64,000 nucleotides of DNA, taken from Bryum argenteum (lineage: Eukaryota; Streptophyta; Bryopsida; Bryales; Bryaceae). Numbering within the stretch: position 1 is the stretch's first letter; every line of letters begins with the position of its first letter. Below are positions 1 to 64,000 of the stretch, one piece after another. Made by a program: the position numbers and the translations under genes. The notes beneath the pieces are model-generated. The model saw nothing but the letters and a program-made list of their open reading frames with translations. It made no database searches and was not told the DNA's origin. The DNA is taken from NCBI GenBank assembly GCA_037043015.1, contig CM073327.1, positions 14,428,727 through 14,492,726 of the forward strand, in the 5' to 3' direction.

Positions 1-3000
1 CGGCGCGGACATCGTTGATTGTAACTATAGGACCTTCACCAAGGCATAGAGGAGAAACTACCAGCACAATCATGTTCGGACAGCGAGTAAGCCGTTCTGA
101 TCCGTTCTGATTATTCGCTTACTGTGTATTCGATTGCAACCTGTTTCTTAAGAACCTCGCATGTTCGTGCGTTTCATCTTATAAGTGTGGTAATGAGTAA
201 CAGGCAATGAAGGTCGAGAATATGGTAAAACTGAAGGAGGAGTTTGACTACAAAAGTCTATGTCGAAGAATGGAAGCTGAACTGGACAGGCTTGTCGCGG
301 AGAATGAGAGGCAGGCGAAAGCACGGATGGAAAATGACGAAGAACTAGTCCGAACTGTAGAAGAAAGTCGCTTGCTTGTGGAGGAGGCTGAGAGTCGCCT
401 TCAAACTGCATTAGAGGTACGTTGAATTGTCTATGTGGAAGGTTGCTATGCACACTACCTTGAAGAGCTTTTGTACTACATTGAGATCTGGAATTAGTCA
501 TACATTGAGACCTTGAATCAGTCATACATTGAGATCTTGAATCAGTCAGAATAACACGTGGCTTGTTTCGGGGCTTTATTCGCGTTTTTTCGGTTTGTGG
601 GATGCCGTCCTGTTTGCCTTTTATCTTGTGGTAACATTTTGTTCTCTTTCGAAAATGCCAGGGCATGATGGCGGAGAAAACCCTCTACGAACAGGAAGTG
701 GAGGAGTTAAGGCAGAAGTGTGAAAAAGGATGTGAAGAGGTGGAACACTTCCGTCAAAAGCTTGAAGAAGTTATTCACGTTCGGGACATGTTGCAAGAGG
801 AAGTGAAAGTACTGGCACGCGAACGCCAGAGTGAACAACAGGAGGTCAGTAGAAAAAGTCACTCAAGTTCAAGATTAGCAAAAGTCGTCAGAATTAATAA
901 TACGAAAGGCAATCTAGACGAAAGAACTGGGTTTGCATTGGAGGTGACATGGATCTTGCTACGAGTCGTATCGTTTCCTGGTCGATTCAGCACTCCTCTA
1001 AATTCTTGTTCTCCAATGTAATCTCGTACTGATGTTGAATTTGTCATGTGCCGGGAAAATAGCCTTTCAGACCATGCAGTTTAGACAATAATCAATCTTT
1101 TTATTGTTTGGCTATGGTTGTAGAAACACATTCAGGTTGAGAACTTGAAGGTGCAGAAAGAGCTCATCGAGAAAATGGAGAAGCACCAGAAGGAGTGGAA
1201 AGAGAAGGTCGAGAAGCTCGAGAAGGAATTGGCAGAAGCTATGACAGCTCTAAAGCTTGAGCGCTCACATCGTGAACGCCTGGAGGAGGAGCTGGACAGC
1301 CAACGTGGCCAGATTGCGCAGTTTGAGCGCATGGAGAGAGACTTTCGGGCTGCCGCTCCTCAAAACCAACGCGATTCAGAGGTACGTTATCTCGCTATAG
1401 ATTGTTCATTCTGTTCACTCATCAGCCATAGACATGTAGTCATGTACTTTGTGCTTGCAACGACTTTATGCATCAGATCAGCATCTCATAGTTCACCTCT
1501 TCACCTCCCAAGGTTGCAGAAGAGACCTAATACAGACAACTCTAGCAATGGATTCATAATGTGGAACCCCAAGTTTCAGTAGGTTAAACATCCAGACCGA
1601 TCCATGCATAGCAGCAACATTCGTTGGCCATACAATGTTGAATAGCAGTACTTCGATATTTATTACAGAAACGGACCTCTTCTTGAATGCATTCTCATAC
1701 GTGATTGGAAATGACGTGTTGTGTAGCAGTCTAATGACCAGAGCAATGAGATTGCGGAGCTCAAGGCGCAGCTAGAAAAGGAGCGTCAGAAGCAGGGGCA
1801 ATCCGACGAACTAATCGCTGAGGTTGCGGAGCTTCGAGCAGAGCTGGAAAATGTACGTCAGAAGATGGGAAACGCCGATGACCAAAGCGTGGAGGTGGCA
1901 GAGCTTCGGACGTTGCTCGAAAATGAACGTCAGAAGCTCATTCAATTCTCAATTGGGGAGCAAACCATTGGGGTGGCAGAACTTCGGAAACTCCTGGAAA
2001 CGGAACGTCAGAATCGTGAGCAGCTGGAGCAGGAGCTCAGGATGTCCAAGACACAGATGTCGAAAAGGCAAAATGGCAGTCTTTCGAGACAACAAGGCGA
2101 TGAACTTCTGACGGTGAGGCATAGATTGGATGAAGAGTTAAGGGAGAGGGAGAGGTTGGAGGAGGAAGTTCGGCATCTCAAGGAGCAAGTATCTGTCCTC
2201 ACTGAGGAGCATGATGAGGTAGTATTTCTATCACTATCTACCAAACATCTCGTCACATTGATCTGATAAAGACGATTCTAAGAAAGTATTGAAAATGTCG
2301 GTCGTTTTTGCCCATCCTTGAGCTCCCAACTTATTCTAGATTTGCTTTTTAGTTTGCGTATTCGGTTTCATTACCACGACATTTATTCTTGAGCTAATAC
2401 TGATCACTCCTTTACTTTGGTGCAATGGTGATAGCATTCAAGGAGAATAATGGCGAACGGAGGTTCAGGTAGAAGTTCTCTCGGTTCGGAAAGCCCACTC
2501 ATAAGTCTCAGCAAGCCTAACCATATGCGTGACACAATCAACGGCCAAAGAGCTACCATCGCCAAACTCTTTGAACAAGGTAGGGGCACTGTATCTGCCT
2601 TGTGTGAAGTTGCATGAGAGGGAACTTCTACAGTATGTGGAACATATGCAACTGTTACTAGAGCTTATACTGAATTTGAAATCGCTCCTTTGCTTGCGTA
2701 TAGTTGGGCTGCACAAGATACTGTCATTGTTGGAATCTGAAGATGTTGATGTTCGAGTCCACGCTGTGAAAGTGGTTGCAAATCTAGCAGCCGAAGGTAA
2801 GTCTCCTTCTTTTCTAATTTTCACATTTAATTGGCTTATATGTTGAGAATGCAATCCTTTGGGAGCTGAATCAGATCCTAACGCCATGGTGTTTGGGTTT
2901 TCAGAAGCAAACCAAGAAAAGATCGTAGAGGCTGGGGGTTTGGGATCTTTGCTGATGCTTCTACAAAGCTCAGAAGATGAAACTATCAGGCGTGTGGCTG

Positions 3001-3960
3001 CGGGAGCAGTGGCTAACCTGGCCATGAATGGTAACATCCAAACCGACCGCGGCCTTGTTTCTACTTGGAGGTGGTGTATGTGGATGTTAACATTGACTTG
3101 TTTCTGAACGCAGAAACAAACCAAGAGTTAATTATGTCTCAAGGAGGAATTGGGCTTCTCGCCCGAACAGCTGACGATGCCGAAGATCCACAAACACTGC
3201 GAATGGTTGCTGGTGCTATTGCAAACTTGTGCGGCAACGGTACGTTCCTTCACCGAATCCGCTTCAATATGGTATTGATTCTTTCATCGTGCAAGATTCT
3301 CATTACAAGGTTCTCTTTGGATCATGCAGACAAGCTCCAAGTGAAGCTGAGAGAGGAGGGTGGTATTCGTGCACTGCTTGGTATGGTTCGATCACGACAT
3401 CCAGACGTGCTTGCTCAAGTTGCAAGAGGAATCGCAAACTTCGCGAAATGCGAGTCACGTGGTGCTGCTCAAGGTATGATAAGACTCCTTACTCTTTACG
3501 ACAAGCTATGCTCCTTAATGATTTTGATACTGACGTTATATCGAACATCTGTAGGCTACAAGTTAGGGAGGTCGTTGCTCATCGATGATGGAGCGTTGCC
3601 TTGGATTGTAGCTAATGCGAACAATGAAGCATCACCCATTCGCCGTCACATCGAACTTGCTCTTTGTCACTTAGCCCAGCATGGTAAGACATCTTCCTTC
3701 CCCATCTAATGTACTGGTTTGTAGGATACATTCGTTGTAACGGAACGGCTCTTACGTAAAAGTGCAGGCTGACGGTATGAGTGGAATTGCTTCTTGCAGA
3801 GGTGAATGCGAAAGACCTGGTTGCAGGCGGAGCTTTGTGGGAACTTGTACGAATTTCTCGAGAGTGTTCTAGAGAAGACATCCGAAACCTTGCCCAACGC
3901 ACATTGAATGCCAGTGGCACTTTCCAAGTAGAATTGAGGCGTCTCCATTTAGTCTATTAG
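1..3960 (+). CDS. Armadillo-repeat kinesin (ARK/KIN-U type), 3' part, 5' end off window
   Basis: Plus-end kinesin of the plant ARK class; ARK acts in microtubule dynamics and, in moss, in nuclear dispersal after mitosis (established knowledge). Exons fitted by frame: 1-86, 204-416, 662-844, 1136-1381, 1730-2218, 2435-2579, 2704-2796, 2905-3030, 3114-3239, 3330-3473, 3555-3683 and 3800-3960, giving 712 visible residues. The first exon reads ARTSLIVTIGPSPRHRGE then TIMFGQR, the end of the motor domain. Next comes the neck (AMKVENMVKLKEEFDYKSLC), a long coiled coil, then at least four ARM repeats with the family motifs VKVVANLAAE, GAVANLAMN, RMVAGAIANLCGN and ARGIANFAKCE, ending RHIELALCHLAQ. 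All ARM exons are joined in phase 1. The stop is TAG at 3958-3960, with AATAAA at 3966-3971. The family is certain; the exact member is not assigned. Confidence 0.95.
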
Positions 3961-5134
3961 ACTTAAATAAAAGGAAAATCATATTCTTTTCTTTTACTGC
4001 TATAGTTCCAATTCCGATTTTTGAATCGGTGTATATTTAGTTACTATGACTGTTTTCTTTTGACAACTAGCTGAATTTTTGGTGAAACTGAATATTACTA
4101 TTGTTAGGTTAGTTATCGACGTCACTGGTGATTATGGTCAGAGGAATCAACCTTTGCACCATCATCTGAGAGTTGTATCCTTGGTTTCCATATCAATGCA
4201 GTTTACTCCTACGTTTTCAGGTCCATACTCTGTGATAATCATTGCCTGTCAGCATTCTCACTAGTCCTCTTGTTGCAATGAGTCAGAGAATGTGGTAATC
4301 ATTTTTTTGTCAGCATTATCGCTGTTCCCGCTGTTATCTGTTATCTGTGTAAGCTTTGGCATGCAGGGCTGTGTATGTGATGATGAAACTCTCAGGCTTG
4401 TCACCGACTTTTATTTGTCGCCTAGCAACTGGAAAAGCATATCCTTCTTACCAAGTGAATGGAGATTCACCTCATTCATTTGGATTGTAGTTGCTACTTA
4501 GATTTGAGAAATCATTCAGGTAAAGCACATCCTTCTTACTAAGTGAAGGGAGATTCACCTCATTCATTTGGATTGTAGTTGCTACTTAGATTTGAGAAAT
4601 CATTCAGGATAGTGGTTGCATGCAGCCTCTCCATGCATCGTAATCTGGACAGATTATTCTCCCGCAAAATTCAATGCAGGTACATGATAAGCAACATTGA
4701 TACTTTCATCAATGTTGTTTACTGAATCCCAATGCTCGAAATTTAGGATCGAGATTTAGGGCTTAGGATTTAGGATTTCCATTCTATCTTTGAAATAATG
4801 TACAAAGCAAGAAAGACCTTATCGCTTTTGCTCAAAGGAAGTAACTTCTTCAGTAGAACTCCAGAGGTCAGACAACTTGCTATGCTTATGGATCAGACAA
4901 TCAATTATGAGTTCAGGTGGGACATCAATCTGCATGTTTCTGTCTCTCATGCTGCTGTCTCCGGAAAACTCCAATTCTGTGTCTGTCTGTGTGCTTAGAT
5001 TTCGAGTTATGTTCCAATTGACAGTCCAGAAATTCATTTAAATGCGAAGGAACATGTAACCATTGAAACTAAGCTTTTCAGAATTCTCCAACTAACAATA
5101 ATTTTTTTTCTATTGAAAGATTGGATTTGAAAAA
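3961..5134. other. ARK 3' UTR and intergenic sequence, no gene seen
   Basis: The polyadenylation-like AATAAA at 3966-3971 follows the ARK stop directly. No open frame here has recognisable family motifs. The stretch holds an 88-bp tandem duplication (listed separately) and AT-rich sequence. Confidence 0.6.
4434..4609. repeat. Tandem duplication, two 88-bp units
   Basis: Two adjacent units (4434-4521 and 4522-4609) match with a few substitutions. Both contain the block ATTCACCTCATTCATTTGGA and end at CATTCAGG. The similarity suggests a recent local duplication. Confidence 0.85.
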
Positions 5135-5216
5135 GTCAACAGCAGGGATCGAACCTGCGACGGACTGAGCCCAGCGGTACTGATCACCGCCGCCATCACC
5201 ACTCGGCCATGTTGAC
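5135..5216 (-). tRNA. Class II (serine-type) tRNA-like gene with non-standard anticodon loop
   Basis: Read on the minus strand, the 82 nt fold as a class II tRNA. The 7-bp acceptor stem is perfect (GTCAACA with TGTTGAC). The D arm contains an intact A box (TGGCCGAGTGG). The anticodon stem is GCGGT/ACCGC, the variable arm is long, and the T arm GCAGG-TTCGATC-CCTGC carries a perfect B box. A TTTT run, the usual Pol III stop, follows at once. The anticodon loop reads GATCAGT, which would place UCA (opal) at 34-36, and position 33 is A instead of the near-universal U. The discriminator base is T, not the G expected of eukaryotic tRNA-Ser. Stems and promoter boxes are intact, but function is doubtful. 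It could be a recent pseudogene; the variable arm also allows a leucine-type origin. Confidence 0.7.
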
Positions 5217-6145
5217 GGAAGAAGTAAATCGGTAGAGGCGATATATAAAGACGAAATTTGTGAATAGCAAGTGTTATGGGACCTCTTGTACACGTCTGTA
5301 AAGATTTTAGAAGATATACATGAAGTTTGAGTACATTATTCTTGAAATCAGTGAAGTCCTAGTTTTAGTTTTGATCGCAGTCTCACTTTTGTTCTCTTAT
5401 TGTTCCAATGCAAGAATCGTACGAAAATCTCAACATTTGGATTTGTTAGCACTGACCCATATAACAAGCATGAAGCATGATACCTCCCAATCTGTATGTC
5501 TCCTAATTTATGTCTTAAAATCATGTTCTGATATGAAAACTGCAGAATTTACATCTCAAATGCCTATTTTGATTTCAAGTTTGAGTTCGGAAGTCACAAG
5601 GTATCATTGATACATAGGCTCAAGATCAAATTGAGTTGTTAGAGAAGGTGAGTGAAATGGGGGATGAAAATTTTGGGTTTCTTTACAAAGCATTCCATAG
5701 AATGGCTGTAGAATTTGCGATCAAGTGAGAGGATTCATTTGTGGACCCACGAGATGCCAAATTTAAACTCGTTGAAAATATGTGTCATTCTACCTGCCTT
5801 GGGAGCAACACCCTCACACACAAGGAACGTGGAAGTATAAATTTTCTAGATTCGGAATATATCAGTTGAGCAAAAGGGTGGCTAATAATGCCATGACCTG
5901 GACTCTCAACTTTTCAATAGAATCAGCGAGTTGCTTTACCCTAATCTTTCAACTGTATTCTTTTTAAAAGTACAATTTAACCATGATATTACTCTCCAAT
6001 GATTCCAGGTAGGAGTTTCTTTCTGCAATTTTTCATCAACAACGGCATTCGTCAATGTCCATGAAAATATGCGCGATTTTGGAAATTCCAAAACACGAGA
6101 TGTATCCACAAAACCAACATGAATGAATGAGTATCCTCTCAAATC
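5217..6145. other. AT-rich intergenic sequence, no gene seen
   Basis: Only short open frames without recognisable motifs occur on either strand. I saw no repeat shared with the rest of the window before the inverted-repeat arm begins. Confidence 0.5.
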
Positions 6146-8485
6146 CAGCATCCCAGGCTGGAATAACAAGACATTCAACAATTGGTGACCATCCAATTTC
6201 TATTATAAAAGTGGGCTACTGATCTTCAGTCCCTGAAATCAGTAGTCCCAAAGAGCTGTCTGTGCACGGCACTATCATCATGTTGATGCGGATGTTGCTT
6301 CACTTTCAAACACAGCTCATACTCATCCTCATGGTCTCCAAATCGGAGCCTGAATCTTCAAAACCACCTTCACTATCTCTTTTTTTGTGACTACTGACAT
6401 TTTGCTCATCATCAAACTTCTTCATACTTTAGGAGATATTCACTGTCAAAGTTTGAAAGCACTATTGAAAGCTGCCCAAAATTGTTTGGTTTGAGAGGTC
6501 TATATGCTCATTATTTCTCATCATTTGCTTGGGATTGATTACAATGCAGAAACTTCAAAAATTCATCTAAAATGGTCCCATTTACAATGTATTTTGACAA
6601 CCTTGGGCCTTTCAGGGTTAAAGTTTACAAGATTCTCATATTGTGATAGGTGCCTCTTTGGGCATGCTGCCATTGACTCTATTCCTAGAATATGATGTTA
6701 AATTATTCTTTTGCAGGTTGTAGAGTTTTCTTAATGTAATGCGACATGCTGAAGTACCTCTTTTATATGCATGAGAAATAAAACTCAAAAAAAGGTAAGA
6801 TCTTTATCTTTGGTGAATTTTGAATTGTTGTGTTCTAATTCACAATGGTAGATTTTTAAGAACATAGGAGCACATATTGCAGTTTTGGGTAGATTTCACC
6901 ATATCCAAATTGTGTCCTACAACTCAGAGAATGATTTTCTCTTAATTTTTCACACTATATTCAACACATGGACAAATACCATTCATCAATGACAAAGTCA
7001 TCGTGTATGAAGGGAGAGTGCTCTAAATTGGAGCAGTACCATTAAATGGAGCTTTAGACTTCTTCACCCACATGTACTTATGATTTTTTCAATTCAGCAG
7101 TACCATGAACTCCTTGTGGACATTTAGATTTCAGCACCATTTTAGAGACACCAATCAAAAAATTCATAACAAATTGTGAAAGAGTTCAAGAATGATAAAT
7201 CCACTTTGACCATCCTTCCACTTACTTTGAATTCCCATGCACAACAATTGCTTACACTATATACCTCGTGTGGGGCAACTTCAAAAAGGGACTCCCACCT
7301 GGAATCAGCAGAGAACAACATCTGCGAAAAGTGCTTTTGGGGAAGATTAAAGAAATATTATAGTTCATCAATCTTGCTTTTGTACTGGAAAGAATACAGT
7401 TGGAAGACATCTAACAGTAACTAGTAAAAGCAAGATCATGGCATGTTGTGTTGGTTTCTGTTGGCCACCCCTCCACATTCGTGATTGGGATCCACAAAAG
7501 TTTCACATCTTTTCGATCTGATGTTGGTTGTCTTACATGACACACTTTCGGTAATGTCTGTCTAAATTGTCGTATTTGACATGTCGGCTCGACGGTAATG
7601 TCCAACCATACTAGAATATGCGTAGTAAAAACATGGACATTCGTCTGCCTCCTCCGAGGGGCAAATATGTATCTGATATGTCGTGTTAATCTGACGTTCA
7701 ACAGTGTTGCATAAGACAACCATGGTTAGAAATGACATAATCTTTAAAATGGCATCTCATCTCATGGGTTCCACGGAAATATTCTTAATCCCATTCAAGC
7801 ATTCGCTATGGTCAAAAATTCCTATTTAGGTCAACCTGTTTCAAAGGTGTATATTAACCCCTACAGTTTCAAGGCACTATTTGCATGGCTTAAGTTTACC
7901 CTTGATATTGTCTTCTTCTTTCAATGCAAGGTGAGACTTTTTCATTTTTATGATTGATTTGGAAGTAACTATGTAACCGTTAAAATCTTGTACTAAACTT
8001 GGACACCAAATCTTAAACCCAAATTTGTGAGATCATAAAATAATAGCCTTCAGAGTTAAAATAAATTAACTTCTTTTTCTTTTTTGCCTTATTGTGAAAA
8101 AAGAGAAAGTAATGTTTTTTTTAGGGCCAAAAGAATCAAACCATTTTTAGAGCCAAAAGAATCAAACCATTTCTAGAGGTAAATATGACTTGAGGTTCTT
8201 CACATTCTCCTTCCTATGAGGATAGAATTTTACCTTTGCAAATGTAAATCGTCGCAAAAGAAGGTGGTTTTGAAGATTCAGACTTCGATTTGGAGACCAT
8301 GAGGATGAGTATGAGCTGTGTTTGAAAGTGAAGCAACATCCGCATCAACATGATGATAGTGCCGTGCACAGACAGCTCTTTGGGACTACTGATTTCAGGG
8401 ACTGAAGATCAGTAGCCCATTTTTATAATAGAAATTGGATGGCCACCAATTGTTGAATGTCTTGTTATTCCAGCCTGGGATGCTG
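6146..8485. repeat. Long inverted repeat: arms 6146-6370 and 8261-8485, 1.9-kb spacer
   Basis: The reverse complement of 6146-6370 matches 8261-8485 almost base for base, with only a few mismatches. Shared blocks include GAGGATGAGTATGAGCTGTG and CATCAACATGATGATAGTGC. The spacer is AT-rich with no recognisable protein. Part of it (about 6420-6600) resembles 63495-63650 near the right edge, so the spacer is itself repetitive. No target-site duplication is evident at the outer edges. It may be a foldback element or an inverted duplication, and a transcript across it could form a long hairpin RNA. Confidence 0.85.
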
Positions 8486-8605
8486 CCATTGATTCATTCA
8501 TGCTTACTGGATTGATGTGATGTATTCATTAACTATTCAACCCATTCAGAGTATCATTGGTTCTTACACATGATGTTTGGAGATTATGTGGGCACCCTTA
8601 AACTA

Positions 8606-9179
8606 AGGTAGCGGCACCCACTCCCATGGGTATAAGATAGATTGCACAGTTGTGTAACAACAATTGAATTTTCAACCGGACAGTCATGAAGGTAAATACC
8701 AAACACATAGTATTGTGAGAAAAAAATCCATGAAAATTGAAAGATGCTGAACAATCTAGTCACTCAAACTGAAAAGTATGCAGGCACTCTTGACTGAGTG
8801 AGAGCGGCGCCACTCTTGTGACATGAGGACACGCTAACGTACACTTCAACTCAAGCACCTAGACTCGAGAAAACCGTGCTGGACATGCACCAAAATCCAT
8901 TCCCAAAAGCCCCTATTCCTGTGTCGCGTCGAACTGTAGCACAAACAATGAGTCAACGAACAGTGGTCCATTCAACTCCGGCTCCCAAAAGGAGCAGCAC
9001 TTGCACCGTCGTCTTGCACGACTGATGCCCAGGCACCCGCTTTGCACCGAGCTCCCTTTTCCTGATCTCCCTTTTTCTGATTTGGGGCGGTACCCGGAAC
9101 CGTGCTTGTAGGAAGTACGCGGATTGAGGTGCCGCTGTATTATGCGGGAATGGGCACTCTCACGGGAGTGCCGCTACCT
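8606..9179. mobile_element. TA-flanked inverted-repeat element, 574 bp, non-autonomous
   Basis: The left end reads TA-AGGTAGCGGCACCC. The right end is the inverse, ending CCGCTACCT-TA. Each end is bordered by TA, consistent with a TA target-site duplication as in Tc1/mariner-type elements. There is no coding sequence for a transposase. The first six bases (AGGTAG) match the termini of the element at 15040-15223. Confidence 0.65.
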
Positions 9180-11609
9180 TAGTGCTACTAGCGTTTCTCG
9201 GAGGCCCATCCAGGGTCGGGGAATTTTTCGACTTTTACTCGCTAATAACCGACATTTCCCACACCTAATTGGTTTTTCACAGATTTCCTCCAGCAATTTT
9301 CTTATTTTATACTGAGAATAGAAATTTTCATCGGTTTTTAGCCGGTGGTTTCATGAATGGACCGGCCAGTGAGCTAAATCCATTGGGTGATAATACTCTA
9401 GCCGTCGGTTTTTCCCAATCATTGGGCCCATCAGCGGATGGTATTTTTTCTTCAGAATCCCGATAATTTTAGATTTGACCCCTTTTTGATAATTTTGAAT
9501 TTAAAAATGCAGACTGTAGCCCCGGATTACTCTAGAGCTCTTCTCCTTGGCATTTTAAGCCTATACATCAAAATTTTAGGGGTTCTTCACCCCTCCCCCT
9601 CCCTTGCCCCCAGAAAAATACTCGTAGCAAAGTAATTTAGATTGTCTTATGAAGATTATAGTTATCAAAATGCGTCATATGCATTTTTTTTAGGGGAATC
9701 TTGTTTTATGCGCATTAGTATAATAATGGCTGCTAAGGAAGAACAACACATTGAGTTTTTGTTACTTAAGGATATTTGGATTATCTGGATATGAGCACTC
9801 ATATACAACATTGTTGCTTGTTTAGTGATTATGATCATGAATAATTTGAGCATTCTTTGGAATTGGTTAAGTGATTGATTTCCAATTTAGATGGATTTAA
9901 CATAAATCAAGAGGTCGTTGTGTGTTGAAATCCCTACACCGTCATGTTGGTGTTTACCACTATTGTTCCACTCTACAGTGTTGGGAATAAGACCTTTGAA
10001 GCGATTGTGGGACATAAGAACATTGTGGTAAGAGTATGTTGAAAGCCTCAAGAAACATATCAATTGTCTCTTAGGTCCTTTTAGTTGTAGGGAGATGCCT
10101 TTCATATTGCAATTAGCTAAGGCATTTGATGCAATTGTAACGTAATTGTGTCAATCATGATATAATCAAATTGAATTTTGGTTATTTGACACATTTATAA
10201 CACCAAAGCACTACTATAAGAATAACGTCGAATATCAAAATCTCAATTTACTCTAAGATAAGGTCCTTCGGTAGCCAAAGAATTTAAGGTACATCATGGT
10301 TGTGTACCTAATATGTTTGGTTCATGTCTTCAAAATGATCATATCATGGTTATTGATCATATCATGACATGATATTAAACAATTGAGATGAATGGCAGGT
10401 CTACACGTGGGAGGAAACAACTTTTGTCGTGCGCCCCGTGAGTTAGATGTCATTTTAAATTTGAATTTATACTTGCATAAGTGCCTCTTCCACTCATAGA
10501 AAATCTTGTTACCCCAGTCCCCATAGCCACTTCCAAAACTCTCTCGACAGTAAGTATCCTTACGCCCCACTCTGCACTACTTGTGGCTAGCCATGGAGCC
10601 TTATCATGTTGATGTCATAGAGATGAGGAGCTGGATGAGCAGATTGGCATTGTGACCGATCCCTCATCGAACGATTGCAATAAGAGAAAGAAAATTGTGA
10701 AGATTGCCACGTACAAAACTCAATAGCATTTCAATGGCCCTACAAAGCAAGAACAAGACATTGAATACTATTGAGTATTACTTGCACAAATCTTCAAAAT
10801 GTGACATTATCAAATATGTCACACCTTGTTAATATCACTGGAAAGGATGGTGTGATATTATCAAGGTTGTTAGACTGTACCTCGATCCTGTACACGTGTA
10901 TACACCCACCCAACATCCAACCGCTTTTGTTAGTTAACCCACCGACTCACCTCCTTGGAGTTCACCCCGTCACAGCTGACGTGTATCTAGTGGGCCGTCA
11001 CAATCTCTGACGTGGAAATGCCAGCTAAGACCCGTCACTTCCCTGAGCACCACTCCCCTGCCACTTACGGCGACACGCTGTCAGCCCCCGTCCCCGTCGC
11101 TGTGACTGTTGCCGGTTGTCACCTCCCGCTTCGATCATCTCACTCCACGAAATTTCACTCCTCCAGCTTCTCCGATTCCTTTCCCCTGATTCCCTGATTC
11201 CCTGATTCATTAGCTTCTCATCGATACCATTCTTGCACGATTTGGTTCAGTGACGGGCTCGGTATTGTGTGCTAGCCAAATTTCTTGCCCTGTATAGGAT
11301 ACTCGTGCTTTGGAGTCATTTCTTGAGTGAAGTCCACGGATTCCACTCCTTCAGCTTCTCGATTCTTTTTTTGCCGATTCACGACGTTCTCATTGATACC
11401 ATTCTTGTGATATTTGGTTCGGTATTGTGTTCGCCAATTTTCTTAAGCGCTTGATATATATTGTCCTTTAGAGGAGACTCGTGAGGATTTCTTGGCGAAG
11501 AGTCCGATAGCGAGAAGAATCTCTGTGGCTGCTGGAGTATCTGATTGTCTGGAGGTTTAAGTTCAAGGGCCGATCGAACATATATACAGGGAATTCTTGA
11601 TTGTAGACG
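9180..11609. other. Intergenic region and probable ProDH promoter/leader
   Basis: No protein family is recognisable. The proximal part is the probable ProDH promoter. A leader splice donor is plausible at 11610 (ACG|GTACGT) with an acceptor at 12176-12177 (CAAGCAG), which would give a 568-bp 5' UTR intron ending 55 bases before the start codon. A TATA-like run lies at 11455-11460. An ACTCAT hexamer, the bZIP target known from Arabidopsis ProDH, occurs at 10492-10497 but is far upstream and may be chance. Confidence 0.5.
10893..10898. promoter_or_regulatory. G-box (CACGTG) upstream of ProDH
   Basis: CACGTG sits in the near-palindrome TGTACACGTGTATACA, about 1.3 kb before the ProDH start codon and roughly 0.6-0.7 kb before the inferred leader exon end. 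G-boxes bind bZIP and bHLH factors, and ProDH genes are known bZIP targets in Arabidopsis. Use at this locus is inference. Confidence 0.3.
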
Positions 11610-12232
11610 GTACGTTTCCTAATTTTCTTGATGTTTGAGCTGATGTTTGCGTTGTTTAGAGTATATTGATTTGTAGCGCGTATGGTTGTAAATATTAAGC
11701 GGTAGTCGTTGCGGATTCACTTCTGAATGCACACGAGTACATGGGCTTGAGCAGTTGCAGTGTAACCGCTAGGGGAAATAGACTCTGACTTCATTCGTAT
11801 TTGAGTGGGAAATAAAAGCGGTGATGATAGGTAGAGATTCGCTCCTATTGACAAATGCCTGCTTCTTGCAATCCTCTGTGTATGTAACATAGGTCGTGAG
11901 AACAATGTTGTGCGTGGTAGGTGTTTTTTGAGATTATATGCGGTGGTTTTTACCTACTCGAGATCTTCCAATTGCGATAGTGCACTTCCGTACGTATCGA
12001 TGCTGTGTTTGAGTCAGCATCGACTCAAACCGCTTTCATTTGTTCAAATTGGAAAGCTTTCGAGTGTTAGGCATATGGAGCATTGAGTCTTTTATCTGGC
12101 TTATTTCATCAATGCTCGTTCTTCCCTTTGGTTTGTCTACTGTAAATTGAGCTGACAGTAAATATGTTGTCAAGCAGCTTCACCTCGGCGAGGAGGATCT
12201 TTCGTATCATCTTCGAGTGAATTTTGTCTTCC

Positions 12233-14229
12233 ATGGCATGGCGCAACAGCCAGCCTCTCTTCCGTCGTGGATACTTCTTGAGAAGTTCGCCAAGAAGCCC
12301 TCTGTTTGCCAGAAGTGTCACAACATTCAATTCACCTACTACGACGCAGGACACTTCTGACGAACTGCTGCAAACGACAAATGGCGAGGCTATCTTTGCT
12401 GGCATCAGCACCAACGAGCTCTTCAAAACACTCTTTAATCTACATTTGGTTTCATACGAGCCGTTGGTGGATTTAAGTCTCAAGGTCCTCACGTCACCTG
12501 TGATGAAATATTCCTTGTTCAATGTGCCAATCTACCATGTGGTGAAGCGTACTGCATTCTCACATTTTTGCGCCGGAGAGAATGTTGATGAAGCCTCGAA
12601 GACATTGCAAAGAATGTGGGAGCATGGGCTACGAGGAATTCTGGACTACAGTTCGGAGGATGCAACTGACAACAAATCTTGCGACATGAACCTCCAGAAA
12701 TTTGTCCAAGTGGTCCAGCAGACTAGTCAACTTCCTTCAGGATCGGTAAGAACCATGTCCATGTTTTCTTTGAATTAGGTCTTGTCCTTTAATCATGGTT
12801 GTTGAATTTTCATCCCTACTCTGGAAAGGGGGGTGATCGTACTTAGTCTTCATATGAATTCTTTGCTACCGTATGGTACCATTTCTTGTATCCGCGATCC
12901 CGACATCTTTCGGCTTTGGCTCTTGTGATACAAAAGTTTTGCCGGTGTCTTCGCGGTACTCTTGACTGTGATTATTTCGCATCAGATCAATACTGATGTG
13001 TTTCGACAATTCATTGTACAGGTGAGCACGTCATGTGTGAAGATTTCTGCCATTTGCCCCATTCAACTTCTAGAACGAGTTAGCAATCTGCTTCGATGGC
13101 AGCATGTGCACAAGGATTTCAAGCTGGAATGGAAGCAGGATGTGATTCCTTTTCTGGCCGAAGATAGTCCGACATACCACGTAACTTCGCCTCCAAACCC
13201 CCTTACGAAAAAAGAAGAAGCAGACCTGACACTCGCTCATGAACGTCTGTCAAAACTGTGCAAGGTTTGTGAAAAGGAAGGGTTACCTTTGCTCATAGAC
13301 GCGGAGTACTCTTCAGTTCAGCCCGCCATCGATTACATCATTCATGCCGCTGCATTAGAATTCAACAAAGGTGCTCGGCCTTTGGTATACGGAACTGTTC
13401 AAGCATACCTGAAGGATTCCTTTTCACGACTTCACGCTGCAGTAGAAGATTCTCGTCACAGAGGACTTTCTTATGGTGTGAAACTTGTTCGAGGGGCTTA
13501 CATTTCTCGAGAAACTGAATTGGCAACATCTATGCGGGTCCCTTCTCCAATTCATTCCAATATTGAGGGGACACACCGTTGCTACGATTCTTGCGCTGCA
13601 TACATGCTAGAGCAAGCAGTGAATGGGGATGGGGCACTGGTGCTTGCCACTCATAACATGGAATCTGGTATGTACGTGTACTAAATCTTTTATTGACAGG
13701 ATAAGTGATCAAATATATCTCAGTACTTATTTCTTTCCCTGTATGTTGTGTGTTTCCAGTAATTTCTTCATCTCCGTAACGAGGTTCTCCCTGGTTTATA
13801 AGACATGTTTGTGGTACTGTCACACTCTGATTCATGATGATGGAAGATGTGGAACGTACTACTTGCGGACAATTGGGAAACAAGATGAATTGCTGACTGT
13901 TACGTTCTCTGATTACTGAACTTTCAGGCCGAAAAGCGGCAGCTAAAGCCCTAGAGGTGGGATTGTCGAGACAAAATCCTCGCTTACATTTTGCACAGCT
14001 GAAAGGAATGGCTGATGTAATGTCACTTTCATTGGCACAAGCGGGCTTCAGAGTGAGCAAGTATCTACCTTTTGGGCCAGTTCCTGAGGTGATCCCATAT
14101 CTCGTAAGACGTGCGGAGGAGAACCGCGGTCTTCTGGGCAACACTTTACACGAACGACAGGCTATCAGGTGCCACATCTCACCTGCTGTGTTGGACATGG
14201 TTGCTCATACCGGGCTAGGCTCACATTAA
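12233..14229 (+). CDS. ProDH: Proline dehydrogenase, mitochondrial (ProDH)
   Basis: FAD enzyme that oxidises L-proline to pyrroline-5-carboxylate, the first step of proline breakdown, at the mitochondrial inner membrane. Three exons, 12233-12745, 13022-13667 and 13928-14229, join in phase and encode 486 aa, close to the roughly 500 aa usual in plants. The start is the ATG in a good context (CCATGGC); the Arg-rich, acid-free N-terminus ([18 protein letters not shown]) looks like a mitochondrial presequence. Family motifs are present: [45 protein letters not shown] and, near the C-terminus, [17 protein letters not shown]. The paired arginines of that last block bind the proline carboxylate in the bacterial homologue. 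No defect was seen. A probable 5' UTR intron precedes the gene. Confidence 0.96.
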
Positions 14230-15039
14230 GACTTCTGTTTGGTTAGGAAGAGTGTCATCCTTGGATATTCGTTTGAAATTATCTCAGCAGGAACTTCATT
14301 TGTTGCTTTCCTCTGTACGACACGAAAACTTACTGCTGAATAACTGGTCAAAAATCACCTGAAGATTCATAAGAAAACGAGGTTGGAGTTGAAAATTGCA
14401 CGTTGATACTTGGGACGGATTCTCATACCTTTTCTGTTGTTATGGATCAGGACCGAGCTTCGGAGACGCTTGTCGCTCGTGCCAAATTAAAACAAGTGCA
14501 AACCAAGTATGAATAGCCGTCGTACAGAGCCTCTTTGGCCAATAACGGATACCACTAGATAGTCTGATTTCTTGGTAACTATGTAAATATGTACTATATT
14601 GTAGAAGTATTGGAGCTTTAAAATTTCCGAATTTAACCCGTTGATGGAGGTCTCGTTCGTTAGTGGCGACCTCTACGCTGAAGAATTTGTTAGCTGACCG
14701 TCTTGAATGACTCCCGTGACGACCGAATGGACTTGCGGTTAGCATCTGAATTGATTGTTTTCCCTGAAGCCTCAAAGTATGGAAGAACTCCGGTCCGAAG
14801 TAGGAATCGAATTCTATTCATTGAGATTCTGTAACTTTGGTGGATGCCATGGTCGGGTTTTGATTTGGGGTTTTGATTTGTTAAAGATTCTGTAAAATTG
14901 GTTGATGCTATTGTCGGCTTTAGATTTGTTAGACATTCTGTAACATTGGTGGATGCTATAGTCGGCTTTTGATTTGTTCACAGCCAACAATATTGCTCTT
15001 GTTTTACTACTTGTACTCCTCTATGTTCGTACTCCTCTA
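14230..15039. other. ProDH downstream region with short tandem repeats
   Basis: Three imperfect direct repeats of about 50-60 bp (14826-14980, each with GATTCTGTAA or CATTCTGTAA followed by TTGGTGGATGC or a variant) lie downstream of ProDH. An irregular array of TACTCCTCTATGTTCG units follows (15013-15295) and is split by the element at 15040. No gene is seen. Confidence 0.6.
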
Positions 15040-15223
15040 AGGTAGGAGTGGCTAAAACCATCCAGGCCCAAAAACCGTCTGAATTTTTCGACAGTCTCCA
15101 AAGCTAGTGCAAATCCATCCCCAAAAAAAAAAGACATTTTTTGAGTAATCCTATAATTTCCTATGAATATTTGAACCCTACTATGCGGTTTTTGGGGCTA
15201 GACGGTTTTAGCCACTCCTACCT
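15040..15223. mobile_element. TA-flanked MITE, 184 bp, near-palindromic
   Basis: The termini are perfect inverted repeats over about 20 bp (AGGTAGGAGTGGCTAAAACC and its inverse). Both ends are bordered by TA. The element interrupts a TACTCCTCTATGTTCG minisatellite, which continues on both sides. There is no coding sequence. Ends and TSD suggest a Tc1/mariner-like (Stowaway-type) non-autonomous element. Confidence 0.8.
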
Positions 15224-15348
15224 TATGTTCGTACTCCTCTATGTTCGTACTCCTCCTCCTCTATGTTCATACTCCTCTATGTTGCTCCTCCATGGAGACC
15301 CGACATTCTATGTAAGCACCAACTAAGGGGTGCTCAACCACCAACTCA

Positions 15349-15577
15349 CACTACACTAAATTTGATAATTAGTGTTAGATTATTATAAGATTTGAAAATG
15401 CTATAAGTTTTTACTTTTGTTTAAAAAATTTACCAAGAGCATTGATTCTGATACTATATAAGGACCCCCATCTTGGCCAATATAGTGGGTAAAATTATTG
15501 AACAACAATAAAAACTTATAACATGTTTATGTAAATTAGTGTATTTAACACTAATTATCAAATTTAGTGTAGCAGTG
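15349..15577. mobile_element. CACTA-like MITE, copy 1
   Basis: The inverted termini contain CACTAAATTTGATAATTAG and the inverse, ending CAAATTTAGTG. A second copy lies in opposite orientation at 44964-45189, with the same internal sequence (the run around GGACCCCCATCTTGGCCAA). Edges are uncertain by a few bases because the termini are palindromic. Confidence 0.75.
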
Positions 15578-16122
15578 AGAGGCTCAAGAGAAGATACATT
15601 TGAGCCATGACAGAATCTCATAAAATAATCATGATTTATTTATTTGTTTGTTGACGCTAGCCTTTATACCTTAAGCAATCTAGGGAAGTTCCCAGGGCTA
15701 CATCTTGTGCCATGTATGTTCTTCAATCTAGTACAAAATAAAGTACAAAATGGCACTAAAAGTGACGTTCATAGTGACTTGTTCATAATGACAAAGAGTG
15801 CTTGTTTTAATTTCCAATGACATCAAAATAAGTATCAATAAGATGCCCTTTCTAAGTTCTTTCATCAATAGGTACCTTATGAACTATAAAAAAGAAATGT
15901 ATATTTTTTAGACATTTGGATTGAAGTACTTCAATCCCATACGATGATGAAGTATGATGTCTCAAGTTATATATTCAAGAAATCCGAGAACCAAGGATAT
16001 AGAAATGCACTATAGCTCAAGACTTGAAACCTTCATATGAGAATTATGCACTTATAAATGAGAACAATTCAAAATGAATCCATATTTTTGTAATAATTAT
16101 GTTCAAGCACTTCCTTGGTTTA

Positions 16123-17461
16123 CCCCTAAACGCCCGAGCCTATTTTAAGCAAAAAAGCACATTTCCATAGAAATCGTCATAGATGAAAATCAAGAGAAGC
16201 TATTAAGATCTCAACCGTACAAACTTGTAATAGACTTATCAAAGATCATGTGGACGAAAATTTGAGTTATGAGGCCTTATGGATCGGGAGATCATAACAT
16301 ATTAGTTTCAAAAACAAACTGCAAAATTTCATCATTTTCACTTTGAGGTGGAAATGCTACCAATATACCTATTGCAATTAAAAAATCACCAACTAGAAAG
16401 ATGTTCACTTTCATCTTAATAAGTCCTTTACCCAACAAAAATTCATCAAACAAATTTCTTGGCTCAAATAAAAGCCATGCAATGGTAAAAACTATCGAAC
16501 ATTTTACAAAGGAAAAGTAGTTCAAAACTAGACCCTTTGCATTCAATTTCATGCCTTATCTTCAAAACATCTTTGATCTTGTTAAGGTTTCTACCACTTA
16601 GACTAGACTCTAATTGGAGGCCATCCCAAAAATTTAAGTTGAAATCCAATGGTGGATGAGGGAGATATAGCTCGTAAAATATCATCCATTTTCTCACTTT
16701 TTCTGTTCACAAAACATCATTGCAAATCCAATAGCAAAATCATTTGGATCAAAAAACTTCTCACCAAAAAGTTGTTAACCCTTAAACGCCCTTGGGGTCT
16801 AAAACGGGCAGCCCAAAATTGGATCACAACATCTTTTGGACTTGGGCATCATGAATAGTGCACTTTTTGAACTTGGGCATCATGAATGGACCAATCAATG
16901 ATGAGCTTGCAACCTCCTACAAGGTTATGTACCACCCCAACCTACCTACCACAGTCCTTTCAAAGCACAAAATCCTTCATACAAATTGTGATTTGAATTG
17001 TAAAAATTCACTTTTTGAATGCATCATAAGATGGTGACCAGTTTGACATCAAAATATAAGTGAAAAGTTGAGTACACTGAGAGCTACAGGGAAGATTTTG
17101 TTGGAATCAAGCCCCTCGGGCTTGCTTGGGCGTTTAAGGGTTAAGAATCACCTTAATATCATGACCATGAAAAAAAAAATCATGGAAAACTACTTCTAAT
17201 TTCACATAATTGGCTTGCAATGGTAATACATGCCCCATGTTCGGAAACCCAGAAACAAGAGTTGTCTTCACTAAAGTGCATTCTATTAATTCATACTTTA
17301 TTGTATGGGCTTGAAAATTTTACAACACAAACTAGACTTGATTTGGAACCTAATCCAAGTGATTTCATCCAAAATGGACCTCGGATGAAGAAGATATGGT
17401 TTTTCAAAGTTTCTGATGTACATCCAAAATGTCGGTTTTCGACATCGTGGGCGTTTAAGGG
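16123..17461. mobile_element. TTAA-type element B, copy 1 (973 bp plus nested insertion)
   Basis: The left end CCCCTAAACGCCC and right end GGGCGTTTAAGG are inverted repeats. The right side is bordered by TTAA (17462-17465), the left by TTTA (one change). Removing the nested 362-bp element and one TTAA leaves about 973 bp, nearly equal to copy 2 (41748-42719, 972 bp). Short minus-strand open frames shared by both copies show no transposase motif, so the element appears non-autonomous. Confidence 0.85.
16779..17140. mobile_element. TTAA-type element A, copy 1 (362 bp), nested in element B
   Basis: The termini are CCCTTAAACGCCC and its exact inverse, with TTAA on each side (16775-16778 and 17141-17144). 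The sister B element carries the unfilled site, a single TTAA at 42401-42404 in identical flanking sequence (AAAGTTG|TTAA|GAATCACC). The TTAA target-site duplication is therefore directly demonstrated. A second copy of equal length lies at 26351-26712. Confidence 0.93.
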
Positions 17462-17972
17462 TTAAGTAACTATGAAATCGAGAAGTTTTGATGATAATAT
17501 TACCTGAAACCACATCCTCTACTCATAAGTACATGAGGTACATCAAATCATAAACCATTATAAATAAGAAAGAATCTAAAATACTTAAGACAATGCTCAC
17601 TTTTTGGATTGTCACCTCAATGCTTGTCACAATTATAATACTTTAGGCAAGAGATTGTTGTGATTGGGTTTAAGAAATCAGTTTGTAAATCTTTCACTCT
17701 TGCCTATATATGCTGTAATTATAGCATGGGCTAAAAGCCTTCATAACTATATGAAATATTTGTTAGAATCCTTCAAAATTGTTTTGAAAAGAAACTATGT
17801 CACATTTATTTGTAATGTGAAATTTCTTGACTCCTCAATATTTGTTAGAATAACGCCAAATCACTACATACTTCATAGAAATAGAAACTATTGTAAACAT
17901 CATGTCTTTGATATTTATGGACTTGTTATATTTAAACGATTCAATGTTACGAGTAGGTGACATTTCAAATAT

Positions 17973-18961
17973 AGAAAATGCACCTAATGTACACCTTACA
18001 TCAACTTCTATCACTCATTACTTGTTGCCAAAATGTTTAACACTCATCACGTGCTTGGAGGTCAAGGAATTATTCACAACATCCACTGGATGATTTCAGT
18101 AAAGGTTCATGGCAAGGCTCAACACTAGTATTTTAACAACTTCCGTATGTTTGTATATAAAATAGTACGAAAATCCAACTTCGAACATATATGAAAAATT
18201 CTGTAAATTCCCTATGACTCTTTACTCACCAAAGTTTCATCAAAAAGTAGTAAGGTTTCACAAGTTTTTTAGGGTGATGTTCAATGTACTCACTCTCTTC
18301 ACTAGAAAACTTTGGATACAATCACAACCACAAGTTCAACTTCAACTTTTAGAAGGGTCCAATCTTCAAATTACCTTTAGAAAGGTCCAATCTTTTAATT
18401 ACTTTACCTATGCACACAAATTACTAACATTGCTAAATTACTCCATACTGTGGGTTGATAGCAGGTTCGGCTATGTTTAGGCACTTAAACATTTCATTTA
18501 AAAATTGTTAGGCTGGAACTTTCTAAACAAAAAATGTTTTTTTACCCCAAATATATTATTTTATTTCATTTTTTGGAAAATTATTTCCCATTCATTTAGG
18601 TTTGTATTTTTATTATTAATTTATGTTGAACCTGTTATCAACCTACAGTACTGCCAGGCTGAAACCTACACATTATTGAGGATGTTACGAGGAAGTACAA
18701 TGTTTATAGGAGATATATGTGTTGTAAATCAAGCTAAGAGATATGCAGAAACAAGGCATAGAAGTATAAAATGAATGAATACTACTTGTTACTGGGAAGT
18801 GAATTCACAAAATTCCACACTAATTAGATGATTGGTGATACAATATTTGGTTGAATTATTGAACTTTGGTAAATTCCTTGAGCACATGCTTTTCTTAATA
18901 TGCGTTTGCAAATTGAATCATTAATATAAGCTACTAACAACAAAATTTTATAAATTTAATA
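17973..18961. other. AT-rich intergenic sequence, no gene seen
   Basis: Only short open frames without family motifs. It separates the nested repeat from the 3' end of the F-box gene. Confidence 0.5.
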
Positions 18962-20103
18962 TTATCTTTCTAGATTATAATCCAATGTCCATTTGGATTT
19001 TAGGAGATATCCTTGATTGTGATGAATATGAAATCGTAAATGAAGAAGATCAGTTGTAGTCCATTCACATGTTGCTATATTATACAACCATGCAACGTTT
19101 TTTATTTCTTTATAACTACCTTTTGTTATCACTATCATCAAATAACCCTCACACACAGACATTGATGTATAGTTGTTGATATTGTATTCAGATTGAAACG
19201 ATTTCAATGGATTGCAATTGTGAACTTTGCTCCCTATAACTTCCGTGTATAGAGATTCATTAGCTTTGTGATACTCTTCAATATAGTACTTTGTTGTTGT
19301 TGTTGAAATATTCAAAGAGTCGTTACATCTCTCCCACATAACATATAGTGTTTCCTTATGATAAGCTGAGCAAATCTTTTGTGAAGGTACCTTACTCTTC
19401 AAACTTAGAAAACTGACCAACCAAGACCACGATAGTAAGATTTGTTCACAACATTGTGGTGGTCTATTTTTCACAATAAAGCTGGATCTAGACGATGTGA
19501 TATAGTCCACTCTCCATTTCCATCAAGACAATCATATGTGAATATTCTTATACACTCTTGGCCCCTCACCATATTGTTTATATCTACGGTTACCACTATA
19601 CAATTATCGAGCTTCTCAACAACTAGAATTTTGCATGTGTTGTCAGGTATAGGAGGCAATTGACAACAATGTCTTGTTAATGGATTCACCAAGAATATGC
19701 TTTGTTGACGATCAATGTCTCGTGATAAGAAACAAATTAACCCAATTCCACCTCTATTTTGAACTAAGATATCATAAAGTGCAAGTTTGTTTGAATACCA
19801 CTTATTGTATTTGATGTCCAACATTCTTACCCATGTGTCACCATTCGGACATTGTGTAACAAGTGACAATATTATTGGATGAACTTCATCACAAGTTTTC
19901 AAAAATGTAGAAGAACCCGTGAATTTATGCTTGCAGTTCTTACTCAAATATTGGAAGCGGAAAATCTCATCTAGAGGAATACGAGCAAATACAAGGTCAC
20001 AAAGAACATGCGGGAGTTTTTTCCAAAGTAATGGATGAAGATTCTCTTGATTATGCACAAGCTTTTCTTGCTTCAATTTTTTTTTCATCTTCAAGCTCTT
20101 CAT
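18962..20103 (-). pseudogene. F-box protein gene, copy 1, broken by a frameshift
   Basis: F-box proteins are substrate adaptors of SCF ubiquitin ligases. The frame starting at ATG 20103 holds an F-box near residues 27-60 (LWKKLPHVLCDLVF, then LSKNCKHKF) and an F-box-associated region (NRGGIGLICF, FLVNPLTRHCCQLP). It stops at 19471. The remainder continues in another frame (from about 19510 to 18962) with YVMWERCND, TTKYYIEEY and GYLLKSKW. Copy 2 reads the equivalent segments in one frame, so a small indel near 19480-19510 is the simplest cause. A sequencing error cannot be excluded. The start methionine and most of the body are intact, which suggests recent loss. Confidence 0.8.
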
Positions 20104-21600
20104 CAGTGGTTGATAGTTTTCATCTATTCTTTCAAGTGTACGTTGATAGATTTCTTATCATATGTCTCCTTGCCTAGGACCAAGTGAGCACTAATATGCT
20201 TCACCTTTTAAAAAAGAAAACGTAAAAAGAAATCTCTTGTAGTACCACAAAGTAATGTAGGAAATCAAATTTTAAAAGAAATAATACCTCTTTATATAGC
20301 TTCTTGCAGGCTTTATATATGGTTTGTTGATTGTAGAGATTTAATTTTAAATAAGATAAAGTAAAAGTAAAGTAGTATTTTCTAGAATGTCTTTTTTATA
20401 TATAAAAGAAACTAGCAAGAATTACTACACTGATGATGATAACCATGTGCAAATGTGGAGCGGATTTTAAATTAGTCACTAATAGGCAACTAATGAAATT
20501 GACCCTACTCAAAGCTCATTGCCGTTATAAAGTATGGAACAAGAAATATAATAAACAAGTCATCGAACCATTTGAGTAAAAAGTAAAAGAAGTTACTACA
20601 AAATTTCTACCTTTTGAACTAGTACGTTCCGACATCATTGCCATGCCCTTAGCGATCCTCTCCTAATAGATACTTTTGCTCTTATGCATCTTTACAATAG
20701 GGCTGCCAATATCTCCTCTTTGTCACGAAAAAAAGAAGTCTCTAATTTAGTTAAAATGAATCACTTTACTTTTCTACTCTCACCTATTATTTACGTAAAT
20801 TTGTGGAAGTTTACTTACTTTGAAATCCAATGCGGAGCAGAAATCTTTGACTGTTATGAATCTCTTTCATTGGTACTGAGTACTGTGTCGCTGGTGCAGC
20901 GAGTGTGGCTACTTGAGTGTTGCAGCTGAGGTCGAGTATGCAATGAACGCGCTTCGATGGAGTGATCTTATCTAAGACACTGCAAATTGAATCATTTGAA
21001 TCAATGACCCCAATTAGCTTTCATTCAATGATTCATTCGTTTCTCGCCATGTTTGACATACAATCGATTTCATTGTATACGATGACGGGCTAAAAAGATC
21101 AACGCCTGCATTCTAATTGAGATTCTGAGCGCCTATATCAGTGCAAGCAGCCCTCAGATCTGCACTCAAGAATGTAACATTCCCTCGTACAAAATGTCTT
21201 GTGCAATGAAATTCTTGCACAGCTGAAAATTTGATCATGACCAATCAACCTCGCTCAATTTTGTGCATAGCTGGTAATATTTGTGCACGGCAATGGTAGC
21301 ATGGCGTAAAAATAGACAAGCATGCTTCAGAAAATAGAATATGAAAGCCCTGATGTTGATTAGTACCATAATCTAAAGTATACAAGTGAATTCACAGACA
21401 AGCCAAATGCACTACCGAGGAGAATTTTGAAGATTTTGCCAAGACGTTTGGATTATATATGCACTAACTTTGCACTTTTGTGCGAACTTGGGAGTAATCA
21501 GTTTGGAAGATTGTCATTGAGGATTTGGAATTTAAGAGAGTTATCAAATAGTACGTGTGGCTTATACAATTCCCCTGCTTCAGAATACTGAAATTACAAT
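20104..21600. other. Intergenic sequence upstream of F-box copy 1, no gene seen
   Basis: AT-rich, including the F-box upstream region. No open frame has recognisable motifs. About 21590-21790 begins sequence shared with 33355-33400, 33840-33890 and 34725-34760, downstream parts of the duplicated PWWP-gene block. Confidence 0.5.
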
Positions 21601-22076
21601 ACTGCAATACTGAATCTACACAAGCAAACGTAATGAAAATCACAACACCACCCGATGCTCACAGATGCTTAATTCGCGTGCTAAATGACAGCGACCATGG
21701 TTTACCGGTTCAGCTTCAAGCTAAGTACCAGATCCTGCATGTGCGGAAGACACAGAATTTTGAACACAATCGCCATTAGCTTCATGGCACTAATCCTGGG
21801 GTAAGCGTTCGTAGCAGCTACCAAGGAGGACGGAGGAGGGGTAATGAGCCCCCTAATTTTTTGATGTATAGACATTAAATGCCAAGGAGTAGGCTTCTAA
21901 GGGTAACTTGGGGTCGCAAACCTCAAATTTGAATTCAAAATTATCAAAAACGGCCTTGGGAGGTCCCCACGGATTCTAGGGTGCCTCCTTGGTAGCTGCC
22001 ACGAACCATTGCCCCTAGTCCTGATAGATTAACAAGTCCTGATAGAGTAACAGATCATTCTGTAAAAAAAACTAAC

Positions 22077-23798
22077 CTCCTTTTCACGACTTGGTATAGT
22101 TCCAAACCCTCTGGAGGGTGAAATAAGCGTACAACTCTACTGTTGTCTGGTGAGTTGTCAATGATTTGCTTAAGAACTAGTGGTGGGTTGTCAATGATCT
22201 GCTGAAGAACTAGTGCAAGAACTTCTTTCACTATCAATCCCGGCCACCAAACTTGCTTCCCATCAACCTCCCCCTGTTTCAATTTTAGTAACAAAGCAGA
22301 GGCTTCACACTAGTACAAGTAAGCATTATAAACGATATTGATGCACTAAAGTGTTTAGTCAAAAGTGATGTCCTTAACTTGTTGATTGTTTAGGACTAAG
22401 ACTGTCCATTATGGTTAACCCTATACTAAACATTTCAATTATGACTCATGATTAAACTCATAATTACATATTGTGTAACAATATCCGCATATATCAATGG
22501 AGATGGTCCTATGGCAACAAGAGGAGATGACTTAGTGACAAAAGTACTAGAAGATAGGTACCTTCACCCACACCATATTTCGTTGTGCTTTTTCCTTCTT
22601 CTCAATCTCAAGGTCATTTGGATGATTTGGTAACTCTTGAACCACCTCTATAACCTCAGGTTTTATGGTAGAAACGTGTCATTCTTGCTGCAGTGAGTTT
22701 AATTGCAATCATAAGTTATTAGTTTACAGAAGGCAAGCTGATTTCTGAAGTTCACAGAATGCAAGGTTAACTACGAACCTACATTGTTGCAAGCATTGGA
22801 ACACAAAGAGCATTGTTTTTCTGCTTCTGTATGTTAGTATGCTCCAATGAGATCTTGTGCATAGACGAACCACCTTCCCCTGCAATCATAGTTCTACCTT
22901 CTCCTGCAATTACAGATTTGCCTTCTCCTTCAATTACACCTTCTCCTGCAATTACAGATTTGCCTTCTCCTTCAATTACAGTTCCGCGTGCAATTGATGC
23001 AGGCTGTTGCTTCCTTCGTTGATATACTACAATATCACCACGACCTTTAAGTTTAATTGTGTTTCGTGCTACTAGCGTTGGCGGAGTACCAACACCAGTA
23101 GCGTCTTCGCTCAAACCTGAAACAAGCAGTCGCAATGTAATGATCACACTTAAAATACTGTCCAAAGAAATTGGCTCCGCAAATCCCACTGCTACAAATC
23201 TTTGCTCTGAACAAGCCTCTCATCATCAAAGCTTCAATCTTCCTCTGTGATTTATTTGTTCACTAAGGCCCGGAACCAAGGCATGGCATGAACAAGACCA
23301 TACAATAATCAAACCGCGTGAGTGGGAGAAGTAGAGGATTAGTACTTGCTAGTGTTGCATCAGGTGTTGCATCAGTATCGCCATGGCCCGTTATGTCCAC
23401 ATCTACATCCTGGTCTCCAAGCGACTTAATGACAAGCACTCCACCAATCTTGCACTGTAGAAAACTGGTGCCACTGTGGGCCATCTTTCTCACCTCACCT
23501 GATCCACCATTACAACAAACATACATGAAGGAGAGTGACATTGCGATTGCGGCAAGGAAAACAATAGTAAGAAAACAAAGTTTTACTCACTAGTTATTGC
23601 GCAACGAAGTGGATACTGGAAACAAAGGCCGGTCGATGCGCGAAAGGAATCTGGGTGGAGCGTTGATGGACGAGGAGGACATGACGAAAACACAAAATTA
23701 AATCTCACGATGGAACTTAGGGCTTTGCTAAACTGTTTGGTAGGGCTCGCTGAAGTCACGGCTAGGGCTGACATAGGGCTCATTATGATTACGGCCAT
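22077..23798 (-). pseudogene. PWWP-domain gene, copy A, degraded
   Basis: Exons recognisable by comparison of the three copies: 23591-23798 (from ATG 23798; SASPTKQFSKALSSIVR), 23346-23498 (CKIGGVLVIKSLGDQDVDVD), one starting at 23116 (GLSEDATGVGTPPTLVARN, then two VIEGEGKSVIAGEG units), one near 22551-22688, and 22077-22267. The last two splice to VWVK|VDGKQVWWPGLIV, a classical PWWP signature; PWWP modules bind DNA and methylated histone tails. Only copy A keeps the WWPG core. Defects: the third exon ends in TAG where copy B has CAG (22779-22781), and the fourth exon begins CAA GAA TGA, against CAA GAG AGA in copy B. Phases close at the first two junctions. The wider protein family is not recognised. 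Confidence 0.65.
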
Positions 23799-24297
23799 GG
23801 TTGTGGCGTGTCTTTCCAACTTTCATCTTCTATTGAAAACCATGGCTAGGGCGTGTCTTTCCAACTTTCATCTTCTGTTAAAAACCATGGCTAGGGTTAA
23901 GGTTTCATTGACCAAACATTATGGGTAGGCCATACCCATTTACAAGCCATAAAGGGGCATGGGTAGGCTAGATCCATTTCAACTTGGTCCAAGAATGCCC
24001 CCTCCGACCCTAAAAAGCACTTAGATTTTCCAAAATATTATTTTCAAAACTTTAAGTCAATCGCAACCTCACATGTATAATATTCTTGTTGAATTTATTA
24101 GTTTGGGACTTTGATATTCTTCGTTGAACTCATAGATTTGACACTTTGACATTGTGTTTAAGTTCATGGCTAGATGTATTCTCATGCATGGATGAACTGA
24201 AATAGTATTATTCTTGTTAGAAAGTCTCATTTTAATTAGTTGACTTTATTAAATCTCATTGAGAAATTGTACATCTAAATGGAATCAATCCATAAAG

Positions 24298-25083
24298 TAT
24301 CAATAAGTTGCCCTTTCTAAATTCTTCCATCTATAGGAACCTTTTGAACTATAAAAATAGAATGTATAATTTTTGCCATTTGGATTAAAGTACTTCTCAT
24401 ACAATGATGAAGTATGATATTTGAAGTTAAATATTCAAGAAATCCCCGAACCAAGGATATAGAAATTATGCACTATAGCTTAAGACTTGAAACCTTCGAA
24501 TTAAGATTATGCACTTATAAATTAGAAAAATTTAAAATGAATCCATATTTTTGTAATATGTTCAAGCACTTACTTCAGTAACTATGAAATCTAGAAGTTT
24601 TGATGAGAATAATATGTGAAACCACATCTTTTACTCATAAGTACATGAGGTACATCAAATCATATATCATTATAAATAGGAAAGAATTTAAAATATTTTA
24701 GACAATGCTCACTTTTTGGATTTTTTCCTCAATGCTTGTCATAAGTATAATACTTCATGCAAGAGATCGTTGTTACAGGGTTTAAGAAATAAGTTTGTAA
24801 ATCTTTCACTTTTGCCTATATAGGCTATAATTATAACATGGGCTAAAAGCCTTCATAACTATATGAAAATCTGTTAGAATCCTTCAAATTTATTTTGAAA
24901 AGAAGCTATGTCACGTCTATTTCTAATGTGAAATTTCTTGACTCCTCAATATTTTTTAGATTAATGCCAAATCACTACACTCTCTATTGAAATAGAAACT
25001 AACGTAAACACAGTGTCTTTGATATTTATGAACTTGATATAATTAGAAGATTCAATGCTACTAGTAGGTGACATTTCAAATGT
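24298..25083. repeat. Older dispersed repeat, copy 2 (uninterrupted)
   Basis: Matches 15831-16118 joined to 17466-17972. It lacks the B element; the equivalent site reads ACTTCAGTAAC with TTCA at 24574-24577. It therefore serves as the approximate empty site for that insertion. Confidence 0.8.
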
Positions 25084-26199
25084 AAGGGAGTTTCTTCCAC
25101 AGATTAGAATAATCTATACTTAAGATCTGTGCAATCTTATCTTCTTTCACTTTAATTCTTAAATTCATGAAAAAGTTCATTTTTCACATGACTTTCAAAG
25201 CTTTATGTAGGTATGATGATAAAATAGAAGGACCTTTTGCTTTTGGAACAAGATGAGGTTTATCAAAACTACTTTTTGCAATTTTGGGCGTTCCAAATGA
25301 AGGGGCTAAAAATAACATATTTGCCTAATATTTTTACGACCTACTCCTTGTGATGCAAAATGTATCTAGTAAATTTTGCAAAGCCGGTTTCCAATCTTAA
25401 AACCTTCATCTAGAAATTTTAGAATTTGAGTCCAATACTCACAATTTTTAAAAATAGAATAAAAAAAAATCTTAATAATTTTTTTTTTATATAATTTTGT
25501 TCATAATAGCCAAATTGGTGCTCAAGTTCCAAGATGACGCAAGTCAAAGTTACCAATTCTATTAGGGAAGCTTCTGAAAATAACAAAAACAATCTTCAAA
25601 GTTTATGGTAATTTTTGAAATATTTACTCCAAGATTTTGAGATTTTGAAGTTTTTCTAATATTCTTTTTCTCAAAATTTACAAATTTATAAAGACACTTA
25701 CTCACCGTTTTGTTATTGAACCAAATATATTTAGTGTGATGATTGTTTTACTATAATGTTTGGTTTTAGACCTTCTTATAGAAAGAAATTTGCATGAAGG
25801 ACAAAAAAGTGGAACCGAGTCTCTAAAATTCTGCGTAAGCCTACCCAACTTGATTACATACATAGAAAAACATATGAACAAAGTGTTTTGGGTAACAATC
25901 TTCAAGTTTCCCTTTGCACTATGAAGACAATCTCTCCTAAGCAATGCCCAAAAAACTATTGTACAAGTCTGCATTGTAAGATCTCACAAGTGATTAAAAT
26001 CCAACAGTTAATTTTTGGCTTTATAATAAATTATAGGGTTACACACGAGAACTTATAGTTGGAAGTGTAAATAACACGAAGAAATTGTCTATACTCTCAA
26101 GAGTACATAGCGGTAGAAATTTGGAGTTTTGAGGTTTCAAGCTCTCCAAATACAAGGAATATTAGGGGCTAATTTATACATCATTTAAAGGTCATTTCA
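25084..26199. other. AT-rich sequence, no gene seen
   Basis: No recognisable protein, RNA gene or terminal repeats on either strand. Confidence 0.45.
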
Positions 26200-26346
26200 T
26201 AAGTTTGAAATTATCACTAAACAAGTAGACTTGATTTGAGATCCAATCTAAGTAATTATTTCAAAAACAGAGTTTGGATGAAAAAGATATGGCTCTTCAA
26301 AGTTTGAGCCCTTCATCCAAGATGTTGAAAGACGACATTGGGGACA
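26200..26346. mobile_element. Degenerate right end of TTAA-type element B
   Basis: Resembles the last 150 bp of the intact B elements (AGACTTGATTTGAGATCCAAT, then AAGATATGGCTCTTCAAAG and GACATTGGGGAC). Its terminal repeat has itself been hit by the A element that follows. Confidence 0.7.
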
Positions 26347-26350
26347 TTAA

Positions 26351-26712
26351 CCCTTAAACGCCCTTGGGGTCTAAAACGGGCAGCCCAAAATTGAATCACA
26401 ACATCTTTTGGACTTGGGCATCATGAATAGTGCACTTTTTGAACTTGGGCATCATGAATGGACCAATCAATGATGAGCTTGCAACCTCCTACAAGGTTAT
26501 GTACCACCCCAACCTACCTACCACAATCCTTTCAAAGCACAAAATCACTCATACAAATTGTGATTTGAATTGTGAAATTTCACTTTTTGAATGCATCAGA
26601 AGAAGGTGACCAGTTTGACATCAAAATATGAGTGAAATGTTGAGTACAGTGAGAGTTACAGGGAAGATTCTATTGGAATCAAGCCCCTCGGGCTTGCTTG
26701 GGCGTTTAAGGG
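26351..26712. mobile_element. TTAA-type element A, copy 2 (362 bp)
   Basis: Same length and nearly the same sequence as 16779-17140, with CCCTTAAACGCCC ends. TTAA is present on both sides (26347-26350 and 26713-26716). It sits in the decayed terminus of a B element. There is no coding sequence. Confidence 0.93.
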
Positions 26713-27149
26713 TTAAGGGATGAAGGCTCACAAAAACACTTCTTTCCAAATGACAACAAGGTATAAAAGCTTCGTACTCAAATTTAAGCACTATGGTGTT
26801 ACAATTGGTGAGAAAACTTGTACACACTACATATATAACTTAGGTACTAGATTTAACAATTTCATTTTTCAAAAGAAATCTTAAAGTAAATTATTTTAGC
26901 TTGCCTTGAAAAGACAAAGTTTTACGGTTTTAATATAAAATTGAGGCCTTCTAATTAGAGGTTATTACCATATAAGGTATTGTGCTCAAAACCATTCACT
27001 AGCTCTAGATATCGAGGCAGTGGATACGTTAAGGTTTTCACCTTCACTTTTTTATCTACTCATGGTGTACATTTTAGACTGAATGATTTAAGATATTACT
27101 GTGAATTACATTTTTTAAATTTATAGCTGCATCAAGATAATTCCAAATT

Positions 27150-27660
27150 TATGATTTTATGGTTTTTGATCTATGAACACAATCAAAAGGTAATATTTCT
27201 GAATTGCAAAAACCATTGCTAATTTGTTGTTTGAACGGCCATTGAGAAATATTTTGACAAAAGGAAAATATTTATGAATGGCCGTTCAAAAATATTGTTG
27301 TTTTTGAATAAAAGTTTAGACAGTGTTGCCCTTTGATGTTAAAAATCGACAAAACCATTGTTATTTTATTCATTTTAAGCACTCCAAAACAAGCAATTTT
27401 ACAACAAAAATGCCATTTTAAGAGAATTGAGGTTCCACATAATGTGACCCACCAACCTTTACATATCACCTTTATAACCCTTCCTCCTTTTGTGATATTA
27501 TCCTTCCCTACCTTTTTAGAGCCAAGGTCTATAATACCACTGTTCATATCCTTGTCTTTATAATACTATATTCTCACCTGTGTGTTATCACACTTAGGTG
27601 ACACCTTCAATAGTATATGAGAATTACATCACATTCTATTCTGGTAGTGACTAACACAAA
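27150..27660. repeat. Duplicated block segment, copy 1 of 3
   Basis: Matches 31240-31770 and 38960-39365 (shared GAACACAATCAAAAGGTAAT, TTGAACGG(C/T)C, and the CACCTTTATAAC run). The order PWWP copy then this repeat recurs, so the region grew by segmental duplication. No coding function is seen. Confidence 0.75.
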
Positions 27661-27779
27661 TATAGCTAAACTTCTTATTATACACCTTTCTAGTAGATGA
27701 GATTATAATCCAGCAAAAGAAAAGCAAAATATTGTAGCTAGATTTTGAGATGGTAGTGCACTAATTATATTATATTTTT

Positions 27780-28143
27780 TTACAAGTTGAGCAATGAAAA
27801 CATTTTGCAGAGGCAATTAACTCATCCAAGCACTACTGTTTGCTTCTCTTCCCTTTCTTGTTCTCATTTTGCCTGAGATAGAGTAGGTCCAACTTTTGCT
27901 TAAGAAATGTGCCTGACCTACACAATTTAAACTATTGCTCTTATGTTTTTGTTAGTTTTATGTAAGACACCTACTCATTGTATAAGCAACACTTGCCTTG
28001 CTTTGGCTTCTTCTTATGCATACACTCCAAAAATTTCAAAATCACATATGAATGAATCAAATAGGAAGGGGTGTTTTAAAAAAGAAAATTTTGTTAGGTG
28101 TAAGGGTCATACCTTACCAGAAGGTTTTGATATACTTGTTTGA
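27780..28143 (-). pseudogene. Fragment of the PAN3 3' end (copy R1)
   Basis: Aligns by eye with 45290-45725, the 3' UTR, last exon, last intron and start of the penultimate exon of PAN3. Shared text includes GAGCAATGAAAACATT against GAGCAATGGAAACATT, ATAAGCAACACTTGCCTTGC against ATAAGCAACGCTTGCCTTGC, and an end at CTTGTTTGAG against CTTGTTCGAG. The intron is retained, so the copy was made at the DNA level and not from mRNA. It is interrupted at 28145 by a CACTA-like MITE. Confidence 0.7.
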
Positions 28144-28144
28144 G

Positions 28145-28300
28145 CACTACTATAACTAAGGGGGTTGCAAGGTTCTTATGTCAAACGTTAAAGGAACATT
28201 GTTTTAAAACTTCCTCAAGCAACGCTCTTACAAAATTAAACAACGGTACCCGATCTCAAAGCAACACACTTACAAAACTAATCAACCCCAATTGAAGGCT
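28145..28300. mobile_element. CACTA-like MITE remnant inside the PAN3 fragment
   Basis: Starts CACTACTATAACTAAGGGGG and has the GCAACGCTCTTACAAAA core seen, in variant form, at 34320 and 36158. A related copy occurs at the same PAN3 base in fragment R2 (from 32220). This insertion therefore predates duplication of the fragment. Confidence 0.5.
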
Positions 28301-28304
28301 CACA

Positions 28305-30430
28305 AAAAGAAAGGATTGAGCAAGCTGTGAAGAAATTCCACTAGACAATCACCATTAGCTTCATGGCACCAAGTAACAAATCATGTAATTAAAGAATGAC
28401 ACCATTAGAAGAAAACTGACCTCTTTTTCACGACTTGGTATAGTTTCAAATCCATCAGAGGGTGAAAGAGGCGTACAACTCTACCATCGTCTGGTGAGTT
28501 GTCAATGATCTTCTGAATTGGTGCGGGAACTTCTTTCACTATCAATCCCCACCACCAAACTTGCTTCCCATCAACCTGCCATGTTTCAATTTCAGTAATA
28601 AAGGCCGAGATTTCACATAAGTGCAAGTAAGCATAATAAACAAAAGGTGATGCACTGAAGTGTCTAGTCGTAAGTGATGTTCTTCTTAATTTATTGGTTC
28701 TTTAGGACTAAGACTGTCCATTATGGTTAACGCTATACTAAACATTTCAATTATGACTCATGATTAAACCCATGATGACATAATGTGTAATCATTTCCAC
28801 ATATATCAATGGAGATGGTCACATGGCAACAAGAAGAGATGTCATAAGTACAAAAGTACTAGTAAATAGGTACCTTCACCCACACCAAATATGGTTGTGT
28901 TTTTTCCTTCCTCTCGATCTTAAGGTCATTTGGATGATTTGGTAACTCTTGAATCTCTTCCACAACGTCAGATTGTATGGTGGAAACCTGTCTCTCTTGC
29001 TGCAGTGGGAATAATTGCAACCATAAGTTATTAATTTACAAAAGGCAAGGTGAGTTCTGAAGTTTATAGAAGGCAAGGTTAACCACAAACCTGCATTGTT
29101 GCAAGCATTCGAACACGAAGACCATTGCTTTTCTGCTCTTGAAAGTTCCTTCCGAGGAGACGTGAGGAGACGTTGTGCAGAGACGAACCACCTTCTCCTA
29201 CAATCACATGTGGCACAATTCCGCGTGCAATTGATGCATGCGGTTCCTTCTTCGTCAATATACTACAATATCACCACCATCTCAAGGTTCAATCGTATTT
29301 CGAGCCATTAGCGTTGGCGGAGTACAGTCTCCCCTCAGACCTAAAACAAGCCGTCGCAATTTGATGATAACATTTAAAATACTGCCCAGAGGAATTGACT
29401 CCGCAAATCTCAATGCTATAAAGCCTTGCTCTGAACAAGCTTCTTGTCATCAAAGCGTGAATCTTCCTCCTCCTCCGTGATTTATTTGTTCACTCAGGCT
29501 TAGAACTAGGGAATGGCATGAAGAGAGGTCTATGCAACCATCAAACCCCGTGAGTGGCGGAAGCAAGAGACTAGTACCTGCCGCTGTTGCATCAGCATCG
29601 CCATTGCCCGTTATGTCCACATCTACATCTTGGTCTCCAAGCGACTTAATCACAAGCACTCCACCAATTTTGCACTTTGGAAAATCTGCACCATTGTGGG
29701 CCATCTTTCGCAACTCACCTCATCCAGCATTACGACAAACATACATGAAGGAGATTGACATTGTGATTGCGACAAGAAAAACAATAGTAAGAAAATAAAG
29801 TGTTTACTCACTAGTCATTGCACAACGAAGTCGATACTCAAAACAAAGGCGGGTCGATGCGCAAAAGGAATCTGGGTGGAGCGTTGATAGACGAGGAGGC
29901 CATGGCCAAAATACAAAAATCTCACGATGGGACTTAGGGTTTTCTACAACTCACCTGATCCAACAGTACAACAAACATACATGGAGAGCTTTGAAGGAGA
30001 TTGACATTGAACACTTTGACAAGATTCTAAAAGATTCATCAACACTCAACTGTTAATACTAGAGAGGCCATTCTCCTCACACTAAAGTAACTCAGATTGT
30101 TGCATTCTTAATTAACAATGGGAGGATCAACATTGAAGCGCATGAATAAAATTTACAAACTGTTTACGATGAGCATGGTATTGCGGCAAGAAAAACAATA
30201 GTAAGAAAACAAAGTGCCTACTCACAAGTCATTGGGCCACAAATTCGATTCTGGAATCAAAGGCAAGTCGATGCGCGAAAGGAATCCGGGTGGAGCGTTT
30301 GACAAAAGAAGAAGACATGGCCAAAACACAAAAATCTCGCGATGGGACTTAGGGTCTTGCTAAACTCTCTGGTAGGGCTCGCCGAAGTTACGGTTAGGGC
30401 TGATGTAGGGCTCATTAAGGCAATGGCTAT
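28305..30430 (-). pseudogene. PWWP-domain gene, copy B, degraded
   Basis: Same exon order as copy A. The PWWP exon (about 28425-28575) reads VDGKQVWWWGLIVKEV, with the core proline replaced by tryptophan. The preceding exon (about 28887-29000) reads VSTIQSDVVEEIQELPNHP, then ends VWVK. The conserved second exon (about 29570-29710) reads FPKCKIGGVLVIKSLGDQD. The exon at 29100-29340 carries in-frame stops, and the first exon contains TGA (TTTTGAGTA at about 29840). A second first-exon copy sits at 30200-30430. A downstream segment at 28305-28370 encodes CHEANGDCLVEFLHSLLNPF, matching copy C. Confidence 0.65.
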
Positions 30431-31239
30431 GGCGTGTCTTTACAACTTTCATCTACTATTGAAAACCATGGCTAGGGTTCAGATTTCATTCACGAAACAT
30501 AATGGGTAGGCCATACTCATTTACAAGCCATAAAGGGGCATGGGTGGGCCATACCCATTCCAACTTGGTCCAAGAATGCCCCCTCCGACCCTAAAAAGCA
30601 ATTAGATTTCTCAAAATATTATTTTCAACAAATTAAGTCAATCGCAACCTCACATGTGTAATATTGTTATTAGTTTGAGACTTTGATATTCTTCGTTGAA
30701 TTCATAGATTTGACACTTTGACATTGTGTTTAAGTTCATGGCCAAATGTATTTTCATACATTGATTAACTAAAAAAGTGTTATTCTTGTCAAAAAGTCTC
30801 ATTTCAATTTAGTTAAATATTATTAAATCTTCTCTTGTAACAAGTTGTGGCAGAGTTTGGCATGCAATTGATGCAGTCTCTTGCTTACTTTGTCGATACA
30901 CTAGAATATCGGCACCAACATGAGGTTCGATCGTGTTTTCGGCTACTTACTTTGGCAGAGAGACGAACCCCATATTTCTAAAACATATCCAAAATCCATA
31001 ATGTTACCCTTCGACCTTTGTAATATTACGCCATCAACCTATAACCCAATTCTCTTAGAGGGGTCGTATTTTTTATCCCATTTTGTGAAAGTCCTCATGT
31101 GCCATTTTAGTCACATTCGAAATTGTGCCATATGAACTCAAGTCGACAAATATTTATGCTTGCAAAATGGTACATTTTCGAATATCACACACGTTCTCAA
31201 TAATATCAACTAATTTTTGGAATATCACCAGAACTCCAT
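30431..31239. other. Upstream flank of PWWP copy B, duplicated sequence, no gene seen
   Basis: Closely matches 38150-38960 upstream of copy C and partly 23900-24250 upstream of copy A (shared CAAGCCATAAAGGGGCATGG, AACTTGGTCCAAGAATGCCC). It probably represents the ancestral promoter side plus repeats. Confidence 0.6.
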
Positions 31240-31770
31240 AATATCACACTTTTATGGTTTTTGACCTTCGAACACAATCAAAAGGTAATATTTCTAAACT
31301 GCATAACCCTGGTTGTTTGAACGGTCGTTGAGAAATATTTTGTGAAGATCAAAATATTTCTAAATGGTCGTTCAAAATATTGTTGTTCTTGAATGAATGT
31401 TTAGACATCTTTGCCCTTTAAAAACCGACAAAACCATTGTTAACCATTGTTTTTGTTTTATTTTCTTTATTTTCTTTTTTTTTCCTTTTCATTTTAAGCA
31501 CTCCATAACAGGCAATTTTACCACATTAACGCCATTTTAAGAGAGTTGAGGTTCCATATATAATATGATCCACCAACCCTTACATATCACCTTTATAACA
31601 CTTCCTCCTTTTGTAATATTATCCTTTCTTATCCTTTTAGAACCAAGGTCTATAATACCACCTCTTGATCCCTATGGTTTCATATCCTTATCTTTATAAT
31701 ACTATATTCTCACCTTTGGGTTATCACAGTTAGGTGACACCATCAATAATATATGAGAACTGCATTGCAT
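31240..31770. repeat. Duplicated block segment, copy 2 of 3
   Basis: Match to 27150-27660 and 38960-39365. It lies between PWWP copy B and PAN3 fragment R2, in the same order as at R1. Confidence 0.75.
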
Positions 31771-31879
31771 TCTATTCTAGTAGTGACTAACACAAATATA
31801 GTTAAACTTATTATCAATTAGAAAGTAGATGAGATTATATTCTAACAAAAGAAAAGCAAAATATTGTAGCTAGATTTTG

Positions 31880-32580
31880 AGATGGTAGTTCATCTAAACA
31901 CTATTGTTTGCTTTTCTTCCCTTTCTTGTTCTCTTTCCGCCTGAGATAGAGTAGGTCCAACTTTCGCTTAAGAAATGTGCCTGACCTACACAATTTAAAC
32001 TAAGCTATGCACAATTTAAATTTCTGTTAACGTTGTGAAGACACCTAGTCATTGTATAAGCAACACTTACCTTGCTTTGGCTTCTCCTTATGCATACACT
32101 CCAAAAATCCCAAGAATCACGTAAGAATGAATCAAATAGAAAGGGGTATTCCAAAAAAGAAAAATTTGTTTGGTGTAAGGGTCATATCTTACTAGAAGCT
32201 TTTGGTGAACTTGTTCGAGCATTACTACAACTTAGGGAGATTGCAAGGTTGTTATGTCAAATGTTAAAGTAACATTGTTTTAGAACTTGCTCACGCAACG
32301 CTCTCACAAAATTAATTAACGGTACCAGATCACAAAACAACACTCTTTCTAAATCAATCAACCCTACCAGATCACCAAGCAACATAATTTATTATTTCTT
32401 AGATTTGATGTTAAAAACACTTCTACACTTAAGCAATATTTACAATAGAACGTTCCAAATTCTCCTCTTGAAGGCACCGTTTCAATTTTGTATAAGCAAG
32501 TGCGCGCTCATCTTGACTAATTAGTATGATACACTTTAAATAGACATTGTGATCTCAAACGTTTACAACGACTATTGTAA
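31880..32580 (-). pseudogene. Fragment of the PAN3 3' end (copy R2), split by an insertion
   Basis: 31880-32219 matches PAN3 45290-45725 as in R1. After about 250 bp of inserted sequence, homology resumes at 32474 with GGCACCGTTTCAA, then GCGCTCATCTTGACTAATTA (PAN3: GACCGCTCATCTCGGCTCAT) and ACATTGTGATCTCAAA. That covers the penultimate exon and part of its upstream intron. The break falls exactly between CTTGTTCGAG and GCACCG of PAN3. Many small changes abolish coding. Confidence 0.7.
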
Positions 32581-32835
32581 TCTCACGATTTTTTTGGCCC
32601 TCAAAACACTAACTCCCCTTTCTACAACAAGAAAAAGAAGTCTCTAAGGGTTACAAAACACTATAAATATAGACAGGTCACCTATCTCCAAATTGTAAGC
32701 AGTTTTTCCTTTGATTCATGCGCGAGCAACCTTGTCGCTTTGAAGTACCTTCATTAAGGATTTTTGAGAAACCTACACAAATATTGTTGATTAACGCTAT
32801 ATGCACTATCTTACATTTTTTTTTTTAAAATTAAA

Positions 32836-32870
<35 letters not shown>

Positions 32871-33349
32871 AGCAGGAAGCAATTGTATATACATATGCTC
32901 ATTATGGCTGTGGCTTGTCTTTTCAGCTTTCATCTACTATTGAAAACCATGGCTAGGGTTTAGGTTTCATTCACCAAACAATATAGGTAGGCCATACCTA
33001 GTCCAACATGGTCCAAGAATGTCCCCTTGGACGCTTAAAAGGAGTTAAAATTCGTGATTGACTTATTTTCAACACTTATAAGTCAATCATGAATTCCATG
33101 CGTCGTATTCTTGTTGGATTTATTAGTATGCTACTTCAATACTCTTGTTGAATTCATAGATTGGACACTTTGACATTGTATTTTAATTCATGACCAAATG
33201 TCTTCTCATATATTGATGAACTAAACAAGTATTATCCTTGTCAAAAAGTCTGATTTTAATTGTTTACCTATTATTAGATCTTATTGAGAAATTTTAGATC
33301 TAAATAGAATCAATCTATGAAGTATCACTGAGACACTTAGCAAGGCGTG
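32581..33349. other. Repeat debris with a poly-A run, no gene seen
   Basis: A run of about 35 A (32836-32870) follows T-rich sequence. 32885-33310 repeats the upstream flank of the PWWP copies (CTATTGAAAACCATGGCTAG) and a piece of the 24250 region. No gene is supported. Confidence 0.5.
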
Positions 33350-34319
33350 CTTGCTGCAATACTGAATATACACAAGCAAACGTAATGAAATTTTAAAATC
33401 ACAAAAACCCAGTAATTGATACTAAGCTTCACATACCCCGGTCTTCGCCTTTGGCCTCAGAATCCAGACCGTCCACAACCCCACCAGCTGCTTATGCTTA
33501 TGGGGTTGGATCATAGTCCTGTGCGATATGCATCAGTAACTTGCATAACGTCGTTGTAACAAAGACCTCTACAGCCACGTCATAGGTTAACACCCCGTGA
33601 CAACTAACCACCCGATCGCTTCCTGCAGAGAAATAGCAATGCAACACCATAAGTAAAGCTATACTACAAATAAGAGAAAGGGTCAGCAATCGAATCTGCA
33701 AAGCCAATCGAATTCGCGAAGCCAATGAACATCTCAAGTACTAATGAAACCACCAATTGCGCAAAGTTTAGAATCTAAAAAACCCGTCATTGACAAGACA
33801 TGCCCACCTCATACATCCGAGTCAATTATACCACAACCCATGCACGCAGATGCTTGATTTGCGTGCTACAGGATAGTAGCCATGGTCCACCATATCCTTT
33901 TCACGCCCGCTCAAAACTCTTTCTTCACTATAAGTGTTCCGCTTCTTAAATACTTCTGCTTCTTACTTGGTATACCAATTTTGGCTTGCTTACATATTGC
34001 GCACTTCATCAGCTTGGACATCCCAATTGCTGTGATTGACAATAGGAGTGATTTAATGCGGAGATGGATGGAGATTAGAGCAAACCATAAAGAAAACACA
34101 AATGCTTCAAAGTCTAGGTTCAGACTAATGGGTTTAAAGGGTGAAAATGCTCTCAATGAATACTAATTCACTAATAGAAAGAAAGATGACTGTTACAACA
34201 GATGAGCATCTTGATCATGGATTTCTCACAAGACAAGCCTACAGGTCAAGAATTACCTCCATTCGATCCCCACCAGACGGGCTACAACGAGGACCGTCTT
34301 CTTTTGAGATCAAAACATC

Positions 34320-34586
34320 CATTACTCGAAAAGAGGGGGGTTTGCAACATAACAAACCTTGCTTTTGAGTTTTGACCAAAAATTGCTTAAGTCTAGCGAT
34401 GTTTTTGAACTTGCTTGAGCAACGTTCTCAAGAAAGTAAGACACGTTTTCAACTAGATCGTAAATAACGTTGCTTGGTGATATGATAATGTTGCTTATTT
34501 TCTTCGAAAGCAAGTTCCAAAACGTTGCTAAACTTGAGTTACTTTTGAGAAGAAATTGTTGCAAATTCCTTTAAATTGTAGTAGTG
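34320..34586. mobile_element. CACTA-like MITE, 267 bp, TSD ATC
   Basis: Ends CATTACTCGAAAAGAGGGG and the inverse TTGTAGTAGTG, flanked on both sides by ATC. The 3-bp duplication fits CACTA superfamily elements. It shares an internal AACGTTCTCAAGAAA-type core with 36158-36426. No coding sequence. It lies next to the 3' part of PWWP copy C. Confidence 0.75.
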
Positions 34587-34781
34587 ATCCCTGTGACGAG
34601 AATTGATCAATTCTCCATTTTCAAGCAAAGCTTGATTCACTTCCCCATCTTCGACAAATCCTAACTCGTCATCAGCTTCGACTTGACTACAATGAGGTTC
34701 ATCAACGCCAAGTTCATTTATTAGATCCTGCATGTGCATAAGGCAAAGGATTTTGAACGCATGTGGCAGTATGGCCATACT

Positions 34782-35043
34782 CGTAAAAACCCGCGGGCAA
34801 GGATGCAATAGAATTTGAGGGAGCCTCACACCCGTGAGGTCCCTCCCATAACCTCACAGGGATCCCTGTGAGGCATCCCCGTGAGGCTCCCCTGAGGTGA
34901 CCATCCCGCCGCCCGCGGGTTTTTACGCCGGGAGGTCCTTTTGAGAGGGGCTCCCGTCTTTGGGAGGACCCGACAAGGAGGGCCGGGAGGCCCTCCTTGT
35001 CGGGTCCTCCCATCACGGGAGCCCCTCTCAAAAGGGCCTCCCC
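34782..35043. repeat. GC-rich compound hairpin
   Basis: Three inverted repeats are stacked: arms CGTAAAAACCCGCGGGC (34782-34798) and its inverse (34911-34927); between them a palindromic cluster with a perfect 22-bp palindrome at 34852-34873 and outer arms GGGAGCCTCAC/GTGAGGCTCCC; and then about 54-bp arms 34930-34984 and 34989-35042 with a 4-5 base loop. Base composition is far above the surroundings. An open frame crosses it, but its sequence follows from the hairpin and is not evidence of a protein. Confidence 0.9.
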
Positions 35044-36157
35044 CTATACCATCCAGCCTCGTCTCACTCTTTGTGTCCATTTCAGGAAACTCTTCCGAGT
35101 ATGGCTCCATAAAATATCGGTCCGCCTCTGTGACTGCAACTTCGAAGTCAGAATGTGAATTGCTGTTCCTATAGGCTTCCAAAAAGAAAGGCCTGAGCGA
35201 GCTGTAAAGAAATTCCACCACACAATCGCCATTAGCTTCATGGCACCAGTCCTGATAGAGTAACAGATCAACCTGTAAAGAAAACAAACCTCCTTTTTAC
35301 AACTTGGTATAGTTCCAAACCCTTTGGAGGGTGAAATAGGTGTACAACTCTACTGTCGTCTGGTGAGTTGTCAATGATCTGCTGAAGAACTAGTGCAGGA
35401 ACTTCTTTCACTATCAATTCCGACCACCAAACTTGCTTCCCATCAACCTCCCCCTATTTCAATTTTAGTAACAAAGCAGAGGCTTCACACAAGTACAAGT
35501 AAGCATTATAAACAATATTGATGCACTAAATTGTCTAGTCAAAAGTGATGTCCTTAACTTGTTGATTGTTTAGGACTAAGACTGTCCATTATGGTTAACC
35601 CTATACTAAACATTTCAATTATGACTCATGATTAAAGTCATGATTACATATTGTGTAACAATTTCACCTTCGTTGTGCTTTTTCCTTTGTCTCGATCTCA
35701 AGGTTATTTGGATGATTTGGTAACTCTTGAACCACCTCCATAACCTCAGGGTCTATGGTAGAGACCTTTCTCTCTTGCTGCAGTGAGATCAATTGCAACC
35801 ATAAGTTATTATTTTACACAAGGCAACTAAGGTGATTTGTGAAGTTCACAGAAAGCAAGGTCAACCACGGAGGGTGAAAGAGTCGTACCATCGTCTGGTG
35901 AGTTGTCAATGATCTTCTAAGGGAACTTCTTTCACTATGAATTCCGGCCACCAAACTTGCTTCCCGTCAACATGCCCATGTTTCAGTTTCACTAGTAAAG
36001 CTGAGACTTCAGATTAGTAAGCATAATAAACAAGAGTTGATGCACTGAAGTGTTTAGTAGAAAATGATATCCTTCATAATTTGTTCATTATTTAGGACTA
36101 AGACTGTCCATTATGATTAAATGATTCTGTCATCACTCAGGATTAACTCTTGATAAC

Positions 36158-36426
36158 CACTACTAGAAAAGAGGGGGTATGCAACGTTATAAACGTTGCT
36201 TTTGTGTAAACGTTGGCCAAGTCTAGCAACATTTTGGAACTTGCTTGAGTACGTTCTCAAGAAATTAAGCAACCGTTATCAATTAGATTGTAAATAACCT
36301 TGCTTGGTGATTTGAGAACGTTGCTTATTTAGTTGAGAACATTGCTCAAATAAGTTCCAAACCGTTGATAAACTTGAGCATTGTTTGTGAAAATAATGTT
36401 GCAAAACCCCTCAAATGGTAGTTGTG
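36158..36426. mobile_element. CACTA-like MITE, 269 bp
   Basis: Left end CACTACTAGAAAAGAGGGGG; right end CCCCTCAAATGGTAGTTGTG, its imperfect inverse. The internal sequence resembles 34320-34586. It lies in what was an intron of PWWP copy C. The TSD is not clear. Confidence 0.7.
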
Positions 36427-36588
36427 AATACAATTCGGAACGATTTCAACATAAATTAGTGGAGATGGTTAGATGGCAACAAGAGGAGGTGGCACAACAA
36501 CAAAAGTACATGTAAATAGGTACCTTCACCCACATCATATTACGTTTTGTTTTTTCCTTCCTCTCGATCTCAAGGTCATTTGGATGGT

Positions 36589-36893
36589 CACTAGTAGAAT
36601 ATGGCACTAAAAGTGACGGCCGTAATGACTCGACCGTAATGACAAAAAGTGTCAATATTAATTGTGATTCTAATAACATCAAAATAAATTATGAGATTTG
36701 TTACTTTTTCTTATAATTTTTGTTTGTTGTAATAAGCAGACCACACCCTAATAGATTACTAAAAAACCTGAGAAAAACTGACAAATATAAAAATTTATTG
36801 TGATGTCATTACGAGCACAATTAAAGTATGCACTATGTGTCATTACGGTCAATTCATTACAGCCTTCACTTTTAGTGCCATTTTCTACTAGTG
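36589..36893. mobile_element. Foldback CACTA-like MITE, 305 bp, inserted in a PWWP-gene exon
   Basis: Left end CACTAGTAGAATATGGCACT; right end is the inverse (AGTGCCATTTTCTACTAGTG). Both arms extend into AAAAGTGA. Homologous exons at 22615 and 28930 show uninterrupted GGTCATTTGGATGATTTGG, so the insertion point is visible, although the GATGAT at the site hides the exact TSD. A partial relative lies at about 15745-15830. Confidence 0.8.
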
Positions 36894-38150
36894 GATTTGG
36901 TATTTCTTGAACCTCTTTCATAACATAAGATTCTATGGTAGAAACCTGTCTCTCTTGCTGCAGTAAAATTAATTTGCAACCATAAGTTATTAATTTACAT
37001 AAAGCAAAGGTGATTTCTGAAGTTCACAGAAGGCAAGGTTAACCAAAGACTTGCATTGTTGCAAGCATTCGAACACGAAGACCATTGCTTTTCTACTCTT
37101 CAAAGTTGGTATGCTTCGAAGTTCCTTCCGAGGAGACCTTGTAAACAAACAAACCACCTCCTTCAATCACTTGTGGCGCAGTTCCGCGTGCAATTGATGC
37201 AGTCTGTTGCTTCCTTCATCAATATACTACAATATCACTATTACCCTCAAGGTTCAATTCAATTTATAGCCAATAGCGTTGGCAGAGTACCAACACCCGT
37301 AGCGTCTCCGCTCAAAACTGAAACAAGCAATTGCAAATTTGCAATTTGATGATTACACTTAATATATTGTCCTGAGGAATTCGCTCCGCAAATCCCAATG
37401 GTATAAACCCTTGCTATGTACAAGCCTCTCGTCATCAAAGCCTCAATCTTCCTCCGTGATTTATTTGTTCACTCAAGCCCAGAAAAAATACATGGCATGG
37501 TAGGTTATGCAACAATCAAACCGCGTGAGTGGCGGAAGCATAGGACTAGTACCTGTCGGTGTTGTATCAATATCACCATCGCCTGTTGTGACAACATCTA
37601 CATTCTGGTCTCCAAGCGACTTAATCACAAGCACTCCACCAATCTTGCACTTTGGAAAACCCGCGCCACTGTGAGGAGTCTTCCGCAACTTACTCACCTA
37701 ATCCAGCATTACAACGAACATACATGGAGCGCTTTGAAGGAGATTGACACTGAACGCTTTAACAAGATTCTAAAGATTAATCAACACTCAACTATTAAGA
37801 CTAGAGAGGCCACACTCCTCTATCACACTAAAGCAACTCAGATTGTTGCATTCTTAATTAACAATGGCAGGATCGACATTGAAGCGCATGAATAAAAATA
37901 ACAAACTGTTTACGAAGAGCATGGTATTGCGGCAAGAAAAACAATAGTAAGAAAACAAGGGCCTACTCACAAGTCATGATGCTGGAAACAAAGTCAGGTC
38001 GATGCGCGAAAGAAATCCAAATGGAGCGTTGAGGGAGGAACAAGACATGGCCAAAATACAAAAATCTCGCAATGGGACTTAGAGTCTTGCTAAATTGTTT
38101 GGTAGGGCTCGCTGAAGTTATGGCTAGGGTTGACGTAGGGCTCATAAGGG

Positions 38151-40083
38151 CAATGGCTATGGCGTGTCTTTACAACTTTCATCTACTATTGAAAACCATG
38201 GCTAGGTTCAGATTTCATTCACAAAACATAATGGGTAGGCCATACTCATTTACAAGCCATAAAGGGGCATGGGTGGGCCATACCCATTCCAACTTGGTCC
38301 AAGAATGCCCCTATGACCCTAAAAAGCAATTAGATTTGCCAAAATATTATTTTCAACACTTTAAGTCAATCGCAACCTCACATGTGTAATATTGTTGTTA
38401 GTTTGAGACTTTGATATTCTTTGTTGAATTCATAGACTTGACACTTTGACATTGTGTTTAAGTTCATGGCGAAATGTATTCTCATATATTGATGAACTGA
38501 AATAGTATTATCCTTGACAAAAAGTCTCATTTTAATTAGTTAAATATTATTAAATCTTCTCTTGTAACCAGCTGTGGGAGAGTTTGGCGTGCAATTCATG
38601 CAGTCTCTTGCTTCCTTCGTCGATACACTAGAATATCCCCACCAACCCAAGGTTCAATTCTGTTTCCAGCCACTAACTTTGGCGTAAATTACGAACCCCA
38701 TATTTCTAAAACATATCCAAAATCCATAATGTTACCCTTCGACCTTTGTAACATTACGCCATCGACCTATGACCTAATTTTGTTAGAGGGGTCGTATTCT
38801 TTATTCATTTTGTGAAGTCTCATGTGCCATTTTAGTCACATTCGAAATCGTGCCATTTGTACTCCAGTTGAGAAATATCTATGCCTGCAAAATGGCACAT
38901 TTTTGAAAATATCACACGTTCTCAATAATATCAACTAATTTTTGGAATATCACCAAAACTCCATAATATCACACTTTTATGGTTTTTGACCTTCGAACAC
39001 AATCAAACGGTAATAATTCTCAATTGCGAAAACATTGCTGTTTGAACGGTCGTTAAGAAATAATTTGTCAAGAGGAAAATGTTTTTGAATGGCCGTTCAA
39101 AAATATTGTTTTCTTTGAATGAAAGTTTAGACATCTTTGTCCTTTGATGTTAAAAATCGACAAAACCATTGTGTGTTTTTTTTTCTTTTTTTCTTTTTTT
39201 CCTTTTTTTTTTCATTTTAAGCACTCCAAAACACGCAATTTTACGGCATTAATCCTTCTAAGAGAATTGAGGTTCCACATAATGTGACCACCCAACCTTA
39301 ATATATCACCTTTATAACCCTTGCTCGTTTTGTAATATTATCCTTCCCTATCTTTTTAGAACCTTAGTGTTGGGATTTCAAGCTCCCAAAACATTGTGGA
39401 TCTTTAGGGGTTAACTCTTAGAGAAGAGGTCTCACATTGAAAATAATTGGCAGGACTTAAGAGTTATGTGTTGGGTGGGTAGAAGCGTTCATAATATGAA
39501 TGTAAAATTTTATAGCACATATTTGCATACATATATAATCCAACATTGTTATTTTGGACATCAAAGTTTCAACTTGTCACCTAAGACACTTCTCTAAAAA
39601 AAGAAATTGGCCAATTCTTTCTAATATATCTTAAGATCATGATTATGTAAATATAATTATTGAAACTATTTTTGGTTCCAAATAACTGGCTTCCAATGGT
39701 AAGACATACCTTATGTTTGAAAACCCAAAATCAGAAGTTGCCTTCACTGCATGCCATTAATTCTTACTCTTTTGTATAGACCTGCAACTTCAATCGTAAA
39801 GCAAGCCTAATTTGAGACCCAATCCAAGTGTTTCCGCCAAAAATCGAGTTTGGATGAGGATCTATGGCTCTTAAGAGTTTCTACCTTTCATCCAAAATGT
39901 AGAAAAACGACAGTGGGGAAGTTTAAAAGCTAAGGTTCATGTGTCTTTTTTTTTGTCTTAAAAAAAGAATTAGCATTGCAAATCCAACATGAAGATCATT
40001 GCAATAAGATATATTAGATAATAAAATTTAAAACTCCAATCAGAGACTATTCAGGCTTCATTTTAAAAACCTTATGTATGTAA

Positions 40084-40125
<42 letters not shown>

Positions 40126-40493
40126 AATATTTTTTTTAAAACATGATTTTATTGTTTTCATAATGGTTACAATGGGTTACAATGGTAAAATATGCTCCTT
40201 GTTTAAAAATCTGTCAACAATTCTGCCTTTACAAATATGCATGCAGTATATTGTGACCATGCTGGATGGGTATAAAATGTTTATAAATTAAAATAGACTA
40301 AATTTAGATTTCAACTTAAAAAGCTTCATCAAAACAAGACTTTGGATGACAAAGTCATGACTCTTCAAATTTTAAGTTGTCATCTAGAATGTCCAGTGCG
40401 CTTAGGGGTTATTAACAACTATCAAATCAATTTATCAATAACAAAGAGATATTAAGCACTAATATGTCACTAATAAAAGCTATTAAAATTTAT
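38151..40493. other. Repeat-rich gap, no gene seen
   Basis: 38151-38960 repeats the upstream flank of the PWWP copies. 38960-39365 is the third copy of the duplicated block segment. 39640-39930 and about 40130-40415 are diverged right halves of TTAA element B (GAAAAACGACAGTGGGG; GTGCGCTTAGGGGTTA). A (TA)n run lies at about 40090-40121. CTTTAGGGGTTAA at 39401-39413 may be another solo B-type end. Confidence 0.6.
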
Positions 40494-41654
40494 TTATACA
40501 ACATGATCTTGTAAATTATGTTCTAATATCCATTTGGATTTTAGAAGATATCCTCCAATATCATCATAATCAAATTCCGACCCTCGAAAATCAAGGGTAG
40601 TCCATACAAATGTTGCTAAGTTGTAAAGCCATGCACTATCTCCCCTAAATCCATAACGCTTTTTTGTTACAACTATGATCAGAAAACCTTCACATGCATA
40701 TAATTTTGCATTGTAGGTTATTTCTTTTATGAATTAGGGCCCCTCCAATGGATAGATATTGTGAACTTTGATCTCCACAAAATTCAAGGAAAACGTATCT
40801 ACACAATATTCTATGATATAGTACTTTGTTGTTATTAATCGAAAATTTACGGTGAAATTACTTCTCTTCCACAACACATAGAATGATTCATCATTATAAA
40901 CTAGAATAAGCTTTTTTGAATCATCCGTATTTAGAAGTAGTACGTTCCTTAAGTTTTTAATTGTTGAGTCATAAAAAAATTCCAAAAATACTTTAGAGTC
41001 TATTCTAGTGAATAATTTTGGTTGTGATAAGGTCCACTTTCTGTTTTTGTCAAGAAGATCATATACATATTTTCTTGTATTGATAATAATCTGGCGTGTA
41101 TCTTCTTCCACGCTTACCCCCACACGATTGCCAAGCTTCTCAACATAATTAAGTGTCCATTCGTTAGGTAGAACGGGCAGTTGATATAAATCTCTTGTCA
41201 ATGGATTTACAAGGCAAATTTTTGGATTACAATCAACTTCTCTTGTTGAATAACATATTAACCCTATTCCTCCTCTATTTTCAACTAAGTTACCATCAAT
41301 TGTAGGTTTGTATGTGTACCACTTGTTGCTCTTCATGTTCAATGTTCTCACCCATATGTTACTATCTCTACCTTGTGTTACCAAAGAGAACATAATTGGA
41401 CAAGCTTTATCACAATGCAAAGAAAAAGAAGGAATGGTTGTTATTTTATGCTTCCACGTTTTACTCAAACATCGCAATTGGTACATTTCTTTGAAAGGAA
41501 GTTGAGAAAACACACGGTCATGAAGTACGTGACTAGGGATTTTTTTCCAAAGATTAGAATTAGATTCTTTTTGGTTCTCCACAAATTTCTCTTCATTCAA
41601 TTTCTTTCTTAACTCAATACTCTCCACTTGCTCCATTTGCTTTCCTTCTCTCAT
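40494..41654 (-). pseudogene. F-box protein gene, copy 2, one premature stop
   Basis: From ATG 41654 the frame encodes 306 aa with an F-box at residues about 33-72 (LWKKIPSHVLHDRVFSQLPF, then LSKTWKHKI) and the same associated domain as copy 1 (ENRGGIGLICYS, CLVNPLTRDLYQLP, TTKYYIIEY). It ends at TAA 40734-40736. The same frame then continues for 79 more codons to TAA 40494-40496, with EGFLIIVVTK, WLYNLATFVWTT and GYLLKSKWILE, matching the C-terminus of copy 1. The stop is therefore a nonsense mutation in a gene of about 385 aa. A shortened protein could still be made, so loss of function is inferred. Confidence 0.85.
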
Positions 41655-41747
41655 TTGTGTGTTGCAAGTTTATGTAGTAATCTACATCCTTTAATGAGCT
41701 TGTTGGCTTAGCTAGTATTAAGTAACCCTATTTCATTTTAGCTTTAA

Positions 41748-42719
41748 CCCCTAAACGTCCCAACCTATTTTTAGCAGAAAAGCACATTTCCATAGAAATC
41801 ATCATAGATGAAAATCAAGAGAAGCTATTAAGATCTCAACCGTACAAACTTGTAATAGACTTATCAAAGATCATGTGGACCAGAATTTGAGTCATGAGGC
41901 CTTATAGATCGGGAGATCATAACATATTAGTTTCAAAAACAAACTGCAAAAATTTCATCATTTTCACTTTGAGGTGGAAATGCTACCAATATACCTATTG
42001 CAATTAAAAAATCACCAACTAGAAAGATGTTCACCTTCATCTTAATAAGTCCTTTACCCAACAAAAATTCATCAAAAGAATTTCTTGGCTCAAATAAAAG
42101 CCATGCAATGGTAAAAACTACCGAACATTTTACAAAGGAAAAATAGTCCAAAACTAGATCCTTTGCATTCAATTTCATGCCTTATCTTCAAAACATCTTC
42201 GATCTTGTTAAGGTTTCTACCACTTAGACTAGACTCTAATTGGAGGCCATCCCAAAAAATTAAGTTGAAATCCAACGGTGGATGAGGGAGATATAGCTCG
42301 TAAAATATCATCCATTTTCTCACTTTTTTTGTTGACAAAACATCATTGCAAATCCAATAGCAAAATCATTTGGATCAAAAAACTTCTCACTACAAAGTTG
42401 TTAAGAATCACCTTAAGATCATGACCATGAAAAAAAATCATTAAAAACTATTTTTAGTTTCACATAATTGGCTTGCAATGGTAATACATGCCCCATGTTT
42501 GGAAACCCAGAAACAAGAGTTGTCTTCACTAAAGTGCATTCCATTAATTCATACTTTATTGTATGGGCTTGAAAATTTTACAACACAAACTAGACTTGAT
42601 TTGGAACCTAATCCAAGTGATTTCATCCAAAATGGACCTCAAATGAAGAAGATATGGCTCTTCAAAGTTTCTGCCCTTCATCCAAAATGTAGAAAAACGA
42701 TATTGGGGACGTTTAGGGG
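41748..42719. mobile_element. TTAA-type element B, copy 2 (972 bp, intact)
   Basis: Ends CCCCTAAACGTCCC and GGGGACGTTTAGGGG, with TTAA on both sides (41744-41747, 42720-42723). The body matches 16123-17461 with the nested A element removed. It retains the empty A site at 42401-42404. Short minus-strand frames (for example 41933-42178) are conserved between copies but match no transposase I know. Confidence 0.93.
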
Positions 42720-42993
42720 TTAAAATAGCAAAATAGAACCAACACATAAACAATATATTTCAACCAAGTTTTAAGGTTGAGAAAACTCATTCTTTCTCTG
42801 CCTAACTTTTTGAAGGCTTGAACATTAAAAAAAAGGAGCTTTTAAATTTAAAACAAGGCAAGGTTAGTTTCAAGTAAAAAATTTCTAATTTTTTAGTTCT
42901 ACAAAAGAAGAAAGATAGGAAGAGAAGTAATTATTGATGATCATAACCAAATGCAAATATGGAGTGGATAAAAGATGAGTCATTGATCTTTAA

Positions 42994-43233
42994 CCCCTAA
43001 AGGTCCAAGAAAGCGAATACTGCTTTTTGGAGTCCAAAATTCAGCCAACTTTGACCATTAAAATCTCACAAATGAAGAAGAATCAACGGTTCAATTTTGG
43101 CAAGTGAGTGGAAGGTTAAGTTAACTTCAAGATCCTACGGTTGGATCTTCCAAATAATTATTAGATTGAGAGTTTTAGGCCTGAAGTAAGGGAATGTCCA
43201 TTTTTACAATTTTGCATCAAGAACCTTTAGGGG
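42994..43233. mobile_element. TTAA-type element D (240 bp)
   Basis: Ends CCCCTAAAGGTCC and GAACCTTTAGGGG, flanked by TTAA at 42990-42993 and 43234-43237. The interior is unrelated to A or B. Same termini and target as those families, so it is a third member of the group. Confidence 0.88.
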
Positions 43234-44963
43234 TTAAAAGTGAATCGATGAGGCATGCTATTAAAAATACTATGCATAAAAGAAGCACCCAATAAAAATC
43301 TCAAATGACATTGCAAAAAGTGTAGTTCCATGTTACTAACCCTCAAAAATAAATTGATTGAATAACTTCCACATAATTCTGCCTTTAGAACCCAAATGTA
43401 AATTTCCACACCCACATCGCCAAACCCTTCAAGAGATCTTTGCTCTCAACAACAACCCCAAGCCCTTGTTGACTATGCAGATATTGATATCTTCTCCTTG
43501 TCACAAACTAATAGAAGTTTATCTGAATATTATATACTTACTTTTACTTTTGTCTTGTGGAATTTTATGGTCAAAAGAACCTTAAAGTTTGAAAACCAAT
43601 TATTTTGAATAATTTGCAAAATTTCTTGCTCATGTACCTTGTCCGCTCCATGATCGTTAAATATTTCCTTAATAGTATATACATACAAAGATACAAATAT
43701 CTTTGTATAGATCAACCTTTAAATGCTAGTGAGATCATTTTATACTTGGTATTTTGTTCCAAATGTTGTTTCAACCAAAAATAAACAATTTTAGTTTAGT
43801 TTAAAAAAAACTCTATTAGATTCATAGGTTGTCTTTCCACATGATTTAAACAAAAATTCCACCTTGGGTGATTCTTTTCTTTCTATGTAAAGGAATGCAT
43901 ATTGCTCTTCTTGTGAAAGAGGAACCTAGCCAACCAAACCACTTCCTAGAAGATTTCATACTAGATGATGCAAGTAGGAAAGAAACATTATTGTTAGGTA
44001 TCAACAATTGCTTAGCTTGTAAGTACAAGAGAAAGAGCACACATTCTTGGAACCAATACTGCCAAAATTAGGTAGTTGTGCTCTTAGAACATTATGTATG
44101 ACAAACGCCATCATACTAAAATGAAACAATCTTAACCTTCAAAGGGGATTAAGAGACTATTTTGGGTTACATATGATTCATGAAGTCTACAATTTGCAAA
44201 AGTTACAACGCATACAATCTGAATGTAGTAACAAAGTGCTTGACCAAAGTCCAAACAACCCGTTTTAGTCTTTTTCAACTCTAGGAATTAAATATAAACT
44301 GAAGGACTTAAAGTCTATTTCCTCTATGGATCCCAACCAGTAAAGACCATCATATCAACTCCACATTATCCAAATGAGAACCCAAATATCTCAAAGGCTA
44401 AACTTTCCTACATTCCACATGGTATGAGACTCACTAAGGGACACTTTACATAGGGAGTCAAGTTTTTCATGAGCAAAAAACCTCTCATGTAATTGGTCCA
44501 TTTTAAAATTTCAAGAAACAGACCAATCGCATGAGGATAATTAAACCTAGGCCCCATGAACAACTCGTCCCTTGTAAAGTGTCCCTTAGTTGACCCCTAT
44601 AGTCAATCACTCTCTAAACTACCCAAAACTACATGTTATCAATGTTTCTAATTTTGACATACTTTTAGGTATGTATTCATAGGATCTAATGCGATGGGGT
44701 GAAAATAAGAAACACCAATTGCTTACCCATTACTTTGTGTTGAGCCACCTTCACATCCTTCCAATAAAAAAAATCACAAAAAAAATGTAAAAATCAAAAT
44801 CATACACTTTTTTAGAGGAGATTATTATAAAGAAAGAAAGACTGAGAAACTCCAGCCTATTCAGACACCAGCGTGAATAGAGTGTTTGTTTGACCTATCC
44901 TTACACCAATGACGGGACTACTAACCCCTCTCGGGGTGAACACTATGCTAGTTCCTACTTAGC
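43234..44963. other. AT-rich sequence, no gene seen
   Basis: Only short open frames without family motifs. I could not place any of it with a known element, although short patches resemble 7200 and 56840. Confidence 0.45.
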
Positions 44964-45189
44964 CACTACACTAAATTTGATAATTAGTGTTAGATACACT
45001 AATTTACATAAACATGTTATAAGTTTTTACTGTTGTTCAATAATTTTACCCACTATATTAGCCAAGATGGGGGTCCTTATATAGTATGAGAATCAATGCT
45101 CTTGGTAAATTTTGTAAACAAAAGTAAAAACTTATAGCATTTTCAAATCTTATAATAATCTAACACTAATTATCAAATTTAGTGTAGTG
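44964..45189. mobile_element. CACTA-like MITE, copy 2, inverted relative to copy 1
   Basis: Reverse-complement match to 15349-15577. Ends CACTACACTAAATTTG and CAAATTTAGTGTAGTG. If the element is taken as ACTACACT to AGTGTAGT, both sides show GCC as a 3-bp duplication. No coding sequence. Confidence 0.8.
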
Positions 45190-45516
45190 CCTGAGAGATT
45201 GAGATTACTATACCTATAATAATAAAGAGAATGCAAACAAAAATACCACTGAAAACTCAACACCAATTACATTACAATAAAAAATTTACAAATTGAGCAA
45301 TGGAAACATTCTGCAAAGGAAGGCAACAACTCATTCCAAGCCTGACTACCATTTTGCTTCTCCTTTCTTCTTCTCTTTCACTTTTCTCTTTCTGCAGGTG
45401 CAAATTCATTCATACAACATCTCTCTCTTCTCTCTCTCTCTCGGGAGTGGAGTAGAAAACTCTTGCTTAAGAAAATAGTTTCTCGCCCACACAACTCAAC
45501 ACTACCACCACTGCTG

Positions 45517-48500
45517 CTACCTCTGTGAAAGGCGCCCTGGTGATTGCTGCATAAGCAACGCTTGCCTTGCTTTGTCTCCTCCTCCTCCTGATGCCTACAT
45601 TGCAAACAATCCCATAGAAATGCTCAAAATCTGAAGGAAAAGGAGTCCTTTTTAAAAGACTACTGTGTTTTGGTTTAAGAAATATCATACCCTGAGTTGA
45701 AGCTCTTGGTAGACTTGTTCGAGGCACCGTTTCAAATCGTGATATGATGCTACGAGCAGTGACCGCTCATCTCGGCTCATTAATATGATCTTTTCAGGAA
45801 CTCCAGCATCCAACTGTTCATGTTTATAACACACAAACAAGGTCAGTAGTAGTAATTATCTTCAATGGAAAGATTTAGGGTTTAGGGTTCAGTAGGATAT
45901 GAACTTACATACTCTCTATGTACATTGTGATCTCAAAAGGTCTCAATGTCCATTGGTATCTTAAACTTCGAATGCAATTAAGATACGAAGAGAAATTCCC
46001 CTCCTGACCATGATAACATGGTTCTTTTGTTCACAAACATTGAGACAACCCTATCAGGGCATAGTATTTTTACACTTAGATTGGGATTCTTTTGTTTCTT
46101 AATTAATTTGTTGGGGGAAATTGAAATATAACTGCCCTTGTGTCTCAACATTCTATTTCATAGTTTTAGAATTATTCTTACATTAGACGAGGAATTTTCA
46201 TAACCATAACAGAGAGGAACGTTTTGGAAAGGACTTGCTATTGATAAAAAACACTTCTTGATTGTGTAGGAAGAATGTAGATTGATCTCTACACTAATTT
46301 CAATTAACATTCTACCACAAAAACCGCAAGTTTATGAAGGTCATGACATATGGTGAGAGGAGAGTAGTACCTTGTTGAGACACTCAATGATATGGCCCCA
46401 ATCAATAACTGGTGTTCCTTCCTCTGATGTCTGCAAAAACAAAATGAAGTATTACATAAAAGAGTGCAATGAAAAGTCAGAAAGTGTGGGTGGGGGTGGG
46501 AGGACAAAGACAAACCTGGTGGAAGACGAAGTCCCTAAACAGCTTCAGCAAGTAGCGGTCACCCGTTTCTGACCACCCAGGGTCCACATCATTCTCAGGC
46601 CGCTCATTCATCATCCCCAGTTTCACCAGAATGCGTAAAAGACGTCCGTTCTCTGTTTCTTTGCTCAACTCATTCATCATCTCATCGTTTTGCATGTGCA
46701 CATTCTCAATCTGGGCAACACCACTAACCAAATCAGCACCCTATAAGACAAATACAAGACCTAATAGTAGCTATTCTACTCTACATTACTTTGTGCACCC
46801 TGTAAGACAAATATAAGATCTAATAGTAGATATTCTACAATGGAAAAGGTTGAACCGACCTCACTGAACATGCGGTCGGCGAGAACATTGTGTAATTGTC
46901 GAATGCTGCTAATACCCCCTCCCTCGGGCTTATCCGGAGATGAGGCCAACAAAGCTTGTGTGATTCGAACAAGATCAGATGAGTAATGAGATCCCATAAA
47001 CTCCAGGGATGCATTTGCCGTTGATCCACATGCAAGTGCCAGAATTAAACGTCCACACCCTGCCAAATCTTCTCTCTGCAAGCAATACAGACGAAACTTT
47101 CACTTATCGGAGTGCAATCTAGATTCTTGTCTCTAATCTAGGTTTTGATAACTGGAATGTAGCTCATGTCTAAGTGGAGTAGAGTGCCCGGGTGCTTGGT
47201 TGTATATAAGGCTATACTAAAATCTATGTTTGTTTTTGGAACAACTTAAAAATATGGACACTTTCATCTGTTCTACTTGCTAACCACTAAAAAATTTAAT
47301 TAGTCACACTCCATCATGTAATGTAATGCGGAAATGGGTAGTCTAACCCAAATAGGAAGAACCCTCATAGGAAGAACCCTCATAGGAAGAACCCTCATGG
47401 AAAGAACCCTCATGGAAAGAACCCTCATGGAAAGAACCCTAATGGGAAGAACCCTAGTAGGAAGAACCCTAATAAGAAGAACGCTTTGAACACGCAACTA
47501 CTTCCTACTATGTTTGTCCCCCTTTTGATCAAATTAATGACTAGGGCAAAATATTTCCTACTTGGTCCCTAAAGCTAAGTGGTTACTATGAGATGGTTAC
47601 TATGAGATTTATAAGGGTTTGTAAGACATGATGCTTAAGATCAGTTTAGATAGAATAAAGTAGGACTAGCATGAAAGGAAGGAATGAGTAGGGCTTATAA
47701 GGTGAAGTACAAGAGCCTCATCCGACTCACTTCAGCTTGCTACAAAAAGTCTAATATTGAAAGTTTAAGGAGTGATAAATTGAAGTTGCAAGTATTTTCA
47801 CGTTCAAAGGACGACTTACTTGGAACGATCGAGGATCGTCTGCAGGGTCACCATGGAGGACGTCAAGAATACCAACACCAGAAACACGAATTCGACCTTT
47901 ACTTGTGAGAATGACTTTCGATGGATGTAAACCCCCTGGACGGAAATACAAGCCTGCCCCATGCACAGACCGAAGAACAGTCGCTAATTGCACCAAGTAG
48001 CTCCAAAGCTGTTCTTCATTAGCCTGGTGCACCAGAGAAAACAAACCCCCCACGAATGAACAAGCCAAATACCAAAGGAGAGAAATAAAGTTTTTCCTGC
48101 TGGGAGAGAAAAGCTGCAACAAAAGCTGAAACTCATTGTTCCGTGTTGGTAGAGTAGAGAGGGTGATTACCGTAAGATGTACAACAGCACTAGCTTGGTC
48201 TTGTTGCAAGTGGAATGCTTGCAAGGTGAAAGCAGCAGGATAATAGTCATGCACAAAGAACAAAGCGGCCGTGTCCTCTACTTCTCGACTTACAAACGAC
48301 TCTCGGATTGCCGCTATGTGTGGGTGCCGAGCAAAAGGCGCCCATCGTTCTACAGCTTCCACTGCTGTTGTTGCCAACTCCGCTGTTGGTATTACCTGCA
48401 CGATTCGCACAACTGGAGCTGTGTATGTCATAGAAGCCAGAAAGATACATTCTCAGAGCCCAGGCCAGAGAATTCGCTACATCAAGCATGTTAGTTCATA

Positions 48501-51500
48501 TCAACCCCTGAAAAGAACTCCAACTGATCCTTTCTGAGAATGTCGATAGTAGGATCTTGTTTAAAACTGACTAATTAGTCTAACTACCGTAATCTCATCA
48601 ATTAAACTACCTACTAACTTTTGAGAAATTGACCTTCTGGATCTTGGGATATTTCTGGGTAATGTTTGATTTGTTTGTAAAGAAAGCGTTTCTATTTTGA
48701 GTCAAGATGTGACTGGATTGGGCTCTTTCAAGTTTAGAAGTTAATGGAGAGGTTATCAAAGGATGGATGATAGACAGAATAGGATAGAAGGATTTGAATG
48801 TTGCTCAGAGAAATAAAAGAGTTCGGTGGTTTCGGAGTGATGTAATTACCTGGCGACTATCGATCCGCCGAATGGCGTAGGCCTGACCATCGGAGGACGA
48901 GATTCCCTTGAAGATCATCGTCCTCACACCAAATGCTGTGCTTGGAATCTCATCTTCCCGGTTGACATCCTCCAGGGGATACAGAGAGTGGAACCGTTGC
49001 ACCATCTCTGGTAAGTCAACAAGATCTTGCTCAGGGTCCAACTGCCATCGAAACAACAACGCAACATCATCAGCAGTAGATTCCCTCTCAAAAATCACCA
49101 ACTCTTGCAATTACAGAACAAAAACCTTACTAGCTAGCAAATCCCACACATATATTGTTACCTGATTGTGGGGTACGACATGCTGATATACTTCGGTGCC
49201 AGGTGATAATGTTAACGAGTAAGTATCCAATAAGGAACTGCACCTATTCTCCTCATTCAATGGCATGGACACTGAGGCTCTAGACGCAAAAGCGTGATAC
49301 TTTAGAGGATTCCAAAAGTAATAGAACAGGGCCCATATAATGTCTACACACCCTTTTCCTGTGGGCTCCCAATACTGACTGAAGTCTCCTATTAACAAGT
49401 TGGCACTGACGAATAGCTCTAGAATATCTGCTATCGAGTTGAGTTGGGACTGACGGATAAGTCTACAGCTATTAACTTAAGAAGCTGAATACATTATTCT
49501 TCTCATTTAGGCCAATGAATATTTCTATTTCTTGAACAGTCTGCTATAGGTTTGTCTACGAGAAAGCTTGTTCGGTGATTATACCTGAGCATGTATAAGG
49601 GAGTGACGACGACGGAGCTCCTCACGTAGCTGATCCGGAATGAACCGTGACCCAAGGGAAACAGTGCCAGCAGGGGAACTGTGCTGACCCCTCACAGAAC
49701 GTGATTCATTGCGCCCACCAGGAGAGCCAAATGCATGTGACAAACTGCTGATGCCTTGGCCGGGACCTAAGAAATAAGTCGCCCCGCCATGAGTCGCAGC
49801 TGCCACCGGAGACAACCCCGAAACTGGCGACGGCGACCTCATCGATGGCAGCCTCACCGACGTGCCCGAACCAGTTCGTTGACCCTGTAAGCCAACTGCC
49901 CATCCGTAAGATTCTCTATCCATAATAAAAGTCATGACAACCATAAAAGTCTGAATCGAAGACCTGGGAGAGTTGCTGCTGCTGCTGAAAGTGCTGTGAC
50001 TGCTGTTGTTGTATTCTTTGCCGTATTTGCTGTTGCTGCTGCAGTGCCTGCAGTTGCATTTGTTGCTGCATTTGTACCTGCACCAAAAAATGCTCAATCA
50101 ATGACCTGATTCTTAATCAAGTACTGGACAAGAGAGAATGTTCAGCGCACCTGCTGGTGCTGATGGTGTTGTTTAAGAGGAGACTGAGATACAGCAGGAC
50201 TTTGAGCTTGCTGAGGACCGCTAGCTTCAGAGGATAACTGCTCAGACTCTCGTCTTTCCGGAGAAAGATGATGGTGCTCTTGCCCTTGTTTGTCACCACC
50301 GGCTTCAGCAAGTGATTGGGCCTTCTCAGGAGTCTGAGCGCCTAAGCTTTGAGAATGTCTTATTGTGTATGGAGGCGACTGAGACTGTTGCTGCCATCCG
50401 CCACCAGACCATGTTGAGACACGATACTAATCCATCTCAAGAAACAATCACTCAAACAAAACTAGTACCTCGGAAGATTGTGAAGTCATCATTTGCTGTT
50501 GCTGCTTCTCAGGTGTCTGAGTTCTCTGAGGTGGACGAAGCGTATACGGAGCTGACTGCCCAGAGAATGCCTGATGCTGAACCTAAAGTCATAAAACAAT
50601 CCTCATTACGAAAGAGAAGCGGACTTCATGCACCCAATTCGGTCCATTCGATAATTATTAACTTGATTATCATCTAATTGAGCATACACTTGAATTGCTT
50701 TATTAGAGCCAAGTCCAAAGATTCGAGTGGAATTGCTAGTGAAAATCAGACATTAAGAAGAATACCTGCTGCTGCTGCAATTGAATATTTTGCATGTGTT
50801 GTAGTTGAGCCCTGACAGAGGATGGAGATGGCAGGCCGCCACCAAAGTTGTGAGAAAAAGAAGAACTGCTACCCACTTGTAAGACTCCCGTTCCATCCCC
50901 AACAATTCCCATACTAGCCATGGCATCTGGAGCCGGAAGCACTGAAAGACCCCCACTACTCCCAACCCTGGCCACCAAAACCATAACGTAAACATCGCTA
51001 GTAAGAGAAAAAGCCAAGAAATCATCAACTCAGAAAGAGTGCCATACCTGGCCAAGAAAGCTGGATTCGGAGGAGACATAGCGGTCATGCCAAGAGCAGG
51101 ATCATCTCCATCAGGCAAACGAAAGGAAGGAATAACAAGCTGCCCTTCCAAATAGTTGCTCATGGTACGAGCAGCGGCAGCGGCAGCGAGAATGTGAGCC
51201 TGAGCTTGAGCTTGCGCCTGCGCTCGTGCGGCAGCTTCATGTTGCATTTGCTGCTGAAGCGGCGACAATTGCTGTTGCCGAATTTGAGGCTGGGGAGCTA
51301 CAGTTGCCTGTCTGTTCGTCAGAAGGTGCTGCTGCGGCTGCCTCGATCTCGGTACGTAAGGAGCAGCACTAACTGCTGAGGCAACCGAGCCTCCTCCTCC
51401 GCCTCCTGATGGCACAAAAGGGGCCGCATTCGCACTTCCAATGCTCGCTCCTTGCACTGTTGAGGAGCCATTTGAAAACGCCGAAGGAACAAACGGTTGT

Positions 51501-53394
51501 GCGTTTAAGAGCGAGGAGATTCCGCTACTGGAAACTGCTGCTTCGGTAGTGGGAGTGCTATCGGGCTCGCTTGTTTGGGCATCTTTGGCTGCTGCATCCT
51601 GCTGGGTTGGAGATGTAGACACTGACGCTGTAAAAGTGGCTTGTGTAGTTACTGCATTGGATTTCCCAGGAGTCACTCCACCCCATGCGCTTAACGACGC
51701 CCTCTGCGCTGCTGCTACTGCCGCTGGTACAAATGCTGGTGCCGACACTGGTAGCCTGTTGTTTCTGATCGCAGCTGCACAGATGCAAACAGAGAATTAA
51801 GTCGGTTAAAGTTGACATGAAAGGGTTAGCTTATGGGAAGGAATCGTCACTACATTGAATTTCTTTCAACCCCCAGCTCTACTTTCATTTAATGAACTTA
51901 GCGAGCTGAACAAAAACGAGCTCGTACACCATTGCAATTCATACGAGTGATTCATAGACTCCTTACCAGCTGTACCAGGGCTCAAAGAAGTCGAGGTTGC
52001 AGAGGACCAAGAAGAGTACGCTACAGAGGCTGGTGCACTAGTAGCTGTAGCCGAGGACGAAGAAGGAGGCCTGCAGGGGCTCAGAAACCTGCTCATCAGT
52101 CCAGCTTTCGGGGCACACATCTAAAAGACTAAACATTACCTAATCACCCAAGCGAGTTCGTACAGAAACCTAAACAGGTTCGTATAAAAACCTAAACGAG
52201 TACTCGAAAGCTTCGATTACACTAGATCCTCAATATCACACAGCGTCAGGCGTTGGATCACTATCACGCTACGAGGCATGTTTTAGAGAGAGGATGAAAG
52301 CAAGTAGGACGCAGAAAAAAAGGTCGAAGATGTTAAAACACACGATAAGCAGTACTACGATAGAAGGCCCTGATACTTTGTGAAGTAGCAATGGTAGAGT
52401 ACACAATAGGAAATTGTTGCTTAAACATGTACCCTACCATTGCTACATCTGCAGAGGATCCTGTATTCTAGGTCAAAGTAGAAGTAGCTTACCCTGCACG
52501 AACTACTCCTGCGATTTCATGGTTGTACTCGCACCCGTTTTTCTCATTCTGGAAAACCAAAACAGGAAACGATAAGTCACCGAAAGATTGTCAGATTGCC
52601 GAAGACAGACAGTCGGTAAAGAGAAATGTATACCTTGCAGTATCCGGTGAGAAGAAGCTCCTTGCAGGCTTTCTCCCGCTTAGGTACTAACAAGCCACCG
52701 ATAAGAGTTAGAAACGAGAGCAACGTTCTGGCAAACATTCACCACCATTAGTGACCTCCTTAGTTGTTTTAACGTAAGTACGGTAGCAAGACTTAAGGAA
52801 GAAACAACAACCTGTCACATGCTGCAAACATCCAAGCAAAGTTCTAAGGTGATCAGGCTGCCTCAAGAGAAATCTCTGTGCAACAAGACCTGGCCGCCCA
52901 CAATAATCCATCAACAGTTAATGGCTATAGAACATTCCATCTATCGAAAGCCCCCACCCTCTGTCTGTGTGTGTGTGTGTTGGTATTAGTTCGAGCACCT
53001 TGTCGGTGACTTGACTACATTTGCACTTCCAAGATGTGGATATGGAACCCACCAGACTTTCCTGAGGACGCTCTATCAGCAGGATTGTGAGCGAAGTTGC
53101 ACTGATCACCAAAAAAGCAAGTCCCTGATGTTGCCCAGTAGCGACAAGTGACATTGCTGCACGCCAGAAAAAACCAAAAGACAACAAAAATTGCTCACAT
53201 TCTCAACCACCATTCACACCAGTTGTAAACGAATGAAGAAGGGAAAAAAAATGTGGAACCCTAATTGCATTACAAGATTAGCAAACGAATTGCCAAACTA
53301 AAGCTTAACTGGATTCTCCAGATAGCAATAGCACATTCAAAAACCCTAGACCTCACCGCTTCGGAACAACATTCTCCTTTTCAGCGAGCTCCAT
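45517..53394 (-). CDS. PAN3: PAN3, pseudokinase subunit of the PAN2-PAN3 deadenylase
   Basis: PAN3 recruits the PAN2 nuclease to poly(A)-bound PABP and starts cytoplasmic mRNA poly(A) shortening. Twenty exons, all phases closing, 1188 aa: 53357-53394, 53053-53156, 52634-52686, 52493-52548, 51967-52088, 51048-51774, 50766-50967, 50469-50582, 50151-50426, 49964-50077, 49585-49884, 49162-49299, 48850-49041, 48171-48395, 47820-48023, 46860-47075, 46516-46740, 46371-46430, 45691-45813, 45517-45594. Order: two CCCH fingers ([23 protein letters not shown] then GCEYNHE), Ser/Ala-rich part with four PAM2-like motifs ([33 protein letters not shown]), Gln-rich coiled part, pseudokinase (AIRRID; catalytic-loop region [20 protein letters not shown]), C-terminal knob ([29 protein letters not shown]). 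The exon starting at 49299 is the least certain. The leader probably has an intron ending at 53400 and several short upstream frames. Confidence 0.93.
47354..47484. repeat. 15-bp minisatellite in a PAN3 intron
   Basis: About nine imperfect units of GAAGAACCCTCATAG-type sequence in the intron between exons 47820-48023 and 46860-47075. Units drift from CTCATAG to CTCATGG to CTAATAG along the array. Confidence 0.9.
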
Positions 53395-55072
53395 AATACC
53401 TATAACAACTCTCCAAATCACAAAAGGGAGCTTCTCAAAGGATCATCTCTGCTTTATACTCGAAAGCTCCGAAGCTTCAGAGCGATTACGAATAAGAATT
53501 TCCTCAGGTCCTTGAAAAGAGGGGAACATTGAAAGGGAGGCTCTACAAAAAGGAAGGAAGGACCTCGATACTTTATACTACAAATATCTGGAACAGGCAG
53601 GCATCGAGATGAAAACAGGAAAGCTTCAATGACGATTACTGTTAAGAGTTCTCCAGGTCCTTGGGAAAGGGGAACACTAAGAGGAAGCTCCTACAAAATG
53701 GAAGGATCTCGACTACAAATTGCTAGACAGACCGATGAAAAGGTAAGGGAACTCAGAGTCAGAGCAAAAGGATTGAGTGAGTACCTGGCAAGGGGCTTTT
53801 GTGGTGAAGCACTCATTGCTGAAGCGGAGTGGGGTTTACGTCCATGACATTCTCAATCGTCGCTCGTCAACATCCTCAACAGGCTCTTCTTCTTCTTCAA
53901 CAGCAGCCTTGGAAAAGCTCATCCACAGTCTAACCTAGCTCTTTCACTAACATAGAACTCTAGAAGGTACACCAACGTAGAAGAAGAAGGTAAACTAGGG
54001 TTTCGAAACAAAAGTATGAGCAGGAGACGAGGAGGAGGACTGAGGTTTTACGATGAAATTCGCAATTCGCCAAAGCTCACCAACGCGGCACACCATCAAA
54101 TCCTTCACCGACATGACAATGCGCTCGCTTGCGAGCTCGCGCGCCACAACCAAAGGTCACAATGGCAATGCAAAACCGCAGTCGTCGTCGTAGTCATCGT
54201 CATCATCCTGAAATGAAATCGGAAATAGGAATGGATGTTGTGTGAATGAGAATCTGGTCGCAATTCACAAGCAATGAGAGGGGAGGGAGTTAGCGCTCGT
54301 TGTTGAGATGAGAATCCGGGATTCGGATTGTGAGTGAGAGCCACATTCGAGGAAGCTCTGAGAAGCTCTTAGAGTTCTCGCTTCCCACCCTGCCTTAGGG
54401 ATTGTTAGAGGGAAAGCAACAATGCCAAGTGAGGACTGGGAAAACAAACTCTGTGAGAATATTATAATGGAAATATATGTGAAAAAGCTGCTTGACCGGG
54501 AGCTCTGTTGCAACCGAGACTACGGAAGTGGGAAGTGGGGAAGACGACTCTCGCTTCTCCCTCTCTGCCACAATCAGCCCCAAAACAAAGATTTTCCTTC
54601 CTCATTTCATAGATCTCGCTACTTCCATAGATTTATGGCTCCTCGCTATCTACGAAGATAAGACTTCCGGACTCCGAATATTCTTACAACAAACCTAGAT
54701 TTCATCCCACTAGTCTAGGTAGTAACATCTACGTTATCCCTGATTATGTGTTTAGCCTCGTAAGGGGGTCACGGATCTTTTCCTGATGAAGATATGAGGG
54801 ATATCTATGAGTTGTAGATTTCAGAATTCGTTGGTGTCATTTTCCCATTTATGACTTTTCCCGAACAGTACGGAACTAAATCTAATGCGTTCGGGCAGGT
54901 GGACGGAAGTTTCATTCATCCACAAGATTCGGATGGGATTATATTCATCTATTCACGAAATTAAACCCAGAGTGGATGGATGGCGCTCAGGAGCGTCTTC
55001 ATCCATCCACGAAGTGGATGAAGATATTCTCAATAGCCCGCCGTTTTCTTCATTCATCCACTCGGAGGGCTT
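53395..55072. other. PAN3 leader/promoter side and intergenic gap, no gene seen
   Basis: For PAN3, a leader acceptor (TTATAG|GTATTATGG) abuts the start codon. A donor is plausible at about 53783 (TTGCCAG|GTACTC, minus strand), with upstream ATGs that give only short frames. The remainder up to the lysine-rich gene contains no recognisable protein. Confidence 0.5.
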
Positions 55073-55085
55073 AAACCCTAAACCC
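55073..55085 (+). promoter_or_regulatory. Telo-box (AAACCCTAAACCC)
   Basis: Two overlapping AAACCCTA units about 100 bp before the start of the lysine-rich protein gene. In plants, telo-boxes are common in promoters and leaders of translation and ribosome-biogenesis genes (established knowledge). Use here is inference. Confidence 0.5.
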
Positions 55086-55182
55086 TTCTGCACTGAGACT
55101 CTGTTTTCTTCTCTGTGTTTTGTCGAGAGATTTCTACCTGTCGAGATTTTTATCAAGATTTTTGTGTAGAGAGGTTGATAAG

Positions 55183-56134
55183 ATGGTGAAGAAGAAGAAG
55201 AAATCCAAGCGCGGTGATGATGATGCTATGGAGGATGACGCTGCTCCTGCAGTCGCTCCTGTTGTTGCAGACACCGAAGAAGGTACGCTGCTTTTGATTT
55301 TGTATGCATGTATCCGATTTTAGACTGTCGCTTTCGAAACTTCGTCGCTCAGATAAGCTTCTTGTCACATTGCAAGTGTCTGAGAATGACAAGCTAGGGT
55401 ACTTACATTGTAAAGTAAGTCAGTGCGAACATTTTTTTTATCAAATTAATCAAAAGCAAAGGAAAAGATGAGATGCAGACTCTCCTTGTATGGTTCATGG
55501 TTTATGAAAATTCTTTAGTGCTCTGCTGTGATCTTGTGACAATTCGATTCACATAATTATAGAGAATTGTATAGTGTATAAGCTCATGTTGAGTTATGTG
55601 AAACCTTTGTGTTGGATATCAGAGGAAGAAAGTAGGGTTATATGTAAGAACTGTGAGTTGGTGTTTCTGGTGTTATTCTTGTGTTAACCATTTTTGTGTA
55701 ATTCTTCCACAGCTATGGACACAGCAGAGGCCGATGAGGATGATGAGCCTACTGGTGCAGAGCTAGACTTACTTGCATCCAAAAAGAAAAAGAAGAAGAA
55801 GAGAGGACCCAAGTCCAATGCCCTTCAAATACAAGGGTACTAACTTTACCTTTGTTTGAGTGATTACGAAATGGAGTCACGAACTCACGGCTTCCTCATT
55901 GTTGTTAAGATGTGGTAGTTTCAATATATGCCATTCATTGTCTAATTTGTTTTGAATTGTGTTTGTTTTTTCAGGCTGGGCATAAAGAAAGAGGCACCGA
56001 AGCGGAAGGCTGTTGCCAAGCGAAAGGAGAAGTCGATAGAGAGAGCTTTGTTAAATATGGACAAGCAACAGGAGAAGCTGCAGAAAGATGGGGTGAAGGC
56101 AGAGAGAGTTTCCTCCTTGAAGAATTTGTATTAG
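55183..56134 (+). CDS. Small lysine-rich basic protein, unrecognised family
   Basis: Three exons, 55183-55282, 55713-55836 and 55975-56134, close in phase to give 127 aa. The protein starts MVKKKKKSKRG, passes through an acidic/Ala-rich stretch (DDAMEDDAAP; EADEDDEPTG), then a basic tract (SKKKKKKKRGPKS) and ends in a charged probable helix (KRKEKSIERALLNMDKQQEK) with a hydrophobic C-terminus, RVSSLKNLY. The alternation of acidic and K-rich blocks, together with the telo-box upstream, suggests a nuclear or nucleolar protein. That is inference, and I do not recognise the family. Splice signals are good (GAAG|GTACG; CCACAG; TTTCAG). Coding use is supported because frame is kept across both introns and the compositional pattern is continuous. 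Confidence 0.85.
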
Positions 56135-58099
56135 CTATTGTGATATTCATATTCTTTCTTCCATACCTTTCTGTCTGTTTCAACTTTTCTTGTCAGATAT
56201 TTAGTCAAATTAAAGCTATGCATGTCAGCGAGGCCAATGAAGAGTGCATGTAGCATGCAGTGATGGAGTCCTTCAACTTGTTTTTTCCGGTTCTAGGTTT
56301 CGAAAAGGAAACTTAGATCCTCTTCATGGAGGAGGCAGTAGAGTGCTCCAAAATGGAGCACTTCTACAATGGAGCACTTTAGTATCTTCACACATAGGTA
56401 CATAATAGCTTCTGCATGTAATAGTATTATACTATGTACTTACTAGTATGATTCCTGTTGTCCCGACGGGAAAGGTCTTTACATGGTACTTTTAAGAAAA
56501 GTATCCCGTGTATACCGTTTCCTCAAACGTTTTTTTTCTCCCTTTTTCTCTCTCTTTATTCATATTTTTTAATACACAAAAGAAGGTAGGTACGTTGGTA
56601 TGTTCGTAGGTTGGTAGGTTGGTACATTGGTGGGTAGGAAGGAATGCCAAACAGTATTTTATTATAGAAGTAGATTGCAAATATTATAGGGTGTCACTTT
56701 TGGGCACCATTTTTAGGTATTTTTAGGAATACCTATATTTCCAACTTAAGAAATTCTGAACTCATTGTAATTGTAGATGAGTCCAAAGATGACGATTCCA
56801 CTTGTTCTAGCCTTCTCATAATTTCCTCAAGCACAAAAATTGCTTGCACTAGTAACATCCCTATATTTCACATGCTCAAAATGGAGCCAATATTGAACAC
56901 GTGACTATAAGTCTGAGCCAATATTAAACACGTTACTATAGTCTGCATGAAGTATGAACATGTGGCGTATCGTTTTCATTAATGTTGTGATGAAGAGGAT
57001 TCTAAGGTCAACCTACCTATTTCCGTGCATTTAAGGGGTTCTTGGAATCCTTCATAAAATCAGATCATGAACTTTTTCTCTCACATCAACAAATGCAGCA
57101 GAAAATTAGTCCAAGTTGAATTATAATTATCTCAATAATTCTCCATTTACTATAAATTTCCAAAGTGGAAGACAAGTAGACCACTATAATGGGGCATAGG
57201 TGGGGCATTAAAGCGTGCGTTTCATTCCTTAATGCCCATCACACACCAACCCACATGTGGACAAGAACCACCCCGTGGGAGGAAAGCACCTAGCATTTGT
57301 GCAAGAGGCAAGTTATTAATGAGCTCCGCTTCGGGTGGTGAGATGCTCAGTTTAATATAGGCATGTAGAGTTCGGTTCTAGGAAGGCGCTCAGAAATAGG
57401 TTGTTCAACCATATTCGTTTTTAGTACCTCTGGTCCATGAGCTTTTCTGAATCTACTGAAACATGAAGATGAAATCATTCGTTACTTAATTATCGAAGTG
57501 TTGCTATGAGTTTGATGGATCGTTCTTTCAGAGCTTAACTTTACATGTTGTACAAAATTTAGAATATTTCATCACAATTAGTCATCTGAAGCTGACATCA
57601 TGATTTTCCCCTTCCTCAGAAGATGATGCGAACCAATGGTTGATTGTCCTCAATTTGCTTATATGTCATTTCGAGGGTGATAACTCTCCCTTCTATAAGT
57701 CTACAAAGGAGCAAAGAACTTAAATATTCATTTAGTTTTTGAGATGCTCGGTAACGTATTCAACTCAAGCCACATTCCATTCTTATTCTTTTCAGAGTAA
57801 AGTATTCTCTCAAATCTCCATGTACTGTAATGCTTTGTACAGCCACCTGGGATACCCAAGAGCAAAAAGAACACGAGGATCGATAATGCACCCGATCAAA
57901 TCAATCCGAACATGATGATAGTATCAGAATTGACATACGAGGAGATTGTATGAGCCCTGCAACCAAAGGAGGGCTTCAACTACAATGAGAAGCTACTACC
58001 GTAGTGTGGAAAGGAAAGGAAGGCTGGAAAAGAAGGCTAGATCATCTATTGTTGTGCTTCTGTTTACTCGTACATTGAGCTGCCAAGCAGATACCCTAC
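56135..58099. other. 3' ends of the flanking genes and AT-rich gap, no gene seen
   Basis: The lysine-rich gene and the ERD2-like gene converge here. The stretch around 56690-56900 resembles parts of 7120-7260 and 62700-62870, so an old dispersed repeat is present. No further gene is supported. Confidence 0.5.
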
Positions 58100-60543
58100 C
58101 TACACTACTCCAGAAGGCAGCCGCACCATCATCTGGCCGTCCATTACACTGTAATACCCCACCACATACAACACACATAACATTAATACAAAGGGACCAT
58201 CCGATAATCCACTAATCAGACTCTATGGTCAAAAGACAATTTTAATGCAATTTTAGCATGTCTCATTTGGAAGTAGATCATTCAGAAGTTCCGAGGTTTC
58301 AGGATTTGTGCACCCTCATAGGCAATTTGAATATTGTAGCTGAAGTATAAGATATCCATTATATACCTGAGAGGATGTAAATGTTGACTGAATTTATGGC
58401 ATGTTGGTAAGAAGACAATTTAGCATGAGTCCTTTGATTACAGGTATTCGGGATCATATTATAGCTGAGAATTGGTGGATCAATTATATGTTTGAGACGA
58501 TAAGTATGGGCACGTACCTTTTAACATAGTAGTAGCAAAAATCGGCCAAGATGGTTGTCTGTACAATCTCTGAGAAAAGGACCATCCCAGGCCACAATCC
58601 ATAGCCTAGTGCACTGAGCAGAAAGCTATGTCCATCTAGTACCTGAAACATCGCAGAAACAAAATGCAAACATTAGAAAGTGCTTACACAAAAGCAGTAA
58701 CTCATTTTCGAAGAGGCAGTACATACCTGAAGGATCCAGTGAGCACAACTCAGGAACCTTGCAATACCTAAAGCAAAGACGTAGTGAGCAGTAAATGGCT
58801 CAACAACCTGCACAAAAAACACACACCATCATTGATCAGATCTCGACACATTAAATAATCTCGATTTATTGTCCATACATTCATACATACCCTGGTGTTT
58901 TGCATAACGCGAAGCTGTGGCATGACGGATACGGCCTCCAAGTAAACGCAGAATGCCCACAGCACCCGGTTCACAATGTGGTGGCTGGTGCCTGGATGGA
59001 TCACCACGGCCAATATTGCACACGGAACCAGCTGCACATACATACCTCACTCACAAAATCAAATCCACATGCAAATTCATCGCTTACATTCCTTAAACCA
59101 ACAGTGTGCAATAAAATCTAACACGAAATGATATATAATCCCGACCGACTGAACTAAAAACGAAAACGAGACCAGTACTTACACTGAGTTGAGACCTGAA
59201 CCCTAAACCCTAATATGGGAAGAAGCTGAAAGTCACACTTATGGGGAATGAGCACACTCAATGCGAACTTAGTACATGATAGTACTCCAATCAAATGTGT
59301 ATACAATAGGCAACATTATCACATTCTGAGATTCTTCGGATAAAATGGCGAAGTGCAATTAGAGGGGTGGAGCTTAAGCAGCTTACCACATAGTGGAGAG
59401 GGAGATTGTCGAGATCGTCCGAAGTGGTGGACTTGAGCTTGAACCGCATCATGTAGATCACCCACGCAGTCGTGAGAAACGTGAAGAAATCCAGGAGCGT
59501 GTGAATGTCAGACTCCATCACCACACTACAGTAGAGTCGCACCATCAGAAATATCGCCGTCAGCTCTTGCGACTTCAACGATAGCCCTGCATGCACCACA
59601 CGACCCCATCAGTAAAAAAAAAGCTCGAAGCTATTAATGTGGACGTCCAGATTCAGACCACTGCAATCAGCGTGCTCACATTGATCACGACTGCCACCAG
59701 CACCATGAAAACCCAAAAGGAGAAAAGAAAAACCGACACTATATACAAGATATACACGATGGTATTTGAACAATTAGTATATGCTACAACCACAACTACT
59801 GATGAGTAAGATCAGAGCGCCATTACAGAGTGAACAATGAAGTCTGTTCGAGAAAGTAACAATCTTCTCCAATTTCTAATTCTTTACGACGGTGAGCATA
59901 CTACGACTGGATATAGTCACAACAAGAAACAACAAGACGTCTTACCAGTACAAGAGCCATGGATTCAGATACCTTACTTGGTACACAGTATACATTCTAT
60001 ATAACACTAATTGTGCAATACGTCACTTGCTACCACCAATAAGACTGAGAAAGCCCCATTTCAGCTCTTCCTAATTAAGTGAGTAATCAACAGTTTACAG
60101 ATGAATGTAACTACTTGAAATAGTCAGAACAAAAAGCGAGACGTTCTTACCGTAACAGAGACCACAGATTCAGAGACCTTACAGTTACATTCCTTAGAAG
60201 ATGATACATCGATTGCTACCAACAAGTCTATTGATGAGTAAGAAGATTGAGCTTCTTGCTAATTGGAGAAGTAACAATGCTTCTTAACAACCCTTAGTAG
60301 TGAGAGTAGTAGCATCTTACCAGCACATGTCTTCTCCTTCATGAGCTTGTAAATGAGGCAGCCAATACCGACAGCATGGATGAATTCCGCGGCGACAAAC
60401 AGATTATCATGATCCCGAATCACAAAGCGCAAGAACACGAGCAAGACAATGCCAGTGAGCACACCAAGCGCGCCTTTCACCTTCGGAGGCTGCTTTTTCA
60501 CCCACCACACTGCCGTCTGCACAGGGTTCCGTGCTCGCCTCAT
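58100..60543 (-). CDS. ERD2-like (ER lumen protein-retaining receptor family) membrane protein
   Basis: Member of the KDEL-receptor family, the plant ERD2-like branch; true ERD2 retrieves H/KDEL cargo from Golgi to ER, and this longer branch is less well defined. Six exons, 60321-60543, 59387-59586, 58891-59031, 58727-58807, 58518-58642 and 58100-58148, join in phase to 272 aa, the usual length. An N-terminal extension (MRRARNPVQTAVWWVKKQPP) precedes seven predicted membrane spans. Family blocks: DHDNLFVAAEFIHAVGIG, KTCAGLSLKSQELTA, RLYCSVVME, FWAFCVYLEAV-type sequence (here LWAFCVYLEAVSVMPQLR), VEPFTAHYVFALGIARF, HWILQVLDG and ADFCYYYVKS. The last exon adds MVRLPSGVV. A 5' UTR intron (60573-60753) has good splice signals. 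No defects are visible. Confidence 0.95.
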
Positions 60544-60754
60544 CGCTAACCAAATCCCTGATCTCACACAACCTGCAATAAACAACAATAAAACAAACCC
60601 CCTCTGCTGCTGAGCCCTAAACCCTAGACCTCACAAAACAAAAAAACCCAACAAAAATGAAACACACCCCAAGCTCCAGAATCAAGACGATCGAAGAGTG
60701 AGGTAAGCAAATGCGCCAATTAGGGTTCGCAAACAACACACTACTGTACTAACC

Positions 60755-61229
60755 TGGTTTGGTTTGTGGGTTGTGCGCAAAAAGTGTGGGCGAAATTCCT
60801 TTCGATGGTTTCAGGAATCAGAGGCTCGGTCGAGGCATTGGATTTGGTTAACGAGGTGATTGCGGGGTTTGACGATTGTCCCTCCCTGCTCTGGGAGAAC
60901 GTGATTGTTGCTGTGGAGCTCGCTGGTAGGGTACAGTAGTGGTAGATTTGGTGGAATCTAGGGAGGGTGAAGATGTGGTGCCCGGGTCAAGGGGGTACAC
61001 CAGGCTAGGCAGCATGGAGTTGGTCGTCGTGACACATGGGTGGCATCAATTGGGGCTATGCCGTCATGAGGGGACCCATTGGGGAGTTGACTCATGAAAA
61101 GAAAAAGAAAAGCCCAATTGCAAAGAAGATGCCAATTACCTCAATTTCGTTAAAATGGCATTTTGGGTAATGTAAATTGCTCCAAATTGGTGCCACCATG
61201 TTGGTTGGAGGAAGCTAGTCTCAAATTAA
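60755..61229. other. ERD2-like upstream region
   Basis: Leader and promoter side of the ERD2-like gene. 61014-61190 is one half of a direct repeat whose other half is 62476-62660 (shared ATCAATTGGGGCTATGCCGT). No gene is seen. Confidence 0.55.
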
Positions 61230-61530
61230 CCTCTAAACGTCCCGTGTCGAAAAACGACGTTTTGGATGAAGTGTAGAAACTTTGTAGAGCCATAGTTTCT
61301 TCATTTGGACTTTGTTTTTGACGAAATCACTTGGGTATGGTCACAAATCAAGTCTAGTTTGTGTGGTAGAAATTTCAAACGCATTCAATGTAGTATGAAA
61401 AAATGGCATGCATTTTAGTGAAGGCAGGTTTTGTTTTTGGGTTTTCAAACAAGGAGCATGTTTAACTATTGCAAGCCAATTATGTGAAACTATAAATAGT
61501 TCTCCATGAAATTGTTTTTGAAGAAGTTCA
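61230..61530. mobile_element. Degenerate TTAA-type element B end, inverted
   Basis: TTAA (61226-61229) followed by CCTCTAAACGTCCC, then the reverse complement of the right half of element B (GAAAAACGACGTTTTGGATG; GACGAAATCACTTGGGTATG). The opposite end was not found. Confidence 0.75.
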
Positions 61531-64000
61531 CATTGTTAAATTAGATTAATTTTGTTTTTGTTAATTAAGTTCAAATTGTTTCACATTTCAATTCTTTAAA
61601 TGGGATCACAAACCATAATTACTCATACCATAAGCCAAAATTCTAAAATTCAAGTTCAACTCATAAAGGCTTAAGCGTGAGAGCCTTCAAAACCAAAAAC
61701 TAAAATAATTAACCACTTTGTACAAGTTGAGGTATAATTCATATAATTATTTATTTTGGTATCTCCAACCGTATGCTTTCCAAAATGACTACTTGCACTA
61801 AGACTATATCAAATTTCAATTATTGGATCTTTGTAAGATCATAACGTTCAAAGTTAAAGTGTCAACTTACTTTGCAAACTTTGGAGCTTGCTCTTGTACA
61901 GTAAAATTTGAAGGTTGCTCTTGTAAAATCGATAAGAGCTTGAACTTGAATTTTTTAAAATTCCAGTAGTAGTATCATTATGAACTTATTTTCAAAAGGA
62001 ATTTCAAAGAAACAATATTTTTAATTTTTTTTTTAAAAATGTACCGTCCTATTTGGGCTAGAAAACTTAAACACATGCGTTAGAGAAAGTATGATTACAA
62101 TTTGACATTGCAAAACTAAACACACCTCCTCCTACGGCCCCGCCCACCTCAACGACGTCTTTGTTTTTCCAATCCCCTCCTCATTGGTCTCCGCACTCCT
62201 CGTCTTTAGTTTCGCGACACTCTCACCTCACATCATCATTGTCCAATTGGAACATTTTGAAGTTCTCTAAAATTTAAGACGTGCCACTCATCTAGTTGTT
62301 TTGACTACATGCTTGCATAAGCTACACTAATTTATAGACTACTCTATTTTACAATGTACTCTCAAATGATATTGCATTTTGTATTAATCAACATCCCAAT
62401 TTATTTTTTTAGTGCTCAATTTTGATCAAATACTTGGATTTTTCAATTCATGCAATGAAAACTCTTGAAATTTGTTGAGTTGGTCGTTGTGACATGTGGG
62501 TGGTATCAATTGGGGCTATGCCGTCATAAGGGGGACCCATTTTCTAATTGTGGGGAGTTGACTTAGGAAAAGAAAAAGAAAGGCCACTTGTCAAGAGAGA
62601 GTGCTAATTTCGTTAGAATGGCATCTTGAGGGAATGTAAAGTGCTCTGAATTGGGGTGCGTTCAAAAATAGAATTTTAGGTTTTTCCACTCTCCAATAGC
62701 CCATGTACTCATAGCAATTAATATAGGGTCTCATTTTAGAGCATCATTTTAGAAACACATGTAAGTTTGTCTTCAAAAAATTACTAGCAAATTGTAGAAG
62801 AGTTCAAAAATGATGAGTGCACGTGTTCTATCCTTTCCACTTATTTTCCCATACACAAAAATGTCTTGTGCTGTTAACTTCACTACGGTGATAACGAGAG
62901 CAACTTACCTCAGCTCAATGAAAAAAAAAGGGTGATATTACATAGATATTGGTACTAAGATATAGAAGCCATAGGCATGTAAGGTGCCATTTGTGAAAGC
63001 ATACCCAAATATGTCATCAAAGTAGAAGTTTTAATATATCAAAGTGATACTTGGATTATTTCCATTCTAACAAAGTTATTTCCATACTCCTATCTTATCA
63101 AGTGTTAGCGACTTTAGGCACGAACATAGAAGTTACTTTATCAAAGAGCAAAGCAATTTAATGTGAACTCCTACAAATTGAAGATAGTCATAGCTAGTTT
63201 TTGGGGTTTTTATATGAAGAGATTCATCCAACTTTGACCATTATAACTACACAAATGGAAAAGATTAACCTCTAAAGTTTCATTTTAACTTTGATATTGT
63301 TATTGATTTTAATACGTCAATAAAATGTCAAGTTGACTTTAACTCCCTAAAGTGGACTAAGGCCATAGTGTGGTCGTTGGGGGTTTGGTCAGCCTCCGAG
63401 TTACTATTTTTAGCTCTCATAAAGTTGAGACTTTTTGCATGTTGTGGAGTTTTTCTATACCTCTCCAAAAAGTTATTTCATGCTTCAAAATTCCTCATAC
63501 TTAAGATGATATTTGTTGTCTAAGTTTGAAAACACTATTCAAAAACTGCCCAAATCTACTTAAACTGCGGTATATGCTCAATTATTCTTTGAATCTGCCC
63601 CAAATCAATTAGATCGGAGAAACTTCGAAAATTCACCAAAAATTGAGATTTTACTTTTTTACAAGTTTTGTTTTTTAAACATGTAGAAGAGGTACCAAGA
63701 CATGATTTCACCGTTCGGATTTCCAATTCAACCATCATTCAAATGCCTCATTCATTGCCTTTATTTGTATTTGAATTTCAACGTATCTCCATGGGAAGGA
63801 TCAAGAATTTCTACAGGTTATTATGAGGGTAAGAATTGTATAGACATGTTCCTAACTCACCTAGGAACAAAAATAAGGAGAGCCTCATGTCATATTTTCT
63901 ACCATAACTCGTTTTTTGGACTATAAAAAAAACAACTTACCCTTTCTACAACGAGGGAAAAAAACTTTCAGTCCAACTTTCAACATTATGATCTCACAAT
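61531..64000. other. AT-rich repeat sequence to the window edge, no gene seen
   Basis: 62476-62660 repeats 61014-61190. 62700-62870 resembles 7080-7260, and 63495-63650 resembles 6420-6600, so part of the spacer of the 6-8 kb inverted repeat recurs here. No recognisable gene is present. Confidence 0.55.

Follow-up and report, generated by a model that had tools for sequence, protein, structure and literature searches.

A nest of TTAA-flanked elements in the window

The window analysed here is a stretch of 64,000 nucleotides from the moss Bryum argenteum (C7:14428727-14492726 of the 258.8-Mb assembly), in which element A lies inside element B and B lies inside an older repeat (Table 1). Outer B spans 16123-17461 and measures 973 bp without A and one TTAA. 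The first-pass annotation had described A as a 362-bp element with TTAA on both sides, nested in B, and this is confirmed by the coordinates and by a B copy without A. When the flanks of A were joined and aligned to B at 41748-42719, one TTAA replaced TTAA-A-TTAA, which leaves a clean empty site. The annotation had read this comparison as directly showing that TTAA was duplicated; the clean single-TTAA site stands, but a duplication of 2 bp (TA) would give identical window sequences. It had also described a three-level nest with both empty sites present. The nest and the empty site of A hold, and the older repeat itself is real, but the supposed single TTAA at the older-repeat site without B reads TTCA. 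In addition, outer B is bordered on its left by TTTA (TTTA|CCCC at the junction) instead of TTAA, and the older-repeat copies with and without B differ by about 8 bp at this junction. Because of TTCA at the empty site, TTTA to the left of B and this difference, the older site alone shows no TTAA duplication. The nesting suggests that B entered the older repeat and that A entered B afterwards.

Table 1. Positions of the elements, their target sites and their empty sites within the window
Feature	Position	Strand	Description
Older repeat that received B, left part	15830..16116	.	86% to 24295-24575
Outer B, left part	16123..16778	+	starts CCCCTAAACG; flank TTTA at 16119-16122; 16119-16778 96% to 41743-42404
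TTAA target-site duplication of A, left	16775..16778	.	sequence reading and empty-site alignment
Element A, non-autonomous, inside B	16779..17140	+	362 bp; 13-bp inverted ends CCCTTAAACGCCC; end likeness to E70, same orientation
TTAA target-site duplication of A, right	17141..17144	.	sequence reading and empty-site alignment
Outer B, right part	17145..17461	+	ends CGTTTAAGGG; flank TTAA at 17462-17465; 17140-17432 94% to 42400-42690
Older repeat that received B, right part	17462..17970	.	89% to 24574-25081
Older-repeat copy without B	24295..25081	.	junction at 24574-24577 is TTCA, not TTAA
Second A copy	26351..26712	+	TTAA at 26347-26350 and 26713-26716
Second B copy without A	41748..42719	+	972 bp; TTAA both sides
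Empty site of A within second B, one TTAA	42401..42404	.	alignment of A's joined flanks
Further 240-bp element	42994..43233	+	TTAA both sides; ends CCCCTAAAGG / CCTTTAGGGG
Partial B relative, inverted	61226..61519	-	78% to 17170-17465; end CCTCTAAACG adjoins TTAA

As to coding capacity, the annotation had stated that no transposase is encoded here, and within the seven window open frames scanned against Pfam no transposase domain was found. An open frame of 92-102 aa lies near the right end of B in both window copies (17157-17465 and 42445-42723). The window also holds repeats of other families, namely an inverted-repeat pair at 6139-6371 and 8260-8492 (1.9 kb apart) and another at 15349-15572 and 44966-45189 (29.4 kb apart), each 97-98% complementary. 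Between 22032 and 39115, blocks of about 80-300 bp recur at a spacing of roughly 6-8 kb (22-24, 28-31 and 35-39 kb), as in a diverged tandem array.

Copies and ends across the genome

The exact decamer CCCYTAAACG occurred 10,553 times in the genome (5,246 + 5,307), compared to 1,485 times (749 + 736) for the reversed pattern, an excess well above what chance would give. TTAACCCYTAAACGYCC was present 5,636 times and its form beginning with A, C or G (VTAA) 154 times, with 0 occurrences of the reversed pattern in either case. The genome-wide tabulation of flanks that the first-pass annotation had proposed thus gives TTAA in 5,636 of 5,790 ends, a tally confined to ends that read xTAA and then CCCYTAAACGYCC, a subset of the 10,553 decamers. 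Searching with A returned 2,443 first-look candidates, of which the best 40 scored at 98-100% identity; searching with B returned 6,274, of which the best 40 were scored, with full-span matches at 94-100%. Among 31 A copies, the mean pairwise divergence was 3.1%, with a maximum of 15.5%, and among 14 B copies the mean was 4.0%; both samples were chosen for their close match to the copies in the window and are hence biased.

The flanks of these copies were nearly uniform. All 31 full-length A rows, which come from best-match loci and include the window copy and two rows from one locus, have TTAA/TTAA. For B, 30 best-match loci were fetched and 16 were removed by the full-length filter; 13 of the remaining 14, one of which is the window copy, have TTAA/TTAA and one has CTAA/CTAA. 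Among 75 two-ended elements in 363,827 bases of fetched DNA (overlaps included), 66 have TTAA/TTAA and nine have other flanks (TTTT/TTAA, TTTG/TTAA, TTGA/TTAA, AATG/CATT, TTAT/TTAT, CTAA/CTAA, TTAA/TTAT, TTAA/TCAA and TCAA/TTAA), in a list which accepts ends one mismatch from the decamer and in which some rows may be mispaired.

Matching exceptional flanks and the length of the target

Genome-wide, A-sized elements had TTAA/TTAA flanks 1,144 times (the pattern is palindromic, each being present on both strands), compared to eight with CTAA/CTAA, ten with CTAA/TTAA and three with TTAA/CTAA. Independent change of the two flanks would yield 0.026 CTAA/CTAA pairs, and the Poisson chance of at least eight is about 5e-18. 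These eight places, counted without their wider flanks, might include copies of one insertion made by duplication of a larger stretch. The CTAA/CTAA flanks of the B copy L040 are a case separate from the eight, and so are the TTAT/TTAT flanks of a 225-bp relative (L017), in which the fourth base is duplicated. Since exceptional flanks match each other in all of these cases, the full 4-bp target is duplicated. The target therefore consists of four bases, for which TTAA is strongly preferred and not strictly required, and a 4-bp TTAA target-site duplication is the one expected of piggyBac.

The same flanks bear on two shorter duplications. If a Tc1/mariner-like 2-bp TA were duplicated, the element would run from ACCCYTAAACG to the complement of that sequence, and the T and A outside it would reflect a target preference; wherever the target was TTAA, this reading and the 4-bp one predict the same empty site and the same filled site. 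However, at a CTAA target a TA duplication predicts CTAA on the left with TTAA on the right, whereas eight A-sized CTAA/CTAA pairs were observed in addition to L040 and L017, and an element with the same ends (E70, below) encodes a piggyBac transposase, which makes a TA duplication very improbable. PIF/Harbinger-type elements duplicate 3 bp, TTA or TAA, both of which are contained in TTAA, and the annotation had called them formally possible at the cost of asymmetric ends. That cost remains, and a single 3-bp duplication cannot yield both CTAA/CTAA (position 1) and TTAT/TTAT (position 4); with the first and the fourth base both duplicated at exceptional targets, Harbinger-type elements are disfavoured, and we regard them as a highly unlikely source.

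piggyBac-type transposase genes in the same genome

A PF13843 profile search of the genome returned 775 candidates, of which the best 116 were scored, and all 116 were over the cut-off; the genome thus has at least 116 piggyBac-type DDE matches, compared to matches in 0 of 14 control genomes. The same assembly has 22 matches among 26 candidates for the LOB-domain family, which we take to be a land-plant/streptophyte family and which was found in 0 of 14 control genomes. It also has 90 matches among 119 candidates for the light-harvesting family, for which one of 14 controls, a cyanobacterium, was positive. The light-harvesting matches form clusters at C5:8161886-8412977, C5:14730833-14760859 and C2:25064562-25094660 and mostly cover profile positions 31-161 only; we assume that these clusters are possibly ELIP-like tandem arrays.

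At locus L070, an 897-aa open frame contains a PF13843 match (E 1.4e-82). Two known transposases match this frame: piggyBac chain 6x67 (E 2e-29), in an alignment that includes D268, D346 and D447, which we take to be the catalytic residues (DDD triad), and piggyBat 9c0f (E 7.7e-24), in an alignment that includes the Cys-rich C-terminal end of L070. Ten transposase loci were compared and form about five lineages that are 35-48% identical to one another; within lineages, identity is 72% for L072/L074, 59% for L075/L077 and 92-98% for L069/L070/L073/L078. In an alignment of five lineages, the three D columns are conserved in L070, L071, L074, L076 and L077, and the conserved C-terminal Cys pattern is present in L070, L074, L076 and L077 and absent from the open frame of L071. 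The PF13843 domain, the DDD triad and the Cys-rich C-terminal domain of piggyBac transposases were therefore all found.

The open frames extend far ahead of the DDE match, by about 425 residues in L070 (L070:1204-3897), 368 in L074 and at least 500 in L071, L076 and L077, and the Pfam scan of the L070 frame gave no match ahead of the DDE part. Between L070 and L078, dN/dS was 0.15 over the 482 codons of the DDE part and 0.25 over the 316 codons of the N-terminal part; selection thus seems to act on both. Closer copies gave higher values on few changes (0.29 and 0.43 for L070-L069, 0.60 for L070-L073).

Transposase-bearing elements and their ends

Far-side extension was made for four of the ten transposase loci (L070+L080, L069+L079, L078+L082 and L073+L081). 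The first of these, E70 (C1:23339978-23345168), reads TTAA-CCCTTAAACGCCC...GGGCGTTTAAGGG-TTAA, with 5,191 bp between the TTAAs, and carries the open 897-aa DDD frame within 13-bp inverted repeats CCCTTAAACGCCC. The second, E69, is 4,942 bp long and likewise has TTAA, a 13-bp TIR and a transposase; it is 97.7% identical to E70 over 4,530 bp, and their flanks differ. In E70 and in E69, in each of which both ends were read, the transposase gene is thus enclosed by the same termini and the same target, and A, E70 and E69 each have on both sides the 13-bp CCCTTAAACGCCC, a short inverted end starting with CCC/CCCT as in piggyBac. The first-pass annotation had predicted an autonomous partner bordered by CCCYTAAACG termini; E70, of piggyBac type with DDD, is such an element in the same genome. 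L078+L082 has a similar end pair with the decamer changed on one side, and for L073+L081 a single end was found. In all, four of the ten loci (L069, L070, L073 and L078) have an end that differs from TTAACCCYTAAACG at no more than one position and, in a search within about 1.5 kb, a two-mismatch site was found at L075 and L076 and no end site at the other four. The frame of E69 is broken, and given this the intact transposase set may be small. On one side of its transposase gene, before the element ends, E70 contains an array of 21-bp tandem repeats (L070:655-890; E70 offsets 379-614), in a region where E70 and E69 differ in length.

These elements also bear on Kolobok-type transposons, which duplicate TTAA as well. 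Their termini are given as 5'-RR and YY-3' (PMC9587614), whereas those described here run CCC...GGG, and the transposase within the same ends has PF13843 with DDD. A Kolobok origin is accordingly most improbable. Sola3 elements, which have a Sola transposase, likewise target TTAA.

The likeness of A to E70 goes beyond the TIR. Out of 50 positions compared, the right ends agree at 30 (none of 9,882 windows was as good) and the left ends at 21 (85 of 9,882 windows were as good), compared to 16 and 12, the background level, for crossed pairings of the ends of A and E70. In contrast, the ends of B agree with those of E70 at 10-15 of 50 positions, which is background, and have the terminal decamer alone in common. 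Derivation of B from E70 by internal deletion was considered and rejected, as the ends share the decamer only and interior matches are 12-15 bp, at chance level. No partner of B was found in this comparison of ends, which was made against E70, and a piggyBac partner of B is therefore putative.

It follows that B could belong to a separate TTAA-specific system that has converged on a similar decamer, with A alone being driven by piggyBac. The ends of B are indeed unlike E70 beyond the decamer, and B at 41748 differs from A at end positions 4 and 11. However, the decamer is nearly the same and so is the TTAA target, including the CTAA/CTAA exception in a B copy; some B copies have CCCTTAAACGCCC at one end, as in A; and about five piggyBac lineages among ten loci could supply the enzyme. 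We consider a separate system for B unlikely. The annotation had proposed that TTAA together with CCC(C/T)TAAACG ends resembles piggyBac, and the flanks and the E70 transposase support this, well for A and probably for B: the tie of A to piggyBac is well supported, and that of B is probable, by its terminal decamer and target alone. Taken together, these results indicate that A and B are very probably non-autonomous miniature elements (MITEs) belonging to native cut-and-paste transposons of piggyBac type in this plant genome.

Possible stacking of elements at shared targets

A-type ends (CCCTTAAACG) contain the target, and therefore the elements offer new nesting sites. The B copy L054 (C10:6308869-6309844) lies in the TTAA of another element's end, with the flanks gggcgtTTAA and TTAAgggtta. 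At L056, L064, L031 and L035, the sequence beyond the TTAA of a copy resembles the terminus of a further element, so that the two would have a single TTAA in common (taggggTTAA to the left of B and TTAAcccct to the right of A are examples), and at L065:1499-1502 one TCAA is common to two elements. This suggests that elements stack at the duplicated target.

Discussion

piggyBac is a seamless transposon tool in wide use. The transposases described here share with its superfamily (6x67/6x68; piggyBat 9c0f) the PF13843 domain, the DDD positions, the Cys-rich C-terminal end and the TTAA duplication, and the elements share short inverted ends starting with CCCT, for which CCCT and CCCTTT motifs are given in PMC12732532. 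They differ in their land-plant host, in their length near 5 kb and in the 897-aa open frame, compared to 2,074-3,465 bp and 500-725 aa in beetle piggyBac elements (PMC12732532). Residue 417 of L070 aligns to residue 121 of 6x67, which places about 300 more residues ahead of the shared part.

We propose that transposase from full-length relatives such as E70 would bind the CCCYTAAACG ends, cut the element out and insert it into a TTAA site, with the result that TTAA borders the element at both ends. The cut-and-paste step would be as in known piggyBac elements. The E70 transposase, or that of a close relative, would have moved A in trans, and another piggyBac lineage of this genome may have moved B.

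What we describe is a real piggyBac-type, TTAA-specific family in an unusual host, a land plant; piggyBac is familiar from animals, and few cases from land plants have been described. According to a 2025 account, piggyBac is only occasional in plant genomes, for example in red algae (PMC12732532), and two others list plants among piggyBac hosts (PMC10813416; PMC10140906). The fern Ceratopteris is a land plant with repeats annotated as PiggyBac (1,230 copies, 122 kb), known from a repeat table (PMC6890710). For mosses, two DNA elements are named for Physcomitrium, both Mariner (PMC7466625), and DNA transposons make up 23.68% of the Pohlia nutans assembly, in a paper whose available text has no mention of piggyBac (PMC9247546). 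In the open-licence literature covered, we came across no account of native piggyBac elements from a moss. The piggyBac-type MITEs of animals, for example those of corals (PMC2872659), are likened to A and B by description, the available text having both piggyBac and TTAA, and have other hosts.

On a wider reading, the moss would have a native piggyBac system that has been resident for long and was active until recently. It would comprise about five diverged transposase lineages with long open frames, whose N-terminal region exceeds that of the animal enzymes in length and is under selection, and it would drive thousands of TTAA-specific miniature elements. We hold the case for and against this reading to be evenly balanced. 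If it is true, then as far as the open-licence literature shows, no native piggyBac burst of a land plant has been well characterised before. A land plant with a varied resident set, including near-identical copies and open transposase frames, would widen the range in which the superfamily occurs naturally, and would let the question of horizontal transfer versus inheritance be asked. Animal-derived piggyBac has been used in plants for marker excision, according to a title cited in PMC12732532, and a moss set would be a source of candidate enzymes that already fit plant cells.
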